A program made the translations under genes and the position numbers. 64,000 bases of DNA from Flavicella sediminum (GTDB taxonomy: Bacteria; Bacteroidota; Bacteroidia; Flavobacteriales; Flavobacteriaceae), in assembly GCF_006381105.1 (NCBI RefSeq), contig NZ_VDET01000002.1, forward strand, positions 1,708,123-1,772,122, written 5' to 3'. Each line of letters starts with the position of its first letter. Positions within the stretch are counted from its first letter, which is position 1. Below the pieces are notes generated by a model. The model was not told where the DNA came from. It ran no database searches and saw only the letters and a program-made list of their open reading frames with translations. Below, piece by piece: positions 1 to 64,000 of this stretch.

Positions 1-1947
1 GCGGTAAAATATACAAGACAAGGTAATGATGCAGATGTTCAGCAATTAATTGCGGATATGAAAGCAGGTAAAGTTGGTGCTGTAATTTCTTACGGAGCTA
101 ACCCAGTATACACGTTGGCTAATAGTGCTGATTTTGTAGCTGGATTGAAAAAAGTAAAACTTTCTGTTGCTTTTGCTTCTAGCGAAGATGAAACAGCTAG
201 TGTTGCTCAATACGCTTTACCAACACCACATTATTTAGAAGCTTGGGGAGATGTTCAAATTTCTGCAGGTTCTTATAGTTTGACACAACCTACAATCAAT
301 CCTTTATTTGATACAAAACAATTTCAAGATTGCTTATTAGATTGGTCAGGTAGCTCAGAAGCTTATTATGATTTCTTAAAGAATTCATGGGCTTCCGATG
401 TATTAAACGGAACTTCATGGAATCAAGCATTGCATGATGGTTTGTTTACAACAAAAGTAGAAGAATTAGCTGCTAAAAGTATTGATGTTGCAGCTGCGGC
501 TTCAGCATTAAAAGCGGAAACTAAAGGTGGTGCTTTTGAATTGACTTTATTTGCTTCTACAGCAATTGGAGACGGACAGCAAGCAAACAACCCTTGGTTA
601 CAAGAATTACCAGATCCATTGACAAGAGCGGCATGGGATAATTACTTAACGATTTCTCAAGCAGATGCTACTGCCTTAGGTTTCTCTAATCCTATTCAGG
701 ATAATGGAGCTATCAATGGTGATTATGCAAATGTTACGGTAGGAGGTACTATTCTAGAAAATGTTCCTGTATTAATTCAACCTGGTCAAGCAAAAGGTTC
801 TTTTGGTTTGGCTGTTGGATACGGTAAAACAAAAGCAATGAAATCTGAAATGCAAGTTGGTGTAAATGCTTACACTTTGGCAAAAGGATTGAAATTGGTT
901 CAAGTGGCTTCTGTTGAAAAAGTTGGAGGTACACATAAATTTGCCTGTGAACAATTGCAACATACAATTGCAGGTAGATATGAAATATTAAAAGAAACAT
1001 CTTTAACATCATACAACGATTCAAGTTTAGATCCTAAAGAATCTTGGAATCAAGTGACTAAGGTTTCTTTAAAACATGAAGAAGTATCTGTAAATGATGT
1101 AGATTTATGGGATGATCAAGATAGAAGTATCGGACATCACTTTAATTTATCTATTGATTTATCTGACTGTACTGGATGTGGAGCTTGTGTTGTAGCTTGT
1201 CACGCTGAAAACAATGTTCCTGTTGTAGGGAAACATGAGGTACGTGTAGGTAGAGATATGCACTGGTTGCGTATTGATAGATATTATTCATCTGAATTGG
1301 ATGCAACTTCTGAAGAAAGAACAGAAAATGTAAATACTACTTCAGATTCTGTTTCTGATTATTACAATTTGGAAGTTCCTGCTGAGAATCCTCAAGTAGC
1401 TTTCCAACCAGTAATGTGTCAGCACTGTAACCATGCACCATGTGAAACAGTTTGTCCAGTTGCGGCAACATCACACGGTCGTCAAGGTCAAAACCAAATG
1501 GCTTATAACAGATGTGTAGGTACAAGATATTGTGCAAACAACTGTCCTTATAGAGTTCGTCGTTTTAACTGGTTCAAATACAATGAAAATTCTGAATTTG
1601 ATTTCAATATGAATGATGACTACGGAAAAATGGTATTGAACCCAGATGTTGTTGTTCGTTCAAGAGGAGTTATGGAAAAATGTTCTTTCTGTATCCAAGC
1701 AACGCAACAAGTAATCTTGAATGCTAAGAAAGATGGAAGAAAAGTAGCACCAGGTGAGTTTAACGACGCTGTGGCTTGTTCTTCTGCTTGTACTACTGGA
1801 GCTTTAGTCTTTGGTGATGTAAACGAGGAAAAAGATGAAATCGTTGAAAAGAAAGCAGATAAAAGAATGTATCGTTTACTAGAGGCTATTGGAACAGATA
1901 ACAATGTTCTATACCAAGTAAAAGTTAGAAATACAGAAGAAGCATAA
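1..1947 (+). CDS. actB: Alternative complex III iron-sulfur subunit ActB, 5'-truncated by window
   Basis: The reading frame is open from base 1, so the N-terminal part, including most of the molybdopterin-oxidoreductase-like region, lies outside the window. The visible 648 residues end in a ferredoxin-like module with four cysteine clusters: CTGCGACVVAC (about 1168-1200), CQHCNHAPCETVC (about 1417), CVGTRYCANNCPY (about 1513) and CSFC plus CSSAC (about 1681-1790). This arrangement is known from ActB (quinol:cytochrome c oxidoreductase iron-sulfur protein), which sits on the periplasmic side and relays electrons in alternative complex III. actC follows 30 bases downstream and actD, actE and actF come next in the expected order, which confirms the call. 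actA should lie just upstream of the window. Confidence 0.93.
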   Translation, partial: AVKYTRQGNDADVQQLIADMKAGKVGAVISYGANPVYTLANSADFVAGLKKVKLSVAFASSEDETASVAQYALPTPHYLEAWGDVQISAGSYSLTQPTINPLFDTKQFQDCLLDWSGSSEAYYDFLKNSWASDVLNGTSWNQALHDGLFTTKVEELAAKSIDVAAAASALKAETKGGAFELTLFASTAIGDGQQANNPWLQELPDPLTRAAWDNYLTISQADATALGFSNPIQDNGAINGDYANVTVGGTILENVPVLIQPGQAKGSFGLAVGYGKTKAMKSEMQVGVNAYTLAKGLKLVQVASVEKVGGTHKFACEQLQHTIAGRYEILKETSLTSYNDSSLDPKESWNQVTKVSLKHEEVSVNDVDLWDDQDRSIGHHFNLSIDLSDCTGCGACVVACHAENNVPVVGKHEVRVGRDMHWLRIDRYYSSELDATSEERTENVNTTSDSVSDYYNLEVPAENPQVAFQPVMCQHCNHAPCETVCPVAATSHGRQGQNQMAYNRCVGTRYCANNCPYRVRRFNWFKYNENSEFDFNMNDDYGKMVLNPDVVVRSRGVMEKCSFCIQATQQVILNAKKDGRKVAPGEFNDAVACSSACTTGALVFGDVNEEKDEIVEKKADKRMYRLLEAIGTDNNVLYQVKVRNTEEA

Positions 1948-1977
1948 ATTAATTAATTAAGAAACTATATATAAATT

Positions 1978-3375
1978 ATGTCGTCTCATTACGAAGCACC
2001 TATAAGAGAACCATTAGTATTAGGGGATAAAAGTTACCACGATATTACGGTTGATATTGCGAAACCTATTGAAGGAAAAGCAAACAAAAATTGGTACATA
2101 GCATTTACAATTTCATTAATTGCCTTTTTATGGGGTATAGGATGTATTTCTTATACAATTGGAACAGGTATTGGAGTATGGGGATTGAACAAGAACATTG
2201 GATGGGCTTGGGATATTACTAACTTCGTTTGGTGGGTAGGTATTGGTCACGCCGGTACATTGATCTCAGCAGTATTATTATTATTCCGTCAAAGATGGAG
2301 AATGGCGATTAACCGTTCAGCGGAAGCCATGACAATCTTTGCTGTATTCCAAGCAGGTTTGTTCCCACTTATTCATATGGGACGTCCTTGGAATGGATAT
2401 TGGGTATTACCTATTCCAAATCAATTTGGATCTTTATGGGTAAACTTTAATTCACCTCTATTATGGGATGTATTTGCAATTTCAACTTATTTATCTGTAT
2501 CACTTGTTTTCTGGTGGACTGGTTTACTTCCTGATTTTGCGATGTTAAGAGATAGAGCTGTAAAGCCTTTCCAAAAGAAAATTTACGCATTGTTAAGTTT
2601 CGGTTGGTCTGGTAGAGCTAAAGATTGGCAACGTTTTGAGGAAGTTTCATTGGTATTAGCTGGTTTAGCTACTCCATTAGTACTTTCTGTACATACAATT
2701 GTATCTATGGATTTCGCTACTTCTATCAACCCAGGTTGGCATTCAACAATTTTCCCTCCTTATTTCGTAGCAGGTGCAATCTTCTCAGGATTTGCTATGG
2801 TGCAAACCTTATTAGGGATCATGAGAAAAGTAACCAACTTAGAGAACTATATTACACGTTTGCATGTTGAATACATGAATATGGTAATTATGTTAACTGG
2901 TGGTATTGTTGCTGTAGCTTATGCATCAGAATTCTTTATTGCATGGTATACAGGTTCTCCTTATGAAAACTTTACGTATATGTCTGTAGGAGCTGCAACT
3001 GGAGCTTATGGATGGGCATTCTGGTCGTTGATTTTATTCAATATCCTGATTCCTCAATTCTTGTGGATCAGAAGTGTTAGAAGAAGTTTTATTGGATCTT
3101 TCTTAATTTCTATAGCGATTAATATTGGAATGTGGTTTGAGCGTTTTGACATTATTGCCATTGTTTTGAGTAAGGGACATTTGCCATCTACATGGACTCG
3201 TTTTGAGCCTACCTTTGTTGATGTGGGTATTTTTATTGGAACTATTGGATTCTTTGGAGTTTTGTTCTTATTATACGCTAGAACTTTCCCAGTGATTGCA
3301 CAAGCAGAGGTAAAATCGATTATGAAAGTATCAGGAGAAAATTATAAAAAATTAAGAGACGGAAATCATGAGTAA
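1978..3375 (+). CDS. actC: Alternative complex III membrane subunit ActC (NrfD family)
   Basis: This 465-residue protein has about ten hydrophobic helices and resembles the NrfD/PsrC quinol-interacting membrane family. In alternative complex III it anchors ActB and is thought to bind menaquinol. Features seen: a soluble N-terminus of about 40 residues with the segment YEAPIREPLVLG, then regularly spaced helices with the conserved WWVGIGHAGTLISA stretch and HMGRPW. It begins 30 bases after actB and its end overlaps actD by 8 bases, so the genes are almost certainly co-transcribed. The length is normal for the family. Confidence 0.94.
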   Translation: MSSHYEAPIREPLVLGDKSYHDITVDIAKPIEGKANKNWYIAFTISLIAFLWGIGCISYTIGTGIGVWGLNKNIGWAWDITNFVWWVGIGHAGTLISAVLLLFRQRWRMAINRSAEAMTIFAVFQAGLFPLIHMGRPWNGYWVLPIPNQFGSLWVNFNSPLLWDVFAISTYLSVSLVFWWTGLLPDFAMLRDRAVKPFQKKIYALLSFGWSGRAKDWQRFEEVSLVLAGLATPLVLSVHTIVSMDFATSINPGWHSTIFPPYFVAGAIFSGFAMVQTLLGIMRKVTNLENYITRLHVEYMNMVIMLTGGIVAVAYASEFFIAWYTGSPYENFTYMSVGAATGAYGWAFWSLILFNILIPQFLWIRSVRRSFIGSFLISIAINIGMWFERFDIIAIVLSKGHLPSTWTRFEPTFVDVGIFIGTIGFFGVLFLLYARTFPVIAQAEVKSIMKVSGENYKKLRDGNHE

Positions 3376-3892
3376 TAAAGTAATACACGCCTTATATAAC
3401 GATGATGATATCTTGATGGACGCTGTTAAGAAAGTAAAATCAGCACATCACCATATCGATGAAGTTTTCACACCTTTTCCTGTTCACGGATTAGACAAAG
3501 CAATGGGATTGGCTCCAACTAAAATTGCAATTACTTCATTTTTGTACGGATTGGTAGGGTTGTCATTCGCTATTTGGATGACAAACTATATGATGATAGA
3601 AGATTGGCCACAGGATATTGGTGGTAAGCCTAACTTTAGTTGGTTTTTAAATATGCCAGCTTTTGTGCCAATTATGTTTGAATTAACGGTATTTTTTGCA
3701 GCCCATTTAATGGTAATTACTTTTTATATGAGAAGTAGACTTTGGCCATTTAAAGCAGCCGAAAATCCAGATGTTAGAACTACCGATGACCATTTTTTAA
3801 TGGAAATCGCAATTCACGGAAATGAAGAAGAATTGACTTCTTTGTTAAACGAAACTGGAGCAGTAGAAATTAAAGTAATTGATAAGGAATAA
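3368..3892 (+). CDS. actD: Alternative complex III membrane subunit ActD (DUF3341)
   Basis: This 174-residue protein has a soluble N-terminal domain (residues 1-55, HALYNDDDILMDAVKKVK) and two transmembrane helices (about residues 58-78 and 100-122), the usual architecture of the DUF3341 family. It is a small membrane subunit of alternative complex III without cofactor motifs. The start codon lies inside the end of actC (8-base overlap), suggesting translational coupling, and actE starts 4 bases after its stop. Confidence 0.92.
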   Translation: MSNKVIHALYNDDDILMDAVKKVKSAHHHIDEVFTPFPVHGLDKAMGLAPTKIAITSFLYGLVGLSFAIWMTNYMMIEDWPQDIGGKPNFSWFLNMPAFVPIMFELTVFFAAHLMVITFYMRSRLWPFKAAENPDVRTTDDHFLMEIAIHGNEEELTSLLNETGAVEIKVIDKE

Positions 3893-3896
3893 GCTC

Positions 3897-4451
3897 ATGA
3901 AAAACAGTATGACAAAATTAGCGGTATTTCTATTGGTAGCAGTAGCATTTACTTCTTGTAAAGACAACACAAAACCTTATGTTCAATTTATGCCAGATAT
4001 GTATACATCTGTAGCATATGAACCATATGGTGAAAATAATGTACTTCCTAATGGAATGGATTCTCAAGCGCCTGTTGAAGGTTCTATAGCAAGAGGTCAA
4101 GTTCCTTATGATTATACAAATTCTAATGATGGATATGAAGCGGCAAAAAAGGAATTAAAATCTCCTTTATCTGTTCATGAGTTGGATAGTGAAAAAGGAA
4201 AAGCTTTGTACACAATTTATTGTGCAGTATGTCACGGTAAAAAAGGAGATGGACAAGGTGACTTAGTTAAAAGAGAAAAGTTTTTAGGGATACCTAACTA
4301 CAAAGACAGAGATATTACTGAAGGAAGTATTTACCATGTAATTATGTATGGTAGAAACTTGATGGGATCTCATGCTTCTCAATTGACAGGGAGTGAGCGT
4401 TGGCAAGTTGTGAACTACGTTCAAAAATTAAGAACTGATTTATTAAAATAG
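3897..4451 (+). CDS. actE: Alternative complex III mono-haem cytochrome c lipoprotein ActE
   Basis: I place the start at the ATG at 3897, not the in-frame TTG at 3879, which lies inside the end of actD. The resulting 184-residue protein opens with a lipoprotein signal peptide whose lipobox cysteine is C21 (AFTSC). A single haem-binding CAVCH motif sits at C109-H113, followed by GKKGDGQGD; a downstream MYGRNLMGSHAS segment probably provides the methionine ligand. This is a periplasm-facing, lipid-anchored cytochrome c that receives electrons from the iron-sulfur chain. It ends 26 bases before actF. Confidence 0.93.
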   Translation: MKNSMTKLAVFLLVAVAFTSCKDNTKPYVQFMPDMYTSVAYEPYGENNVLPNGMDSQAPVEGSIARGQVPYDYTNSNDGYEAAKKELKSPLSVHELDSEKGKALYTIYCAVCHGKKGDGQGDLVKREKFLGIPNYKDRDITEGSIYHVIMYGRNLMGSHASQLTGSERWQVVNYVQKLRTDLLK

Positions 4452-4477
4452 TCTGCTAAAGATAGAATTTGAAAGAT

Positions 4478-5851
4478 ATGTATCAATTTACAGGTAAATT
4501 AAAAACAATTGCGCTAGCATTAATGGTTATAGGAGCTGTGGGGATTATCTCTGGTTTTTTAGCTACACCTAGCTCTGTTGAAGAAGTGAAGGAACATTTG
4601 CACAATGCACATAACGGGCACGATGCACATGCGGTTGCTCCGGCTGCGCATCATGAAGAAGCAAAAGCACACGATGCTCATCAAGAGGATCACCACGCTG
4701 AAGCTGCACATGCAGAGGAAGGACATGGAGATTCTCATGCAGAACATGTTTTTCATCAATTAAAAAATAGACCATGGGCTGCTGTTTATGTAGCTTTGTT
4801 TTTCTTTTTTGGAGTAACATTGTTAGTTTTGGCATTCAATGCTATTCAACGAGTGGCGCAAGCAGGATGGTCAATTGTATTGTTTAGAGTTATGGAAGGA
4901 ATTACAGGAAACTTATTGCCTGTAACAATTATATTATTAGTTTTCTTATTATTGGGTTCTGCACATGTACATCATTTATTTGTTTGGATGGCAGAAGGAA
5001 CAGTAGATCCTACTGCAGCTAATTACGATGCTATTATTGATGGAAAAAGCTGGTGGTTAAATGTTCCAGGTTGGACAATCAGATCAATTGTATATATTGT
5101 AGGTTGGAACTTGTACAGACATTTGTCTAGAAAAGCTTCTTTGGCTGAGGACAATGAAACGAATTTAGTAAGTTATAGAAAAAACTTTAAAATGTCAGTT
5201 GCATTTTTAGGCTTCTTTTTATTTACGGAATCAATGATGTCTTGGGATTGGATTATGTCTTTAGATCCTCACTGGTTTAGTACTTTATTTGGATGGTATG
5301 TCTTAGCTACATTTATGGTTTCTGCTGTGACTGTAATTGCAATTGTTACTGTATACTTACAATCTAAAGGGCACTTACCTTTCGTAAACAACAGTCATAT
5401 TCACGATTTGGCTAAATTTATGTTTGGTTTTAGTATTTTCTGGACGTATTTATGGTTCTCTCAATTTATGTTGATTTGGTATGCTGATATGCCTGAGGAA
5501 ACAACGTATTTTGTACAGAGATTCGAAGAGTATAAATTGCCTTTCTTAGCCATGATTCCTATGAACTTTATTTTCCCTATTTTATTATTAATAAATAGCG
5601 ATTACAAACGTATTCCTCAATTTGTTATTGGTGCAGGAGTCGTTGTATTATTAGGACATTATTTAGATGTATTTGTAATGATTATGCCAGCAACGGTTGG
5701 TGGTGAATGGTTTATTGGTATTCCTGAAGTTGGAGCTATTTTGTTCTTCTTAGGTTTATTTATCTATGCTGTCTTCTCATCAATTGCAAAAGCACCATTA
5801 TTAGCAAAAGGAAACCCTTTCTTACATGAAAGTGAAACTTTCCATTACTAA
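4478..5851 (+). CDS. actF: Alternative complex III quinol-binding membrane subunit ActF
   Basis: This is a second large membrane subunit, paralogous in fold to ActC (NrfD-like), with about ten hydrophobic helices. A TTG at 4469 could also start the frame, but the ATG at 4478 gives the familiar MYQFTGKLK beginning. After helix 1 (about residues 10-28) there is a loop at about residues 40-95 that is extraordinarily rich in histidine, alanine and glutamate (for example AHNGHDAHAV and HQEDHHAEAAHAEEGHGD), roughly two dozen His in 60 residues. Downstream helices look normal, with SMMSWDWIMSLDPHWFST typical of ActF. It is the last act gene; coxB follows after 39 bases. Confidence 0.92.
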   Translation: MYQFTGKLKTIALALMVIGAVGIISGFLATPSSVEEVKEHLHNAHNGHDAHAVAPAAHHEEAKAHDAHQEDHHAEAAHAEEGHGDSHAEHVFHQLKNRPWAAVYVALFFFFGVTLLVLAFNAIQRVAQAGWSIVLFRVMEGITGNLLPVTIILLVFLLLGSAHVHHLFVWMAEGTVDPTAANYDAIIDGKSWWLNVPGWTIRSIVYIVGWNLYRHLSRKASLAEDNETNLVSYRKNFKMSVAFLGFFLFTESMMSWDWIMSLDPHWFSTLFGWYVLATFMVSAVTVIAIVTVYLQSKGHLPFVNNSHIHDLAKFMFGFSIFWTYLWFSQFMLIWYADMPEETTYFVQRFEEYKLPFLAMIPMNFIFPILLLINSDYKRIPQFVIGAGVVVLLGHYLDVFVMIMPATVGGEWFIGIPEVGAILFFLGLFIYAVFSSIAKAPLLAKGNPFLHESETFHY

Positions 5852-5890
5852 TAAATAACTAACAAATTAATTATAAAATAGATAGAACAT

Positions 5891-6958
5891 ATGCTAGCTT
5901 TATTTTACATTTTTATAGCTGTCGCAGTAGCCTTAGGTATTTGGCAAGTGAACAAGTTATTGAGCTTTACCAAAAAAACAATAACAAACGATAATAACGA
6001 GCCTGTAACTGCCTACATCGTAGGAGATGAAAATCCTATAGCTACCGAAAAGAATAATGACCTACATGGTAAACTTTTCTTAGCCTTTTTAATTGGTTTT
6101 TACATTTTAATGGGATATTGTTTATTTTTCTTAAACGATATTATGTTACCAGAATCTGCTTCTATTGAGGGAGAAAATGATGATAACTTATTTTTGATTT
6201 CTTTTGTATTGATTGGAATCGTACAATTTATAACACAAGGATTGTTATTTGGTTTCTCTTATAAATACAGAGGAATCAATGATCGTAAAGCCTTATTTTA
6301 TGCAGATAGCCATAAATTAGAATTGATTTGGACAACCATTCCTACAATTGTATTAACTGGTTTGATCGGTTACGGTTTGTATACTTGGAATACGGTAATG
6401 GACTTATCAGATGCTGAGGATCCTATTGTTATTGAAGTGTATGCAAAACAATTCTCTTGGGAAGCTCGTTATGCTGGTACTGATAATACTTTAGGTAGAG
6501 GAAATGTTAGAAATATTGAAGGAATTAACACTATGGGTGTCGATTTGAAAGATATCAATGGTCAAGATGATGTTCCGGTTCGTGAATTGCATTTACCGGT
6601 TGGACGAAAAATCGTTTTCAAATTCAGATCTCAGGATGTGTTACACTCTGCTTATATGCCTCACTTTAGAGCGCAAATGAACTGTGTACCTGGTATGATT
6701 ACAGAATTTGGTTTTACACCGAAGTTTACTACTGAGCAAATGAGGCTTCAAGAAGAAACAGTTCGTAAAGTAGATGGAATCAATAAAATTAGAAAAGAAA
6801 AAGGAGAAGATCCTTATGTATTCGACTATTTGTTATTGTGTAACAAAATTTGTGGAGCGTCTCACTACAACATGCAAATGAAAATAGTAGTGGAGGAAGA
6901 AGCTGCTTTTTATAGCTGGTTGAAGAAACAACCTACGTTAGCCGAATTGGTTAAATAA
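5891..6958 (+). CDS. coxB: Cytochrome c oxidase subunit II
   Basis: Subunit II carries the dinuclear CuA centre that accepts electrons from cytochrome c. The CuA ligands are visible: LHSAYMPHF supplies the first histidine, and CNKICGASHYNM gives the C-x3-C-x3-H-x2-M pattern near residues 316-327. The N-terminal half shows four hydrophobic segments (about residues 3-20, 64-84, 100-120, 150-172), more than the two of classical CoxB. I believe such N-terminally extended forms occur in Flavobacteriia, but that is from memory. No covalent haem motif is present. It lies directly between actF and coxA. Confidence 0.94.
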   Translation: MLALFYIFIAVAVALGIWQVNKLLSFTKKTITNDNNEPVTAYIVGDENPIATEKNNDLHGKLFLAFLIGFYILMGYCLFFLNDIMLPESASIEGENDDNLFLISFVLIGIVQFITQGLLFGFSYKYRGINDRKALFYADSHKLELIWTTIPTIVLTGLIGYGLYTWNTVMDLSDAEDPIVIEVYAKQFSWEARYAGTDNTLGRGNVRNIEGINTMGVDLKDINGQDDVPVRELHLPVGRKIVFKFRSQDVLHSAYMPHFRAQMNCVPGMITEFGFTPKFTTEQMRLQEETVRKVDGINKIRKEKGEDPYVFDYLLLCNKICGASHYNMQMKIVVEEEAAFYSWLKKQPTLAELVK

Positions 6959-7033
6959 GAATTCTAATTTTAGAGTATTAATAAAAGAGTAAACATTTTT
7001 TCAGTTTAGAAGAAATTAAAATAAATTAAAATT

Positions 7034-8785
7034 ATGTCAGAGCATCATCATAAAGAAACATTTATCACTAAATATATATTTAGTCAAGATCATAAAATGA
7101 TTTCTAAGCAATTTCTGATCACCGGTATTATTATGGGTGTTATTGGAGTTCTTATGTCAATGTTATTCCGTTTACAAATTGCATGGCCAGACCATTCTTT
7201 TTCTATCGTAGAAGCCTTTTTAGGAAGTCATCAAACAGATGGGATTATGGATCCGGATATGTATTTAGCCTTAGTAACAATTCATGGTACTATTATGGTA
7301 TTCTTTGTATTGACTGCTGGTTTAAGTGGTACGTTTAGTAACCTATTAATTCCATTGCAAATTGGAGCACGTGATATGGCTTCTGGATTTATGAACATGG
7401 TTTCTTACTGGTTGTTCTTTATCTCAAGTATCATCATGGTAATTTCTTTATTTGTGGAAGCAGGACCTGCTTCTGCGGGTTGGACAATTTATCCTCCATT
7501 ATCTGCCTTGCCTCAAGCAATTCCTGGTTCAGGTATGGGTATGACTTTATGGTTGGTTTCTATGGCTATTTTCGTTGCTTCTTCATTAATTGGTTCTTTG
7601 AATTACATCGTTACCATTTTAAACTTAAGAACAAAAGGAATGAAAATGACAAGATTGCCATTAACAATGTGGGCATTCTTTATCACCGCTGTTATTGGTG
7701 TGGTTTCTTTCCCTGTATTATTATCTGCAGCTTTATTATTGATTTTCGATAGAAGTTTCGGTACTTCATTCTACTTATCAGATATCTTTATTTCTGGTGA
7801 AGTGTTGCATTACCAAGGTGGTTCACCTGTATTGTTTGAGCACTTATTCTGGTTCTTAGGGCACCCTGAAGTTTATATTGTATTATTACCAGCATTAGGT
7901 ATTACATCAGAAGTTATTGCAACAAATTCTCGTAAACCAATTTTTGGTTACCGTGCAATGATTGGATCTATTATGGCAATTGCTTTCTTGTCTACTATCG
8001 TATGGGGTCACCATATGTTTATTTCAGGAATGAATCCTTTCTTAGGTTCTGTATTTACATTTACAACTTTATTAATTGCAATTCCTTCAGCGGTAAAAGC
8101 ATTTAATTATATTACTACTTTATGGAAAGGTAACTTGCAAATGAATCCTGCAATGTTATTCTCTATCGGTTTGGTTTCTACCTTTATTACGGGTGGTTTA
8201 ACAGGAATTGTATTAGGAGATAGTGCTTTGGATATTAATGTACACGATACCTATTTCGTAGTAGCGCATTTCCACTTGGTAATGGGAGTATCTGCAATTT
8301 ATGGAATGTTTGCTGGTGTGTATCACTGGTTCCCTAAAATGTATGGTAAAATGATGAATAAAACTTTAGGTTATTGGCATTTCTGGATTACAGCAATTGC
8401 TGCTTATGGAGTTTTCTTCCCAATGCATTTTATCGGATTAGCAGGTTTACCTCGTAGGTACTATTCAAATACAGCATTCCCTTTATTTGATGATTTATCA
8501 GATGTAAATATTGTGATGACTTTGTTCGCTATTTTAGGTGGTATTGCTCAGGTTATTTTCTTAGTAAACTTTTTCTTAAGTATTTTCAAAGGAAAAGATG
8601 CCGAGAAAAACCCTTGGAGATCTACTACTTTAGAGTGGACAACTCCTGTAGAAAGAATTCACGGAAACTGGCCAGGAAAAATTCCTACCGTTGAACGTTG
8701 GGCATATGACTATAGCAAACCAGGACATGATGTGGATTTTGTTCCTCAAGATGTTCCTTTAAAAGATGGAGAAGAAGAATCTTAA
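7034..8785 (+). CDS. coxA: Cytochrome c oxidase subunit I (aa3 type)
   Basis: This 583-residue, twelve-helix haem-copper oxidase subunit I contains the active site where oxygen is reduced. Key motifs are seen: FWFLGHPEVYI (CuB histidine, cross-linked tyrosine and the glutamate of the D-channel, typical of A1-type oxidases), WGHHMFISGM (two further CuB histidines) and HDTYFVVAHFHLVMG (haem ligands). It ends the act-cox operon and is followed by a clear terminator. Subunit III (coxC) and haem-maturation genes are not adjacent, so they must lie elsewhere. Confidence 0.97.
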   Translation: MSEHHHKETFITKYIFSQDHKMISKQFLITGIIMGVIGVLMSMLFRLQIAWPDHSFSIVEAFLGSHQTDGIMDPDMYLALVTIHGTIMVFFVLTAGLSGTFSNLLIPLQIGARDMASGFMNMVSYWLFFISSIIMVISLFVEAGPASAGWTIYPPLSALPQAIPGSGMGMTLWLVSMAIFVASSLIGSLNYIVTILNLRTKGMKMTRLPLTMWAFFITAVIGVVSFPVLLSAALLLIFDRSFGTSFYLSDIFISGEVLHYQGGSPVLFEHLFWFLGHPEVYIVLLPALGITSEVIATNSRKPIFGYRAMIGSIMAIAFLSTIVWGHHMFISGMNPFLGSVFTFTTLLIAIPSAVKAFNYITTLWKGNLQMNPAMLFSIGLVSTFITGGLTGIVLGDSALDINVHDTYFVVAHFHLVMGVSAIYGMFAGVYHWFPKMYGKMMNKTLGYWHFWITAIAAYGVFFPMHFIGLAGLPRRYYSNTAFPLFDDLSDVNIVMTLFAILGGIAQVIFLVNFFLSIFKGKDAEKNPWRSTTLEWTTPVERIHGNWPGKIPTVERWAYDYSKPGHDVDFVPQDVPLKDGEEES

Positions 8786-8804
8786 TTCCAACTTTATATA
8801 ATTT

Positions 8805-8838
8805 AAAAGCCTTTTCATTTTTTGAAAAGGCTTTTTTT
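8805..8838 (+). terminator. Rho-independent terminator of the act-cox operon
   Basis: The stem AAAAGCCTTTTC pairs with GAAAAGGCTTTT across a short loop and runs into a tract of Ts. It starts 20 bases after the coxA stop codon. Confidence 0.9.
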
Positions 8839-8851
8839 ATACACAGCTAAT

Positions 8852-8866
8852 AGGTTTTCAAAACCT
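8852..8866. repeat. Short perfect palindrome upstream of ruvB
   Basis: AGGTTTT-C-AAAACCT is a 7-bp perfect inverted repeat with a single central base. It lies between the coxA terminator and a possible ruvB -7 box (TATCTTCG, 8886-8893). It could be an operator half-site pair, but so short an AT-rich palindrome can arise by chance. Confidence 0.3.
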
Positions 8867-8917
8867 GTTCGATTTAATTTTTTAGTATCTTCGTAGTACC
8901 TAAGATGGAATGGCAGT

Positions 8918-9940
8918 ATGAATGAACATTTAAATCCTGAAAACGATAATTTTTCGTCGGAAGAGTTGGACGTAGAAAAAAAATTACGACCACTATCCTT
9001 TGACGATTTTACGGGTCAAGAACAAGCATTAGAAAATTTAAAAATATTTGTTGAAGCGGCAAATAGAAGAGGTGAAGCTCTGGATCATACCTTGTTTCAC
9101 GGCCCTCCGGGATTGGGTAAAACAACTTTGGCTAATATTTTGGCCAATGAGTTAAATGTAGGTATCAAAGTTACCTCAGGTCCCGTTTTGGATAAACCAG
9201 GTGATTTGGCTGGTTTGCTAACAGGTTTAGATGAACGTGATGTCTTGTTTATTGATGAAATCCATCGATTGAGTCCGGTTGTAGAAGAATATTTGTATTC
9301 AGCTATGGAAGATTATAAGATCGATATCATGATCGAATCTGGACCCAATGCCAGAACAGTTCAGTTAAACTTAGAACCTTTTACCTTAATTGGTGCTACC
9401 ACACGTTCAGGTATGCTTACAGCGCCAATGCGTGCTCGTTTTGGAATTAGCAGCCGATTGCAATATTATAAAACCGATTTGTTGACTACAATTGTTCAAC
9501 GAAGTTCGGCTATTTTAAAAACACCTATTTCGATGGAAGCGGCTATTGAAATTGCAGGTAGAAGTCGTGGAACTCCGCGTATAGCGAATGCCTTATTACG
9601 TCGTGTACGTGATTTTGCAGAAATTAAAGGGAATGGTTCTATAACTATTGAAATAGCTAAATTTGGATTAGGGGCATTGAATGTAGATGCTCATGGTTTG
9701 GATGAAATGGATAATAAAATTTTGACTACCATCATCGATAAATTTAAAGGTGGTCCGGTTGGACTTTCAACTCTTGCCACAGCGGTAAGTGAAAATTCTG
9801 AAACGATAGAGGAGGTATATGAACCTTTTTTAATTCAACAAGGATTTATCATGAGAACTCCTAGAGGAAGAGAAGTTACTGAATTGGCCTATACACATTT
9901 AGGAAGAGTGAAAGGTAGAGCTCAAGGCGAATTATTTTAG
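8918..9940 (+). CDS. ruvB: Holliday junction branch migration helicase RuvB
   Basis: This 340-residue AAA+ ATPase drives branch migration of Holliday junctions with RuvA. Seen: Walker A GPPGLGKT at residues 62-69, Walker B FIDEIH with D113/E114, the sensor segment [18 protein letters not shown], and the C-terminal winged-helix region ending in [12 protein letters not shown]. Length and motifs are standard. It stands alone after the respiratory operon terminator, with a weak -7-like TATCTTCG about 25 bases before the start. Confidence 0.97.
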
Positions 9941-9943
9941 TTT

Positions 9944-9967
9944 GAACACTGAGCTTGTCGAAGTGTC
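9944..9967. repeat. REP-like intergenic element
   Basis: The stretch GAACACTGAGCTTGTCGAAG followed by TGTC begins 4 bases after the ruvB stop. ACACT and AGTGT form inverted arms. The core CTTCGACAAGCTCAGTG (reverse strand) is, from memory, a widespread dispersed intergenic element in bacterial genomes. I noticed only this copy in the window. Confidence 0.5.
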
Positions 9968-9991
9968 ATATATATGAATAGTTAAAATTAA

Positions 9992-11713
9992 ATGAAAAAA
10001 TACATTCCCTTTTTAGAGTGGATTTCCAAATACAATAGTTCTTTACTGAAAAGAGACGCTATTGCAGGAATTACGGTTGGGGTTGTATTAATTCCGCAAG
10101 GTATCGCTTATGCAATGATTGCTGGTTTACCGCCAATTTATGGCTTGTATACCGCGTTGATTCCACAAATTGTATACGTATTTTTAGGTACAGCTCCTCG
10201 AGTTGCTGTTGGACCTGTTGCTATGGATTCCTTATTGGTAGCCGCGGGAATTGCGAGTATTTCTGTGGTTGGAACGGATCATATTGTTGCTGTCGCTTTA
10301 CTTTTAGCTTTTACGGTTGGTATTATTCAAGTCTTGTTAGGAGCTTTAAAACTAGGCTTTATTGTTAATTTCTTGTCTAGGCCGGTTATTAGCGGATTTA
10401 CATCAGCGGCGGCCATTATAATAGGAATCAATCAGTTTAAGAATTTGTTAGGAATTCCAATTCCTAGAAGCAACCAAGTACATGAAATTGTATTGAATCT
10501 ATTCTTGCTAATCAGCGATGTCAATTGGCAGACTTTTGGTATTGGAGCCGGTGCGATTGGTCTTATTTTTATTTTTAAACGAATTCACAAATCCATACCT
10601 AGTCCGTTAATTGTTGTGGTACTAGGAATTTTACTATTGAAATTTTTTGGAGGAACTTTTAACGAGGTGGCTATCATAAAAGACATACCCTCTGGATTAC
10701 CGGCTTTTCAACTGCCTGGGATTAGTTTTGAACATATTTCCGAAATTCTTCCTATAGCCTTAACCATTGCTATGATTGGTTTTTTAGAAACAGTATCTAT
10801 TGGGAAATCCATGGAAACAAATGAAGATATTGTACAAGTCAATCCGAATCAGGAATTAATTGCCATCGGATTTGGAAATGTTTTGGGTTCTATGTTTGGT
10901 TCGTATCCTGCTACGGCAAGTTTTTCTAGATCTGCTGTGAATAAAGATGCAGGTGCCAAAACTGGTTTTGCCGCATTCTTTTCTGTAGCGGTGGTTGTAT
11001 CGGTGCTTTTATTTTTAACACCTGTATTTTACTATTTACCGAAAACAATATTAGCTGCTATTATTATTGTTTCTGTTTTAAAATTAATTGATTACAAAGA
11101 GGCTTCACGTCTTTGGAAAATTAATAAAATTGACTTTTGGATGCTGTTGGTTACCTTTTTAGGAACTTTGTTTTTCGGGATTAAAGAAGGAATTGGTGTA
11201 GGCGTAGGCCTGTCTTTGGTTATGGTGATTTTTAGGACATCAAAACCGCATATAGCAGTTTTAGGGAGAATTCCAAATACGGCGTTCTTCAGAAATATCA
11301 ATCGTTTTGACGATGTTGAAGTTCATGAGGAAGTATTAATTTTACGTTTTGATTCACATTTGTATTTTGCAAATACCAATTACTTTAGAGAACAACTGGA
11401 TGTGCTTTCTAAAGAAAAAGGAGAAAAGCTGAAATTGATTATTATTGATGGAGAATGTATCAACGGATTGGATAGTACAGGAGCAGGTATGTGGAATGAG
11501 CGCATTGATTTTTATGCCAGTCAAGGAATAAAAATATACTTTACCAATGTAAAAGGTCCGGTGCGTGATGCCATGACCAAAGCGGGAATTATTGAAAAAA
11601 TTGGAATTGAAAATTGTTTTATGAGCAACCAAGGGGCTTTGACTTTTTATGAAACAGGAAGTCGTGATAGCCAAACCAATTTGTCTTCTTATATCCAACA
11701 ATCCAACGGTTAA
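9992..11713 (+). CDS. SulP/SLC26-family anion transporter with STAS domain
   Basis: This 573-residue inner-membrane protein has the SulP signature near the N-terminus (DAIAGITVGVVLIPQGIAYA) and about 12-14 hydrophobic segments to about residue 420. A cytoplasmic STAS domain follows at about 440-550 (VLILRFDSHLYFAN, IIIDGECINGLDSTGAG). The family moves sulfate, bicarbonate, dicarboxylates or other anions with protons or sodium; the substrate cannot be read from sequence. A sulfate role would fit the sulfatases 45 kb away, but that link is speculative. No coupling to ruvB is evident; a REP-like element lies between them. Confidence 0.9.
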   Translation: MKKYIPFLEWISKYNSSLLKRDAIAGITVGVVLIPQGIAYAMIAGLPPIYGLYTALIPQIVYVFLGTAPRVAVGPVAMDSLLVAAGIASISVVGTDHIVAVALLLAFTVGIIQVLLGALKLGFIVNFLSRPVISGFTSAAAIIIGINQFKNLLGIPIPRSNQVHEIVLNLFLLISDVNWQTFGIGAGAIGLIFIFKRIHKSIPSPLIVVVLGILLLKFFGGTFNEVAIIKDIPSGLPAFQLPGISFEHISEILPIALTIAMIGFLETVSIGKSMETNEDIVQVNPNQELIAIGFGNVLGSMFGSYPATASFSRSAVNKDAGAKTGFAAFFSVAVVVSVLLFLTPVFYYLPKTILAAIIIVSVLKLIDYKEASRLWKINKIDFWMLLVTFLGTLFFGIKEGIGVGVGLSLVMVIFRTSKPHIAVLGRIPNTAFFRNINRFDDVEVHEEVLILRFDSHLYFANTNYFREQLDVLSKEKGEKLKLIIIDGECINGLDSTGAGMWNERIDFYASQGIKIYFTNVKGPVRDAMTKAGIIEKIGIENCFMSNQGALTFYETGSRDSQTNLSSYIQQSNG

Positions 11714-11823
11714 AAAATCTAAAGTTTTTACCTTAACATTATTTAACAGTTTCTTGTCATTTTCATATGTAAGGAATTGTATTTTTATCCTTCTTAGAAA
11801 ACACAAATTTTAAATATACACTT

Positions 11824-12357
11824 ATGAAAAAATCAATTTTTGCAGTAGCCATTTTTGCCATTGCCTTAGTATTCAGTAACAATCTTACAGCACAAAAGTT
11901 TAGTGGATTGGATAAAAGCCCGTTGGATGTAACCGCTTTTCCAAAAAGTCATAAAGAAGCCAATAAAGTTGTAAAGGTTACTTATAGTAGACCGCAATTA
12001 AAGGGAAGAAGTGTTGAGAGTTTAGCCAAACCAGGAGAAGTTTGGAGAACAGGGGCGAATGAAGCTGCTGAAATTCGTTTTTATGAAGATGTGAAATTTG
12101 GAGGAAAATCGGTAAAAGCAGGAACGTATACTTTATTTACTATTCCAGGAGAGAAAGAATGGACGGTTATTTTAAACAAAGCGAGCAATGTTTGGGGGGG
12201 CTATTCCTATAATGCTTCGGAGGATGTTGTGAGAGTGAAAGGTGAAGTATCAAAAAGTAAAGAAAATATAGAAGCTTTTTCAATGGTGTTTGATGGAAAA
12301 ATGACACTTTGTTTGGGGTGGGGACATACAATTGTAAAAGTTCCAGTTTCAAAATAA
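11824..12357 (+). CDS. DUF2911 family secreted protein
   Basis: This 177-residue protein starts with a signal peptide (MKKSIFAVAIFAIALVF, cleaved near LTAQ). The conserved DUF2911 core reads VTYSRPQLKGR, GEVWRTGANEA and AGTYTLFTIPGEKEWTVILNK. The family is common and often multi-copy in Bacteroidota; its function is unknown. The gene is monocistronic, with a terminator 28 bases downstream. A -7-like TATTTTTA is at 11780-11787. Confidence 0.85.
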   Translation: MKKSIFAVAIFAIALVFSNNLTAQKFSGLDKSPLDVTAFPKSHKEANKVVKVTYSRPQLKGRSVESLAKPGEVWRTGANEAAEIRFYEDVKFGGKSVKAGTYTLFTIPGEKEWTVILNKASNVWGGYSYNASEDVVRVKGEVSKSKENIEAFSMVFDGKMTLCLGWGHTIVKVPVSK

Positions 12358-12384
12358 CAACTAGAAATTTTGCAAATAATTTAT

Positions 12385-12412
12385 AAAAGCCACATTCATT
12401 TGTGGCTTTTTT
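12385..12412 (+). terminator. Terminator after the DUF2911 gene
   Basis: AAAAGCCACA and TGTGGCTTTT form a perfect stem over a 6-base loop, followed by further Ts. Confidence 0.88.
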
Positions 12413-12463
12413 TATGCGCTTAAAGTTTCAAGTTTTAGGCTTTCAACTCTCGGTTAAGAACTG

Positions 12464-12471
12464 TATTTTTG
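12464..12471 (+). promoter_or_regulatory. Candidate -7 box for leuS
   Basis: TATTTTTG matches the Bacteroidota TAnnTTTG element, 46 bases before the leuS ATG. The -33 region (around 12440, CTTTCAAC) is only a weak match. Confidence 0.5.
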
Positions 12472-12516
12472 CAACTTAACTAGAAATACAGGTTTTATAA
12501 AAGCCTTTTGAATAGC

Positions 12517-15500
12517 ATGGAATACAACTTTAACGAGATAGAGGCCAATTGGCAAAAATATTGGGCAGAGAATCAGACTTTTAAAGCTGCTGATGGAAGT
12601 GAAAAACCAAAGTATTATGTGTTGGATATGTTTCCTTATCCTTCCGGAGCAGGATTACATGTTGGACATCCACTAGGTTATATTGCCTCAGATATTTATG
12701 CCAGATACAAACGTCATCAAGGTTTTAATGTATTGCATCCTCAAGGATATGATTCTTTTGGCTTGCCAGCAGAACAATATGCAATTCAAACTGGACAGCA
12801 TCCTGCGGTAACTACAGAAACAAATATAGCGACCTATAGAACGCAATTAGATAAAATCGGATTTTCATTTGACTGGTCTCGTGAGGTTCGTACGTCTAGC
12901 CCAGAATATTACAAATGGACACAATGGATTTTTATCCAATTGTTCGATTCTTGGTACAATTTAGAGACTGATAAAGCAGAAGATGTTGCGACTTTAGTGG
13001 CTCTTTTTAAGAAAGAAGGAAATGCAACAGTAAAGGCTGTTGCCGATGAGGATATTGAAATTTTTACGGCAGAAGCATGGAAATCCTATTCTAAAGAAGA
13101 GCAAGAAACCATTTTGTTAAAATATAGATTGACTTATTTGTCGGAAACAGAAGTAAACTGGTGTCCAGTATTAGGAACTGTTTTGGCAAATGACGAAATT
13201 GTAAATGGTGTTTCTGAAAGAGGAGGACATCCTGTGGTTCGTAAAAAAATGACCCAATGGAGCATGCGTATTTCTGCGTATGCTCAACGTTTGTTAGATG
13301 GGCTAGAAAAAATAGATTGGCCACAACCCTTAAAAGACTCTCAAACAAATTGGATCGGTCGTTCTCAAGGAGCTTCTGTTACTTTTGAAGTGCATACCGA
13401 TGCGCCATCAAGAGAAGTAAAGTTGTCTTTTAAAGAGATTGAAGCGTTAAAAGAAAAAAGAACAAATACGTCCAAAGCGGTAAGTTTACTTTGGTCGAAA
13501 TTAAGAAAGAAAAAAGGGACCTCTAAGTTTAGAGCAAACTACACAGTTGGCAACTTGGTTGTTGATTATATCTGTTTTGCAAAAAATACGGTTGTTGAAT
13601 TTGAAGGAAAAGAAGACGAAGCGGAAAGAAAAGCTGCTTTTGAACAAGAAGGATTTGCAATAATTTATGTTTCTTCTGAAGAAGTAGAAAAAAGTGTAGA
13701 GACTGTTGTTGCTAAAATAGAAACAGGACTTCAATTTGCAAAACCTCCAGTTAAAACAGAAGTTGACGTTATTTCGGCTGGAGAAGCCTATAAGATAGAA
13801 GTATTTACAACGCGTCCAGATACTATTTTTGGGGTTACATTTATGACTTTAGCTCCTGAACACGAGTTGGTATCGAAAATTGTAACAGAAGCACAAAAAG
13901 CAGAAGTTGCCAATTATATTGAAGCAACGGCTAAACGAAGTGAAAGAGAACGTATGGCGGATGTAAAAACCATTTCAGGTGCTTTTACTGGAGCTTATGC
14001 GAAACATCCTTTTACTGGAGAAAAAATTCAAATTTGGATTGGTGATTATGTGTTGGCTAGCTACGGAACAGGTGCTGTAATGGCGGTTCCTTGTGGAGAC
14101 CAACGTGATTATGATTTTGCGAAGCATTTCAATATTGAAATAAAAAATATTTTTGAAGACGTAGATATTTCAGAAGCTGCTTGTGAAGACAAAACAGCTA
14201 AAATTGCGAATTCTGATTTCTTATCTGGCTTGCCTGTTAAGAAAGCGAGCAAATTGGCCATTTATGAAATGGAAAAAAGAGGCTTTGGAAAAGGAAAAAT
14301 AAACTACCGTTTGCGTGATGCTGTTTTCAGTCGTCAACGTTACTGGGGAGAACCTTTCCCTGTATATTACAAAGATGGTTTGCCACAAATGATTGATGCA
14401 AAACATTTACCAATTGTTTTACCGGAAGTTGAAAAGTATTTGCCAACAGAAGGTGGCGCCCCGCCACTGGGGAGAGCTAAAGAATGGGCTTGGGATTCTC
14501 GTGGTAAAAAAGTAGTCTCAAATGATAAGTTGAAAAATAAAACGGTGTATCCTTTAGAGTTAAATACTATGCCAGGTTGGGCAGGTAGTTCTTGGTATTT
14601 TAACCGTTATATGGATCCTACAAATGAAGGAGAATTTGTAAGCAAAGAAGCGGCAGATTACTGGCAAGATATCGATTTGTATATCGGAGGTTCTGAACAT
14701 GCAACAGGACATTTGTTATATGCGCGTTTTTGGCAAAAATTCTTATTTGATAAAGGGCATCTGCCTGTTGATGAATTTGCGAAGAAATTGATCAACCAAG
14801 GAATGATTTTGGGAACTTCTGCTTTTGTATATAGGATATCTCCAGCTTCTTTCGGTTTTGATGGTAAAAAAGAAGAAGTGTCTCATTTTATAAAAGCTAA
14901 CCCTGTATTCATATCAAATAATTTATTGAATGATTTAAAAAGTTCACCAGATGCTATTAAGGATTTTAATGAAGAATTAAAATCGATGCTTAACGGTTTG
15001 TTTGATGGTAAATTGGTTAAAGTAGATGTTAGAATAAATGAAATTCAATCTATTCATGCTGATGTTTCTTTGGTGAACAATTCAGACGAATTGGATGTAG
15101 AAGGTTTCAAAAATCATGAAATGAATAAAGATTACCGAGAAGCAATCTTTATTAGTGATGATGAAAGAATTGTTTATCCAGATAACGATGCAAAATATAC
15201 GGTAGGACGCGAAGTTGAAAAAATGTCGAAGTCTAAATACAATGTCGTAAACCCTGATGCTATTTGTGAACAATATGGAGCAGATAGTTTGCGTTTGTTT
15301 GAAATGTTCTTAGGACCGCTAGAACAAGCAAAACCTTGGAAAACTTCAGGTATTTCCGGTGTGCATTCTTTCTTAAAGAAATTATGGAAATTGTATTTTA
15401 CCAATGAGGTTTTTGCCGTTTCAGAAGAAAAGGCGACAAAAGACGAATTGAAGGTTTTACATAAGACCATTAAAAAAGTACAAGAAGATATCGAGAATTT

Positions 15501-15900
15501 CTCTTTCAATACTTCGGTAAGTACTTTTATGATTGCTGTCAATGATTTGACCGCTTTGAAATGTAACAAAAAAGAAATTTTAGAACCTTTATTGGTTTTA
15601 ATTTCTCCTTATGCGCCACATATAGCAGAAGAGTTGTGGAGTCAGTTAGGGCATACAAGTTCTATTGCTACTGCTTCTTTTCCTGTGTTTGAAGCGAGTC
15701 ATTTAGTAGAAAGCACAAAAGTATATCCAATTTCATTTAACGGTAAAATGCGCTTTACTTTAGAATTGCCTTTGGATATGACAAAAGAAGAAATTGAAAA
15801 AACAGTAATGGCACATGAAAAAACCATTGCTCAGTTAGACGGTAGAGCGCCTAAAAAGGTGATTATTGTTCCTGGAAAAATTGTAAACTTAGTGGGTTAG
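12517..15900 (+). CDS. leuS: Leucyl-tRNA synthetase with an inserted DUF559-like domain
   Basis: LeuRS charges tRNA-Leu. I choose the ATG at 12517 over the TTG at 12508, giving 1127 residues, well above the 920-950 I expect for this phylum. The class I signatures are present: HVGH at 48-51 and KMSKS at 902-906; CP1 editing motifs include FTTRPDTIFG. The excess lies mainly in an insertion at about residues 295-421, between strands VTFEV and KIEVFTTRP of the editing-domain region. It reads like a DUF559 (PD-(D/E)xK/Vsr-like) domain: LLWSKLRKKK, KFRANYTVGN, VVDYICFAKN, VVEFEGKEDE, with D350, E361, E363 and K365 as candidate catalytic-type residues. A second long insertion precedes KMSKS (about residues 770-890). 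The frame is intact throughout. Confidence 0.96.
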   Translation: MEYNFNEIEANWQKYWAENQTFKAADGSEKPKYYVLDMFPYPSGAGLHVGHPLGYIASDIYARYKRHQGFNVLHPQGYDSFGLPAEQYAIQTGQHPAVTTETNIATYRTQLDKIGFSFDWSREVRTSSPEYYKWTQWIFIQLFDSWYNLETDKAEDVATLVALFKKEGNATVKAVADEDIEIFTAEAWKSYSKEEQETILLKYRLTYLSETEVNWCPVLGTVLANDEIVNGVSERGGHPVVRKKMTQWSMRISAYAQRLLDGLEKIDWPQPLKDSQTNWIGRSQGASVTFEVHTDAPSREVKLSFKEIEALKEKRTNTSKAVSLLWSKLRKKKGTSKFRANYTVGNLVVDYICFAKNTVVEFEGKEDEAERKAAFEQEGFAIIYVSSEEVEKSVETVVAKIETGLQFAKPPVKTEVDVISAGEAYKIEVFTTRPDTIFGVTFMTLAPEHELVSKIVTEAQKAEVANYIEATAKRSERERMADVKTISGAFTGAYAKHPFTGEKIQIWIGDYVLASYGTGAVMAVPCGDQRDYDFAKHFNIEIKNIFEDVDISEAACEDKTAKIANSDFLSGLPVKKASKLAIYEMEKRGFGKGKINYRLRDAVFSRQRYWGEPFPVYYKDGLPQMIDAKHLPIVLPEVEKYLPTEGGAPPLGRAKEWAWDSRGKKVVSNDKLKNKTVYPLELNTMPGWAGSSWYFNRYMDPTNEGEFVSKEAADYWQDIDLYIGGSEHATGHLLYARFWQKFLFDKGHLPVDEFAKKLINQGMILGTSAFVYRISPASFGFDGKKEEVSHFIKANPVFISNNLLNDLKSSPDAIKDFNEELKSMLNGLFDGKLVKVDVRINEIQSIHADVSLVNNSDELDVEGFKNHEMNKDYREAIFISDDERIVYPDNDAKYTVGREVEKMSKSKYNVVNPDAICEQYGADSLRLFEMFLGPLEQAKPWKTSGISGVHSFLKKLWKLYFTNEVFAVSEEKATKDELKVLHKTIKKVQEDIENFSFNTSVSTFMIAVNDLTALKCNKKEILEPLLVLISPYAPHIAEELWSQLGHTSSIATASFPVFEASHLVESTKVYPISFNGKMRFTLELPLDMTKEEIEKTVMAHEKTIAQLDGRAPKKVIIVPGKIVNLVG

Positions 15901-15920
15901 TCCTCTAGAAAAATAAAAGA

Positions 15921-16412
15921 ATGAAAGTAGTAAAGTTTGTAGCCGTAGTTGCTCTTTTGGTAAGTGTTATTTCTTGTAGTACGCCGGATGAAAAAATGAA
16001 AAAATACATGATTGGGAATTGGAAAACTATTTATTATAAATGGGAATTGCCAACTTTTAAAGGAAAAGATACTTTGGTAGAGTATGCCTTTGATTATACC
16101 AATCCGGAAGAGCATAGACCAGAAGGCGTTACAATCTATAAGTACAAAGAGGATGGCGTTTTTGAGACTTGGAATGAAAAAAGTGGAAGTGTAGTTGGAG
16201 TAAAAACTAAAGGTAAGTGGAGAGCAACTAAAGATTCTTTGTATTATGATTTTGAACATAGTAAAGGTTCTTCTACAATAGTATTGAAGTTATCAGTTAT
16301 TGAAGATGGATATGCAACCAACCGTGTTGTTGATCAGGATAGAGATGGAGAGGTAGATGATATTCTATATATTGAAACCGTTCGTCTTCCTGATACTCCT
16401 AAAGAAAAATAA
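15921..16412 (+). CDS. Hypothetical lipoprotein, lipocalin-like
   Basis: This 163-residue protein has a lipoprotein signal peptide (MKVVKFVAVVALLVSVISC). The body is beta-rich with GNWKTIYYKWELP and GVFETWNEKSGS, the strand pattern of small lipocalin-like proteins seen in Bacteroidota. Function is unknown. It follows leuS by 20 bases and overlaps the next gene by one base (TAATG), so it is probably co-transcribed and coupled with the SemiSWEET. Confidence 0.75.
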   Translation: MKVVKFVAVVALLVSVISCSTPDEKMKKYMIGNWKTIYYKWELPTFKGKDTLVEYAFDYTNPEEHRPEGVTIYKYKEDGVFETWNEKSGSVVGVKTKGKWRATKDSLYYDFEHSKGSSTIVLKLSVIEDGYATNRVVDQDRDGEVDDILYIETVRLPDTPKEK

Positions 16413-16678
16413 TGGAAGGAATTCCTTTTCATGTGGAAGTCGTTGGTTTAATTGCAGCGACTTTAACTACCATTTCTTTTGTGCCACAAGTGTATAAAAT
16501 ATGGAAAACAAAATCAGCAGAAAGTGTGTCGTTGACCATGTTTCTGCTTTTTTTTACAGGAGTAGTTTTATGGTTTGTTTACGGTGTGTATATAGGTAGT
16601 TTGTCTATGACCATTGCCAATACAATTACCGGGGCGCTCTCACTTATTATTATTTATTACAAGCTAAAGTTAAAATAA
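16412..16678 (+). CDS. SemiSWEET / PQ-loop sugar transporter
   Basis: This 88-residue protein has three transmembrane helices forming a single MtN3/PQ-loop unit. The proline-glutamine motif is seen in SFVPQVYKIWKTKSAESVS, with FTGVVLWFVYGVY in helix 2 and the asparagine-containing TIANTITGALSL in helix 3. SemiSWEETs dimerise to form a sugar uniporter. The start codon overlaps the stop of the preceding lipoprotein gene (TAATG), indicating translational coupling. Confidence 0.88.
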   Translation: MEGIPFHVEVVGLIAATLTTISFVPQVYKIWKTKSAESVSLTMFLLFFTGVVLWFVYGVYIGSLSMTIANTITGALSLIIIYYKLKLK

Positions 16679-16769
16679 TGCGATTTGTGTTAACGAAACT
16701 TGGTTTAAAAATAGGTTTTGTGCTAAAAAATTAAAATCTTGTAAGAGATTGTACAACACAAATTAGTTT

Positions 16770-18215
16770 ATGGCTTTTAGAAATTTTTCTCTTAGAATTC
16801 GAATATTTATATCAATGATTTTGCTGATTTTATTGGCTTATTTATTGATTGCCGTGGTGACTATTTTTCAATACGGAGAACAAAAGGAGGAATACAATGC
16901 CAGTCGTTTTGAACGAAAGGAAAACGCAACCATCCTGAATATTAGTTATGCTTTTAATGAAAGTTCCTTAGAAAAGATAACAGAAAATATTCCTATTATT
17001 TTTAAGCATACTATTTTTGAAATTGCATCTGTTCATAAAGTGAACATAAAGATGTACGATTTGAAAGGTAAATTGTTAGTGAGTTCAGTTTTGGATAATG
17101 AACCAAACGAAAGATTGGAGCAGCATGAATTTGATCTTTTGCAAGAAAAAGGAAATCACAGACTGAAGCTTAAAAAGAATTTAAAAGGAGGAAGTCTACA
17201 AGTTTCCTATGCCTATATTTATGATGACAATTTGAATGCAATTAGCATTATGAAATTGTATTATTTACAAGACAATACTTTTCAAGATAAAGATTTACAG
17301 GAGTTTTTATTCCGTTTGGGTTTTGTTTACATCATTATCTTTTTTATCGCCATTGTTTTTGCTTATTTCTTATCTAGCTACATCACAAAATCAATCAATA
17401 CTGTAATTTCTAAAATGAGTCAAACCGGCTTAAATAAGAAGAACGAAAAAATTTATTTAGAAGTCACTTCCGTTGAAATAAAAAAGTTGGTATTGGCGTA
17501 TAACAAAATGGTAGACGAGTTGGAGGATAGTGCTGTGAAATTAGCTCAAAGCGAAAGAGAACAGGCTTGGCGAGAAATGGCGAAACAGGTGGCCCACGAA
17601 ATAAAAAATCCGTTAACACCTATGCGATTGACAGTTCAAAGTTTTGAACGACGATTCGATCCTACCGATGAAAATATCAAAGAAAAATTAAAAGAATATA
17701 GCAATACATTGATTCAACAAATAGATGTGATGACGTCTATTGCTTCGGCTTTTTCTGATTTTGCGCAAATGCCAACCAAACGAAAAGAAAAGCTGGAAGT
17801 GGTAAGTGTGATAAAAACGGCTTTGGACATCTTTGATTTAGATACCATACAATTTACTACAAATGTAGAACAGGTAATTGTAGATTTGGACAAAACACAG
17901 TTGATTCGAATTGTGACCAATTTGATTCAAAATGCCAAACAAGCAACTGAAGATATTGAAAACCCGATTATTTCTTTAGAATTACAAGACCAAGAGTCCG
18001 GAATTAAAATTGTTGTAAGTGATAATGGAAAAGGAATTGACGAAGAATTAAAAGAGATGGTTTTTGAACCTAGGTTTACCACAAAAAGTAGTGGTATGGG
18101 ATTGGGATTGGCCATGATAAAAAAAATTATTGAAGGCTATAACGGAAGTATTAATTTCTCTAGTACCGTAGGGAAAGGAACCGTTTTTACTATCTTTATT
18201 CCTAAAGAAAATTAA
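16770..18215 (+). CDS. Membrane sensor histidine kinase (HAMP, HisKA, HATPase)
   Basis: This 481-residue kinase has TM1 at about 9-32, an extracytoplasmic sensor region (about 33-175), TM2 at about 178-202, and a HAMP-type linker. The phospho-acceptor is H276 in QVAHEIKNPLTP. The ATPase domain follows with the N box NLIQNAKQA, DNGKGID, and GLGLAMIKKIIEGYNG. Its closest relatives by motif are NtrY-like kinases. No response regulator is adjacent; enoyl-CoA hydratase starts 4 bases later, so the two are co-transcribed. The stimulus is unknown. Confidence 0.9.
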   Translation: MAFRNFSLRIRIFISMILLILLAYLLIAVVTIFQYGEQKEEYNASRFERKENATILNISYAFNESSLEKITENIPIIFKHTIFEIASVHKVNIKMYDLKGKLLVSSVLDNEPNERLEQHEFDLLQEKGNHRLKLKKNLKGGSLQVSYAYIYDDNLNAISIMKLYYLQDNTFQDKDLQEFLFRLGFVYIIIFFIAIVFAYFLSSYITKSINTVISKMSQTGLNKKNEKIYLEVTSVEIKKLVLAYNKMVDELEDSAVKLAQSEREQAWREMAKQVAHEIKNPLTPMRLTVQSFERRFDPTDENIKEKLKEYSNTLIQQIDVMTSIASAFSDFAQMPTKRKEKLEVVSVIKTALDIFDLDTIQFTTNVEQVIVDLDKTQLIRIVTNLIQNAKQATEDIENPIISLELQDQESGIKIVVSDNGKGIDEELKEMVFEPRFTTKSSGMGLGLAMIKKIIEGYNGSINFSSTVGKGTVFTIFIPKEN

Positions 18216-18219
18216 ACCT

Positions 18220-18999
18220 ATGGATTATCAAAACATTCAACTAGAAAATTTAAATGAGAAAGTGGTTTTGCTGACAGTCAACAGACCAAAGAAATTAAAT
18301 GCTTTAGACAATTTAACAATTGCTGAATTACACCAAGCTTTGGTAGCTTTAGAAAATGATGCTACATGTAGAGTATTGGTGATTACGGGTTCAGGTGAAA
18401 AAGCTTTTGTGGCTGGTGCAGATATTGCAGAGTTTTCAAATTTCACTTCTAAAGAAGGCGCAGAATTGGCTAGAAAAGGGCAGGATACATTGTTTGATTT
18501 TATAGAGAACTATTCAAAACCCGTGATTGCAGCCGTAAACGGATTTGCCTTAGGGGGTGGTTTAGAACTCGCCATGGCTTGTCATTTTAGGTACGCTTCA
18601 GAAAACGCAAAACTAGGTCTTCCAGAAGTCTCCTTAGGCTTGATACCTGGCTATGGTGGTACGCAACGATTGCCACAATTAGTAGGGAAAGGAAGAGCCA
18701 TGGAGCTTATTTTATCAGGAAATATGATTGCCGCTGAAGTCGCTTTGACCTATGGTTTGGTAAACAAAGTAGTTGCTCAAGAACAATTGATTTCTTCTTG
18801 TTTGGAAATAGCGAACAAAATAACTCAAAATGCACCTAACTCTATGAAAGCTGCAATTTCCGCAATCAATGCTGGTTTTTCTGAAGGAATGAATGGTTAC
18901 GATTCAGAAATAGAAATTTTCGGTTCTTGTTTTGGAACAGAAGATTTTAAGGAAGGTACAACGGCCTTTTTAGAAAAGAGGAAACCAAACTTTCAATAA
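18220..18999 (+). CDS. Enoyl-CoA hydratase/isomerase (crotonase family)
   Basis: This 259-residue crotonase-fold protein would hydrate 2-enoyl-CoA in fatty acid beta-oxidation or a related pathway. Oxyanion-hole segments are seen: GEKAFVAGADIAEF and GFALGGGLELAMACHFRYA. Both catalytic-type glutamates are present in GLELAMAC and LGLPEVSLGLIPGYGGTQ, which favours a true hydratase. It is co-transcribed with the upstream kinase (4-base gap) and converges on the HD-domain gene. Confidence 0.92.
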   Translation: MDYQNIQLENLNEKVVLLTVNRPKKLNALDNLTIAELHQALVALENDATCRVLVITGSGEKAFVAGADIAEFSNFTSKEGAELARKGQDTLFDFIENYSKPVIAAVNGFALGGGLELAMACHFRYASENAKLGLPEVSLGLIPGYGGTQRLPQLVGKGRAMELILSGNMIAAEVALTYGLVNKVVAQEQLISSCLEIANKITQNAPNSMKAAISAINAGFSEGMNGYDSEIEIFGSCFGTEDFKEGTTAFLEKRKPNFQ

Positions 19000-19028
19000 A
19001 TAAAAAAATCAGAAAATGGAAAGGAATG

Positions 19029-19682
19029 CTATAATTCACCTTCCCATTCTCCATAAAATTGCGTTAAAAAAGACTTCATAAATTCATGTCTTTTTAACGC
19101 AATTTTTTTCCCTGATTCGGTATTCATTTTGCCTTTTAACAACAATAGTTTTTCATAAAAATGATTCACGCTTGGTGCTGTAGATTTTTTATATTCCTCT
19201 TTGCTCATGTTTAAATTGGGTGCAATGTCAGGATTGTATAAAGCTCTTTTTTTATAACCGCCATAACTAAAACAGCGTGCTATTCCAATGGCTCCAATAG
19301 CATCTAATCTATCGGCATCTTGTAGGCATTCCAATTCAATAGACGTGAAATTCTGTGTAAAGTTTCCTCCTTTAAATGAAATGTTTTCAATTATTTTTTC
19401 TACATGGTTAATTATTGGTTCGTCTACAACTTGGCTTTCTAAAAACTGTCTTGCTTTTTTAGGGCCAATAGTTTCATCACCATCATAAAATTTAGAATCT
19501 GCTATATCATGCAGTAGTGCGCCTAAAGCAACAATAAAAAGATCTGCATTTTCAGTAGTAGCAATATTTTTTGCAGTTTTGTAAACCCGTTCTATATGAA
19601 ACCAATCATGCCCACCTTCAGCATCTGCTAAGGTTTGTTTTACAAATTGCATGGTGTTTTCTATTATTTGTGCTTTATTCAT
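19029..19682 (-). CDS. HD-domain phosphohydrolase (YedJ/YpgQ-like)
   Basis: This 217-residue protein has the HD superfamily pattern: HDWFHIERVYKTA supplies the first histidine, ALLHDIADSKF the HD pair, and LECLQDADRLDAIGAIGIAR the last aspartate. Members of this group hydrolyse nucleotides or pyrophosphate bonds in the cytoplasm, and the substrate is not predictable here. It is a single gene, divergent from tsaB across about 85 bases. Confidence 0.85.
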   Translation of the reverse strand: MNKAQIIENTMQFVKQTLADAEGGHDWFHIERVYKTAKNIATTENADLFIVALGALLHDIADSKFYDGDETIGPKKARQFLESQVVDEPIINHVEKIIENISFKGGNFTQNFTSIELECLQDADRLDAIGAIGIARCFSYGGYKKRALYNPDIAPNLNMSKEEYKKSTAPSVNHFYEKLLLLKGKMNTESGKKIALKRHEFMKSFLTQFYGEWEGEL

Positions 19683-19732
19683 TCGGTAAAAATAACAGAA
19701 TAATTTTCAATAGCTAAAAAAAATCAAAGCCC

Positions 19733-19740
19733 TATATTTG
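19733..19740 (+). promoter_or_regulatory. Candidate -7 box for tsaB
   Basis: TATATTTG is a perfect TAnnTTTG match, 26 bases before the GTG start. TTTTCAA about 23 bases further upstream is a weak -33 candidate. Confidence 0.5.
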
Positions 19741-19766
19741 CCAACAGTAATTTAAAAGAGAAACAG

Positions 19767-20444
19767 GTGTCTTATATATTAAATTTAGAAACTTCTACCA
19801 AAAATTGTTCGGTAAGTATCAGCGAATCAGGTAAGGTTTTGGCAATAAAAGAATTGAATAATTCAGGTTATTCTCATGCTGAAAAATTACATGTGTTTAT
19901 TGAAGAAGTTTTGAAAACCGCACAATTAACTTATGCCGATTTAGCAGGGGTTGCAGTTGGAAAAGGACCAGGTTCCTATACAGGTTTAAGAATTGGAGTT
20001 TCCGCGGCTAAGGGTCTTTGTTTCGCTTTAGATATTCCGATGTTCGCTATTGAGAGCCTGACCATTTTGGCACATACAACTTCTATTGAAGAAGGACTAA
20101 TAGTACCGATGTTGGATGCACGAAGATTGGAAGTGTATAGCGCTGTTTTTGACAAAGATTATCAACAAATAAGAAATACGGAAGCACAAATTATTGATGA
20201 AACGTCTTTTTCTGAATATTTGGAACAAGGTAAAGTCTATTTTGTTGGAGATGGAGCAGAAAAGTGCAAGGCTATTATTACGCATGAAAATGCAGTTTTT
20301 ATAGATGATAAGTTTCCTTCTGCAAAAGAAATGGCAGCTTTAAGTGAAATGAAATTTAAGGCAGATGATAAAGAAGATGTTGCCTATTTTGAGCCTTTTT
20401 ATTTAAAGGATTTTGTAGGAACAAAGCCTAAAAAAAGAGCTTAA
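19767..20444 (+). CDS. tsaB: tRNA threonylcarbamoyladenosine biosynthesis protein TsaB
   Basis: This 225-residue protein of the YeaZ/TsaB family assists TsaD in making the t6A modification of ANN-decoding tRNAs. The start is GTG, preceded by GAAACAGG. Family segments are seen: ILNLETSTKNCSVSI at the N-terminus and GVAVGKGPGSYTGLRIGVSAAKGL in the middle, plus PMLDARRLEVYSAVF. The length is normal. It converges on the mscS gene, with a 45-base gap and no clear terminator. Confidence 0.94.
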   Translation: MSYILNLETSTKNCSVSISESGKVLAIKELNNSGYSHAEKLHVFIEEVLKTAQLTYADLAGVAVGKGPGSYTGLRIGVSAAKGLCFALDIPMFAIESLTILAHTTSIEEGLIVPMLDARRLEVYSAVFDKDYQQIRNTEAQIIDETSFSEYLEQGKVYFVGDGAEKCKAIITHENAVFIDDKFPSAKEMAALSEMKFKADDKEDVAYFEPFYLKDFVGTKPKKRA

Positions 20445-20489
20445 GTATTCTACTTAAACTCTTTTGAAAAATATTTTTTTTGGTGAAAT

Positions 20490-21314
20490 TTATTTCATAT
20501 GTACATCTCTTTGTGGGAAAGGGATGACAATATTTGCTTTGTCTAAAGCCAATTTACATGCTTCTAAGGATTCAAAATAAACATCCCAATAATTTTCTGG
20601 AGAAGCCCAGGGTCTTACCGCTAAATTAACGGAACTATCTGCCAATTCAGAAACGGTTACCGCTGCAGCTGGTGTTTTTAATACTTTCGGATTTTCGTTT
20701 AAAGTTTTTTCTAAAATTTCTTTGGCCAGTTTGATGTCAGAATCGTAGCTAATACCAATAGTTAAATCTACTCTTAATTGTCCTTCTTCCGTATAATTTT
20801 TGATGGTTCCGTTGGAAAGAATTCCGTTTGGAATGATGGCTAGCTTATTGGCAGGTGTCACTAATTTAGTAACAAAAATTTGAATTTCTTTTACATTTCC
20901 TAGTTCTCCTTGAGCTTCAATTAAATCTCCTACTTTAAAGGGTTTAAAGATCATGATCAAAGCACCACCTGCAAAGTTAGATAAGGTTCCTTGTAATGCC
21001 AAACCAACCGCAAGACCTGCAGCACCAATGATAGCCACAAATGAGGTGTTGGCAATTCCTAATTGACCAAGAACGGTAATAATTAATAAGGCTTTTAGCA
21101 CCCAATTTAAAAGGTCTGAAAAGAAAACTTGAAGACTAACTTCGAGCTTGCTTTTGGACATAATATTTTTTACTACTGTGATTAATTTTTTTATGATCCA
21201 AAGTCCAATTAATAAAATTAAAATACCTTGAATAAGGCTTAAGCCATATTCCATGCTTAATTCTTTTATTTTGTCGTAGGTGCTGTTGCTAAATAGTTTG
21301 TTGAAATCTTCCAT
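20490..21314 (-). CDS. Small-conductance mechanosensitive channel, MscS family
   Basis: This 274-residue protein has about three helices, the pore-lining TM3 motif GAAGLAVGLALQGTLSNFAGG, then the beta domain with PFKVGDLIEAQGELGNV and ITKLV-like strands. It would open on membrane tension to release osmolytes under hypo-osmotic shock. It is the last gene of a three-gene operon reading leftwards (DUF255, DUF1304, mscS), starting 3 bases after the DUF1304 stop. Confidence 0.93.
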   Translation of the reverse strand: MEDFNKLFSNSTYDKIKELSMEYGLSLIQGILILLIGLWIIKKLITVVKNIMSKSKLEVSLQVFFSDLLNWVLKALLIITVLGQLGIANTSFVAIIGAAGLAVGLALQGTLSNFAGGALIMIFKPFKVGDLIEAQGELGNVKEIQIFVTKLVTPANKLAIIPNGILSNGTIKNYTEEGQLRVDLTIGISYDSDIKLAKEILEKTLNENPKVLKTPAAAVTVSELADSSVNLAVRPWASPENYWDVYFESLEACKLALDKANIVIPFPQRDVHMK

Positions 21315-21317
21315 GTG

Positions 21318-21680
21318 TTAATTTAATAATTGAGTTAATAATAAGGCGATAATTGCGGGGCCACTTTGAATGAATAATACTTTGCTGCTTTTTAAACTGA
21401 TGCTGCCATAAATACCAGCAATAATCACACAGCCTAAAAAGAAATAGCTTAGCTGTATGTTGTTATTTATTTCTAGCATAGACCAAAGTAAGCCTGCTAC
21501 TAAAAAGCCATTGTATAAGCCCTGATTGGCGGCCAGTACTTTTGTTTTTTCTGCAAATTCTTTTTTAAAACCAAAAGCTTTTAAGGCAATGGGTTTGGTC
21601 CATAAAACCATTTCTAAAAGCATAAAATAGAAGTGAATCAAAGCAACAATTCCGATACTAATTAAGAGCCAAGTTTTCAT
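21318..21680 (-). CDS. DUF1304 integral membrane protein
   Basis: This 120-residue protein has four hydrophobic helices and the DUF1304 signature ([29 protein letters not shown]). Function is unknown. Its ATG overlaps the TGA of the upstream DUF255 gene (ATGA, 21677-21680), so translation is probably coupled. Confidence 0.85.
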
Positions 21681-23797
21681 TTGATGTCAATTTTTAATTG
21701 TGTTAACGCTTTTTTGCTAGAAGCTACAGGAAGTTTACAGGCTCCATCTATGCAGATATAAATTAAAGTTTCGTTTTCTTGGTAGCGATATTGTAAAAGT
21801 GGTTCGTCACTTTTGTTCAGACTTCCTGCAATTAATTTATTAGGAATGTATTGCTGGTTGAGCTCTTTTATTTTTTCTTTTGCATTTTTTCCTACGACAG
21901 CAATTTCATAAAAATCAGTACAAAAATCAGCATACAATTGTAACCAGTTAGCATAACCAGAGCCATAAGCCTCCATGTCTTTTTTAATGTTATTTAACAT
22001 TTGTTTGGAAGTAGCTGTGTAGATTTTGTTTTCAAAATAATGTCCTAATTTAAAAAGGCTTTTGGCTAAGACGGAATTGGAAGCAGGAATAACATTGTCG
22101 TTAATTTCCATTTTACGGGTAATTAAATTTTGATCTTCATCGGAAGTGAAATAGAACATTTGCAATTCCTTGTCATAAAAATGTGTATAGCAATAATCGG
22201 TAAGTTCTTGTGAAATAGTCAACCAATTTTGATCTAAAGTAATTTCATACAAAGAAATGTAGGCTTCTATGACTAGGGCATAATCTTCTAAATAACCATT
22301 AATAGTACTTCTTCCATTTTTATAATTATGATTCAAGCCACCATCATTTCTACGCTGTTTTTCTTTTAGGAAATTTGCGTTTTTGAGCGCTATTTTTAAA
22401 AAATTATCGTCGTTAAAAACACGATAAGCATCTATATAGCCTTTTAACATTAAGGCATTCCATGAGCTTAAAGTTTTATCATCTAAGCGAGGACGGTTCT
22501 TTTTAGCTCTTTCTTTTAAAAGAGTGTGTTGCCAAGTTGTAACTTTAGATCTTAAAAGTTGAATGTCAATATTATTTTCTTTGGAAAATTTGTTATCATT
22601 TTGGGTACGTATGAAATTGTACTTGTTGTGTTCCCAAAGTCCAAAATCATTTACGTTGTAATATTTAGAAAATAAATCGAAGTCTTTTTTAAGAATTTCT
22701 TTCAGTTCTTTTTCTGTCCAGACATAAAAGGCTCCTTCTTCTAATTCCCCATCTTCATTTAAACTGTCGGCATCTAATGAAGAATAAAAACCGCCTTCTG
22801 GGTTGGTCATTTCACGCTCAATAAATTCAAGTGTTCTGTAAACTGTTTCTTTGTACAAGTCATTTTTAGAAATTAAATACGCATCGGAATACAAACTGAC
22901 TAGTTGCGCATTGTCGTACAGCATTTTTTCAAAATGTGGGATATGCCATTTTTTATCGGTTGAATATCTTGCAAAGCCACCCCCAACTTGATCAAATATA
23001 CCACCAAAAGCCATTTTTTCTAATGTGGTGTGTACATATGCTTTTAAGTTTTTGTCTTGCGTTTGTTCAGCATATCTAAGTAGGAAATGATAGTTGTTTG
23101 GCATAGGAAATTTTGGAGCACTGTTCATTCCCCCTAAATCCTTGTCAAAGTAAGAACTCCAATTTTTTACAGTAGTTTCTAGTTCTGATTTTGTGAATTT
23201 AGCTTCGTCAGAATTGTAACTCACAAGTTCTGCTTGTTGAATCCCTTCCGTTAGGTTTTCAGCATAAGAAATAACTTTGGCAGGATCCTTTTTATACAAG
23301 GTTGCTATCTGTGTTAAAGTACTTGTCCATTCTTCTTTTGGGAAATAAGTGCCTCCCCAAAAAGGTCTTCCATCAGGTAGGGTAACACAGTTTAAAGGCC
23401 ACCCACCACTTTTTGTCATTAGCTGAACGGCGGTCATATAAATTTGATCTATATCGGGTCTTTCTTCTCTATCAATTTTAATATTGATAAAATTATCGTT
23501 CATTATTTTGGCCACAGAATCATTTTCAAAGCTTTCGTGTTCCATGACATGACACCAATGGCAGGCTGCATATCCTACAGAAATTAGCATTAATTTATTC
23601 TCTTTTTTAGCCAAAGCTAAAGTTTCATCATTCCACGCATACCAGTTTACAGGGTTGTGTGCATGTTGTAACAAATACGGACTTGTTTCATGAATAAGAT
23701 TGTTGGTGTATTTGTGTTGCACTTTGTCTTTTTTTTGTTGACTTTGACAGCTTATGAGAAAAGTAACTACCGTGATGACATGGAGAATTCTGTACAT
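21677..23797 (-). CDS. Thioredoxin-domain DUF255 protein (YyaL/SPATA20-like)
   Basis: This 706-residue protein has an N-terminal lipobox (TFLISC, C17), a thioredoxin-like DUF255 domain at about 30-200 with [20 protein letters not shown] and the CHWCH motif at residues 79-83, and a C-terminal alpha/alpha-barrel like N-acyl-glucosamine epimerases or cellulases (about 210-700). The family is widespread and its biochemical role is not settled. The lipoprotein signal suggests this copy is membrane-anchored outside the cytoplasm, unlike many homologues. It is the first gene of the leftward operon. Confidence 0.88.
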
Positions 23798-23851
23798 TAT
23801 GTAATTTTCGTTCTTTCAAAGATAATAAAATCGAACTAGTATTTTTGGAAT

Positions 23852-23887
23852 AAAAAAACCTCACTTTTTAGCAAAGTGAGGTTTTTA
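23852..23887 (-). terminator. Terminator after the T9SS protein at 23908
   Basis: AAAAACCTCACTTT and AAAGTGAGGTTTTT form a 14-bp stem with a 5-base loop. T-rich flanks on both strands make it potentially bidirectional; on the minus strand it ends the gene at 23908. Confidence 0.88.
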
Positions 23888-23907
23888 ATTTTCGAAAATT
23901 GAAAAGT

Positions 23908-24897
23908 TTATTTTTTTACGATTTTTTCTGTAAAAGATCCTTCGTTGGTTTCTACTTTTACCAAGTACACTCCTGAAGCGATGCTTGAAATATTACAATT
24001 TGTTGTATGTATTGTTTTAATTAACTCACCCGTAATACTATATAATTTGGCGTTTTTTAGAATGCTATTGCTAGGTAATGAAATGCTGAATTCTTGGCTC
24101 GCAGGATTTGGAAATATTTGGATGCCATTGTTGGCTTTTTGAGAATTGATACCTAAGGCATCTGTAACCGTAAATGAGTCTGCTATAGGATTATATATGT
24201 CGGTGCCATGCGTTTCCCAATTAGAACGATCCATTAGCGCCATTAATAAATCGGCTTTAGTACCTACATGAAGAGAAGCAGCTTTATAGCTTGCATTGTC
24301 TAATTCATTGTTAAATCCTGTAGGAGGATACAGACCAATAGCATTTTGTCCTTCTGTTAATGATGAGGGAAGTATTGTAGCTCCTGTATCGGATGTTGTT
24401 TGCCAGGCGTTTGTAGGACTGGAACCTGAATTTGCGTTGATTCCTGTAATGAAATTTCCAACAGCTGGATTACCTTGTGGACCTTGGTGTATAAATAAAT
24501 TGTCACCTGAGGCAGCTAACATACTTGCATTTGCTGGATTTACACCAACGCTGGAAATCGTCCCTTTAGTGGTACCGCTAGAAAATGTGATTACAAGGCC
24601 TCCATTCGTGGCTATGTGCACATGTTCTCCTGCCGCGATATTATCAGTAGCGGTAAATAATAGTTCAGATTCAGCAGTGGCTAGGGTTGTGCCATTCCAC
24701 GATTCATCTGTAATATAAAAGGTGGTTCCATTTAAAACAGGAGCTAAGAAAACAAATGAAAAGGTGTCGGGAGTATCCATATTAATAGAAGTAAAGGCAA
24801 TGTCCCCTATTCCTAAGGTTGTTTGTGCATTTACTTTAGCTGTTCCTAACAGTATTGTTAAGAGGAATAAAAAAGTTAAGGTGTAGTTTTTTTTCAT
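23908..24897 (-). CDS. Secreted protein with T9SS type A sorting domain
   Basis: This 329-residue protein has a signal peptide (MKKNYTLTFLFLLTILLGTAKVNAQ) and a beta-rich body of about 230 residues (GIGDIAFTSINMDTPDTFSF, ITDESWNGTTLATAE), which I do not recognise with confidence. It resembles lamin-tail-like extracellular modules. The C-terminal about 75 residues are a T9SS type A sorting signal (NNGIQIFPNPASQEFSI, ending SFTEKIVKK). It should be exported by the type IX system and cleaved at the cell surface or released. It stands alone. Confidence 0.85.
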   Translation of the reverse strand: MKKNYTLTFLFLLTILLGTAKVNAQTTLGIGDIAFTSINMDTPDTFSFVFLAPVLNGTTFYITDESWNGTTLATAESELLFTATDNIAAGEHVHIATNGGLVITFSSGTTKGTISSVGVNPANASMLAASGDNLFIHQGPQGNPAVGNFITGINANSGSSPTNAWQTTSDTGATILPSSLTEGQNAIGLYPPTGFNNELDNASYKAASLHVGTKADLLMALMDRSNWETHGTDIYNPIADSFTVTDALGINSQKANNGIQIFPNPASQEFSISLPSNSILKNAKLYSITGELIKTIHTTNCNISSIASGVYLVKVETNEGSFTEKIVKK

Positions 24898-24997
24898 AGT
24901 TTTTGAATTTATAGTTTTTGGGAAAATACTTAATTTTTCATATTTCCCTAATACAAAAGTTATATTGGAGGTTTTGTTTAAGATTTATTAGAACTCG

Positions 24998-25642
24998 TTA
25001 GGATCTGCTCGGGTATAATCCCTCAAGACAAATAATATAATTGATACCTAAAGTAGGTTGAATATTCTGTGTTTGTGGAATGTTTACCGTGAAATTTGCG
25101 GGTGTTCCTTCCCCTGTATTTCCAACGGCTACACTTCCTTGAACAGTTGCCGTTCCTTCAGCAAGGTTCCCGTCACTTGTTCCGGTATTGTAAATTCTAT
25201 TGGTTCCAGAAATTGTTGGAATCGCTAATTTTGCACCTGTTGGGTCTTCCGTATTGGCATCGTCGGCAACTACCGGTGTGGTTGAAACTCCTGAAATTTG
25301 GTTAAATTCTGCGGAATGTGTATGTGGAGGTAAGTTTGCTTCTGTAAGCTGTACGCTACCATTGACTGTTTGTTGAGGAATAAGTTCTGCACCATATTTT
25401 TGGCCTATTTGCCAATTTATTGCAGATCCAGGATGTTGTCCTGTAGATACAGGAACGATTCCTCGTAAATCAGGTAATTTAAAGCTTGCACTACCATCTC
25501 CTCCGTAAAAAGTGCCTATTAAGGAAAAAAGTGCTTGGTTTGATGCGATAGGTAGTGTTTGTCCGTTGCAAAAAGCCCAGTTTCTTGGGGGGTAATTTCC
25601 TGCGAACATTCTAATTTCTGCTAAGTAACATGCGTCATCCAT
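24998..25642 (-). CDS. Phage tail collar-domain protein (Mdp-like)
   Basis: This 214-residue protein begins with a tail collar domain (CYLAEIRMFAGNYPPRNWAF, CNGQTLPIASNQALFSLIGT, FKLPDLRGIVPV). A low-complexity beta-rich body follows, and it ends with IQPTLGINYIICLEGLYPSR, a typical tail-fibre-like end. No signal peptide, phage structural gene or integrase is nearby. Such genes are common as free-standing chromosomal genes, often annotated as microcystin-dependent protein homologues, with unclear function. Confidence 0.85.
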   Translation of the reverse strand: MDDACYLAEIRMFAGNYPPRNWAFCNGQTLPIASNQALFSLIGTFYGGDGSASFKLPDLRGIVPVSTGQHPGSAINWQIGQKYGAELIPQQTVNGSVQLTEANLPPHTHSAEFNQISGVSTTPVVADDANTEDPTGAKLAIPTISGTNRIYNTGTSDGNLAEGTATVQGSVAVGNTGEGTPANFTVNIPQTQNIQPTLGINYIICLEGLYPSRS

Positions 25643-25780
25643 AGTTTTTTTGTTTTAAATGTATATAATATTAGGTGAAATTTACACTTTAAAAAAACTG
25701 TTTTCAATCCCGTATATTGGGGTAAAAACAAATTCACTATTTTTAGGTAAGTATAAATACCTGGTCGTTTGAGAATACAA

Positions 25781-25805
25781 TATCCTACTTATTATTAGTA
25801 GGATA
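25781..25805. repeat. Stem-loop in the 25.6-25.9 kb intergenic region
   Basis: TATCCTACT and AGTAGGATA form a perfect 9-bp stem over a 7-base loop. It is followed by As, not Ts, on the plus strand, so it is not a plus-strand terminator. Apart from this and the terminator at 25891-25920, I see nothing in the 302-base gap between the tail-collar gene and the aminotransferase gene. Confidence 0.5.
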
Positions 25806-25890
25806 AAAAAATATGAGTCAACAGATTTTAAGGAAAGGTAGGTGGCACTTTTTTTTGAGTAAAAGGTTTGAATTGTAGCAATTGGGACAA

Positions 25891-25920
25891 AAAAAACTCG
25901 TATCTGTTAGGATACGAGTT
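25891..25920 (-). terminator. Terminator of the aspartate aminotransferase gene
   Basis: AACTCGTATC and GATACGAGTT form a perfect 10-bp stem with a 6-base loop; on the minus strand it runs into a U tract. It begins 24 bases past the stop codon. Confidence 0.9.
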
Positions 25921-25944
25921 TAGTTCGTGATAAGTATTTAACTA

Positions 25945-27129
25945 TTAAGCAAGTACTTTTCTAATTCTTTCAATAGCTTCTCTAAGTTGTTCTTCAGAAG
26001 CCGCATAGGACATACGGATACAGTCAGGAGCTCCAAAAGCTTCTCCAGTTACCGTTGCAACATTTGCATGTTCTAATAATAACATAGAAAAATCAGAAGC
26101 ATTTTCAATTTTCTGACCTTTGATTGTTTTTCCAAAGAATGCAGAAATATCTGGGAATACATAAAACGCACCTTCTGGTATGTTCAATTTGAATCCTTTT
26201 ATTTTTCCTAATAAGTCTAAAACAATGTCTCTTCTTTTATGGAATTCTTCAACCATATAACCAATTTTAGTTACAGGTGCTTCTAAAGCAGTAATAGTAG
26301 CACGTTGTGCAATACAGTTGGCACCAGAAGTAATTTGACCTTGCATTTTATTACAAGCTTTGGCAATCCATTCAGGAGCACCAATATATCCAATTCTCCA
26401 ACCCGTCATAGCAAATGCTTTTGCTACACCGTTTACAGTAATGGTTCTGTCGTACATACTTTCAATGGCAGCAAAACTAAAGTTTCCTGCACCGTAGTTT
26501 ATATGCTCATAAATCTCATCAGATAAGATGTAGATATTTGGGTATTTCTCTAAAACTTTGGCCAATGCTCTGTACTCTGCCTCTGTGTAAACAGTTCCAC
26601 TTGGGTTGTTTGGAGAGTTAAAGAAAATCATTTTTGTTTTTGGCGTAATTGCCGCTTCCAATTGCTCAGGTGTAATTTTAAAATCAGTATCAATAGAAGA
26701 TGGAATTTCTACATAAGTAGCTTCCGATAAAATTGAAATAGCTGAATAACTCACCCAGTAAGGAGCCGGTAATAAAACTTCATCTCCGGGGTTTAACAAT
26801 ACTTGCGCTACATTGGCAATTGATTGTTTAGCTCCTGTTGAAACAACAATTTGATTAGGGTTGTAAGAAAGATTGTTATCTCTTTTGAATTTTTTGCAAA
26901 TAGCCTCTCTTAAATCTAAATAACCATTTACAGGACTGTAAGAATTATAATTATCATTGATGGCTTGAATAGCTGCATCTTTGATGAATTCAGGTGTATT
27001 AAAGTCAGGTTCTCCTAAACTTAAACTAATAATGTCTTTTCCTTGTTCTTTCAATTCTCTTGCTTTAGCAGCCATTGCTAAAGTTGCAGAAGTTGGTAAG
27101 CTGTTAATTCTGTCTGATAATTGTTTCAT
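25945..27129 (-). CDS. PLP-dependent aspartate aminotransferase (class I/II)
   Basis: This 394-residue fold-type I aminotransferase interconverts aspartate and oxaloacetate with glutamate and 2-oxoglutarate. Seen: SLSLGEPDFNTPEFI, the NSPNNPSGTVY motif, ILSDEIYEH, and the PLP-binding lysine K237 in NGVAKAFAMTGWRIGY. It belongs to the subgroup of thermophile-type AspATs (AspC/AatA-like). It is single, with its own terminator. Confidence 0.93.
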   Translation of the reverse strand: MKQLSDRINSLPTSATLAMAAKARELKEQGKDIISLSLGEPDFNTPEFIKDAAIQAINDNYNSYSPVNGYLDLREAICKKFKRDNNLSYNPNQIVVSTGAKQSIANVAQVLLNPGDEVLLPAPYWVSYSAISILSEATYVEIPSSIDTDFKITPEQLEAAITPKTKMIFFNSPNNPSGTVYTEAEYRALAKVLEKYPNIYILSDEIYEHINYGAGNFSFAAIESMYDRTITVNGVAKAFAMTGWRIGYIGAPEWIAKACNKMQGQITSGANCIAQRATITALEAPVTKIGYMVEEFHKRRDIVLDLLGKIKGFKLNIPEGAFYVFPDISAFFGKTIKGQKIENASDFSMLLLEHANVATVTGEAFGAPDCIRMSYAASEEQLREAIERIRKVLA

Positions 27130-27182
27130 TTTTTTTTAATTGGATGTATTGCTTCACTTACGGTATAAATTAACAATACTAT

Positions 27183-28277
27183 TTAATGATATGCAGGATT
27201 GACTCCTAGTACTTTTAATTGGTTGAAATGTTCTAAAAAGGCCTTAGTCATGGTTTTGTATTCATAATAAGGCAGGTTAAATTCTTTTGCTGTTTCTTTT
27301 ACAATTTTAGCAATTTTTCCATAATGAATATGAGAAATATGCGGAAAAATATGATGCTCAACTTGATGGTTCAATCCTCCTGTAAAAAAGGAAACAAACC
27401 AATTGTTGGGTGCAAAATTAGAAGTTGTATACAGTTGGTGTATAGCCCAAGTATGTTTTAAATTCCCTTCTTTATCGGGCAATGGCATGTCGGTTTTAGG
27501 AACCACATGTGCCAATTGAAAAACAACACTTAATATAAGTCCGGCAGTATAATGCATGGCGAAAAAACCAATTAGAATTTTCCACCAAGACACGTTAAGA
27601 ACGGTCATAGGTAAAACAATCCAAAAAGCATAATACAAGATTTTAGTTAAAACTAAAATGACCCATTGTTTTGTTGGGTTTGGAAATTTACCATAGGATA
27701 ATTTTCTTTTCAAATAACGAGCTGTTTGCTTAAAATCTGTAGTAATAGCCCAATTGATAGTTAGTAATCCATAGATGAAAATAGAATAATAACGTTGTAA
27801 TTTATGTATTTTTAACCAGGTTGAATGTTTCGAAAAACGAATAATTCGTCCAGCATCAATATCTTCATCATGTCCTTTTATATTTGTAAAAGTATGGTGT
27901 AAAACATTGTGTTGCACCTTCCAATTGTATACGTTTCCAGCAAGTATATACATACTGCTTCCCATTAGTTTATTTACCCATTTTTTACTTGAAAAGGATT
28001 CGTGATTGCTATCGTGCATCACATTCATTCCTACACCAGCCATTCCTACACCGCTAATAATACATAAAAGTAGCATTGTCCATTGAGGTAGCGATGTACT
28101 AAATATGATCATAAAAAAGGGAATAAAGAAGATGGCAAACATAAGCAATGCTTTGCCGTATAATTTCCAGTTGCCTGTTCGGCGAATTTTATTTTCTTTA
28201 AAGTAGGAATTGACTCTTTTGTTCAAAGTTCTGAAAAACTTTGCTTTGTCAATTTTTGAAAATTTTATAGTTTGCAT
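27183..28277 (-). CDS. Membrane fatty acid desaturase (linoleoyl-CoA desaturase type)
   Basis: I start this at the ATG at 28277 (MQTIKFSKIDKAKFFRTLNK), giving 364 residues. The alternative TTG at 28301 lies inside the apparent -7 box. The three histidine boxes of di-iron acyl desaturases are present: HDSNHESF, HNVLHHTFTN and HQVEHHIFPHI, the last with the QxxHH form of front-end desaturases. About four to six helices surround them. No cytochrome b5 domain is fused. It probably adjusts membrane fluidity. It is divergent from rsmG. Confidence 0.9.
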   Translation of the reverse strand: MQTIKFSKIDKAKFFRTLNKRVNSYFKENKIRRTGNWKLYGKALLMFAIFFIPFFMIIFSTSLPQWTMLLLCIISGVGMAGVGMNVMHDSNHESFSSKKWVNKLMGSSMYILAGNVYNWKVQHNVLHHTFTNIKGHDEDIDAGRIIRFSKHSTWLKIHKLQRYYSIFIYGLLTINWAITTDFKQTARYLKRKLSYGKFPNPTKQWVILVLTKILYYAFWIVLPMTVLNVSWWKILIGFFAMHYTAGLILSVVFQLAHVVPKTDMPLPDKEGNLKHTWAIHQLYTTSNFAPNNWFVSFFTGGLNHQVEHHIFPHISHIHYGKIAKIVKETAKEFNLPYYEYKTMTKAFLEHFNQLKVLGVNPAYH

Positions 28278-28298
28278 ATATACTGCTTGATAAGTGTA

Positions 28299-28306
28299 CA
28301 AAAATA
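28299..28306 (-). promoter_or_regulatory. Candidate -7 box of the desaturase gene
   Basis: On the minus strand this reads TATTTTTG (TAnnTTTG consensus), 22 bases upstream of the ATG at 28277. It supports that start. Confidence 0.5.
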
Positions 28307-28371
28307 GCTAATTTTTAAATGCTAGGGATTGAAAACTTAAATATTTTACGACTTATTAAGCGCAAAGATGT

Positions 28372-28379
28372 TACTTTTG
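28372..28379 (+). promoter_or_regulatory. Candidate -7 box of rsmG
   Basis: TACTTTTG fits TAnnTTTG and lies 21 bases before the ATG at 28400. Transcription would start near 28386, which excludes the in-frame ATG at 28319. Confidence 0.5.
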
Positions 28380-28399
28380 CCAGATATTTATCAATCAAG

Positions 28400-29029
28400 A
28401 TGGAAATTTTAAAAAAATACTTCCCTGAGCTTACGGAATTGCAGATTTCTCAATTCGAAAAATTGGAGAATTTATATAAGGAGTGGAATGCAAAAATTAA
28501 TGTAATATCGCGTAAAGATATAGACGAGTTGTACTTACGACATGTTTTACATTCTTTAGGAATAGCAAAAGTTCAACAATTTATGCCAGGTGCAAAAGTA
28601 TTGGACGTGGGTACTGGAGGAGGTTTTCCAGGGGTGCCTTTGGCTATTTTGTTTCCTGAAACCAATTTTCATTTGGTAGATTCTATCGGGAAAAAAATAA
28701 AAGTCGTTCAGGGAGTAACAGAAGCTTTAGGCTTAAAAAACGTAAAAGCCTCTCATATGAGAGCAGAAGAAGTAAAAGGGGAGTTCGATTTTATTGTAAG
28801 TCGTGCCGTGACTACCATGCCCGATTTTGTAAAATGGGTTCGTAAAAAAGTGGCTAAAAAGCAACACCATACTTTACGAAATGGAATTTTATATTTAAAA
28901 GGAGGTGATTTAACAGAAGAGCTTTCAGTTTTTACAAGTACAACGCTATATGATCTTTCTGATTATTTTGAGGAAGACTTTTTTGAGACTAAAAAGGTAG
29001 TGCATTTACCTATTAAATTTAAGAAATAG
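28400..29029 (+). CDS. rsmG: 16S rRNA m7G527 methyltransferase RsmG (GidB)
   Basis: RsmG methylates N7 of G527 in 16S rRNA. I choose the ATG at 28400 (MEILKKYFPELTE), giving 209 residues, the normal family length; the frame is open to an ATG at 28319 but the extra 27 residues look non-coding and precede the promoter. Seen: NVISRKDIDELYLRHVLHSL, the SAM-binding VLDVGTGGGFPGVPLAI and FIVSRAVTTMPDFVKW. A terminator follows 40 bases after the stop. Confidence 0.95.
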   Translation: MEILKKYFPELTELQISQFEKLENLYKEWNAKINVISRKDIDELYLRHVLHSLGIAKVQQFMPGAKVLDVGTGGGFPGVPLAILFPETNFHLVDSIGKKIKVVQGVTEALGLKNVKASHMRAEEVKGEFDFIVSRAVTTMPDFVKWVRKKVAKKQHHTLRNGILYLKGGDLTEELSVFTSTTLYDLSDYFEEDFFETKKVVHLPIKFKK

Positions 29030-29067
29030 TTCGTTTTTAAAAACGACTATTTATTCAATAGAATACC

Positions 29068-29106
29068 AAAACCTAATAGATCTTTATGATTTGTTAGGTT
29101 TTTTTA
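29068..29106 (+). terminator. Terminator of rsmG
   Basis: AAACCTAA and TTAGGTTT pair over a 17-base loop and run into seven Ts. A second, imperfect hairpin (AATAGTTCGTTTTT with AAAACGACTATT, about 29025-29053) lies just before it. I see no gene between here and the cupin. Confidence 0.7.
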
Positions 29107-29235
29107 TGGCTGATTTTACTTTTTTATACGACCAATAGTTTGTTTTACAAACTGTGCCTCTTGAAGTGATTTGTAGACGGATTTTGTTGAAGTCTAACTT
29201 CCGTTCGGTAGAACTCAGGACTTATTTTTGTCACG

Positions 29236-29739
29236 CTAAGAATGTGTTAGGCTTGTGATAATTTCTTTATGTTGAGGGAAGAGCACTAGTAAATCTTTTC
29301 GTTTCGGAAGTACAAAATCCTTAAAATCGAAACCAGGAGCTACGGTACAGCCAACCAAACTGTATGAATTTTTGTCGTTAACCGTTGCCGCAAACCAATA
29401 TCCTGCCAGAACTATATGTTGGTAGGTTTGACCTTTTAAAAGATCATTTCCTAAGCAAATAAATGAATAGTTGCCCTCCGGTGAAATTTGATGAATTTTT
29501 AGAGAAGAACCTTCGTGAAAATGCCAAATTTCATCTTGATTTATTTTATGAAATGCTGAAAATTTTTCAGATTTTAGTAAAAAGTAAATAGCCGTGCAAA
29601 CATTTCTATCCCCTACGTAATTGTTAGAAAGGTTTTCGTTGGGAATCATTTCAGTACTTCGATAAGTTTCTTTATAATAACCCCCTTCTGGGTGAGGAAG
29701 TAAGTCTAAATGTTTGATTAATAATTCGGCCTTTTCCAT
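29236..29739 (-). CDS. Cupin, DUF985 family
   Basis: This 167-residue protein is of the cupin_5/DUF985 family. Seen: LDLLPHPEGGYYKETYRS at the N-terminus, FSAFHKINQDEIWHFHEG with the metal-ligand-type histidines, and VGCTVAPGFDFKDFVLP near the end. Metabolic role is unknown; it is probably a cytosolic sugar-binding or isomerase-like cupin. A broken ORF ends 9 bases upstream. Confidence 0.87.
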   Translation of the reverse strand: MEKAELLIKHLDLLPHPEGGYYKETYRSTEMIPNENLSNNYVGDRNVCTAIYFLLKSEKFSAFHKINQDEIWHFHEGSSLKIHQISPEGNYSFICLGNDLLKGQTYQHIVLAGYWFAATVNDKNSYSLVGCTVAPGFDFKDFVLPKRKDLLVLFPQHKEIITSLTHS

Positions 29740-29748
29740 ATTGTAATT

Positions 29749-29917
29749 TTATTTGTAACCTATGATAAAAGAACCTTTAAGTTGGTGACTTTTTTTATCA
29801 AAATTAAAGCTGGGTTCTTCAAGTATTGTAGAACTTACACTTTTAAATCCTGAGGCTTCCATTAAGTTTTTTTAATTGTTCGGCAATTTCTTTGGAGCTT
29901 AATTTTTCTAAATGCAT
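29749..29917 (-). pseudogene. Possible frameshifted remnant upstream of the cupin gene
   Basis: Two short minus-strand frames adjoin. One starts at 29917 (MHLEKLSSKEIAEQLKKLN) and stops soon after; the other runs from 29862 to 29749 (MEASGFKSVSSTILEEPS, ending SFIIGYK). One base removed after the run of seven As would join them into a single chain. The sequence looks coding and faintly resembles the C-terminal end of a class I methyltransferase, but that is a weak impression. It ends 9 bases before the cupin start, as in an operon. Confidence 0.35.
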
Positions 29918-29969
29918 AGCTTGTGTTGAAAAGTCAACTATTTTTATAAAAATATAAAAAGGAATTGAT

Positions 29970-32900
29970 TTACTTTAAAATAATTTTTTCAGATATGATT
30001 TTGTTGTCAATATTTATTTTTAAGATGTAAATTCCTTTAGGGTAGTTCGCTTTCAAACGAAGCTTGTTTTTGGTGTTCAAAGGTTCCCAAGTATGTATAG
30101 GTTGCCCTAATAAATTATATAGCTGAACAGCGGAAATAGATTTGTTATTTGGATTTTCTATCACAATTTCATTAGAAGACGATACATAATAAATAGCAAG
30201 GCTTTTGTCAACGCTATTAGCTATTGAAAGTTTGTCTTTGGCAGAGAAAGCAAGGCTAAATCTGTTTTCGTAACTTTTTTGCTGTAGGTTTATAGTCGCT
30301 TTATTTTTATTTAAAGTATAGGTTAAACCTGTCTCATGATCTAATAAAATTAAATCTTTGTCGGTTAAATTCCATTCGTCAATAGCTATAGTAATATTCC
30401 CTTCGTAGCCCATTTCAACTCCTATTGGTACTTCTAAATCGTCTGAAATTTCTTGTACACCAGTAATTGCATATTTTTTTTGGTCATCAGAAAATTTCCA
30501 ATAAACATCAGTTTTTCCTACTTCAAATTTAGGAGAATCGTAGCCGTTGTCATACTTAAAAGAGTTTCCTTCTTTGAAAGAAATACCAATTTGACGATGC
30601 ATTTTTATTTGATCATCGTTCAGGTAATCTACTCCCAGTTTAATGATGGGTAAATTCACCGTCAAAGGGCCAAAATTATTTTTCTTATTAGCTTTTTCTT
30701 TTTTAGAGTTTTTAAAGAAGATAGATTCGCTTCCTTCTGTAACAAATTCTCTTTGGCTGTTATTAAAAGTAATAATACCTCCATTTTCTTTACCAGAAAT
30801 AAAAAAGCCTTGGCCTACAGGAATATATGCCTGAGGTACAGAATAAGTTCCTTGGCCGATACCCGGTATGTAGTCATTTGCATTTTCATTAGAAGCAACG
30901 TTATCTGCAGAGACTCCCATAGAAATGTTTCTTGTAGCATAACCACCAATATATCCGCTAGCATTATGACCGCTATTGTTGTTTTCGCTTGAAGAAGCTA
31001 CGCCTGCATGTTGCCAAAAATAGAGCGTACCATACATTGAACTATCATTGTCTTCAATGAATTTTTTTGCATTCAAGGCGGAAGGATAAGGATTTCCGAC
31101 AAGGTAATTTTGATAGCCACCAATTGTTGTGGTTAATTCTCCATCTTTAGGCGTTCCGACAAAAGTATAATTTTGAGCAACTCCAGGTCCTTTAAATACA
31201 AAACCATCTGTTTGTGGAATGATTCCTGTAGAGCCTTTTTGAACCCAATTCGATCTTCCATCTCCGTTTGCATAGGTGTAAAACCAATAGTTTGGAAGGC
31301 TAATAGGGCTTGTTTTACTTCCGTCATAACCGGATATAAAATTAATGTTTAAAGCTGTTGAATTAGCGGATGTATAGGTGCTTCCATCTTTTAGGACACT
31401 TGCTGCATTATACACATTAGACCCCAAGTTGTTTACAGGAGAGCTCATGTAGTTGTATAGGTATTTACTACCAATATCTGAATAGCGATCTATGTATAAT
31501 TTACCTGTTCCATTTAAATTTTTTGACCCCGTATGTGTTTGAATAAACTGTGAGGTACCAGCCAATCTAATTTCTGCATTTGCATTGATCGTCAAGTTAT
31601 CAGCTACCAAAAGCAAGTTGTCTGTAATCGTTAATTTATAACCACTAGTAACTTCAAGTTTACGAGCATTCAATTGCGTAGATAATGTTGTGTTTTGATT
31701 GATAACTACGCTACGTGATTTGTCAGGATAACCATTATCCCAGGCATTGCTAGTTCTAGTTGTCTCGTTTAAATTATGAACTCCCAATCGGATATTAGCG
31801 CTGCTGTTTGCATTGTCAACTTCTGAAATCACTGCGGCATGAGGATGTCTTTCTGTGTAGGGTACAAGGTCATCGTCAACAAAGCTAATCCACTCACTAG
31901 CGGTGTAGGTGTTGTTGTATGATAAAACTTCATCACTTCTAACAGCGGAACTATTATTACTAATATTTGAAAGAACATCAAAACGATTTTCCCATGCTGT
32001 AGTTCCTGTTTCTGATGTAATAATTAGAATATCGTTGGCATCGTCAAAATCTGTAATGTTGTTGTCTGTTATTGGCGTTTCTAAGTGATTTGAAAGGATT
32101 GAATTACTACTGTTTAATAAAACAGATTGTCCGGCAGAAAGTGCTGTGTTTACCAAATAAGTTGAAGTCGGACTAACACCCGTTTGGTCGCCAGATTTAT
32201 TTTTGAAGAGTGCTACAATAAAAGTATTTGTAGGAATTGTTGCAGTACCTGTATTGGTAATTTCTATCCAGCGTTCTGAAGTGTCATAATGGTACACCTG
32301 TGTAAATAATGCTGCTTCATAAAGACTGGTATCTTTAGCGAATATAAAAACATCATAATCTTCTATTTCTCCAGTATCGTAATCAAAGTCGCAAGCTGAG
32401 GTTGGAGTGCCATTGTGTTTTAATGCGATACGCATTCTAGTTTTTCCTTCAGTTGCTGTGGTAGGGATTGCAATATTTGACAGCGTAGCAGTTAATTGAG
32501 TAGGAGGTGTACTTCCGGTAACTTGACTGAAAACCTCTTCACCAGTGTCATCAAAGTCACCGTCATTGTTAAAGTCAATCCAAACAACTAAAGCGACAGT
32601 GTTATAGGTGGCTCTTGAGTAGGTAACAGTTCCGGAAAAAGTTTCTCCTTTGGTTAAGTTTGTGGCTATACCGTTAAAATACTTATAAATAGGGTCGCTA
32701 GAAGTGCTATTATTGTTAATCGTTCCTATAGCTGTATTTGAAATATAATAGTCGCTATCAGGGTTAAGGTGTATGTTGCTAGTGCAATATTCTACGTTTA
32801 AAGTTGTAAAGGTTTCCGTATCAAAAATAGCGCAAGAAGCGTCAACGGCAATTTGAACTTCATATTCCAATCCATCATCCAAACCAGTAAGGTTTATTGT

Positions 32901-34055
32901 CGTTGATGAAGAAGTGGTTTCTATCCAAGTGCCACTGATTGTTGGTTTGTATTTTATTTTATACGTGCTGGTTTCAGTAGAAGACCAAGTTACAATAGCT
33001 GTAGTTTCTGTAATAGAAGATATAGCAATATTACTGATGGTACCTGGGTCTATAATATAAACGTCTTGAGTACTATATACGATGGTGCTACCATTGTCAA
33101 ATGCCCATTCTATGGAATAAGCACCAACTGTGTTAAAAACGGTTGTATCGCTAGTAGTTCCTGTTATTTGTTGTCCACATTGGTAATCTAAAACAGGAGC
33201 AGGAGCTGTGTAAGAACAATATTCCGTAACATCAGGAATTGTTGGCGTCATAAATGTGCCTGAATAATTAAAAACGGTTACGGTAGCGGTACATGAATCT
33301 GTTAGCCCATCCGTATCCTCAACGGTAAAATCAACGGTGTTTGATCCTATATTTTCACAACTAAAAGTGGTTTTACTCAAACTGAAAATTAAATCATTGG
33401 CGTTGTCTACATCGTCAAATGATCCGTTGTTCAGGTCACTAGGGGCTATGGTTACATTTCCAGAAACATCTAGGTATACATCTAAATTTCCAATACAATT
33501 TGCTGTAGGAGGCAATGCAGAAGATATTATATTGATGTTGTAATCCTCAACTTCCCCTTTTTCATAGTTAAGATTACAAGGGTCTATGTCGTAATTGTGT
33601 TTTAAGGCAACTCTCATTCGGGTAAGTCCAATAGTAGCATCGTCAGGAATACTTATTTGAAAGTTTTTTGTAGACGTTTTAGAGCTGGTGTTTCTTCCAA
33701 AGTAGGTGTATGCCAATTCACCACTATCGCTAAAATCTCCGTCTTTATTAAAATCGATCCAAACCTTTAAGTAGACGTCATTGTTTTGAGGGGCGTCATA
33801 AGTTACTGAGGTACTATAGGAAGTATTGGTGTATACATCTGTAGAAACATTATTGTAGAAGGTAAAGTCATTTGCGTGTTTTGTGCTAGAATTATTAATG
33901 TCTTCTAGGTTCACATTAGAAATGAAGAATTTTCCAGCATTATCTGTACCTATGTTTGTAGGGGTACAATAGGTTTGGGCCCATAAAGAATTACTAGCTA
34001 TTAGTACAATATGCAGTATTGTATTAACAGCCAAATACTTAACTATTTTAAACAT
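29970..34055 (-). CDS. Large secreted multidomain protein (GEVED, FN3, T9SS sorting)
   Basis: I start at the ATG at 34055 (MFKIVKYLAVNTIL), not the upstream TTG, giving 1361 residues. After the signal peptide comes a GEVED domain (DFNKDGDFSDSGELAY, EKGEVEDYNINI), an Ig/HYR-like region (about 185-265), a fibronectin type III module (about 340-420, ATIVTWSSTETSTYKIKY), a second GEVED domain (DFNNDGDFDDTGEEVF, TGEIEDYDVFIF), a lamin-tail-like segment (about 580-680), a long beta-rich region, and a T9SS type A sorting domain ending in KIISEKIILK. It should be exported across the outer membrane and displayed; an adhesive or matrix role is inferred. It is transcribed alone. Confidence 0.88.
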   Translation of the reverse strand: MFKIVKYLAVNTILHIVLIASNSLWAQTYCTPTNIGTDNAGKFFISNVNLEDINNSSTKHANDFTFYNNVSTDVYTNTSYSTSVTYDAPQNNDVYLKVWIDFNKDGDFSDSGELAYTYFGRNTSSKTSTKNFQISIPDDATIGLTRMRVALKHNYDIDPCNLNYEKGEVEDYNINIISSALPPTANCIGNLDVYLDVSGNVTIAPSDLNNGSFDDVDNANDLIFSLSKTTFSCENIGSNTVDFTVEDTDGLTDSCTATVTVFNYSGTFMTPTIPDVTEYCSYTAPAPVLDYQCGQQITGTTSDTTVFNTVGAYSIEWAFDNGSTIVYSTQDVYIIDPGTISNIAISSITETTAIVTWSSTETSTYKIKYKPTISGTWIETTSSSTTINLTGLDDGLEYEVQIAVDASCAIFDTETFTTLNVEYCTSNIHLNPDSDYYISNTAIGTINNNSTSSDPIYKYFNGIATNLTKGETFSGTVTYSRATYNTVALVVWIDFNNDGDFDDTGEEVFSQVTGSTPPTQLTATLSNIAIPTTATEGKTRMRIALKHNGTPTSACDFDYDTGEIEDYDVFIFAKDTSLYEAALFTQVYHYDTSERWIEITNTGTATIPTNTFIVALFKNKSGDQTGVSPTSTYLVNTALSAGQSVLLNSSNSILSNHLETPITDNNITDFDDANDILIITSETGTTAWENRFDVLSNISNNSSAVRSDEVLSYNNTYTASEWISFVDDDLVPYTERHPHAAVISEVDNANSSANIRLGVHNLNETTRTSNAWDNGYPDKSRSVVINQNTTLSTQLNARKLEVTSGYKLTITDNLLLVADNLTINANAEIRLAGTSQFIQTHTGSKNLNGTGKLYIDRYSDIGSKYLYNYMSSPVNNLGSNVYNAASVLKDGSTYTSANSTALNINFISGYDGSKTSPISLPNYWFYTYANGDGRSNWVQKGSTGIIPQTDGFVFKGPGVAQNYTFVGTPKDGELTTTIGGYQNYLVGNPYPSALNAKKFIEDNDSSMYGTLYFWQHAGVASSSENNNSGHNASGYIGGYATRNISMGVSADNVASNENANDYIPGIGQGTYSVPQAYIPVGQGFFISGKENGGIITFNNSQREFVTEGSESIFFKNSKKEKANKKNNFGPLTVNLPIIKLGVDYLNDDQIKMHRQIGISFKEGNSFKYDNGYDSPKFEVGKTDVYWKFSDDQKKYAITGVQEISDDLEVPIGVEMGYEGNITIAIDEWNLTDKDLILLDHETGLTYTLNKNKATINLQQKSYENRFSLAFSAKDKLSIANSVDKSLAIYYVSSSNEIVIENPNNKSISAVQLYNLLGQPIHTWEPLNTKNKLRLKANYPKGIYILKINIDNKIISEKIILK

Positions 34056-34206
34056 AATTATCAATCGATTAAATTAATAACGTAAAAATATTCTTGGGGG
34101 TAGTTTTTAAGAGCTTTACTTTATTACAATAATAGTGCCTAAAAAGGGAAAAAGCATTTCTGCATTGTTAATTTTTCGCTTTCTAGACATATGTTTAGTA
34201 AAATTA

Positions 34207-34277
34207 ACAATTCAGCCTATTAAAACAACAATTCAGATTTAAAAAATTTAACTAGGTAGACCATTTTCTGATTTTTG
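34207..34277 (+). promoter_or_regulatory. LytTR-type operator and promoter of the TonB receptor gene
   Basis: Two identical 9-bp direct repeats ACAATTCAG lie at 34207-34215 and 34228-34236, separated by 12 bp (21-bp period). This is the size and spacing known for LytTR-domain binding sites such as those of AgrA. A -7-like GATTTTTG lies at 34270-34277, 42 bases from the start of the second repeat, with no clear -33 element. The promoter is therefore probably activator-dependent. The same layout precedes the gene at 36566. Confidence 0.75.
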
Positions 34278-34300
34278 TTTCCTTAAAAACAGGAAAAGTC

Positions 34301-36457
34301 ATGAAAAAAATCTTATTTATTTTGTTCTTAGTTTTAGCAGGAGCACAAACTTATTGTCAGACTAAAATTAACGGAAATGTTGTTGATGTAAAAGGAAACC
34401 CTATTGTTGGTGTCAATATTTATTTAGAAGGAACCTATGATGGAACAATGTCTGACGAAAATGGAAGTTTTGAGTTTTCAACTTCGGAAACTGGGACTCA
34501 AAAATTAAGGTGTTCCTTTATTTCTTATGAAACGAAGATTATTTTAAAAAAAGTTTCTGAAATGAAGGGGCTAAAAATAAAACTACGAGAAGATGTAAGC
34601 AGTTTAGATGCTGTGGTGCTTGCAGCGGGAACTTTTAATGCAGGGGATAATTCTAAAGTAACCGCATTAAAACCTTTAGATGTTGTAACCACAGCAAGTG
34701 CATTAGGAGATCCAATTGCTGCTTTTCAAACGATGCCTGGAACGTCTACCGTAGCTGAAGATGGACGGCTTTTTGTAAGGGGAGGAACGGCAGAGGAAAC
34801 TCAGATTTTTATAGATGGTATTCGTGTTTTTACACCCTATGCGGCTTCTGCTAATAATACGCCAACTAGAGGAAGGTATTCTCCTTTTTTGTTTGATGGA
34901 ATGACTTTTTCAACAGGGGGTTATTCGGCAGAATATGGACAAGCTTTATCGGGTGTTTTGTTGTTAAATACTATAAATACACCAGAACAAGAAAAAACAG
35001 ATATTGGCATTATGAGTGTAGGGGGAGCTGTTGGAAATACGCAAATTTGGTGTGCAAATTCTTTAAGTGTCAATACTTCTTATATAAACCTAAAACCTTA
35101 TTTAAACGTTTTTGAAGATCGAAATAAATGGGTACAGCCTTTTCAGGTTGTGGCTGGTGAAGCTGTTTATCGGCGTTCATTTTCTAATGGTTTGTTAAAA
35201 TTATACACGGCCTTTGATAGTACTAATTTTGAGTTAATTCAAGAAGATATCAATGTGGAAGAAGGCATTTCGTTTAAATTGAAAAATCATAATTTTTACC
35301 TTAATTCTTCCTATAAAGGCGTTTTGAGTGCCAATTGGTCTGTATTGGCAGGACTTAGCTTTACTGCGGCAAATAGTGCATATGCTATTTCAAAAAGTGA
35401 AATAGAAAACAAGGAAGAATCGATACATGCAAAATTAAAATTCAACCGTTTTTTTAGCAATCGGTTTCAAGTAAGTTTTGGTGCAGATTATTTTCTAACT
35501 GATTTTGATGAGTTTTATAAGGAAGAACATATTTCAGAAGTAGCTTATGGTTTTCAAAATAAATTTGGTGCGGTGTATGGAGAGTTCAATGTATTCTTTT
35601 CCAAATCCTTGGCTTTAAAGGGAGGGATAAGAGCTGGCTATCATCGTTTTTTTGAAAGATTAAAAATTTCACCAAGAGTTTCTTTGGCGTATAAAACAGC
35701 AGAAAATTCACAAGTTTCATTGGCCTATGGCGATTTTTATCAAAATCCGACGAATGCAATTTTAAAATTTGAGCAGGATTTGAAAACTCCAAAATCACAG
35801 CATTATATTGTTAACTATCAATACAATAATGATGGTAAAATTTTACGGACAGAGCTGTATGCTAAAAAGTATTTGAATTTGGTGAAATACGATACGGAAT
35901 TGCCGCAATACAATAGCCATTATACTTCCAACGGTACGGGTTATGCAAAAGGATTGGATGTTTTTTGGCGAGATAATAAGAGTATAAAAAATGTAGATTA
36001 TTGGTTTAGTTATTCTTATTTGGACAGCCAGCGAGATTTTAAAAATTATGAAAAAAAAGCACAGCCCAATTTTGTAAACAAACACAATATTTCATTAGTC
36101 GCTAAATACTGGTTAGAAGATTGGAAAAGTCAGGTGGGGTTGAGTTATAATTTTGCTTCTGGAAGAACCTATACAGATCCGAACAAACAAGGTTTTTTAA
36201 ATCAGAAAACAAAAGCCTACCATAGTCTGAGTTTGAATTGGGCGTATTTAATTTCTCAGCAAAAGATTTTGTACTTCTCTTTAAACAATGCCTTGGGAAC
36301 AAAAAACATCAATGGCTATCAGTTTGCAAACAATGCCAATGATTTTGGACAATTTGAAAAAAGAGCCTTGCGGCCAGCAGCTGATCGTTTCTTTTTTGTA
36401 GGATTCTTTTGGACGATAAGTGAAAAAGGTACGGACAATCAACTAGATAAACTTTAA
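34301..36457 (+). CDS. TonB-dependent outer-membrane receptor
   Basis: This 718-residue protein has a signal peptide (MKKILFILFLVLAGAQTYCQ), a carboxypeptidase-regulatory-like domain (about 22-105, GNVVDVKGNPIVGVNIYLEG), a plug domain (about 130-230, ADDGR-like EDGRLFVRGGTAEETQIFID and SAEYGQALSGVLLLNT), and a beta-barrel to the C-terminal aromatic residues. It is short for a SusC-type receptor, and no SusD gene is adjacent, so glycan import is not implied. The substrate is unknown. It is preceded by a LytTR-type site and followed by the regulator operon carrying the same site. Confidence 0.9.
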   Translation: MKKILFILFLVLAGAQTYCQTKINGNVVDVKGNPIVGVNIYLEGTYDGTMSDENGSFEFSTSETGTQKLRCSFISYETKIILKKVSEMKGLKIKLREDVSSLDAVVLAAGTFNAGDNSKVTALKPLDVVTTASALGDPIAAFQTMPGTSTVAEDGRLFVRGGTAEETQIFIDGIRVFTPYAASANNTPTRGRYSPFLFDGMTFSTGGYSAEYGQALSGVLLLNTINTPEQEKTDIGIMSVGGAVGNTQIWCANSLSVNTSYINLKPYLNVFEDRNKWVQPFQVVAGEAVYRRSFSNGLLKLYTAFDSTNFELIQEDINVEEGISFKLKNHNFYLNSSYKGVLSANWSVLAGLSFTAANSAYAISKSEIENKEESIHAKLKFNRFFSNRFQVSFGADYFLTDFDEFYKEEHISEVAYGFQNKFGAVYGEFNVFFSKSLALKGGIRAGYHRFFERLKISPRVSLAYKTAENSQVSLAYGDFYQNPTNAILKFEQDLKTPKSQHYIVNYQYNNDGKILRTELYAKKYLNLVKYDTELPQYNSHYTSNGTGYAKGLDVFWRDNKSIKNVDYWFSYSYLDSQRDFKNYEKKAQPNFVNKHNISLVAKYWLEDWKSQVGLSYNFASGRTYTDPNKQGFLNQKTKAYHSLSLNWAYLISQQKILYFSLNNALGTKNINGYQFANNANDFGQFEKRALRPAADRFFFVGFFWTISEKGTDNQLDKL

Positions 36458-36470
36458 AAATAATAGCGCT

Positions 36471-36541
36471 ACAATTCAGTAACAGAATACGACAGTTCAG
36501 TGGCTTCTTTTTTATAAAAAACAGTTTCTATTGGATATTTG
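36471..36541 (+). promoter_or_regulatory. LytTR-type operator and promoter of the 36.6-39.6 kb operon
   Basis: Direct repeats ACAATTCAG (36471-36479) and ACAGTTCAG (36492-36500) are separated by 12 bp. The -7-like GATATTTG lies at 36534-36541, again 42 bases from the start of the second repeat, exactly as upstream of the TonB receptor. As the operon encodes a LytTR regulator, autoregulation is likely. Confidence 0.75.
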
Positions 36542-36565
36542 CCTAACAATTAAAAATAATAGATC

Positions 36566-37186
36566 ATGAAAAAAATAATGACAATTTTAGTATTGAGTAT
36601 GAGTTTAACTTTAACAGCTCAAGGAACGTATGAAAAAGGAATGCAAAAAGCGTTTGGCTTTTGGTCTTCTGGAAAAACAACAGAAGCAGCAAATTTATTT
36701 GAGCGCATTTCTTCTGCAGAAAAAAACAATTGGTTACCACTTTATTATGCCGCACAAGTTCGTGTTTTATCAAGTTTTGGATTAAAAGATGAAACGGTCA
36801 TTACAGCCAATTTAAAAGCAGCGCAAAAAAATATAGACCAGGCTTTTGAAATTTCAAACAACAATGCCGAATTGTTAGTCTTACAAGCTTTGCTACATAC
36901 TGTTTGGGTGGCTTTTGATGGAGCAACCTACGGACCCAAATTATCTGGAACTGTTTATGGCTTGTATGCCAAGGCACATAAAATAGCACCCAACAATCCA
37001 CGTGTGGTGTACGCAAAAGCTGAATGGGAAATGGGAGGCGCAAAATTTTTTGGAAAGGATATTACCCCCTTTTGTAAAGATATTCAAAGATCGTTAGAAC
37101 TTTTTGCTACTTTTGAGTTGGAGACCCCTTTTCATCCAAATTGGGGAAAAGAGAGAGCGGAACAAATTGCAAACGATTGTAAATAA
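36566..37186 (+). CDS. Secreted helical-repeat (TPR-like) protein of unknown function
   Basis: This 206-residue protein has a signal peptide (MKKIMTILVLSMSLTLTAQ). The mature part is alpha-helical, with the segments GMQKAFGFWSSGKTTEAANL, NNWLPLYYAAQVRVL and APNNPRVVYAKAEWEMGG giving a tetratricopeptide-like pattern. No catalytic motif is seen. It is the first gene of an operon with the kinase, a 2TM protein and the LytTR regulator (gaps of 5, 3 and 22 bases), under a LytTR-type site. A periplasmic accessory or sensing role is inferred from context. Confidence 0.75.
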   Translation: MKKIMTILVLSMSLTLTAQGTYEKGMQKAFGFWSSGKTTEAANLFERISSAEKNNWLPLYYAAQVRVLSSFGLKDETVITANLKAAQKNIDQAFEISNNNAELLVLQALLHTVWVAFDGATYGPKLSGTVYGLYAKAHKIAPNNPRVVYAKAEWEMGGAKFFGKDITPFCKDIQRSLELFATFELETPFHPNWGKERAEQIANDCK

Positions 37187-37191
37187 TAGCT

Positions 37192-38505
37192 ATGCATAGA
37201 TTATTGAAAAACTTATTATTGACATTTATAATTGGAGTTGTTGCTTTTGTAACAAGTAATTATTTTTTTGGAAAATTTGAATTTGCAAGCACCAAAGACT
37301 TATGGATAGATTTTGGAATGAATCAGTTGTTTTCTTTTGTAATAGGTTTTTCTAATCTTTATTTCTTTTATTATTTAGAACAAAGAACTTGGAAAGAAAA
37401 TGCTCCTTGGAGGCGCGTTATAACCGGGGTATTGGGTTCTGTTGTAATTACAATTATCTGCTTGTTTTTACTTCGACTATTTGGGGTTGTTTATGTAAAC
37501 AATGTGAGTTTTCTTGATTTTTTAGCAAATGAAAAATTAAGGTATTATACCTTCGGTGTATGGATTACACTTAGTATTGTGATTACTTTTCATGTGATTT
37601 ATTTCTATAAAAAGAATCAGGAAAGAAAAATAAAAGAATCTCAAATTGTAGCGAAAACAGAAACAGCAAAATTTGAATCCTTAAAGAATCAATTAGATCC
37701 TCATTTTTTGTTTAATAGTTTAAATGTTCTGACTTCCTTAATAGAGGAGAGTCCGAAAAAGGCAGAAAAATTCACGACAAAATTATCCAAGGTATATCGA
37801 TATGTTCTGGAGCAAAAGGACAAAGATTTAATATCCTTGGAGGAAGAGTTGAGGTTTGCAAAATCGTATATGGAATTGTTGCAGATGCGTTTTGAAGATG
37901 CATTGCATTTTGAACTTCCACAGGAAATTAGCAATTCGGAATTAAAAATTGTGCCTTTGTCATTGCAATTGTTATTGGAAAATGCGGTAAAACACAACGT
38001 CATTACTTCTAAAAATCCACTGACCATAAAAATTTATGAATCGTTTAATTATTTGGTGGTCGAAAATAATTGTAGCCCTAAAACGTCTATAGAAAAAAGT
38101 ACAAAAGTAGGATTAAAGAATATAAAAAATAGGTATGAATTGATTTCAAAAGATCAAGTTGAAATTCATCATGATGAGAAATTATTTAAAGTGAAATTAC
38201 CGCTTTTAACTCAAAAAATTAAAAAAATGGAAACAAATTATATAAGCGATAGCAACAAGTATTTAAAAGCCAAAAAACGGGTTGACGAATTGAAAGGATT
38301 TTATTGGAGTTTGGCTTCCTATATTGTGGTGATTCCGTTTTTAGCATTTATTAATTACAGTACTTACTGGGGTTATAAATGGTTTTATTATCCAATGTGC
38401 GGATGGGGAGTTGGAATTTTAATTCAAGCTATTTCTGTTTTTTTAATTGGAAATGGATGGGAAGAAAGGAAGATTAAAGAACTTATGAATAAAGATAAAT
38501 ACTAA
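37192..38505 (+). CDS. LytS-type sensor histidine kinase fused to a C-terminal 2TM domain
   Basis: This 437-residue protein has four N-terminal helices (about 5-25, 42-62, 78-102, 117-140), then a His_kinase domain with phospho-acceptor H171 in NQLDPHFLFNSLN, and an ATPase region (LQLLLENAVKHNV, VGLKNIKNRYELI) to about residue 342. A second membrane unit follows from M346: RVDELKGFYWSLASYIVV, a second helix, and GNGWEERKIKELM. This tail is a 2TM domain, paralogous to the next gene product. The M346 position looks like an old gene start, suggesting that a separate 2TM gene became fused. The partner is the LytTR regulator two genes downstream. Confidence 0.9.
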   Translation: MHRLLKNLLLTFIIGVVAFVTSNYFFGKFEFASTKDLWIDFGMNQLFSFVIGFSNLYFFYYLEQRTWKENAPWRRVITGVLGSVVITIICLFLLRLFGVVYVNNVSFLDFLANEKLRYYTFGVWITLSIVITFHVIYFYKKNQERKIKESQIVAKTETAKFESLKNQLDPHFLFNSLNVLTSLIEESPKKAEKFTTKLSKVYRYVLEQKDKDLISLEEELRFAKSYMELLQMRFEDALHFELPQEISNSELKIVPLSLQLLLENAVKHNVITSKNPLTIKIYESFNYLVVENNCSPKTSIEKSTKVGLKNIKNRYELISKDQVEIHHDEKLFKVKLPLLTQKIKKMETNYISDSNKYLKAKKRVDELKGFYWSLASYIVVIPFLAFINYSTYWGYKWFYYPMCGWGVGILIQAISVFLIGNGWEERKIKELMNKDKY

Positions 38506-38508
38506 ATT

Positions 38509-38820
38509 ATGGAAGCAGAATATTTAGAAGAAGAACGTTATTTAAGAGCTCAAAAACAAGTCAAAAAGTTGAAAGGGTTTTACTGGCATTTATTTTGGTA
38601 TTTGGCGGTAAATATTTGGATGACATTGCAACGAATAAATTTTGAAGTGTTTACCGAAGAAGGCATAAACAAAACGCTTTTTGAATTCGAAATTTATGCG
38701 ACTTGGTTTTTTTGGGGAATTGGAATTGTTTTTCATGGAATTCATGTCCTTGGTAAAAACGTAAGATTTACTAAGGAGTGGGAGGAAAGGAAAATTAAAG
38801 AATTTATGGATAAAGAATAG
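38509..38820 (+). CDS. 2TM domain protein
   Basis: This 103-residue protein has two transmembrane helices between basic, charged ends: QVKKLKGFYWHLFWYLAV, then FFWGIGIVFHGIHVLG, then WEERKIKEFMDKE. It matches the C-terminal extension of the preceding kinase along its full length, so the two arose by duplication. Proteins of this family often accompany LytTR regulators in Flavobacteriia; their function is unknown. It starts 3 bases after the kinase stop codon. Confidence 0.85.
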   Translation: MEAEYLEEERYLRAQKQVKKLKGFYWHLFWYLAVNIWMTLQRINFEVFTEEGINKTLFEFEIYATWFFWGIGIVFHGIHVLGKNVRFTKEWEERKIKEFMDKE

Positions 38821-38842
38821 TGCAACGATTAAAAAGTGATTC

Positions 38843-39598
38843 ATGAAAATTATTATTATAGAAGATGAAAAACCTTCCGCCAGAAGGCTAACCAGAATGC
38901 TAAAAGAAATAGGCATTGAAGTAGAAACGATGCTGCACTCCGTTTCGGAGTCCATAGAGTGGTTTCAAAACAACGCACATCCTGATTTAATTTTGTTAGA
39001 TATTCAATTATCAGATGGTATTTCTTTTGAGATTTTTGAAGAAATTTCTGTAGACAGTGCCATTATTTTTACAACGGCATATGATGAATATGCCTTAAAA
39101 GCATTTAAACTAAACAGCATTGATTATTTATTGAAACCAATTGATGAGGAAGAATTATTTGTGGCCATTGAGAAGTTTAAAACCAATCAGTTGGAAAAAC
39201 AATCCTTGCACGTAGATTTAAATCAGATTCGAAAATTACTGGTCAATCCTTTGGAAAAAACCTATAAAAAACGTTTTACCGTAAAACTGGGGCAGCATTT
39301 AAAATTGGTAGATGTTGAGCGTATTGAATGTTTTTACAGTGAGAATAAAGGAACCTATTTGTTTACAAAAGAAGGCCGAGCCTATTTAATAGATGCGTCT
39401 TTAGAAGATTTGGACTTGCAGTTAGATCCAAGTCAGTTTTTTAGAGTAAACCGTAAGTTTTATGTGAATATCACTGCAATTAAAGATATTGTATCGTACA
39501 CAAATAGCCGCTTACAATTACTGCTTTTTGCCTATGCTGAAAAAGAAATAATAGTAAGTAGAGAGAAGGTAAGATCTTTTAAAAATTGGATTGATTAA
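38843..39598 (+). CDS. LytTR-family response regulator
   Basis: This 251-residue regulator has a receiver domain (1-120) with phospho-acceptor D53 in LILLDIQLSDG, acidic pocket IIEDE and IIFTTAYDEYALKAF, and a LytTR DNA-binding domain (about 143-251; VKLGQHLKLVDVERIECFYS, FFRVNRKFYVNITAI). It is predicted to bind the ACA(A/G)TTCAG repeats before 34301 and 36566. Its stop overlaps that of the convergent kinase gene within TTAA (39595-39598). Confidence 0.93.
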   Translation: MKIIIIEDEKPSARRLTRMLKEIGIEVETMLHSVSESIEWFQNNAHPDLILLDIQLSDGISFEIFEEISVDSAIIFTTAYDEYALKAFKLNSIDYLLKPIDEEELFVAIEKFKTNQLEKQSLHVDLNQIRKLLVNPLEKTYKKRFTVKLGQHLKLVDVERIECFYSENKGTYLFTKEGRAYLIDASLEDLDLQLDPSQFFRVNRKFYVNITAIKDIVSYTNSRLQLLLFAYAEKEIIVSREKVRSFKNWID

Positions 39599-40515
39599 TT
39601 GTTTGTAGGAAGTACAACCGTTACTTTGGTGCCTTTTTTTAAAGAAGTTTCAATTTCTAATTTTCCGTTTTGCAATTCTAAATATTGAATGGAAGTCTTG
39701 ATGCCAAATCCAGTCCCCACTTCATTATTAGTTCCTTGTGTAGAAAACCATTCTTTACTTTTTGTAATCGTATCTAGATGTGCATCGCTGATACCTATAC
39801 CATTGTCTTCAATACTTATTCGAATTTCCTTTTCAGTTTTTTGAGTATAAAAATAAATGTGTCCTCCCTTTGGCGTGAATTTTATAGCGTTGTAATACAG
39901 GTTTCTAAGCGTAAAACCCAAAGCTTCTTTGTCGGTGGTAATCCTAAAATCAGTTATCTGTGTCTCTAATTCTTGATTTTTTGAAATTCTTGTTTCTTCA
40001 TAAATTTCAATAGAATTCATGATTAATTCTTTTAAATTGAATTCTGTGGGAATGACAGGACTATTGTCTATTTGGTTTTTAGACCATTGCAATAAATCAT
40101 CTAAAAATAAGAGTAAGTGATTTACTTTATTAGATAAGTTTTGTAGGTATTTTAAATCTTCTTTGGCAAATAAATTTTTTTGAACATCTTGTAAAATTTC
40201 CACATAACCTTTTACGATAGATAACGGGCCTCTAATGTCGTGTGCAATTATTGAAAATAATTTGTTATTAAGTTCATTTAATTTTTCCAATTCAATTTTT
40301 TGCTGGTATATTTTATTGAGGTGTTTTTGTGCAATGAGGGAAATTGGAAATGAAACAATAAAAGGTGCTCCAATAGCAAGGTATAAGCCTTGATTGTAAT
40401 TGACTAAATGGAAAAAATAATGAAAAACATTATAAATAATTAGCGATGCAATAATTGAAAATAAGGAGACTATATAGGGTCGGTAAAATTTTGCGGGAAT
40501 GGAATTTTTAAACAT
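39595..40515 (-). CDS. Sensor histidine kinase (HisKA type)
   Basis: This 306-residue kinase has two N-terminal helices (about 12-36 and 43-63), a short coiled coil, HisKA with H92 in IIAHDIRGPLSIVKGY, and HATPase_c motifs (LRNLYYNAIKFTPKGG, IEDNGIGIS, GTGFGIKTSIQYLELQ). There is almost no extracytoplasmic region, so it may sense within the membrane or the cytoplasm. It is convergent with the LytTR operon and has no adjacent partner of its own. Its type (HisKA) differs from that of the LytS kinase, so cross-talk is not implied. Confidence 0.9.
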   Translation of the reverse strand: MFKNSIPAKFYRPYIVSLFSIIASLIIYNVFHYFFHLVNYNQGLYLAIGAPFIVSFPISLIAQKHLNKIYQQKIELEKLNELNNKLFSIIAHDIRGPLSIVKGYVEILQDVQKNLFAKEDLKYLQNLSNKVNHLLLFLDDLLQWSKNQIDNSPVIPTEFNLKELIMNSIEIYEETRISKNQELETQITDFRITTDKEALGFTLRNLYYNAIKFTPKGGHIYFYTQKTEKEIRISIEDNGIGISDAHLDTITKSKEWFSTQGTNNEVGTGFGIKTSIQYLELQNGKLEIETSLKKGTKVTVVLPTNN

Positions 40516-40541
40516 GAAAAAGAGCAGTTTTTTTTGTGCTG

Positions 40542-40549
40542 CAAAGATA
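40542..40549 (-). promoter_or_regulatory. Candidate -7 box of the kinase gene at 39595
   Basis: On the minus strand this reads TATCTTTG (TAnnTTTG), 26 bases before the ATG. No clear -33 element. The rest of the 259-base divergent gap holds nothing I recognise. Confidence 0.45.
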
Positions 40550-40774
40550 CGAGAATACTTAGAATTTGTGTTAACCTATGTTAGGCAATATGAGCAATCT
40601 AAGTATTTAAGAAGCTCTTCGTTTTTTATTTCAAAATTTGAAAAGAATAAGGAAACAGTCCTCTTTTTTTTTCACCAACATACTTCCCTATGATTTGGTA
40701 AATATACTCATTTGTAGGTATTGTTAATGTTGGCGAAATTCAGGAGTTTTATAGCCTAATCTAATGCTGCTGTT

Positions 40775-43700
40775 ATGAAAACAAAACTACTTTTATTAAT
40801 AATTCTTTGTTCAAGTCTAAGTTTATATGCGAATACTGTGTATAGAGTGAAAGAGAAAATGAAGCCCTTTGATGAAACTATTGCTATTCCAAATGCCAAT
40901 TTTGAACAAGCTTTAATTGATTTAGGTTATGATACCAATGGTTTAAATGGAAATATATTAAAAAGTGAGGCTGAAGCTATTGTAAATTTAAACATTTCAA
41001 GAAAGGAAATTTCTGATTTAACGGGCTTGTCAAATTTTATTGCTTTAGAGAATTTGAACATATCTTATAATGATCTGAGTTCTTTAGATTTGTCTAATAA
41101 TAAGAAATTACTTGTTGTAGAGTGCAACAATAATAAATTAACAGTGCTAGATGTAAGTGATCTTTTGAATTTGCAAAAATTGTATTGTTATAACAATCAG
41201 CTTGCATATTTAGATGTCAGTAAAAATATAGCTTTATCTTCTTTATCATGCGGTACTAATCCATTAGAGAACTTAAATGTTAAAAATGGAAACAATAAAA
41301 ATTTCTCTTTTTATAGTTCGTTTATGGCAAGTCCTTCTTGTATAAAAGTGGATGATGCACAGTGGAGCGAAGCCAATTGGAGCAAGTCTGGAAATAGTAA
41401 TTTTAGTGAACATTGTAGTGATGGTGGGAATACATATGTGCCAGATGATAATTTGGAACAAGCCTTAATAGATTTAGGATATGATTCGGGAGGCGAATTA
41501 GATAATTTTGTACCCACGGAAGAAATAGTAAATATCACAAGTTTAGATCTTTCTAATAAAAATATAAAATCACTTCAAGGCTTAAAAAGTTTTACAGCAT
41601 TGAAGAATCTAAACTGTTCAAACAATCTTTTAGATTATGATACTAATTATACTATTGCACAACATATCCCTACTACTCAATTAGAAAGTTTAGACGTGTC
41701 TTTTAATTTATTAACAAAATCGTTTAAGGCTGAGTATTTTACAAGTTTAAAAACGTTAAATTGTTCAAACAATCAAATAGAAACAATTATTCTTAGAGGA
41801 ACTAATAATCTTGAGGTTTTTAAATGTAATAATAATAAAATTTCATTTATAACTTTAGATGAAAAGGGGGTATTTGAGTCGTTAGTAAGCTTTGATGGTT
41901 CTTATAATCTATTAGAAGGATTTCATGTTGCTTTCCCTTCAGAAAATTTTAGTGAATTAAGGTGTACTTCAAGTTTGTTACAATCAATAGATATTAAAAA
42001 CGGTAACAACCAGAATTTAAACATATTTGAAATTACAGAAAACCCAAATTTAATTTGTGTTCAGGTTGATGATTATGAATGGAGTACGAGTAATTGGGTT
42101 AAGGATGATACAACCGATTTTAGTGAAGACTGTACTTTGGGTAGTGTGTCGACAGATTTTGAGGCTTATTTAATAGAAAAAGGCTATGATAAAATAGCAG
42201 ACAATAAGTTATTGATTAGTAAGGTAAATGAGTTAACCTATTTTGAGGTGTTGCAATCAAACTTAACTTCATTGATTGGAGCAAGTGGTTTGAAATACTT
42301 TACAGGTTTAAATAAGCTTGTCGTGTTAGGGAATCCTAATCTAGTCACTTTGGATACTAAGGAATTAATCGGTTTGAAAACATTAGATTGTTCTGAAAAT
42401 CCAAAATTAGTCGCGCTAACTTTACCTGACTTTAGTACGAATCTTGTCAGTTTAAATTGTTATGCAAATAAGCTTAATTCGTTAAATGTTTTTCGTTATT
42501 CAAATTTGTACGAGTTGCAATGTCAGAAAAACTACATTTCTAACTTAGATGTATCAAACAATCGCAAACTGGGGATACTTGCCTGTAACAATAATAATTT
42601 ATCGACCTTAGATATTGCAAACAATGGTTTGTTGAAATCTATTTATTGTTATGCTAATAATATAGAGTCTCTTCATTTAAATAATAAAACACAACTTGAA
42701 ACTTTACATTGTTCATCTAATCCTTTAGGGAACTTAGATTTGAGTACAAATATAAATTTGTTTCAATTGTATGCAGAAGGCTTGCAAATGACATCAATTG
42801 ATTTGAATAAAAATACGAAACTAGGAATACTGTCTGTTGGGTATAATGAATTGTTGGAATTAGATGTTACAAATAATCTCTCATTACGAGAGTTAGATTG
42901 TAGCAATAATAAAATAGAAGATCTAGACCTGTCTAAAAACGCACTTTTAACAAGTTTAAATTGTAGTTCAAATTTGCTAAAGAGTCTAAATGCAAAAAAT
43001 GGAAATAACCATAATATTATTTTTGAAGACGGTTACAATAGTAATGGCTATCTGTTTGAAACTAGGGGGAATATGGATTTACGATGTGTTCAGGTAGATA
43101 ATGCTGCTTTTTCTAGCGAAAAGTTCACATTTGTTGATGCCAATACTGCTTTTAATGAAGATTGTAATTATCCAACATACACTTATGTTCCCGATACTAA
43201 TTTTGAACAAGTGCTAATTAATCAGGGATATGATGATGTTTTGGATGATTATGTTCTTACAGAAAATATTCGAACAGTAACGAACTTAACAATTTCAGCT
43301 AACACTATTTCCGATTTAACCGGAATTGAAAATTTTGAAGCATTAAGTTTGTTAGATTGTGCTGATAATCAAATTTCTTCCTTGGATGTAAGTGCCAATA
43401 AAAATTTGAAGTATTTGATCTGTTACAATAACAATTTGAGCAACTTGATTTTAAGCGAAAGTCTAGAAAGTGTTTTTTGTAATAAGAATAAAATTTCGAA
43501 TTTAAATACAAGTTCTCTTAAGGAATTGAAAGAATTGAAATGTCAAGATAATTTGCTAGAATCCATAGATCTTACAACTAATTTAAAACTTGAAACTTTA
43601 GAATGTGGTAACAATCCTTTAACAATATTAGATGTTTCTGCAAATTTAGCTTTGGAATCATTGTTTGGCTATAATACAAATATTGAGTCACTAGATCTAA

Positions 43701-46700
43701 CCAATAATGGAAATCTAGCGAAGCTAGTTGTGCCGGAAAATAAAAATTTGAGTATGCTAAAAGTTAATAATGGAAATAACCTAAACTTTACCCAGTTTTT
43801 AATAACTCAAAACCCAAATTTGTCATGTGTTCAAGTCGACAATGTGACTTATGCAAATACAAGTTTAACAAATAAAGATTCACAGACAACTTATAGCTTG
43901 AATTGTACGGCAACAATTCTAATGCCAGATTCAAACTTTGAACAAGCCTTAATAGATTTAGGATATGATTCCAATGGCTTAAATGGAAACATATTAAAAA
44001 GTGATGCGGAAGCTGTTATTGATTTAAATGTTTCAAGTAAAAATATAAGCGATCTAACAGGAATTGAAGGTTTTACAGCTTTAAAAGTTTTATATGTTCT
44101 GGGTAACAATTTAACTAGTTTGGATGTAAGTAAGAATAGAGAATTAGTTGATTTACGTTGTCATAGTAATAATTTAACAAGCTTAGACATTAGTAATAAT
44201 TTAAAATTAAACTACTTAAATGCATCCGGAAATAGTTTAACTAATTTAGATGTTAGCACAAATGAGCTTCTAAAGTTTATATATGTTTTCAATAATAAAT
44301 TGACAAGCTTAGATGTAAGTTCAACTAGGAACTTAGAGAGATTACAGGTTTATCAAAATGATTTAACAAGTATAAATTTAAGTGGTCTTATAAGTTTAGA
44401 GCAGTTGCATGTTCATGATAATGAGCTTACAAGCATAGATATAAGCTCAACTATTAATTTAGAGGAGTTACATGCAAGTCAAAATGTTTTATCAAGTTTA
44501 GACGTAAGTTCAAATACCCAATTAACAGTTATAAATATATTCAATAATAGTTTGTCGAATTTGAATTTAAATGAGAATGTAGGTTTAAAGAATTTATCTG
44601 TTGCAGGAAACAATTTAACGAGTTTAGATGTAAGCGCAAATATTGTGCTTGAGGAATTAAATATTCAAAATAATAGTTTATCTAGTTTAGATGTAAGTTT
44701 AAATACCAATTTAGAATTTTTAGCCCTAGCCAATAATAATAGTTTAACAAAACTAAATGTTGCCAATGGAAACAATAGTAATTTCACGCTTTTTTCTGCC
44801 ACGGGTAATCCAAACTTAACTTGTGTAGAGGTAGATGATGTAGCTTACGCAACTACAAACTGGACCAATGTTGATGATGCTGCTGTTTTTAGTACAGATT
44901 GTTATAACCCAGCAGTTATAGAAATTCCGGATGCTAATTTTGAGCAAGCTTTAATAAATCATGGGTACGATACAAATGGTTTAAATGGAAATATTTTAAA
45001 AAGTGAAGCAGAAGCTGTCGTATATATAAATTCAAATAAGAATGAGAATACTCCAGAATCAGAAAAAATAATTGATTTAACGGGTATAGAAGGATTTATA
45101 AACTTGAACCAATTAATTTTAGAATACAATAGTTTAGCAACAGTGGATTTTTCAAATAATTCAAAATTAACTTCCATTACCATCAATAATAATCAATTAA
45201 CAACTATAAATGTTTCTGAAAATTCTAAATTAACTAGCTTAATAGTGTCTAATAATTTGCTAACAACTATTGATGTCTCTAAAAATCAGAAATTATTTAC
45301 TATTTGGGCTGATAATAATCAGATCTCTACGATCAATTTATCAAATAATTTAGAACTAGAGCAATTGGGGCTTTCTGGAAATAATTTTTCAGAAATCGAC
45401 TTTTCAAAAAATTTGAGATTGAAAAGATTTGATATGTCTAATAATAAGCTTGTGAATTTAGATGTTAGAAATAATCCAGATCTTACTTTAGTATGGATAA
45501 GTGACAACCAATTAAAAAGCTTAGATTTTTCAGGGCATACAAAACTAGAACGATTAAAAGCCGCAAACAACAACTTAGGCTCCCTGAATATAAAAAATGG
45601 AAACAATACAATTGTAAGCGAATTTGAACTACAAAACAATCCAAACTTAACTTGTGTTGAGGTAGATGATGTTAATTACGCAATTACAAACTGGACCAAT
45701 ATTGATGATGCTAAAGTCTATAATACAGATTGTTCTTTTCCTGATTTAGTATATATTCCAGATGCTAATTTGAAGGCAGCTTTGTTAGCAGATAGTCAGA
45801 TAAACACAAATGGAGATGATGAAATTCAGGTTTCAGAAGCTGAAGCTGTTACAGGTTTTTTAACTGGAAATGATTTGGGTATTTCTGATTTAACGGGTGT
45901 TGAAGCTTTTGTAAATATTACCGGTTTAAGTATCAATAACAATAACTTAACCAGTATTGATCTTTCTAAAAACACAAAACTTACGTTTTTAGCTTGTGCA
46001 AATAACAACCTAAAAAGTTTAGATGTTACCAACAATACCTTGCTAGAAACCCTGGGTTGTTACGACAATCAAATAAAATATTTAGACCTGAGCAATTCGA
46101 AAACGCTCTACAATTTTAGTGCACAAAGAAATGAATTGGAGTATTTGAATATCAGAAATGGAAATAACAATAGAATGAGTGACTTCTATGTAAAAGACAA
46201 CCCAAATTTAGAATGTATTCAAGTAGATGACGAAACCTGGAGTACTACTTATTGGGGAAGTACAAAAGATGCCAGTGCAAGTTTTAGTAACGATTGTGGA
46301 GGTGTTTGGGAAGTGTATACCGAGGATGAAGGATTGGAGACAGCTTTGGTTTCGTTAGCGGTTTTAGATGAAAACAGTGATGGAAAAATAACCTATGAAG
46401 AGGCGCAAGCTTTTGTGGGCGACTTAGATTTAAGTGGTAAAAATATTACGGATATTACTGGTTTGGCTGCTTTTTCAAACGCTGCTAGTATCAATATTTC
46501 TGGAAATAGCATTACAGATATCAATAAGTTGTTGAATAGTAAATCCGTTACTGTTACGGCTAAAAGTACAGGTAAAAAACAATACAGAGTTAGAGATAGC
46601 AGCAATGGAATAAAAAAGCTGAATGTTTCTAATAATTTAATAAAAGAAATCGATATTTCTCAAGTAACAAGTATTACAGAATTGTTGGCTGCCAATAACA

Positions 46701-47122
46701 GGCTCGTTTATGTCAACCTCAATAATGGTGTAAATGAAAGTTTGCTAAATTTAGATGTTACCGGAAATTCAGAATTATCGTGTATTCAAGTAGATAATGT
46801 TGCGAATGCTTCATCAAATATAAATTGGAAAAAAGATGTTGCAGCTAGTTACAACACAAATTGTCAAAAAGGTCCACTTTCTGTAACTAATTTGTTAAAA
46901 GAACATCTGCAAATTTATCCTAATCCGGTGTCTCAAAATTTCACTATAAAATTGACAGCTGGACTCGTTTTTGAAAAAGCTGAGGTGTATAGTTTGGTAG
47001 GTGCAAAAGTTGCATCTTCTGAATTGGAAACGGTAGATGTAGGTCAATTGCCAAGCGGGATTTATATTGTTAAAATCAAAACCGATCAAGGGCTAATCGT
47101 TTCAAAAATTAGTAAGCGTTAA
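40775..47122 (+). CDS. Giant secreted leucine-rich-repeat protein with T9SS sorting domain
   Basis: This 2115-residue protein has a signal peptide (MKTKLLLLIILCSSLSLYAN), then eight paralogous modules of about 185-345 residues starting near 40886, 41438, 42150, 43184, 43918, 44920, 45751 and 46309. Each typical module opens with IPDANFEQALIDLGYD plus an EF-hand-like loop (DTNGLNGNILKSEAEA; best in module 8, DENSDGKITYEE). It continues with short LRRs of about 21 residues (LTSLDVSxNxxLxxL) and closes with NPNLTCVEVDDxxYA and a final cysteine. A T9SS type A domain (LQIYPNPVSQNFTIKL, ending VSKISKR) finishes it. The LRRs resemble internalin-type repeats. It should be a surface-displayed or released binding protein; the target is unknown. 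It is monocistronic. Confidence 0.92.
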   Translation: MKTKLLLLIILCSSLSLYANTVYRVKEKMKPFDETIAIPNANFEQALIDLGYDTNGLNGNILKSEAEAIVNLNISRKEISDLTGLSNFIALENLNISYNDLSSLDLSNNKKLLVVECNNNKLTVLDVSDLLNLQKLYCYNNQLAYLDVSKNIALSSLSCGTNPLENLNVKNGNNKNFSFYSSFMASPSCIKVDDAQWSEANWSKSGNSNFSEHCSDGGNTYVPDDNLEQALIDLGYDSGGELDNFVPTEEIVNITSLDLSNKNIKSLQGLKSFTALKNLNCSNNLLDYDTNYTIAQHIPTTQLESLDVSFNLLTKSFKAEYFTSLKTLNCSNNQIETIILRGTNNLEVFKCNNNKISFITLDEKGVFESLVSFDGSYNLLEGFHVAFPSENFSELRCTSSLLQSIDIKNGNNQNLNIFEITENPNLICVQVDDYEWSTSNWVKDDTTDFSEDCTLGSVSTDFEAYLIEKGYDKIADNKLLISKVNELTYFEVLQSNLTSLIGASGLKYFTGLNKLVVLGNPNLVTLDTKELIGLKTLDCSENPKLVALTLPDFSTNLVSLNCYANKLNSLNVFRYSNLYELQCQKNYISNLDVSNNRKLGILACNNNNLSTLDIANNGLLKSIYCYANNIESLHLNNKTQLETLHCSSNPLGNLDLSTNINLFQLYAEGLQMTSIDLNKNTKLGILSVGYNELLELDVTNNLSLRELDCSNNKIEDLDLSKNALLTSLNCSSNLLKSLNAKNGNNHNIIFEDGYNSNGYLFETRGNMDLRCVQVDNAAFSSEKFTFVDANTAFNEDCNYPTYTYVPDTNFEQVLINQGYDDVLDDYVLTENIRTVTNLTISANTISDLTGIENFEALSLLDCADNQISSLDVSANKNLKYLICYNNNLSNLILSESLESVFCNKNKISNLNTSSLKELKELKCQDNLLESIDLTTNLKLETLECGNNPLTILDVSANLALESLFGYNTNIESLDLTNNGNLAKLVVPENKNLSMLKVNNGNNLNFTQFLITQNPNLSCVQVDNVTYANTSLTNKDSQTTYSLNCTATILMPDSNFEQALIDLGYDSNGLNGNILKSDAEAVIDLNVSSKNISDLTGIEGFTALKVLYVLGNNLTSLDVSKNRELVDLRCHSNNLTSLDISNNLKLNYLNASGNSLTNLDVSTNELLKFIYVFNNKLTSLDVSSTRNLERLQVYQNDLTSINLSGLISLEQLHVHDNELTSIDISSTINLEELHASQNVLSSLDVSSNTQLTVINIFNNSLSNLNLNENVGLKNLSVAGNNLTSLDVSANIVLEELNIQNNSLSSLDVSLNTNLEFLALANNNSLTKLNVANGNNSNFTLFSATGNPNLTCVEVDDVAYATTNWTNVDDAAVFSTDCYNPAVIEIPDANFEQALINHGYDTNGLNGNILKSEAEAVVYINSNKNENTPESEKIIDLTGIEGFINLNQLILEYNSLATVDFSNNSKLTSITINNNQLTTINVSENSKLTSLIVSNNLLTTIDVSKNQKLFTIWADNNQISTINLSNNLELEQLGLSGNNFSEIDFSKNLRLKRFDMSNNKLVNLDVRNNPDLTLVWISDNQLKSLDFSGHTKLERLKAANNNLGSLNIKNGNNTIVSEFELQNNPNLTCVEVDDVNYAITNWTNIDDAKVYNTDCSFPDLVYIPDANLKAALLADSQINTNGDDEIQVSEAEAVTGFLTGNDLGISDLTGVEAFVNITGLSINNNNLTSIDLSKNTKLTFLACANNNLKSLDVTNNTLLETLGCYDNQIKYLDLSNSKTLYNFSAQRNELEYLNIRNGNNNRMSDFYVKDNPNLECIQVDDETWSTTYWGSTKDASASFSNDCGGVWEVYTEDEGLETALVSLAVLDENSDGKITYEEAQAFVGDLDLSGKNITDITGLAAFSNAASINISGNSITDINKLLNSKSVTVTAKSTGKKQYRVRDSSNGIKKLNVSNNLIKEIDISQVTSITELLAANNRLVYVNLNNGVNESLLNLDVTGNSELSCIQVDNVANASSNINWKKDVAASYNTNCQKGPLSVTNLLKEHLQIYPNPVSQNFTIKLTAGLVFEKAEVYSLVGAKVASSELETVDVGQLPSGIYIVKIKTDQGLIVSKISKR
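40886..46880 (+). repeat. Eight tandem coding modules within the LRR gene
   Basis: Module lengths are about 552, 712, 1034, 734, 1002, 831, 558 and 570 bases. The difference is mainly the number of LRRs. Modules 1, 5 and 6 share the head NGLNGNILKSEAEA or a near copy and are closest at the DNA level; modules 2-4 have diverged heads; modules 7 and 8 have other EF-hand-like heads. This indicates repeated duplication with recent copies among 1, 5 and 6. Confidence 0.85.
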
Positions 47123-47150
47123 ATACAAAAGAAATAAAATATCTTAATAG

Positions 47151-47187
47151 AAAACGAGTTGTAAGAAATTAGAACTCGTTTTTTTGT
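47151..47187 (+). terminator. Terminator of the LRR gene
   Basis: AAAACGAGTT and AACTCGTTTT form a 10-bp stem over a 12-base loop, then Ts. It starts 29 bases after the stop codon. Confidence 0.82.
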
Positions 47188-47233
47188 TAGATCAAGACCT
47201 AACTAATTGAAGTCAACAAATTTCTTACTATTC

Positions 47234-47950
47234 TTATTGAGGTGGAGTTGCACAAGGTACTGCGGTTGTGCCAATTTGTAAGGCCGCGTTTGATGGAGAA
47301 ATATACGGAATGCCAATACCAAATCCACGGAGTATAAATAAGGCCCCAATTAGGACTACAAATACTGGAATGGCCTTTTGTGCTCTGTTTCTAAATTGAA
47401 TGGAAAAGATTGATTTGCTATAGATAACAAGTGTCATTAACGGAATTGTTCCCAAGCCATAAACGGCCATATATATAAAACCTTGGGTAGGGTTTACGGT
47501 GGCTAATGCCCCAATCAATGCCATGTAAACCATACCACAAGGTAAAAATCCGTTTAAGAATCCTATGGTAAATAATGCTTTGTTGCTTTTTCTTTTCAGT
47601 TGTTTTCCTAAGCCACTTTTTAGTTTGTTTATAAATAAATAAAGCGGCTTGGAAATTTGAAATTTTTCTAAAAATTGGGTAGGTATTAAAACAGAACCAA
47701 CCATAATAACTCCTAAAATAATAGACAGTCTTTGTTGAAAACCGGCCAAATACAAGCCTTTTCCTAGCAATCCAAAAAGCACGCCAATACTTCCATAAGC
47801 GGTGATTCTTCCTATATGGTAAAGTGTTATTTTTAGAAGCTTTTGAAGAGTTGAGCTTTTATGTACAGGCAATACCAAGGCAATAGGACCACACATACCT
47901 ACGCAGTGGAGACTTCCTAATAAACCTAAAAGTAATGCAGTGCTATACAT
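47234..47950 (-). CDS. Sulfite exporter TauE/SafE-family membrane protein of the cco operon
   Basis: This 238-residue protein has about six helices. Signature segments are LGLLGSLHCVGMCGPIALVL and GFLNGFLPCGMVYMALIGA, in which Cys and Met residues could bind metal. In Bacteroidota this family is regularly the last gene of cbb3 oxidase operons, where a role in copper supply or oxidase maturation is suspected but not shown. It begins 9 bases after the ccoH-like gene. Confidence 0.85.
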   Translation of the reverse strand: MYSTALLLGLLGSLHCVGMCGPIALVLPVHKSSTLQKLLKITLYHIGRITAYGSIGVLFGLLGKGLYLAGFQQRLSIILGVIMVGSVLIPTQFLEKFQISKPLYLFINKLKSGLGKQLKRKSNKALFTIGFLNGFLPCGMVYMALIGALATVNPTQGFIYMAVYGLGTIPLMTLVIYSKSIFSIQFRNRAQKAIPVFVVLIGALFILRGFGIGIPYISPSNAALQIGTTAVPCATPPQ

Positions 47951-47959
47951 TTGGCAGTG

Positions 47960-48409
47960 TTATAAATTTATTGATTTTTTATATAAATATTTAGTATCCT
48001 TGTAAGACCATTCAATATGAATGTCCCAACGACCGTCAACCAGCACTTTTTTAGGTATGAGTAGTGAAGAGTTAGAAAGTGAAAGTGGTATTTCACGATC
48101 CAAAACCTGGTTCGACGGTCTATATAGGGACACCTTTCCTTTGATGTCTTCTTGGTTTAATTCTTTTGGGAAATTGATTAGAATACCCGCTGTAGTAATT
48201 GTGGCAACGACATTATTTTTTAATGTCCTTGAATTTTCAAGGCGATCAATTTTTTGTTGGTATTCCAATTCGTCTTTGTAATAATCCTCGGCTACCAAAT
48301 CATATTCATAGGTAGTGTCGGTAGATGTTTTAATAACAAAATATAAGATAAAGCTAATGAACAATACAAAAGCTGCTACAATTCCAGTTCCCCAATTTAA
48401 TTTTCTCAT
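47960..48409 (-). CDS. ccoH: FixH/CcoH-like cbb3 oxidase assembly protein
   Basis: This 149-residue protein has one N-terminal helix (MRKLNWGTGIVAAFVLFISF) and an extracytoplasmic beta-rich domain. The family motif is seen in YDLVAEDYYKDELEYQQKID. FixH assists biogenesis of cbb3 oxidase. It lies between ccoG (56-base gap) and the SafE-like gene (9 bases), as is usual in this phylum. Confidence 0.87.
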   Translation of the reverse strand: MRKLNWGTGIVAAFVLFISFILYFVIKTSTDTTYEYDLVAEDYYKDELEYQQKIDRLENSRTLKNNVVATITTAGILINFPKELNQEDIKGKVSLYRPSNQVLDREIPLSLSNSSLLIPKKVLVDGRWDIHIEWSYKDTKYLYKKSINL

Positions 48410-48465
48410 GATATTCCTCTTTTGAATTTTACAATTCTAGTATTCGTAGAATGCTCTTTTTTTTG

Positions 48466-49878
48466 TTAAAATTTTCTAGGTCCTAAAAAATTAGTTGTGG
48501 TTGTTTCAATAAGCTTTTCTTTTGAAAAAACACCGATTTTAATGGTTTCTTTTGAATCTTCTAAATCACTTCTTGGAATTTCTATAAATAAGGTTCCTTC
48601 GTAATACGATTCTTTTTCTATCGTAATGTCTGTAGTTCCAATAAGTTTGATTGTTCCTGAATGGGATATCAATTCCAAGCGAATGTCTTCAATATCTGCT
48701 GCTGTTTTGTTAATTAACTTATAAGTAAATAAATTACTAATTATATGGTTTTCTTTTGTTTCGTATAATTGACCTGGAAGTCTTAAAACCGTGGCTTCAA
48801 CATCATTTCTTAAAAATAACATCGTAATTAATACCAGAATCAAAGTTGTTAAAACAGCTGTATAACTTTTGGTTCGAATATTAAATTTAAAGCTTTCGTT
48901 TTTGTCAATAGCATCTTCAGAAGCGTACCGAATTAGCCCTTTTGCCATACCAACACTTTCCATCATATGGTCACAAGCATCAATACAAGCGGTGCAATTT
49001 ACGCATTCTAATTGTGTACCATTTCTAATATCTATTCCAGTCGGACAAACTTGTACACATTGGCCGCAATCTATACAGTCACCTTTGCCAGTAGTACTTC
49101 TGTCTTCATTTTTTTTGAACAAAGCCCGGCCTTCTTCTTTTTCTCCTCTTTTGTGATCGTAAGCAACATTGATTGATTTATTGTCGAGTAAAACTCCTTG
49201 CAATCTTCCGTAAGGACAAACAATAATGCATACCTGTTCTCTAAACCATGCAAAAACGAAGTAAAATATTCCTGTAAATAACAGAATTAATAAAAGGCCT
49301 TTTGTGTGGTTTTTTGGGTTGTCTGAAATAATTTCAAGTAAGGCATCACTTCCTATAATATAGGCAAGAAAAACGTTTGCTAATACAAAGGAAATAATAA
49401 AGAATACAATCCACTTGCTAACTCTTTTTCGAATTTTTTGTGCATTCCATTTCTGTTTGTCCAAACGTATTTGAGCACCTCTGTCTCCTTCAATCCAGTA
49501 CTCAATTTTTCGGAAGACCATTTCCATAAAAATAGTTTGCGGACAAATCCATCCACAAAATATTCGACCATAAATTACCGTAAATAAAATAATAAAAACG
49601 ATTCCGATGATCATAGAAACCACCATCAAATGAAAATCTTGAGGCCAAAAGGATACACCAAAAATATTGAACCTTCTTTCTAAAATATTAAACAGCAAAA
49701 ATTGATTTCCATTAATTTTTACAAAAGGAGCCGTAACCAAAAGTGCTAGTAGTACATAACTAACATAACCTCTATAGTCGTAAAATTTACCTTTTGGCTT
49801 TTTTGGGTAAACCCATTGTCGGCTACCATCTTCTTTCATGGTTCCAATAGAGTCTCTAAAAGCTTCTTGCTGTTTCAT
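48466..49878 (-). CDS. ccoG: Cytochrome c oxidase accessory protein CcoG
   Basis: This 470-residue membrane iron-sulfur protein has about five helices and a ferredoxin-like region with CIDCGQCVQVCPTGIDIR and CVNCTACIDACDHMM, preceded by FCGWICPQTIFMEMVFR and CIIVCPYGRLQG. The C-terminal domain is Ig-like (about 370-470). CcoG is reported to reduce Cu(II) for CuB-site assembly of cbb3 oxidases. It follows ccoP by 66 bases. Confidence 0.94.
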   Translation of the reverse strand: MKQQEAFRDSIGTMKEDGSRQWVYPKKPKGKFYDYRGYVSYVLLALLVTAPFVKINGNQFLLFNILERRFNIFGVSFWPQDFHLMVVSMIIGIVFIILFTVIYGRIFCGWICPQTIFMEMVFRKIEYWIEGDRGAQIRLDKQKWNAQKIRKRVSKWIVFFIISFVLANVFLAYIIGSDALLEIISDNPKNHTKGLLLILLFTGIFYFVFAWFREQVCIIVCPYGRLQGVLLDNKSINVAYDHKRGEKEEGRALFKKNEDRSTTGKGDCIDCGQCVQVCPTGIDIRNGTQLECVNCTACIDACDHMMESVGMAKGLIRYASEDAIDKNESFKFNIRTKSYTAVLTTLILVLITMLFLRNDVEATVLRLPGQLYETKENHIISNLFTYKLINKTAADIEDIRLELISHSGTIKLIGTTDITIEKESYYEGTLFIEIPRSDLEDSKETIKIGVFSKEKLIETTTTNFLGPRKF

Positions 49879-49944
49879 TTTTAGTTCTTGATTTTTACGG
49901 TTGCGCTGCTATTTATTTAGAAACGCAAGCCTAAAAAATTACAA

Positions 49945-50811
49945 TTATTCTTCAGTCCACTTGTCTCCTTCTGGAGCTTTTGCTTTTTCAGGATTTGTGC
50001 CTTGTAGGCTCCAAACATAATTTGCTACTTGCTGAATTTTTTCAGCACCCAAACTATTTTTCCAAGCAATCATTCCTTTACCATCTCGTCCTCCTTCAGA
50101 AATAGTTTTGTAGATGTTTTTGATTCCTCCACCTAAAACCCAATATTCATCAGTTAGGTTAGGTCCGATAGCACCTCTACCATCAACCATATGACAAGCA
50201 GCGCAATTTTGTTTGAATATTTTTTTTCCTTTGCTCAAAGCGCCAGCATCTGTACTAGCTTCTAATGAATTTAAATCTACAGATTTAACCGTTTTACGAT
50301 ATGCTTCAATTTCTTGTTGTGCAATGAGTACTTGTTCGTTGTATTCATCTACTTGCGTTTCTCCATCAAATACTTCGTAATAACCTAAATAAGCAATGGC
50401 AAAAACAATAGTTGCATAAAAACCATAGACCCACCATGGTGGTAAATCATTGTCTAATTCTTTGATGCCATCATAATCATGGTCAAGAATAATATCGCTT
50501 TCTTCTTCAATTGGTTTTGTGTTTGATAAGGCTTGCAATAAACCTTTCCAATCTTTAATTGCTGCGTCGTCTTTTTTAGCTAAATAGGCTTCTTTTTCTT
50601 CTTTAGAAATATGATCGGTATATAAGGCTTCTGATGCTTCTTTTAATTTTTCAGCGATGATAAGAACTAAAAGTGCAATGAGTAAAAAGGAAGCAACCAC
50701 TGGATTTGTAAATGCAACACCTTCAATTGGTGCAAGTATTTCCGTCGCAATAAATAGTACGGCAAAAATTGAAAACACTCGAATTAATGGAATGGGGAAC
50801 TTAGTTTTCAT
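49945..50811 (-). CDS. ccoP: cbb3 oxidase cytochrome c subunit CcoP (mono-haem)
   Basis: I choose the ATG at 50811 (MKTKFPIPLIRVFSIFAVLF), giving 288 residues; the frame is open further upstream through ccoQ. Two helices are followed by WWVYGFYATIVFAIAYLGYY, then a C-terminal cytochrome c domain with CAACHMVDGRGAIGPNLTDEYW. Only one CxxCH motif is present, whereas proteobacterial CcoP has two; a single-haem form is, to my knowledge, usual in Bacteroidota. The start overlaps ccoQ by 11 bases. Confidence 0.93.
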   Translation of the reverse strand: MKTKFPIPLIRVFSIFAVLFIATEILAPIEGVAFTNPVVASFLLIALLVLIIAEKLKEASEALYTDHISKEEKEAYLAKKDDAAIKDWKGLLQALSNTKPIEEESDIILDHDYDGIKELDNDLPPWWVYGFYATIVFAIAYLGYYEVFDGETQVDEYNEQVLIAQQEIEAYRKTVKSVDLNSLEASTDAGALSKGKKIFKQNCAACHMVDGRGAIGPNLTDEYWVLGGGIKNIYKTISEGGRDGKGMIAWKNSLGAEKIQQVANYVWSLQGTNPEKAKAPEGDKWTEE

Positions 50812-51010
50812 GATTTTTGTTTTTATAAGTTTGTGTCGAATTTTGGTCTCCAAAAGGAATCTGACTTACTTTGTCTAAATATTCTTTTTTTGAGCTAAAT
50901 ACCCACCAAAAAAGGACGGTAAAAAAAAGAAAGAAGATCAAAAGTGAAATGATAGGATAGATTTCTATCCCTTCAATTCCGGTCATGTGATGTTTTATAA
51001 ATTTCAACAT
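50801..51010 (-). CDS. ccoQ: cbb3 oxidase small subunit CcoQ
   Basis: This 69-residue protein has one helix (YPIISLLIFFLFFTVLFWWV) followed by a charged tail (FSSKKEYLDKVSQIPFGD). Position between ccoNO (2-base gap) and ccoP (11-base overlap), plus size and topology, identify it. CcoQ stabilises the oxidase. Confidence 0.88.
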   Translation of the reverse strand: MLKFIKHHMTGIEGIEIYPIISLLIFFLFFTVLFWWVFSSKKEYLDKVSQIPFGDQNSTQTYKNKNHEN

Positions 51011-51012
51011 AA

Positions 51013-53202
51013 TTAGTTCGTTTTTTGTGAGTCTTTAACTTTGATATCTGTTCCTAAACGTTGTAGGTATGCAATTAAAGCAACTATTTCACGTTTTCTA
51101 ATCGGTACAAATTCTTCTCCTCTTGCAATGGCTGCTGTACGTTCTGCTTCATAATTTTCAACAAAAGTTGGATCTTGATGAAGATTTTTTTCTACTTGTA
51201 AAGCCTGTGCTTCTAAAGTTGCCAAGCCGTTCGCCACTTCTTCTTCCGTATAAGGAACACCTAAAGTAACCATGGCTTCCATTTTACTTTGTGTATCAGA
51301 CGTATCTAAGCTATTTTTTGTCAACCATTGGTACCTTGGCATAATAGAACCTGGTGAGGTACTTTGCGGATCGTACATATGGTTAAAGTGCCAACTGTCA
51401 GAATATTTTTGTCCTTCTCGCGCCAAATCGGGTCCGGTACGTTTTGAACCCCATAAGAATGGATGGTCGTATACAAATTCTCCAGCTTTAGAGTATTCAC
51501 CATAACGCTCAACTTCCGATCTAAATGGTCGTATCATTTGAGAGTGACAACCAACACAACCTTCTCGAATGTATAAATCTCTTCCTTCTAACTCTAATGG
51601 CGTGTAAGGTTTTACACTGGTTATTGTTGGAATATTCGATTCGATCATAATGGTAGGGATAATTTGAACGGCCCCTCCAATTAAAATAGTTACGGTAGCT
51701 AATAAAGTCAATTGCACGGGTTTTCTTTCCAATACTTCATGCCAACCTTCTCCTTTCAGTCTTGCTTTTCCAATTTTTTTCAAAGCAGGAGCTTCAGCTA
51801 AATCATCTTCTACAGGAGAACCAGATTTAATTGTTTTTATCATGTTAAATAACATTACAAAAGCACCGGCTATATACATAGATCCTCCAATAGCACGCAT
51901 CCAATACATTGGAATAATTTGTGTTACGGTTTCTAAGAAGTTACCGTACATCAAGGTTCCGTCTGGGTTAAATTGCTTCCACATAGAGGCTTGTACAAAA
52001 CCAGCAACATACATAGGTAAAGCATATAAAATAATTCCTAAAGTCCCAATCCAAAAATGTGTATTGGCTAATTTGGTAGAGTATAAAGTTGTTTTAAACA
52101 TTCTTGGTACCAACCAATAAATCATACCAAAGGCTAAGAAACCATTCCATGCCAAAGCGCCAACGTGCACATGCGCAATAATCCAATCGGTAAAATGTGC
52201 AATTGCGTTTACATTTTTTAAAGACAACATAGGTCCTTCAAAAGTAGCCATACCATAACCGGTAATAGCAACAACCATAAATTTTAAAACAGGATCTGTA
52301 CGTACTTTATCCCAAGCGCCACGAAGTGTAAGTAGCCCGTTAATCATACCTCCCCATGATGGAGCAAGTAACATAATTGAAAAAGCCACACCTAAATTTT
52401 GTGCCCAATCAGGCAAAGCGGTGTATAATAAATGATGAGGTCCTGCCCAAATATAAATAAAGATCAACGACCAAAAGTGAACAATTGACAAACGATAAGA
52501 ATATACCGGTCTGTTTGCTGCTTTAGGAACAAAATAATACATCAGTCCTAAAAACGGAGTGGTTAAGAAAAAGGCAACAGCATTATGTCCATACCACCAT
52601 TGTACCAAGGCATCTTGCACACCTGCGTAAACAGAATAACTTTTTAAGAAGCTAACAGGTAATTCAAAACTATTGAAAATATGCAATACGGCAACGGTAA
52701 CAAAAGTTCCTAAATAAAACCAAATAGCCACATACATATGACGCTCTCTACGTTTGATAATAGTTCCAATTAAATTGGCTCCAAAAGCAACCCACACCAA
52801 GGCAATAGCAATATCTATAGGCCATTCTAATTCCGCATACTCTTTACTAGATGTATATCCTAAGGGAAGTGTAATGGCTGCAGCGACAATAATTGCTTGC
52901 CAACCCCAAAAGTTAAATTTACTAAGAAAATCGCTCCACATTCTTGCTTTTAATAAGCGTTGTGAAGAGTAATAAACTCCCGCATAAATTGCGTTTCCTA
53001 CAAAGGCAAATATTACTGCGTTTGTATGTAGTGGTCTTAAACGACCAAAACTTAACCAAGAAATTCCACTGGTTAAATTAGGAAACAAAAATAGAAAAGC
53101 TAAGAGTAAGCCGACTGACATTCCAATAATACCCCAGAAAATTGTGGCATAGATGAAATTTTTCACAACCTTGTTGTCGTAATAAAATTGTTGTACTTCC
53201 AT
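51013..53202 (-). CDS. ccoNO: Fused cbb3 oxidase subunits I and II (CcoNO)
   Basis: This 729-residue fusion has the haem-copper subunit CcoN (residues 1 to about 475; [51 protein letters not shown]) followed by CcoO (about 500-729) with the haem c motif [21 protein letters not shown] fused CcoNO is a hallmark of Bacteroidota. The enzyme is a proton-pumping, high-affinity terminal oxidase for low oxygen. It starts 4 bases after ccoS. Confidence 0.96.
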
Positions 53203-53206
53203 TAAA

Positions 53207-53398
53207 TTAGGATTTGTTAATTGATTTTTGATTTTGTGTACTTGTTTTTTTTACGGTAGGAGTGTCGTCAAAAAGCATACGTACAGAGGGCGTATACGAA
53301 TCTTCGTATTGACCACTTTTTACAGCTTTGATAAAGGCAAAAAAGAAAATTAAAGCCACCACAAGGCTAATAGTAATTAGCAAATAAATAATACTCAT
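53207..53398 (-). CDS. ccoS: cbb3 oxidase maturation protein CcoS
   Basis: This 63-residue protein has one helix ([20 protein letters not shown]) and the CcoS motif [20 protein letters not shown]. CcoS is needed for cofactor insertion into the oxidase. It is the first gene of the operon. The copper ATPase gene ccoI, often directly upstream in relatives, is not present here. Confidence 0.92.
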
Positions 53399-53421
53399 AC
53401 CAAAAAATCTTATTTATGGTA

Positions 53422-53465
53422 CAAAAGTATTCGAGTAGCTCTTGCTAAGAAATGATAAATGTCAT
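53422..53465 (-). promoter_or_regulatory. Candidate cco operon promoter with FNR/CRP-like site
   Basis: On the minus strand a -7 box TACTTTTG lies at 53422-53429, 24 bases before the ccoS ATG. ATGATAAATGTCAT (53452-53465) has 4-bp inverted arms, ATGA and TCAT, as in FNR/CRP-type sites. Its centre lies about 40 bases upstream of the inferred start of transcription, where class II activators sit. No -33 element is seen. Only the arms match, so this is a candidate. Confidence 0.45.
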
Positions 53466-53734
53466 GTTTATGAAATAGTTACTTTTTTTTAATTAAAAAG
53501 AAGAAAAATAACATCCGATCTATGTTTTAGGTAAGGCTTATTGCTTTCTTTTTAGGCGTTTAGGTAATGTTGATAAATCATTTGTTCTTATAATTTAACC
53601 ATCTGCTAAAAGTGTTTTTTTTGAAGAATTCCAAATATTCCTTGGGATAGGGGTTGGTTGCTTGTTGTAAATAGTCTCATGTTACTTTTAAATAAAGCAT
53701 ACTATGCGCATTATATTTTTTTTCTTCATTAGGT

Positions 53735-53767
53735 CATTTGAAACATTTTAAAAACCATTTGAAACAT
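53735..53767 (+). repeat. Pair of 12-bp direct repeats with 21-bp period
   Basis: CATTTGAAACAT occurs at 53735-53746 and 53756-53767, exactly 21 bp apart, in the 434-base gap between ccoS and the T9SS protein gene. A -7 box (TACTTTTG, 53788-53795) follows 20 bases later. The arrangement suggests a two-turn dimeric activator site for the gene at 53833. Nothing else is recognisable in 53466-53734. Confidence 0.5.
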
Positions 53768-53787
53768 CTGGTATCTTCTAAATAAAA

Positions 53788-53795
53788 TACTTTTG
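53788..53795 (+). promoter_or_regulatory. Candidate -7 box of the T9SS protein at 53833
   Basis: TACTTTTG fits TAnnTTTG, 38 bases before the ATG. No -33 match is obvious; the 12-bp repeats occupy the region just upstream. Confidence 0.5.
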
Positions 53796-53832
53796 GAACA
53801 ACCGAATTATTAACATAATCAAAAACTTATTT

Positions 53833-55113
53833 ATGATGAAAAAATTACTTTTTACTATGGCCGTTTTTATGGCAACAATTTCTTATGCTCAAATTACCCA
53901 CGATCTTACTTTATCAAGTAATGTTACCACTAAGTTGGTGATTTCAGCTAATGGTTATTTCCTAGATTCGATTGCAGAAGATACATATACTCCTGCCATT
54001 GTTACTATTAGCTCTGCTATTGACTATGCTACGGAAGCAGAGCCAGATCTTTACTTATTATATATGCCGTTAAAAAATTCGGGAAACAAACATGTGTTTA
54101 GACCGATTGCAGACCGTTTAAAAGATACTGATGCTGTGACAGAGACTACAGTAGGTACGGTGAAAACAAGAACATGGTTGTTAGAAACATTAGAGTTAAA
54201 TCCGAACGGTGCAGCTGAGCTTCCTGTAGTTGGAGAAGTATTAGATTTTCTAACGTCTGGAACACTTGCTGTAGATGAAAATGCGGATCCTGTAGTTGTC
54301 TTAAATGGAAGTTCGACACCAACAGCAACCTATTCTCATTTAGGAGCTAAAATAACTGTTGTTGAAGATTATACACCTCCAATTGAAGACTTTGAAGGTG
54401 GAGCTGATAGTTATGAGACGGGGCTGTCAACGGATAATGGAAATGTATCGATTACGGAAGATGTGTCTAATCCAAATAGTTCAGGAATCAATACTTCAGC
54501 TAAAGTTTTGGAATTGGTTAAAAATGATGGTGCAAAACCATGGGATAGATTTAGATTGACTAGTATTTCTCCTGCAGTTTCAACAGAAAACGGAAGCTTT
54601 TTTACACTGAAATTCAGATCTCCAAAAGCAAGTGGAGAAGTAAGTTTATCGCTTGGAGGGTCTAATACTACTATTGTTAGAAGAAATTTTAATTATTCTG
54701 GGACTACAATTGGAGACTGGATATTAGCGGAGTTTGATTATAGTGATAATGAAGTGGATGTAACAGGTGTTACACGATTTGATATTGCTTTTGATTGGAG
54801 TTCAGGTGTTGACGTAAGTGGCTCTGAGACTTATTATATTGATGATATTCAACAGGCTGAATCTTCTGGTGTGCTGAATCTTCAAGATAATGTTCATACT
54901 TTGGAAAACACAACTGTGTACCCAAATCCATCTACTGGTTTGGTAACCATTTCTAATATTGAAGGAATGCATTCAATTTCTGTAAGTAATGTTTTGGGGC
55001 AAGTAGTAAAAACTTTTGCTGCAAGTAATCAAATAGATATTTCTTCTTTACAAGCAGGAGTGTATATTTTACTAGCAGACAATGGTTTTCAAACTAAAGT
55101 AGTGAAGAACTAA
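53833..55113 (+). CDS. Secreted T9SS protein with carbohydrate-binding-like domain
   Basis: This 426-residue protein has a signal peptide (MMKKLLFTMAVFMATISYAQ), an unrecognised region (about 20-165), and a jelly-roll-like domain of the kind often seen in carbohydrate-binding modules (about 175-340; PIEDFEGGADSYETGLSTDN, DWILAEFDYSDNEVD, YYIDDIQQAE). A T9SS type A sorting domain ends it (TVYPNPSTGLVTISNIEG, ending TKVVKN). Next to sulfatases, a role in binding sulfated polysaccharide is a reasonable guess. It has its own promoter and terminator. Confidence 0.8.
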   Translation: MMKKLLFTMAVFMATISYAQITHDLTLSSNVTTKLVISANGYFLDSIAEDTYTPAIVTISSAIDYATEAEPDLYLLYMPLKNSGNKHVFRPIADRLKDTDAVTETTVGTVKTRTWLLETLELNPNGAAELPVVGEVLDFLTSGTLAVDENADPVVVLNGSSTPTATYSHLGAKITVVEDYTPPIEDFEGGADSYETGLSTDNGNVSITEDVSNPNSSGINTSAKVLELVKNDGAKPWDRFRLTSISPAVSTENGSFFTLKFRSPKASGEVSLSLGGSNTTIVRRNFNYSGTTIGDWILAEFDYSDNEVDVTGVTRFDIAFDWSSGVDVSGSETYYIDDIQQAESSGVLNLQDNVHTLENTTVYPNPSTGLVTISNIEGMHSISVSNVLGQVVKTFAASNQIDISSLQAGVYILLADNGFQTKVVKN

Positions 55114-55136
55114 TAAAAACTTCATTTTTGTATACA

Positions 55137-55164
55137 AAAGCGCAACTTCGGTTGTGCTTTTTTT
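55137..55164 (+). terminator. Terminator of the T9SS protein gene at 53833
   Basis: AAAGCGCAAC-TTCG-GTTGTGCTTT is a 10-bp stem (one G-T pair) with a TTCG tetraloop and a T tract. Confidence 0.9.
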
Positions 55165-55309
55165 TTGTTTAGTTTTTTTTTTGTACTTATAGCAACATCC
55201 TTCATACGTCTACGGACAAATCCATTACTGAGTCTGTTCATCTTTGTATTTGTAAACTTAAAGGATTCACGTTGTTCGTGATGTTTTGTAAAAAATAAAA
55301 GCAATTAAA

Positions 55310-55523
55310 ATGAGAAGAATCGTATTATTCGTGTTTTTGTCTGTTCTATTTATAGGATGTACATCTAAAAAATCGATGGAGAAAGCTGTTCAGAAACCAA
55401 ATATTTTATGGATTACTATTGAAGATTGGAGTCCAGATCTTTCTTGTTATGGGACAAAAGGAATTTCAAAAGCCAAATGTAAATGCGAGAGTAAAGAATA
55501 AACATAAAAAGAAGAAAAAATAA
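55310..55523 (+). pseudogene. Sulfatase lipoprotein remnant with internal deletion
   Basis: A lipoprotein signal (MRRIVLFVFLSVLFIGC, C17) leads into a family S1 sulfatase N-terminus, KPNILWITIEDWSPDLSCYG, up to about residue 49; the frame then turns nonsensical and stops at 55501. In the +1 frame from 55473 the sequence reads PNVNARVKNKHKKKK and stops at 55523, a basic tail much like the end of the intact sulfatase at 57365 (VYVNNPQKFRKKKH). So the start and the end of one sulfatase appear joined out of frame, with about 450 residues lost, including the active-site cysteine. It cannot be functional. Confidence 0.75.
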
Positions 55524-55608
55524 GGTACTTAGCTTATGTTTTTTTTAGGGAAATAATTTATTGGGGAAGGGTGAGTAGGGTGTGTAAAATAGAGGAGTAT
55601 AGCGTAAG

Positions 55609-55641
55609 TTACACGTTTAAAGACATGGTAAAAACGTGTAA
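55609..55641. repeat. 10-bp inverted repeat upstream of the sulfatases
   Basis: TTACACGTTT (55609-55618) and AAACGTGTAA (55632-55641) are perfectly complementary with a 13-bp spacer, 55 bases before the first possible sulfatase start. No T tract follows immediately, so an operator is more likely than a terminator. Confidence 0.5.
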
Positions 55642-55695
55642 ATACAAGCGCATCGTTTTTACTTCTCATATTTACAGAGAATTTTCTAATTCAAA

Positions 55696-57318
55696 ATGTT
55701 TACAGAAGTAATGTTTAAAATTAATTACATGTTAAATAAAATTTTCAATTTCAAATTTATTGTCGTGATCATAGCGACCTCCATTACCTCAAATGTGTCT
55801 TGGGCACAAGCAGGTAAAAGAAACTCCAAAAAACCAAATATCATTTATATTCTTGCAGATGATATGGGGCCAGGAGATGTGATGTTGTATAATAAAGATT
55901 CAAAATTTCCAACACCCAATATTGATCGAATTGGTAGAGAAGGTGTTAAGTTTATGGATGCGCATACAAGCTCTGGTGTTTGTACGCCAACCCGATATGG
56001 AATTCTTACAGGTAGGTATTCTTGGCGGACTTCAACCTTGAAAAAAGGAGTGCTAGGAGGACATAGCAAACATTTAATTCCTGCGGACAGAACAACTTTG
56101 GCTAGTTTGTTGCAAAAAGAGGGTTACAAAACGGCATGTGTTGGAAAATGGCATTTAGGGATGGATTGGGAGTTTTTACAAGCTTCCAATTCTACCAGAA
56201 TAAAAGCGAACAATGTTAATATGCATACACCTATAAAAAATGGGCCTAATGCAAATGGCTTCGATTATTATTATGGAATTTCAGCTTCTTTAAATATGAA
56301 TCCACATGTGTTTATTAAAAATGACAAGGCACAAGGGACGTTTGAGTATCTAAAAGATCAGGATGCCCTGGCAAAAAGAGGATATATTGGTGCAAAACCA
56401 GGATGGTCGGCGAAAGAATTTGAACAAGATCAAGTATTACCAACATTTACAAAAAAAACTTGTGAATGGATTCGAGAAAATAAAGATGAGCCTTTCTTTG
56501 TATACATGCCATTAAATTCTCCACATTCGCCAATTGTACCTAGTAAAAACTTTTTAAATAAAAGTGGATTGAACGATCATGGTGATTTCTGTATGGAAAC
56601 CGATTGGGCAATAGGGCAAGTATTAAAAACCTTAGACGAATTGAAAATTGCAGACAATACGATTGTTGTATTTACTTCTGATAATGGAACTTCGCCAAAA
56701 GCAGGTTTTCCTGTCATGGCAAAAAAAGGACATCATTCTAGTTGGATTTATAGAGGGATGAAAGGAACAAACTGGGAAGGTGGACATCGTATGCCGTTTT
56801 TAGTTCGTTGGCCAAATAAAGTAAAAGCAGGGCAAGTATCAGATCAGTTAATTTGTACTACAGATATGATGGCGACTTGTGCAGAGTTGTTAGGAATTAA
56901 TTTAACAGATAATGAAGGAGAGGATAGTGTGAGCTTTTTGCCAGCGTTGCAGAGTAAGCCTATTAAAAATATAGCAGAAAGAGCGGTTGTCCATCATTCT
57001 GATAAAGGAATTTTCTCTGTTCGTTATGGGAAATGGAAACTGATGTTTGATAACTCTGGAGGTTCTAATAGAACAGATCCAAGAAAAGACGAGGCGATAA
57101 AAGACAATGCTTCTATTTTGTTATTTGACATGGACAATGATGCAACTGAAGATGTTAACTTGGCAAGTAAGTTTCCTGAAATTGTAGAGAAATTGAAAAA
57201 GAAATTGGCTGAGGTGATAAAAGATGGTCGAAGTACAGAGGGTAAAAAAATAGGGAATGATCCAATTGGAAAAGGTATTAAATGGAAGGAGTTAAACGTG
57301 GTAGAAGATTATCTTTAA
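55696..57318 (+). CDS. Secreted arylsulfatase, family S1
   Basis: This 540-residue sulfatase has the formylglycine core CTPTR (C96) in SGVCTPTRYGILTGR, so the cysteine must be oxidised by a maturase encoded elsewhere. Calcium-site residues are seen in IYILADDMGPGD and FTSDNGTSP; the lysine motif is CVGKWHLGMDW. A signal peptide is present (about 13-38, ending VSWAQ). The start is uncertain: ATGs at 55696 and 55729 are both possible. It removes sulfate esters from an unknown, probably algal, glycan. The second sulfatase follows after 46 bases. Confidence 0.92.
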   Translation: MFTEVMFKINYMLNKIFNFKFIVVIIATSITSNVSWAQAGKRNSKKPNIIYILADDMGPGDVMLYNKDSKFPTPNIDRIGREGVKFMDAHTSSGVCTPTRYGILTGRYSWRTSTLKKGVLGGHSKHLIPADRTTLASLLQKEGYKTACVGKWHLGMDWEFLQASNSTRIKANNVNMHTPIKNGPNANGFDYYYGISASLNMNPHVFIKNDKAQGTFEYLKDQDALAKRGYIGAKPGWSAKEFEQDQVLPTFTKKTCEWIRENKDEPFFVYMPLNSPHSPIVPSKNFLNKSGLNDHGDFCMETDWAIGQVLKTLDELKIADNTIVVFTSDNGTSPKAGFPVMAKKGHHSSWIYRGMKGTNWEGGHRMPFLVRWPNKVKAGQVSDQLICTTDMMATCAELLGINLTDNEGEDSVSFLPALQSKPIKNIAERAVVHHSDKGIFSVRYGKWKLMFDNSGGSNRTDPRKDEAIKDNASILLFDMDNDATEDVNLASKFPEIVEKLKKKLAEVIKDGRSTEGKKIGNDPIGKGIKWKELNVVEDYL

Positions 57319-57364
57319 TACTTCAATAATTTTATAATTATTTCTAAGAATAAAAAACGAAAGA

Positions 57365-59056
57365 ATGAAAAATACTCTAAAAATAGTACTGTTATTAGCG
57401 GTCACTTGTCTTGTTTCTTGTAAAACAAAGGCGCCAAAACAAACGGTAAAAAAGCCCAATATTCTCTTTATCATGTCTGACGATCATACTTCTCAAGCCA
57501 TTGGGGCTTATGGAGGAAGATTGGCAAAATTAAATCCAACACCTACTATTGATGCCTTAGCAGCAGAAGGTGTTTTGATGAAAAATGCTTTTTGTCAAAA
57601 TGCAATTTGTACACCTAGTAGAGCTTCAATAATGACTGGGCAAAGTAGTTCTGTAAATGGCTGTCCAACCTTAGATGGTCATTTGCCAAAAGAAAAACAA
57701 TACCTAGCTCTTGAAATGAAAAAAGCGGGGTACCAAACGGCGGTTATAGGGAAGTGGCACTTGCATGAAATTCCTGAGTCTTTTGATTATTATAAAGTAT
57801 TTCCAGGTCAAGGTTCTTACTTCAATCCTGTTTTTTACGACAGTGATGGAACGGAGCATATAAAATGGAAAAAATTTGACATTGAAAAAGGTTCTAAAAT
57901 GAAAGGACATTCTTCAGATTGTGTTGCAGATTCTGCATTGGAATGGTTTCAAAAGAAAAGAGATCCCAATGAGCCTTTCTTCTTAAAACTTCACTTTAAA
58001 GCGCCGCATGATTTGTTTGAATATGCACCACGTTATAAAGATTATTTGGCGGATGTTGAAATTCCTGAGCCTGCAAATATGCGTGATAGAAAGGAGAATG
58101 GTTCCATTGCAACTAGAGGTCATAACAATGAATTGGAGCGCTATATTGGAACTTCCATAGGAAGAAGGAATACAAGAAGAAATTACACCAATTCTGGAGC
58201 TTGGTCAAAAGATTTGGATTTGTCTAAAAGTGATGCTGAAATTCATGGAGATGCCTATCAAGCTTATATGAAAGCGTATTTGCGATGTGTAAAAGGGGTG
58301 GATGATAATTTGAAGCGAGTGGTTGATTACTTAAAAGCAAATGATTTGTATGATAATACCGTAATTATCTACACAGGTGATCAAGGGTTTTATTTAGGAG
58401 AACATGATTATATGGACAAACGTTGGGCTTATGAAGAGTCGATGAGAATGCCTTTTATTGTTCGCTATCCTAAAACAATTAAGGCGGCGGAAATAGATGC
58501 TATTGTTGAAAATATTGATTATGCACCAACAATGTTAGATTTTGCAGGTGTGCCAACACCCGCATATATGCATGGAAAAAGTTTTAAATCTATTTTGGAG
58601 ACGGGGAAAGAGTCGGCAGATTCTAAAAAAGCAGCGTACTACCATTATTGGATGCATATGGCTAGTCATGACAATCCTGGACATATTGCGATAAGAACAA
58701 AGCGCTATAAATTAATTCAGTTTTATGGGGCGAAAATAGATGAGAGTGTCGCACAAACGCCTCCGGCATGGGAGTTGTACGATTTAGAAAAAGATCCTAA
58801 AGAAGATTATAATATTTATGAGCATCCGGAAAACAAAGAAGTGATTGCTGAATTGAAAGTGCAATTAAAAGCGCTTCGAAAAAAATATGGAGAAGACAAT
58901 CCTAAAATTCCATTTAATAAAGTAATAGATGAATATTGGGATTATGATGAAGAGGCTAAACAAAAAGCAATTAAAATATCTCATGAATACTTGAAAAAGG
59001 TAGAGGCTAATGTGTATGTAAACAATCCTCAAAAATTTCGAAAGAAGAAACATTAA
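57365..59056 (+). CDS. Sulfatase lipoprotein, family S1 with DUF4976 end
   Basis: This 563-residue protein has a lipobox (TCLVSC, C19) and the formylglycine core CTPSR (C82) in QNAICTPSRASIMTGQ. Metal-site segments are FIMSDDHTSQAIGAYGG and YTGDQGFYLGEHDYMDKRW. The C-terminal segment (RTKRYKLIQFYG, WELYDLEKDPKEDYNIY) is of the DUF4976 type. By memory, its pattern is close to glucosamine 6-O-sulfatase-like enzymes, but the substrate class is not certain. It is a cell-surface or periplasmic lipoprotein, and the second gene of the sulfatase pair. Confidence 0.92.
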   Translation: MKNTLKIVLLLAVTCLVSCKTKAPKQTVKKPNILFIMSDDHTSQAIGAYGGRLAKLNPTPTIDALAAEGVLMKNAFCQNAICTPSRASIMTGQSSSVNGCPTLDGHLPKEKQYLALEMKKAGYQTAVIGKWHLHEIPESFDYYKVFPGQGSYFNPVFYDSDGTEHIKWKKFDIEKGSKMKGHSSDCVADSALEWFQKKRDPNEPFFLKLHFKAPHDLFEYAPRYKDYLADVEIPEPANMRDRKENGSIATRGHNNELERYIGTSIGRRNTRRNYTNSGAWSKDLDLSKSDAEIHGDAYQAYMKAYLRCVKGVDDNLKRVVDYLKANDLYDNTVIIYTGDQGFYLGEHDYMDKRWAYEESMRMPFIVRYPKTIKAAEIDAIVENIDYAPTMLDFAGVPTPAYMHGKSFKSILETGKESADSKKAAYYHYWMHMASHDNPGHIAIRTKRYKLIQFYGAKIDESVAQTPPAWELYDLEKDPKEDYNIYEHPENKEVIAELKVQLKALRKKYGEDNPKIPFNKVIDEYWDYDEEAKQKAIKISHEYLKKVEANVYVNNPQKFRKKKH

Positions 59057-59084
59057 TATCTAGAAATTATCTAGTTTGTTTGAG

Positions 59085-59112
59085 AGCTCAACTTCGGTTG
59101 GGCTTTTTTTTT
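59085..59112 (+). terminator. Terminator of the sulfatase operon
   Basis: AGCTCAAC-TTCG-GTTGGGCT, then a run of Ts. It shares CAACTTCGGTTG with a near-match in the terminator at 55137. Confidence 0.9.
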
Positions 59113-59264
59113 GAAAGTAGGGTCTTTTTAGTAATTCTAGTAAATTGTGCCTGAATTTTCTGAAACTAGACGACGTAATTAATCTTTGTCTAGTTTTCTT
59201 TAGAATTAACTGTATTATAACTATACAATTAGCGTTATTCATGTTTCCTAGTAACAGCTTCGTT

Positions 59265-59272
59265 TATATTTG
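59265..59272 (+). promoter_or_regulatory. Candidate -7 box of the T9SS protein at 59312
   Basis: TATATTTG (TAnnTTTG) lies 40 bases before the ATG. ATGTTTCC at 59241-59248 is a possible -33 region. Confidence 0.55.
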
Positions 59273-59311
59273 TTTCAACCAAAATTATTAACAAATAAAC
59301 CTTAATGAATC

Positions 59312-60352
59312 ATGAAAAAAATTACTTTAAAATTAGTTGCTATTTTATTTTTCCTAGTTGCTGTTGGTGTAAGTGCTCAGACATCTGTTAGTGTTTCAAC
59401 AATTAATGGAGAAGATCCTGCAACTTTTAAGACCAATAACCCAAGTTTAACGGCCGGAACCGAATTAAGCATTGTGCTTGAGTATACGAATGTTCAGGAT
59501 AATGGTGGAGGGGATAATATATTTGTAAGAATGTTAGATGTGTGGGATGTTATTGCAGGTACACAAGTTAATTCAACGGTTGCAAATGATGCCGGTGCTT
59601 TGACAACTACTTTGACAATCACGGTTCCATCTATAAATCCAGGAACAACAGACGGGAAAATTCAGGCAGGTGCATGGAATGGTAGTGCTTATGTTTTTGG
59701 AACTGTAACAGGTTTGACAATTGAAGCGGATGATGTTGAAATCAATACAGCTGTTTCTATTACGAGTATAAACGGCTCAAGCTCTTCTGTATACCATACT
59801 AGTGTTAGTGGTAATTTAACAGAAGGAGAAACACTTACAATTGGTGTAGATTATACGGCGATTAAAGCAGATCCAGGTAGAGCCGATGTTTTGGATGTTA
59901 GAGTAAGATTCCTTACTAGTGGATATGGTGCAATTGCTGAAGCAACAACCGGTGCAACTACTGTAACAAATAGTGATTCTTCTCAATCAACTACGGTTTC
60001 TTTAACTGTTCCAGATTTGGATGAGACGCTTACTGGAGTCCGAATTCAAGTATTGGGTTATGGATATACTGGAAGTGGAGATGGTCTTGTTTTTAGCTAT
60101 GTAAGTGATACATTTACAATTGACTCAGAAACTTTGGCTTTAAGCGAAGTTGAGCTTGATGATGTAAAAGTATATGGTAATACTATTCATTTTACCAATG
60201 AATACTTAAAAGATGGCTATTCCATTTATAACATTAGTGGACAAGTAGTACAAACAGGAAGTATTGACGGAACAGAAGTAAGTATCGAGTCTTTAAACAC
60301 AGGTATCTATATTTTGTCAACTTCAAGAGGCGCTTTGAAATTTATCAAATAA
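59312..60352 (+). CDS. Secreted T9SS protein with two tandem beta-sandwich repeats
   Basis: This 346-residue protein has a signal peptide (MKKITLKLVAILFFLVAVGVSAQ), two related domains of about 125 residues (SVSTINGEDPATFKTNN with AGTELSIVLEYT, and SITSINGSSSSVYHTSV with EGETLTIGVDYT), and a T9SS type A sorting domain (VKVYGNTIHFTNEYLK, ending GALKFIK). The domains look like Ig-like or carbohydrate-binding folds; I do not recognise the family. It lies just after the sulfatases but has its own promoter and terminator. Confidence 0.8.
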   Translation: MKKITLKLVAILFFLVAVGVSAQTSVSVSTINGEDPATFKTNNPSLTAGTELSIVLEYTNVQDNGGGDNIFVRMLDVWDVIAGTQVNSTVANDAGALTTTLTITVPSINPGTTDGKIQAGAWNGSAYVFGTVTGLTIEADDVEINTAVSITSINGSSSSVYHTSVSGNLTEGETLTIGVDYTAIKADPGRADVLDVRVRFLTSGYGAIAEATTGATTVTNSDSSQSTTVSLTVPDLDETLTGVRIQVLGYGYTGSGDGLVFSYVSDTFTIDSETLALSEVELDDVKVYGNTIHFTNEYLKDGYSIYNISGQVVQTGSIDGTEVSIESLNTGIYILSTSRGALKFIK

Positions 60353-60381
60353 ACGAGTTTAGTTAAAGTGAATTTATAAGA

Positions 60382-60408
60382 GAGCACCTATGAGGTGTTC
60401 TTTTATTT
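60382..60408 (+). terminator. Terminator of the T9SS protein gene at 59312
   Basis: GAGCACCT and AGGTGTTC pair (one G-T) over three bases, followed by TTTTATTTT. Confidence 0.7.
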
Positions 60409-60423
60409 TAAAAAAGAAATAAA

Positions 60424-60454
60424 AAAACCGATCTATGTTGTATAGATCGGTTTT
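60424..60454 (-). terminator. Terminator of trxB
   Basis: AAAACCGATCTAT and ATAGATCGGTTTT form a perfect 13-bp stem with a 5-base loop, 20 bases past the trxB stop codon; on the minus strand it runs into Us. Confidence 0.92.
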
Positions 60455-60473
60455 CTTTTGTTTGTAATTGGTG

Positions 60474-61421
60474 TTATTCTAAAGAACCAATATATCTTTC
60501 AGCATCTAAAGCTGCCATACAACCTGTTCCGGCAGCAGTAACCGCTTGTCTGTATTCTTTGTCTTGTACATCACCTGCAGCAAATACTCCTGGTAAATTT
60601 GTTTTGGTAGATTTCCCTTTGGTAATAAGGTAACCTGCCTCGTCCATATCTAATATTCCTTTAAAAATATCTGTGTTTGGTGTGTGACCAATAGCAATAA
60701 AAACACCTGTTACTGGAATTTCTTGCGTTTCTTTGGTTTGATTATTTACCGCACGAACACCTGTAACCACATTGTCACCTAAAACTTCTTCAATTTCAGT
60801 ATTGAATAAAACTTCTAAGTTTTCTGTTTTAGCAACTCTGTGTTGCATCGCTTTCGAAGCTCTCATATAATCCTTACGGACTAATAGCGTTACCTTGTTA
60901 CAAATATTTGATAAGTAAGTAGCTTCTTCTGCAGCAGTGTCTCCAGCTCCTACAACAACAACATCTTGTCCTTTGTAAAAGAAACCATCACAAGTAGCAC
61001 ATGCAGATACACCACCACCTTTTAATTTTTCTTCACTTTCTAAACCTAAATATTTAGCTGTGGCACCAGTAGAGATAATCACAGTTTCCGCTTCAATTGC
61101 AGTAACTCCATCAATAGTGATTTTATGAATCCCACCAACTTCTTTTGAGAAGTTTACTTCAGTAGCCAAACCAAAACGAACTTCTGTTCCAAAACGTTCT
61201 GCTTGATTTTTTAAATCTTCCATCATTGCAGTACCGTCCGTACCATTTGGGTAGCCAGGAAAATTATCAACTTCCGTAGTCGTTGTCAATTGTCCTCCCA
61301 TTTGTAATCCGGTGTACATAACCGGTTTTAAATCTGCTCTAGCTGCATAAATTGCTGCTGTGTATCCAGCAGGTCCTGAACCAATAATAAGACATTTTAT
61401 TCTTTCAATAGTATCTGACAT
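60474..61421 (-). CDS. trxB: Thioredoxin-disulfide reductase TrxB
   Basis: This 315-residue flavoprotein reduces thioredoxin with NADPH. Seen: FAD-binding IIGSGPAGYTAAIYAARA, redox-active CATC at C141/C144 (SACATCDGFFYKG), NADPH-binding VVVGAGDTAAEEATYLS, and the C-terminal GVFAAGDVQDKEYRQAVTAA. The length is standard. It is a single gene with a possible -7 box (minus strand TATTTTTG, 61447-61454). Confidence 0.96.
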   Translation of the reverse strand: MSDTIERIKCLIIGSGPAGYTAAIYAARADLKPVMYTGLQMGGQLTTTTEVDNFPGYPNGTDGTAMMEDLKNQAERFGTEVRFGLATEVNFSKEVGGIHKITIDGVTAIEAETVIISTGATAKYLGLESEEKLKGGGVSACATCDGFFYKGQDVVVVGAGDTAAEEATYLSNICNKVTLLVRKDYMRASKAMQHRVAKTENLEVLFNTEIEEVLGDNVVTGVRAVNNQTKETQEIPVTGVFIAIGHTPNTDIFKGILDMDEAGYLITKGKSTKTNLPGVFAAGDVQDKEYRQAVTAAGTGCMAALDAERYIGSLE

Positions 61422-61571
61422 AATCCAAATTTTTTATTTTCGAAAACAAAAATAAGTTATTTAATACATCCTTTTTCTTATTGTTTATAAGTATTAATAA
61501 TCCTGATATAAGAAAAAGTAATTCTGAATATGTAAGTCGAAAAAATAATAGAAAATATTTTTTGTTTTTTG

Positions 61572-61601
61572 TTGGTGAAGAAATAAAATCGAGTATATTT
61601 G
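61572..61601 (+). promoter_or_regulatory. Promoter of tRNA-Pro
   Basis: A -33 TTG (61572-61574) and a -7 TATATTTG (61594-61601) are separated by 19 bases, a textbook Bacteroidota promoter. Transcription should start near 61608, leaving a leader of about 84 bases. Confidence 0.7.
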
Positions 61602-61648
61602 CAACCTCTTAAATAGATAGTTTTTTTATCTGTTTTTGAATAGTGTTC

Positions 61649-61672
61649 TCTCGATTCATTCGAGATATTTTT
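61649..61672 (+). other. Hairpin with T tract in the pre-tRNA leader
   Basis: TCTCGA-TTCAT-TCGAGA is a perfect 6-bp stem followed by TATTTTTTT. It looks like a small terminator but lies between the promoter and the tRNA. Confidence 0.45.
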
Positions 61673-61691
61673 TTGAAAAAGATTACACCTT

Positions 61692-61766
61692 CGGGGTGTA
61701 GCGTAGCCCGGTCATCGCGCCTCGTTTGGGACGAGGAGGTCGCAGGTTCGAATCCTGCCACCCCGA
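61692..61766 (+). tRNA. tRNA-Pro (anticodon TGG)
   Basis: The cloverleaf can be folded: acceptor CGGGGTG with CACCCCG, D stem GCG/CGC, anticodon stem CCTCG/CGAGG with loop TTTGGGA (anticodon TGG), T arm GCAGG-TTCGAAT-CCTGC, and discriminator A at 61766. The 3' CCA is not encoded (the next bases are CAAA), so it is added post-transcriptionally. It is a lone tRNA with its own promoter and terminator. Confidence 0.97.
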
Positions 61767-61770
61767 CAAA

Positions 61771-61807
61771 AAAAGCCTAAGAATTTTTAATTCTTAGGCT
61801 TTTTTGT
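61771..61807 (+). terminator. Terminator of tRNA-Pro
   Basis: AAAAGCCTAAGAA and TTCTTAGGCTTTT form a 13-bp stem over a 7-base loop, then Ts. Confidence 0.92.
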
Positions 61808-61960
61808 TTTCTGTAATCAAAGTTTTCCTTTAAAGGGTATTTCTTGATGTTCTTTATTAGTTACCTTCTTGTCTGAACTAAAAGTCTGTAGTAACTTCAC
61901 TGTTTTAGCGTTTGTTTTGGTGTTTTAGAATTAACTAAAATATGTAGCAGTTAATAATTG

Positions 61961-61968
61961 TATTTTTG
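61961..61968 (+). promoter_or_regulatory. Candidate -7 box of the CNNM/CBS gene
   Basis: TATTTTTG fits TAnnTTTG, 33 bases before the ATG. The -33 region is not distinctive. Confidence 0.45.
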
Positions 61969-62001
61969 TGATGGAATTAATTAAGAATTAAAAAAAGCTA
62001 A

Positions 62002-63012
62002 ATGGAGTATTTGATAGTTATTGGTTTGGTGATTTTATCGGGTTGTTTTAGTGGACTCACCATCGGTTTTTTTAGTCTAAATTTATCTTCGTTGGAGCGT
62101 AAGGCAAAGCTAGGAGATGATAGAGCGATTAAAATTTATCCTATTCGAAAAAGAGGAAACTTACTTTTATGTACTTTATTAATAGGAAATGTTGCAGTAA
62201 ATTCGGCAGCTGCAATTTTTTTAGGTGAATTGGCTAGCGGGTTGATGGCGGGAATTATTGCTACCGTTTTAATTGTAATTTTTGGAGAGATTATACCTCA
62301 AGCATTTTTCTCGCGTTTTGCTTTGAATTTAGGAGCTAAAACAGTTTGGCTAGTAAAAATATTTATCTTTTTGTTGTATCCAATTGCGTATCCCTTGTCA
62401 TTAGGATTGGATAAGTTGTTGGGTGAAGAGTTGCAAACTATTTGGAGTAAAAGAGAAATCAAGGAGATTATTAAAAATCATAAGAACAACGAAAACTCGG
62501 ATATTGATAAGGACGAGGAAAGAATTTTATTAGGTGTATTATCCTTTTCGGAAGCAACCGTAGAAAAAATTATGACTCCTCGTACGGTTCTTTATTCCTT
62601 AGAAAAAAATGTAGTTTTAGATAAGGCTAGATTGGATGAAATAAAATCAAAGGGGTTTACTAGAATTCCTGTTTACGAAGAAAAAGAAGATAATGTAATC
62701 GGTTTGTTGTTTGCCAAAGATCTTATAGGGCTTTTTACAGAAACTAAAACGGTTGGAGAGCTTTTGAAAGATAGAAAGCCTATACTAGTTAAGGATACCA
62801 TGTTGTTAGATAATTTGATGAATCATTTTTTGAAATCAAAAGTACACATGGCTATGATTTATGATGCCTTCGGTACTTTTACTGGAATTGCTACTTTAGA
62901 AGATGTGATTGAAGAGATTATAAGAGTAGAAATTGTTGATGAATTGGATGAAACAGTAGATATGCAGCAGCTTGCATCGGAGCACTCTATTCAAAATATA
63001 TTGAAGGAATAA
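62002..63012 (+). CDS. CNNM (DUF21) and CBS-domain protein
   Basis: This 336-residue protein has an N-terminal DUF21/CNNM transmembrane domain (about 1-150; LSGCFSGLTIGFFSLNLSSL, LLIGNVAVNSAAAIFL, IFGEIIPQAFFSRFA) and a CBS pair (about 185-310; VEKIMTPRTVLYSLE, GFTRIPVYEEKEDNVIGLLF, GTFTGIATLEDVIEEIIRVE). It stops shortly after the CBS pair, without the CorC_HlyC domain of many HlyC/CorC proteins. Related proteins transport or regulate magnesium or sodium; the function here is inferred. No coupling to neighbours is evident. Confidence 0.9.
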   Translation: MEYLIVIGLVILSGCFSGLTIGFFSLNLSSLERKAKLGDDRAIKIYPIRKRGNLLLCTLLIGNVAVNSAAAIFLGELASGLMAGIIATVLIVIFGEIIPQAFFSRFALNLGAKTVWLVKIFIFLLYPIAYPLSLGLDKLLGEELQTIWSKREIKEIIKNHKNNENSDIDKDEERILLGVLSFSEATVEKIMTPRTVLYSLEKNVVLDKARLDEIKSKGFTRIPVYEEKEDNVIGLLFAKDLIGLFTETKTVGELLKDRKPILVKDTMLLDNLMNHFLKSKVHMAMIYDAFGTFTGIATLEDVIEEIIRVEIVDELDETVDMQQLASEHSIQNILKE

Positions 63013-63425
63013 GTATTTGTTTTGTTTACACTTTTGTTCAATGAATACCTAAGTTTTACAAGGAGTTAAGTTAGAGTGGCTTAGTGAATTTTTTGTGTGG
63101 TAGATATTTAATAAGAATTTTTCAACGTGTAGCTCAATGTGTTGGGTTTTTCATAGAAATTCAGGTTTCAAAAAGTAATAGTCGCTAAATTTAGGCAGAA
63201 ATGGTTTGAATTTGTAAATTTGTCACCCACTTGAAAAATTAAGAGAACTTTTTAACGAATAGACATCGTAAGCTGTCTGTCTGTAAAACCTTTGTTTTTA
63301 GGTAGATAAAGGGCTTTTTTTTTCAATTGAATATAGTAGAGGTAACCACAAAAGAACAGATTTGTCGATAGGACAGTTGTATTTTTGTGAGCTGATTAAA
63401 AAATAAATATTTAAAGATCAAAGAA
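63013..63425 (+). other. 413-base intergenic region before leuC
   Basis: No convincing ORF is seen. It holds two possible -7 boxes (TAAATTTG, 63215-63222; TATTTTTG, 63380-63387, 39 bases before the leuC ATG). Between them are a small hairpin AGACA/TGTCT (about 63261-63278) and a weak CCTTT/AAAGG hairpin running into about nine Ts near 63313-63323. A short transcript between the two boxes is possible. Confidence 0.35.
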
Positions 63426-64000
63426 ATGGCAAAAACATTATTTGACAAGGTATGGGATTCACACGTTGTTCGTCATGTAGAAGATGGACCCGATGTGTTT
63501 TTTATTGACCGTCATTTTATCCACGAAGTTACAAGTCCAGTAGCATTCTTAGGATTAGAAAGTAGAGGTAACAGTGTGGTTTATCCTGAGCGTACATTCG
63601 CAACAGCAGATCATAACACTCCAACAATTAATCAACATTTACCGGTAGAAGACGCTTTGTCTGCAAACCAATTAGATGCTTTGGAAAGAAACGCTAAAAA
63701 CCATGGGATTTCTCATTGGGGATTAGGAGATAAAAATAATGGTATTGTTCACGTTGTTGGACCAGAAAATGGAATTACATTACCTGGAGCAACTATCGTT
63801 TGTGGAGATTCTCATACATCAACACATGGTGCTTTTGGTGCTATTGCTTTTGGTATTGGTACCTCTGAAGTAGAAATGGTATTGTCTACGCAATGTATTA
63901 TGCAATCTAAGCCTAAAGCAATGCGTATCAACGTAAACGGAAAGTTAGGTTTGGGAGTAACTCCTAAAGATGTTGCTTTGTATATTATTGCAAAACAAAC
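63426..64000 (+). CDS. leuC: 3-isopropylmalate dehydratase large subunit LeuC, 3'-truncated by window
   Basis: The first 191 residues of the aconitase-family enzyme that isomerises 2-isopropylmalate to 3-isopropylmalate in leucine synthesis. The start ATG at 63426 gives [15 protein letters not shown]. Seen: [27 protein letters not shown], and [20 protein letters not shown] with the first iron-sulfur-type cysteine region. The remaining cluster ligands lie beyond the window. leuD, leuA and leuB would be expected downstream. Confidence 0.96.

Follow-up and report, generated by a model that had tools for sequence, protein, structure and literature searches.

What is the role of two pairs of 9-bp direct repeats that stand upstream of an outer-membrane protein (OMP) gene and of a sensor operon in Flavicella sediminum? 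We addressed this question in a stretch of 64,000 nt, the whole of which we call the window (assembly GCF_006381105.1, contig NZ_VDET01000002.1, positions 1,708,123–1,772,122 of the forward strand). A preliminary description of this DNA had reported two operators of LytTR type, ACAATTCAG-N12-ACAATTCAG at 34207–34236 and ACAATTCAG-N12-ACAGTTCAG at 36471–36500, each with a -7 promoter box whose first base lies 42 bases beyond that of the second repeat. Both pairs were recovered with 0 mismatches, and the boxes (GATTTTTG at 34270, GATATTTG at 36534) lie where they had been placed. The 9-12-9 layout also fits the 9–11 nt repeats, 11–13 nt apart, that the available text of PMC4847170 gives for LytTR sites. 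The -33 element, which had been described as absent, is missing in the sense that there is no TTG; however, both sites carry TTT at -35 to -33.

The sites precede the two units of a cassette that encodes an OMP and, in the second unit, a TPR-like protein, a LytS-type kinase with a C-terminal 2TM domain, a standalone 2TM protein and a LytTR regulator (Table 1). The regulator matched PF00072 (E 2.3e-15) and PF04397 (E 1.5e-20), both above the cut-off, and the genome holds six LytTR genes in all. From repeat 1 to the start codon there are 94 and 95 bases at the two window sites, in agreement with the distances from repeat 1 to the TPR start in relatives (commonest 95, median 98). From the sequence and its context, we consider it very probable that both sites serve as operators for the linked LytTR regulator, which would activate the OMP gene and its own operon.

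Several neighbouring genes were also recorded in the window. A HisKA/HATPase kinase gene (39595–40515, minus strand) is convergent with the regulator gene and overlaps its end by 4 bases. A gene for a 1364-aa GEVED / Por_Secre_tail protein (29970–34064, minus strand) diverges from site 1 and has the intergenic region in common with it. Farther downstream, a 2115-aa protein (40775–47122, plus strand) appears by eye, from its translation, to contain many leucine-rich-type repeats and to end in a C-terminal tail resembling those of secreted Bacteroidota proteins.

Table 1 Operator and promoter elements and cassette genes in the window (positions in the window; promoter numbering relative to the predicted start).
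Feature	Position	Strand	Remarks
Operator 1, repeat 1, ACAATTCAG	34207..34215	+	About -75 to -67
Operator 1, repeat 2, ACAATTCAG	34228..34236	+	12-bp spacer before it
Site 1, -33-region TTT	34247..34249	+	About -35 to -33; from sequence and column profile
Site 1, -7 box, GATTTTTG	34270..34277	+	42 from repeat 2 start; TAnnTTTG with first base replaced
OMP, CarbopepD_reg_2 + TonB plug, 718 aa	34301..36457	+	Behind site 1; proposed first target
Operator 2, repeat 1, ACAATTCAG	36471..36479	+	From sequence and footprint
Operator 2, repeat 2, ACAGTTCAG	36492..36500	+	From sequence and footprint
Site 2, -33-region T6 run	36508..36513	+	About -38 to -33; TTT at 36511–36513
Site 2, -7 box, GATATTTG	36534..36541	+	42 from repeat 2 start; predicted start near 36546
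TPR-like protein, 206 aa	36566..37186	+	TPR_19 match under curated cut-off; opens sensor operon
LytS-type histidine kinase, His_kinase PF06580 + C-terminal 2TM domain	37192..38505	+	
Standalone 2TM protein	38509..38820	+	Own operator in some relatives
Receiver + LytTR response regulator	38843..39598	+	Proposed binder of both operators

Conservation of the paired repeats

The element is deeply conserved across Flavobacteriaceae, with a spacing that is kept nearly to the base. The TPR protein had a match in 160 of 299 family genomes, and we fetched 140 stretches around it from 159 relatives' genomes, omitting some on short contigs and the weakest matches. The stretches measured 6.6–19.9 kb (130 of them 12.0–12.2 kb) and amounted to 1.68 Mb. 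The TPR, kinase, 2TM and regulator genes follow one another in that order at 124 of the 140 loci; the other stretches miss part of the cassette. Half-sites were scored against ACANTTC[AG][GT] (16 positions), a pattern shaped after ~30 loci whose genomes remain among the 140; the offset of 42 had been set beforehand in the preliminary description.

Within 350 bases before the TPR start, a score of at least 14 was reached at a gap of 12 in 90 of the 140 loci, compared with at most seven for each of the remaining gaps between 6 and 19, and the full score of 16 was found in 45 loci at gap 12 vs. none at other gaps. Over the 140 loci as a whole, a gap of 12 gave 266 gene-strand pairs vs. 9 in the opposite orientation, and gaps of 6–11 and 13–19 gave at most 20 and 12 pairs on the respective strands. 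When the score was raised to at least 15, gap 12 still gave 198 gene-strand and 3 opposite-strand pairs (at most 2 at other gaps). A second look at 80 loci from named organisms (Winogradskyella, Maribacter, Flavobacterium, Polaribacter, and others), a set that overlaps the first, showed a site in 79 and the offset of 42 at 107 of 113 sites; gap 12 accounted for 113 gene-strand and 8 opposite-strand pairs, compared with at most 11 and 9 for the eight other gaps tested.

A gene-strand site was present in 137 of the 140 loci, a count of relatives that share ancestry and not of independent events. The 266 sites were distributed before the TPR gene (91), before the OMP gene (74), before the gene preceding TPR (43; DUF2141 in the three tested, L012, L209, and L219), some 2–3 kb downstream (43), and elsewhere (15). 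The downstream sites precede standalone 2TM-like genes, identified by eye, and operators stand before such genes and at unlinked loci in addition to the two places first described. At one locus (L123), ~2.0–2.9 kb past the TPR start, three consecutive 2TM-like genes each have an operator and a promoter of this type to themselves. Counted by locus, the element is conserved upstream of orthologues of both units: the TPR-unit site was found at 132 of 140 loci, the OMP site at 73 of the 75 with a located OMP start, and both at 70 of these 75. No TPR-unit site reached the threshold at eight loci; seven of them carry a 13-of-16 version in the usual place, and the eighth, L110, has none.

The question of whether such a motif is frequent at random was examined with shuffled and reversed patterns. 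In the window, the pair pattern with up to three mismatches gave two matches, both at 0 mismatches, and 100 dinucleotide shuffles of the window gave 0.28 matches on average, two matches being reached in 2 of the 100. In the whole genome (G000; 4,581,197 bases in 77 contigs), exact pairs occurred twice, vs. 0 for the reversed control; with up to two mismatches there were 3 matches (two exact, one with 2 mismatches) and 16 for the control. The composite of pair and -7 box, at up to three mismatches, returned no site in this genome beyond the two in the window, both with 0 mismatches, and the reversed control returned 3. Since the control equals or exceeds the real count at loose matching, it is exactness and not number that marks the sites, and the loose-match controls are uninformative either way on chance. 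Family-wide, the motif is not frequent at random: the exact pair was found at 22 places in 18 of 299 genomes (reversed control 0), and the composite with up to two mismatches gave 285 matches in 94 of 120 family genomes, vs. 12 for the control (counted from the table).

It could still be argued that the similarity is chance or the functionless inheritance of nearby sequence, given an AT-rich genome, related species, and the common loose matches of the reversed pattern in the genome itself. We rejected a chance origin on the gap, strand, and offset controls together with the family-wide reversed-pattern controls. The specificity of gap, strand, and -7 offset amid filler that is less conserved than the operator and promoter elements, and the recurrence before other genes at unlinked places, leave this explanation as a whole exceedingly improbable. 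As a separate observation on the filler, three loci (L173, L193, and L194) contain GCTTTCGCGAAAGC palindromes in front of the TPR gene, in the stretch that separates the operator from the -7 region.

Promoter geometry and proposed mode of action

For the promoters we used the 251 classified sites (the 266 minus the 15 of class 'other'). At 201 of these, a box of the form xAxxTTTG begins at an offset of exactly 42 bases from the first base of repeat 2; offset 43 was seen twice, and ten other offsets gave 15 in all. The 50 sites without a TTTG box at 42 comprise 34 with xAxxTTTA and 16 with neither, so that 235 promoters carry one of the two boxes at +63 from the start of repeat 1. In Bacteroidota, the sigma-A -7 box is TAnnTTTG at -12 to -5 according to the available text on the F. 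psychrophilum start map (PMC9723704). When our boxes are set at -12 to -5, the first bases of repeats 1 and 2 fall at -75 and -54, respectively. By this predicted start, the operator spans about -75 to -46, just upstream of the -33 region, with a T-run at about -37 to -33. The predicted +1 base is A or G in 90% of the 235 promoters, which serves as an internal check on the placement of the -7 box. At window site 1, the predicted +1 base is C.

Two features of these promoters go beyond the preliminary description, namely an imperfect -7 box and the T-run in the -33 region. T occupies -35 in 98% of the 235 promoters and TTT occupies -35 to -33 in 153; TTG starts at -35 in only 9, and anywhere from -37 to -32 in 30. 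At -12, where the consensus has T, we found G in 49%, C in 35%, and T in 12%, and the canonical TAnnTTTG in 6 of 235, compared with T as the first base of 175 of 364 background intergenic NAnnTTTG boxes from the same loci. T at -12 tends to be paired with A at -5 (23/29), other -12 bases with G (195/206). A strict either/or rule for the two faults was rejected, being uneven across classes, and is retained as a tendency: p was 2e-18 for all cassette promoters, 3e-7 for the 2TM class, 0.017 before TPR, and 1.0 before OMP. The 76 further sites included 6 canonical boxes and 11 with both faults (p 0.047). Taken together, the imperfect -7 box and the rarity of TTG around -33 can be read as built-in activator dependence.

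In the mechanism that we infer from the observed sites, their geometry, conservation, and gene context, a signal would pass through the kinase and lead to phosphorylation of the regulator encoded at 38843. The phosphorylated regulator would occupy both 9-bp repeats in head-to-tail fashion, on a single face of the DNA (a period of 21 bp) and centred near -60. From there it would recruit sigma-A RNA polymerase to a promoter with built-in imperfections, which mostly has no TTG near -33 and in nearly all cases carries a wrong base in its -7 box. Repeat 2 and this box would be separated, start to start, by 42 bp, or four turns of the helix. The predicted output is expression of the OMP gene, as a separate target, and of the regulator's own operon (TPR, kinase, 2TM, and regulator), i.e., positive autoregulation. 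In relatives, the same module also stands before additional genes, a good part of which encode envelope-type proteins.

The same regulator could instead act as a repressor, its upstream binding holding the promoters down until a signal arrives. There is a precedent in PlnD of L. plantarum, a LytTR repressor that binds 9-12-9 sites which it shares with the activator PlnC (available text of PMC2714321). Nonetheless, we regard repression as unlikely here: the operator, at about -75 to -46, lies upstream of the promoter elements and not over them, and promoters that are imperfect at -7 and mostly devoid of TTG near -33 are what is expected under activator dependence.

Going further along the line of activation, we tentatively suggest, as a possibility somewhat short of an even chance, that these are an undescribed class of strictly activator-dependent promoters, in which the two repeats, the T-run, and the -7 box fall on a 21-bp grid (0, 21, about 42, and 63) and the -7 box is kept sub-consensus. 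Selection might hold the box about one step under consensus, through either a wrong base at -12 or T at -12 with a wrong base at -5. The module might control an envelope regulon of OMP, TPR, DUF2141, head-GIN/Toastrack lipoprotein, and 2TM genes, and the 2TM protein, which is of the same Pfam family as the C-terminal hairpin of the kinase, could be a feedback inhibitor of that kinase.

Candidate regulator and range of the regulon

Linkage and co-occurrence make the regulator encoded at 38843 in the cassette the likely, candidate binder of both operators. Among 120 genomes, the composite is carried by 92 of the 94 with at least two 2TM copies and by 2 of the 26 with fewer (Fisher, 9e-21), a co-occurrence that partly mirrors the presence of the locus itself, as genomes without the locus are mostly small. 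In the two exceptions with at least two 2TM copies (G011 and G094), versions scoring 13 of 16 were found, their -7 box in place, and the 2TM positions put these versions before a standalone 2TM gene and before the kinase gene. The LytTR residues K169, Y172, R179, and Y219 (numbered as in the window protein) are present in all 123 regulator orthologues found and in none of the five host paralogues. A PDB sequence search with the LytTR half returned a marginal match alone (3d6w, E 0.036); AgrA was absent from the best 60 of 100 PDB matches, and no contact mapping to AgrA was obtained.

With six LytTR genes in the genome, and binding by the cassette regulator being a prediction, the binder might be one of the other five LytTR proteins or a regulator unrelated to them. 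We judge this very unlikely, considering that across genomes the element goes together with the 2TM/kinase cassette and that the genome's two exact sites, its only ones, adjoin this cassette. Operators of this type were also sought at the six LytTR loci of the genome (9-mers at least 7/9 alike, 21 apart, with xAxxTTTG at +63); the lone match at a paralogue locus (L009), a 7-of-9 self-repeat unlike the consensus, was rejected.

If the cassette regulator is the binder, its reach in relatives would extend beyond the cassette to a small regulon. We picked by eye, among the matches listed, 40 stretches away from TPR with 47 sites. The genes behind these sites, again among the matches listed, were DUF2141-like (15), OMP (10), head-GIN (9), and kinase (3) genes, together with two for ABC-ATPase-like proteins, of which one was tested, and five single genes, including two of DUF2306 type (one above and one below the cut-off) and one for a serine-hydrolase fold protein. 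A three-member group behind such operators (L237, L241, and L263) encodes proteins that look membrane-anchored, and the member tested (L241) belongs to the Beta-lactamase family (PF00144). In four genomes (L231, L232, L233, and L234), DUF2141 and head-GIN sites 6.3–6.7 kb apart form a second conserved locus. Head-GIN corresponds to DUF2807, which the available text of PMC11237479 assigns to the PSP/Lia envelope-stress families as part of their Toastrack group, and it is because of this link that we propose the label of an envelope regulon.

At class level, a scan with up to one mismatch matched 11 of 198 genomes, vs. 1 for the control, and 6 of the 11 lie outside Flavobacteriaceae. Of the outside matches, two (f16) lie in front of an OMP gene with the domain make-up seen here, and one (f53) lies in front of a 2TM gene. 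Three others (family f40) were set aside, as the genes that follow were by eye unlike the regulon, or there were none. These three genomes share a related element, ACC[AG]TTCAT-N12-ACAGTTC[AG]G (L358, L359, and L360).

Relation to known LytTR systems

The kind of operator described here is already known. Its own sequence, the -7 promoter class, and the regulon were not found in the accessible portions of the open-licence PMC literature, and those of PMC10197871, PMC7440613, PMC5552118, and PMC10057207 contain no description of the present operator or regulon. Likewise, no operator or regulon for such a LytTR regulator in Flavobacteriaceae was found in the open-access papers searched. What the comparison provides is a precise operator-promoter rule that can be used in searches and has hundreds of instances, together with a candidate regulator, for target genes that are mostly of unknown function and tied to envelope-stress families. 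It also offers a testable idea of how Bacteroidota promoters become activator-dependent.

To our knowledge, the LytTR Regulatory System of the S. mutans type is a two-gene system without a kinase, and our cassette, with its kinase gene and receiver domain, falls outside it. As far as the available passages of PMC6193735 describe them, HdrRM and BrsRM of S. mutans have repeats mostly 12 bp apart a short way upstream of the -35 and positive autoregulation of the operon, but they pair the LytTR regulator with a membrane inhibitor protein, in contrast to the receiver-LytTR regulator and LytS-type kinase found here. The Bacteroides 'LRS-like' operons covered in the same passages have 11-bp repeats 11 bp apart, unlike the present 9-12-9 arrangement.

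A LytS-type kinase with a LytTR regulator is also found in YpdA/YpdB and BtsS/BtsR of E. coli, which differ in phylum and in promoter type. The YpdB repeat GGCATTTCAT (available text of PMC4847170) includes CATTTCAT, which also lies inside the ACATTTCAT half-site seen in relatives of the window's genome. The pyruvate-responsive YpdB/BtsR targets are the transport proteins YjiY and YhjX in the accessible portion of PMC5552118, whereas the targets here are others. According to the text available from PMC4847170, LytTR sites have a layout in common and no common consensus.

There is also a likeness with AgrA and PlnC/PlnD, which, like our sites, use two direct repeats upstream of the promoter (PMC4227749 and PMC2714321, as available in part); PlnC/PlnD share the 9-bp repeats and 12-bp spacer as well (same text of PMC2714321). 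Such 9-bp repeats, 12-bp spacers, and positive autoregulation through LytTR operators are known from the available parts of PMC6193735 and PMC2714321. LytTR activator sites lie just upstream of the -35 region in the passages at hand from PMC6193735, PMC4227749, and PMC2714321, and the present operator, by its predicted start, is likewise just upstream of the -33 region. In contrast to AgrA and PlnC/PlnD, the present half-sites are of their own kind, with ACAATTCAT-C and ACAGTTCGG-T as the commonest pair, and in place of -35/-10 promoters ours resemble the Bacteroidota -7 type, with an offset of 42 that is kept to the base. AgrA repeats also lie near -60, yet the AgrA promoters are weakened by a suboptimal spacer length (available text of PMC4227749), whereas in the present promoters the fault is in the -7 box.
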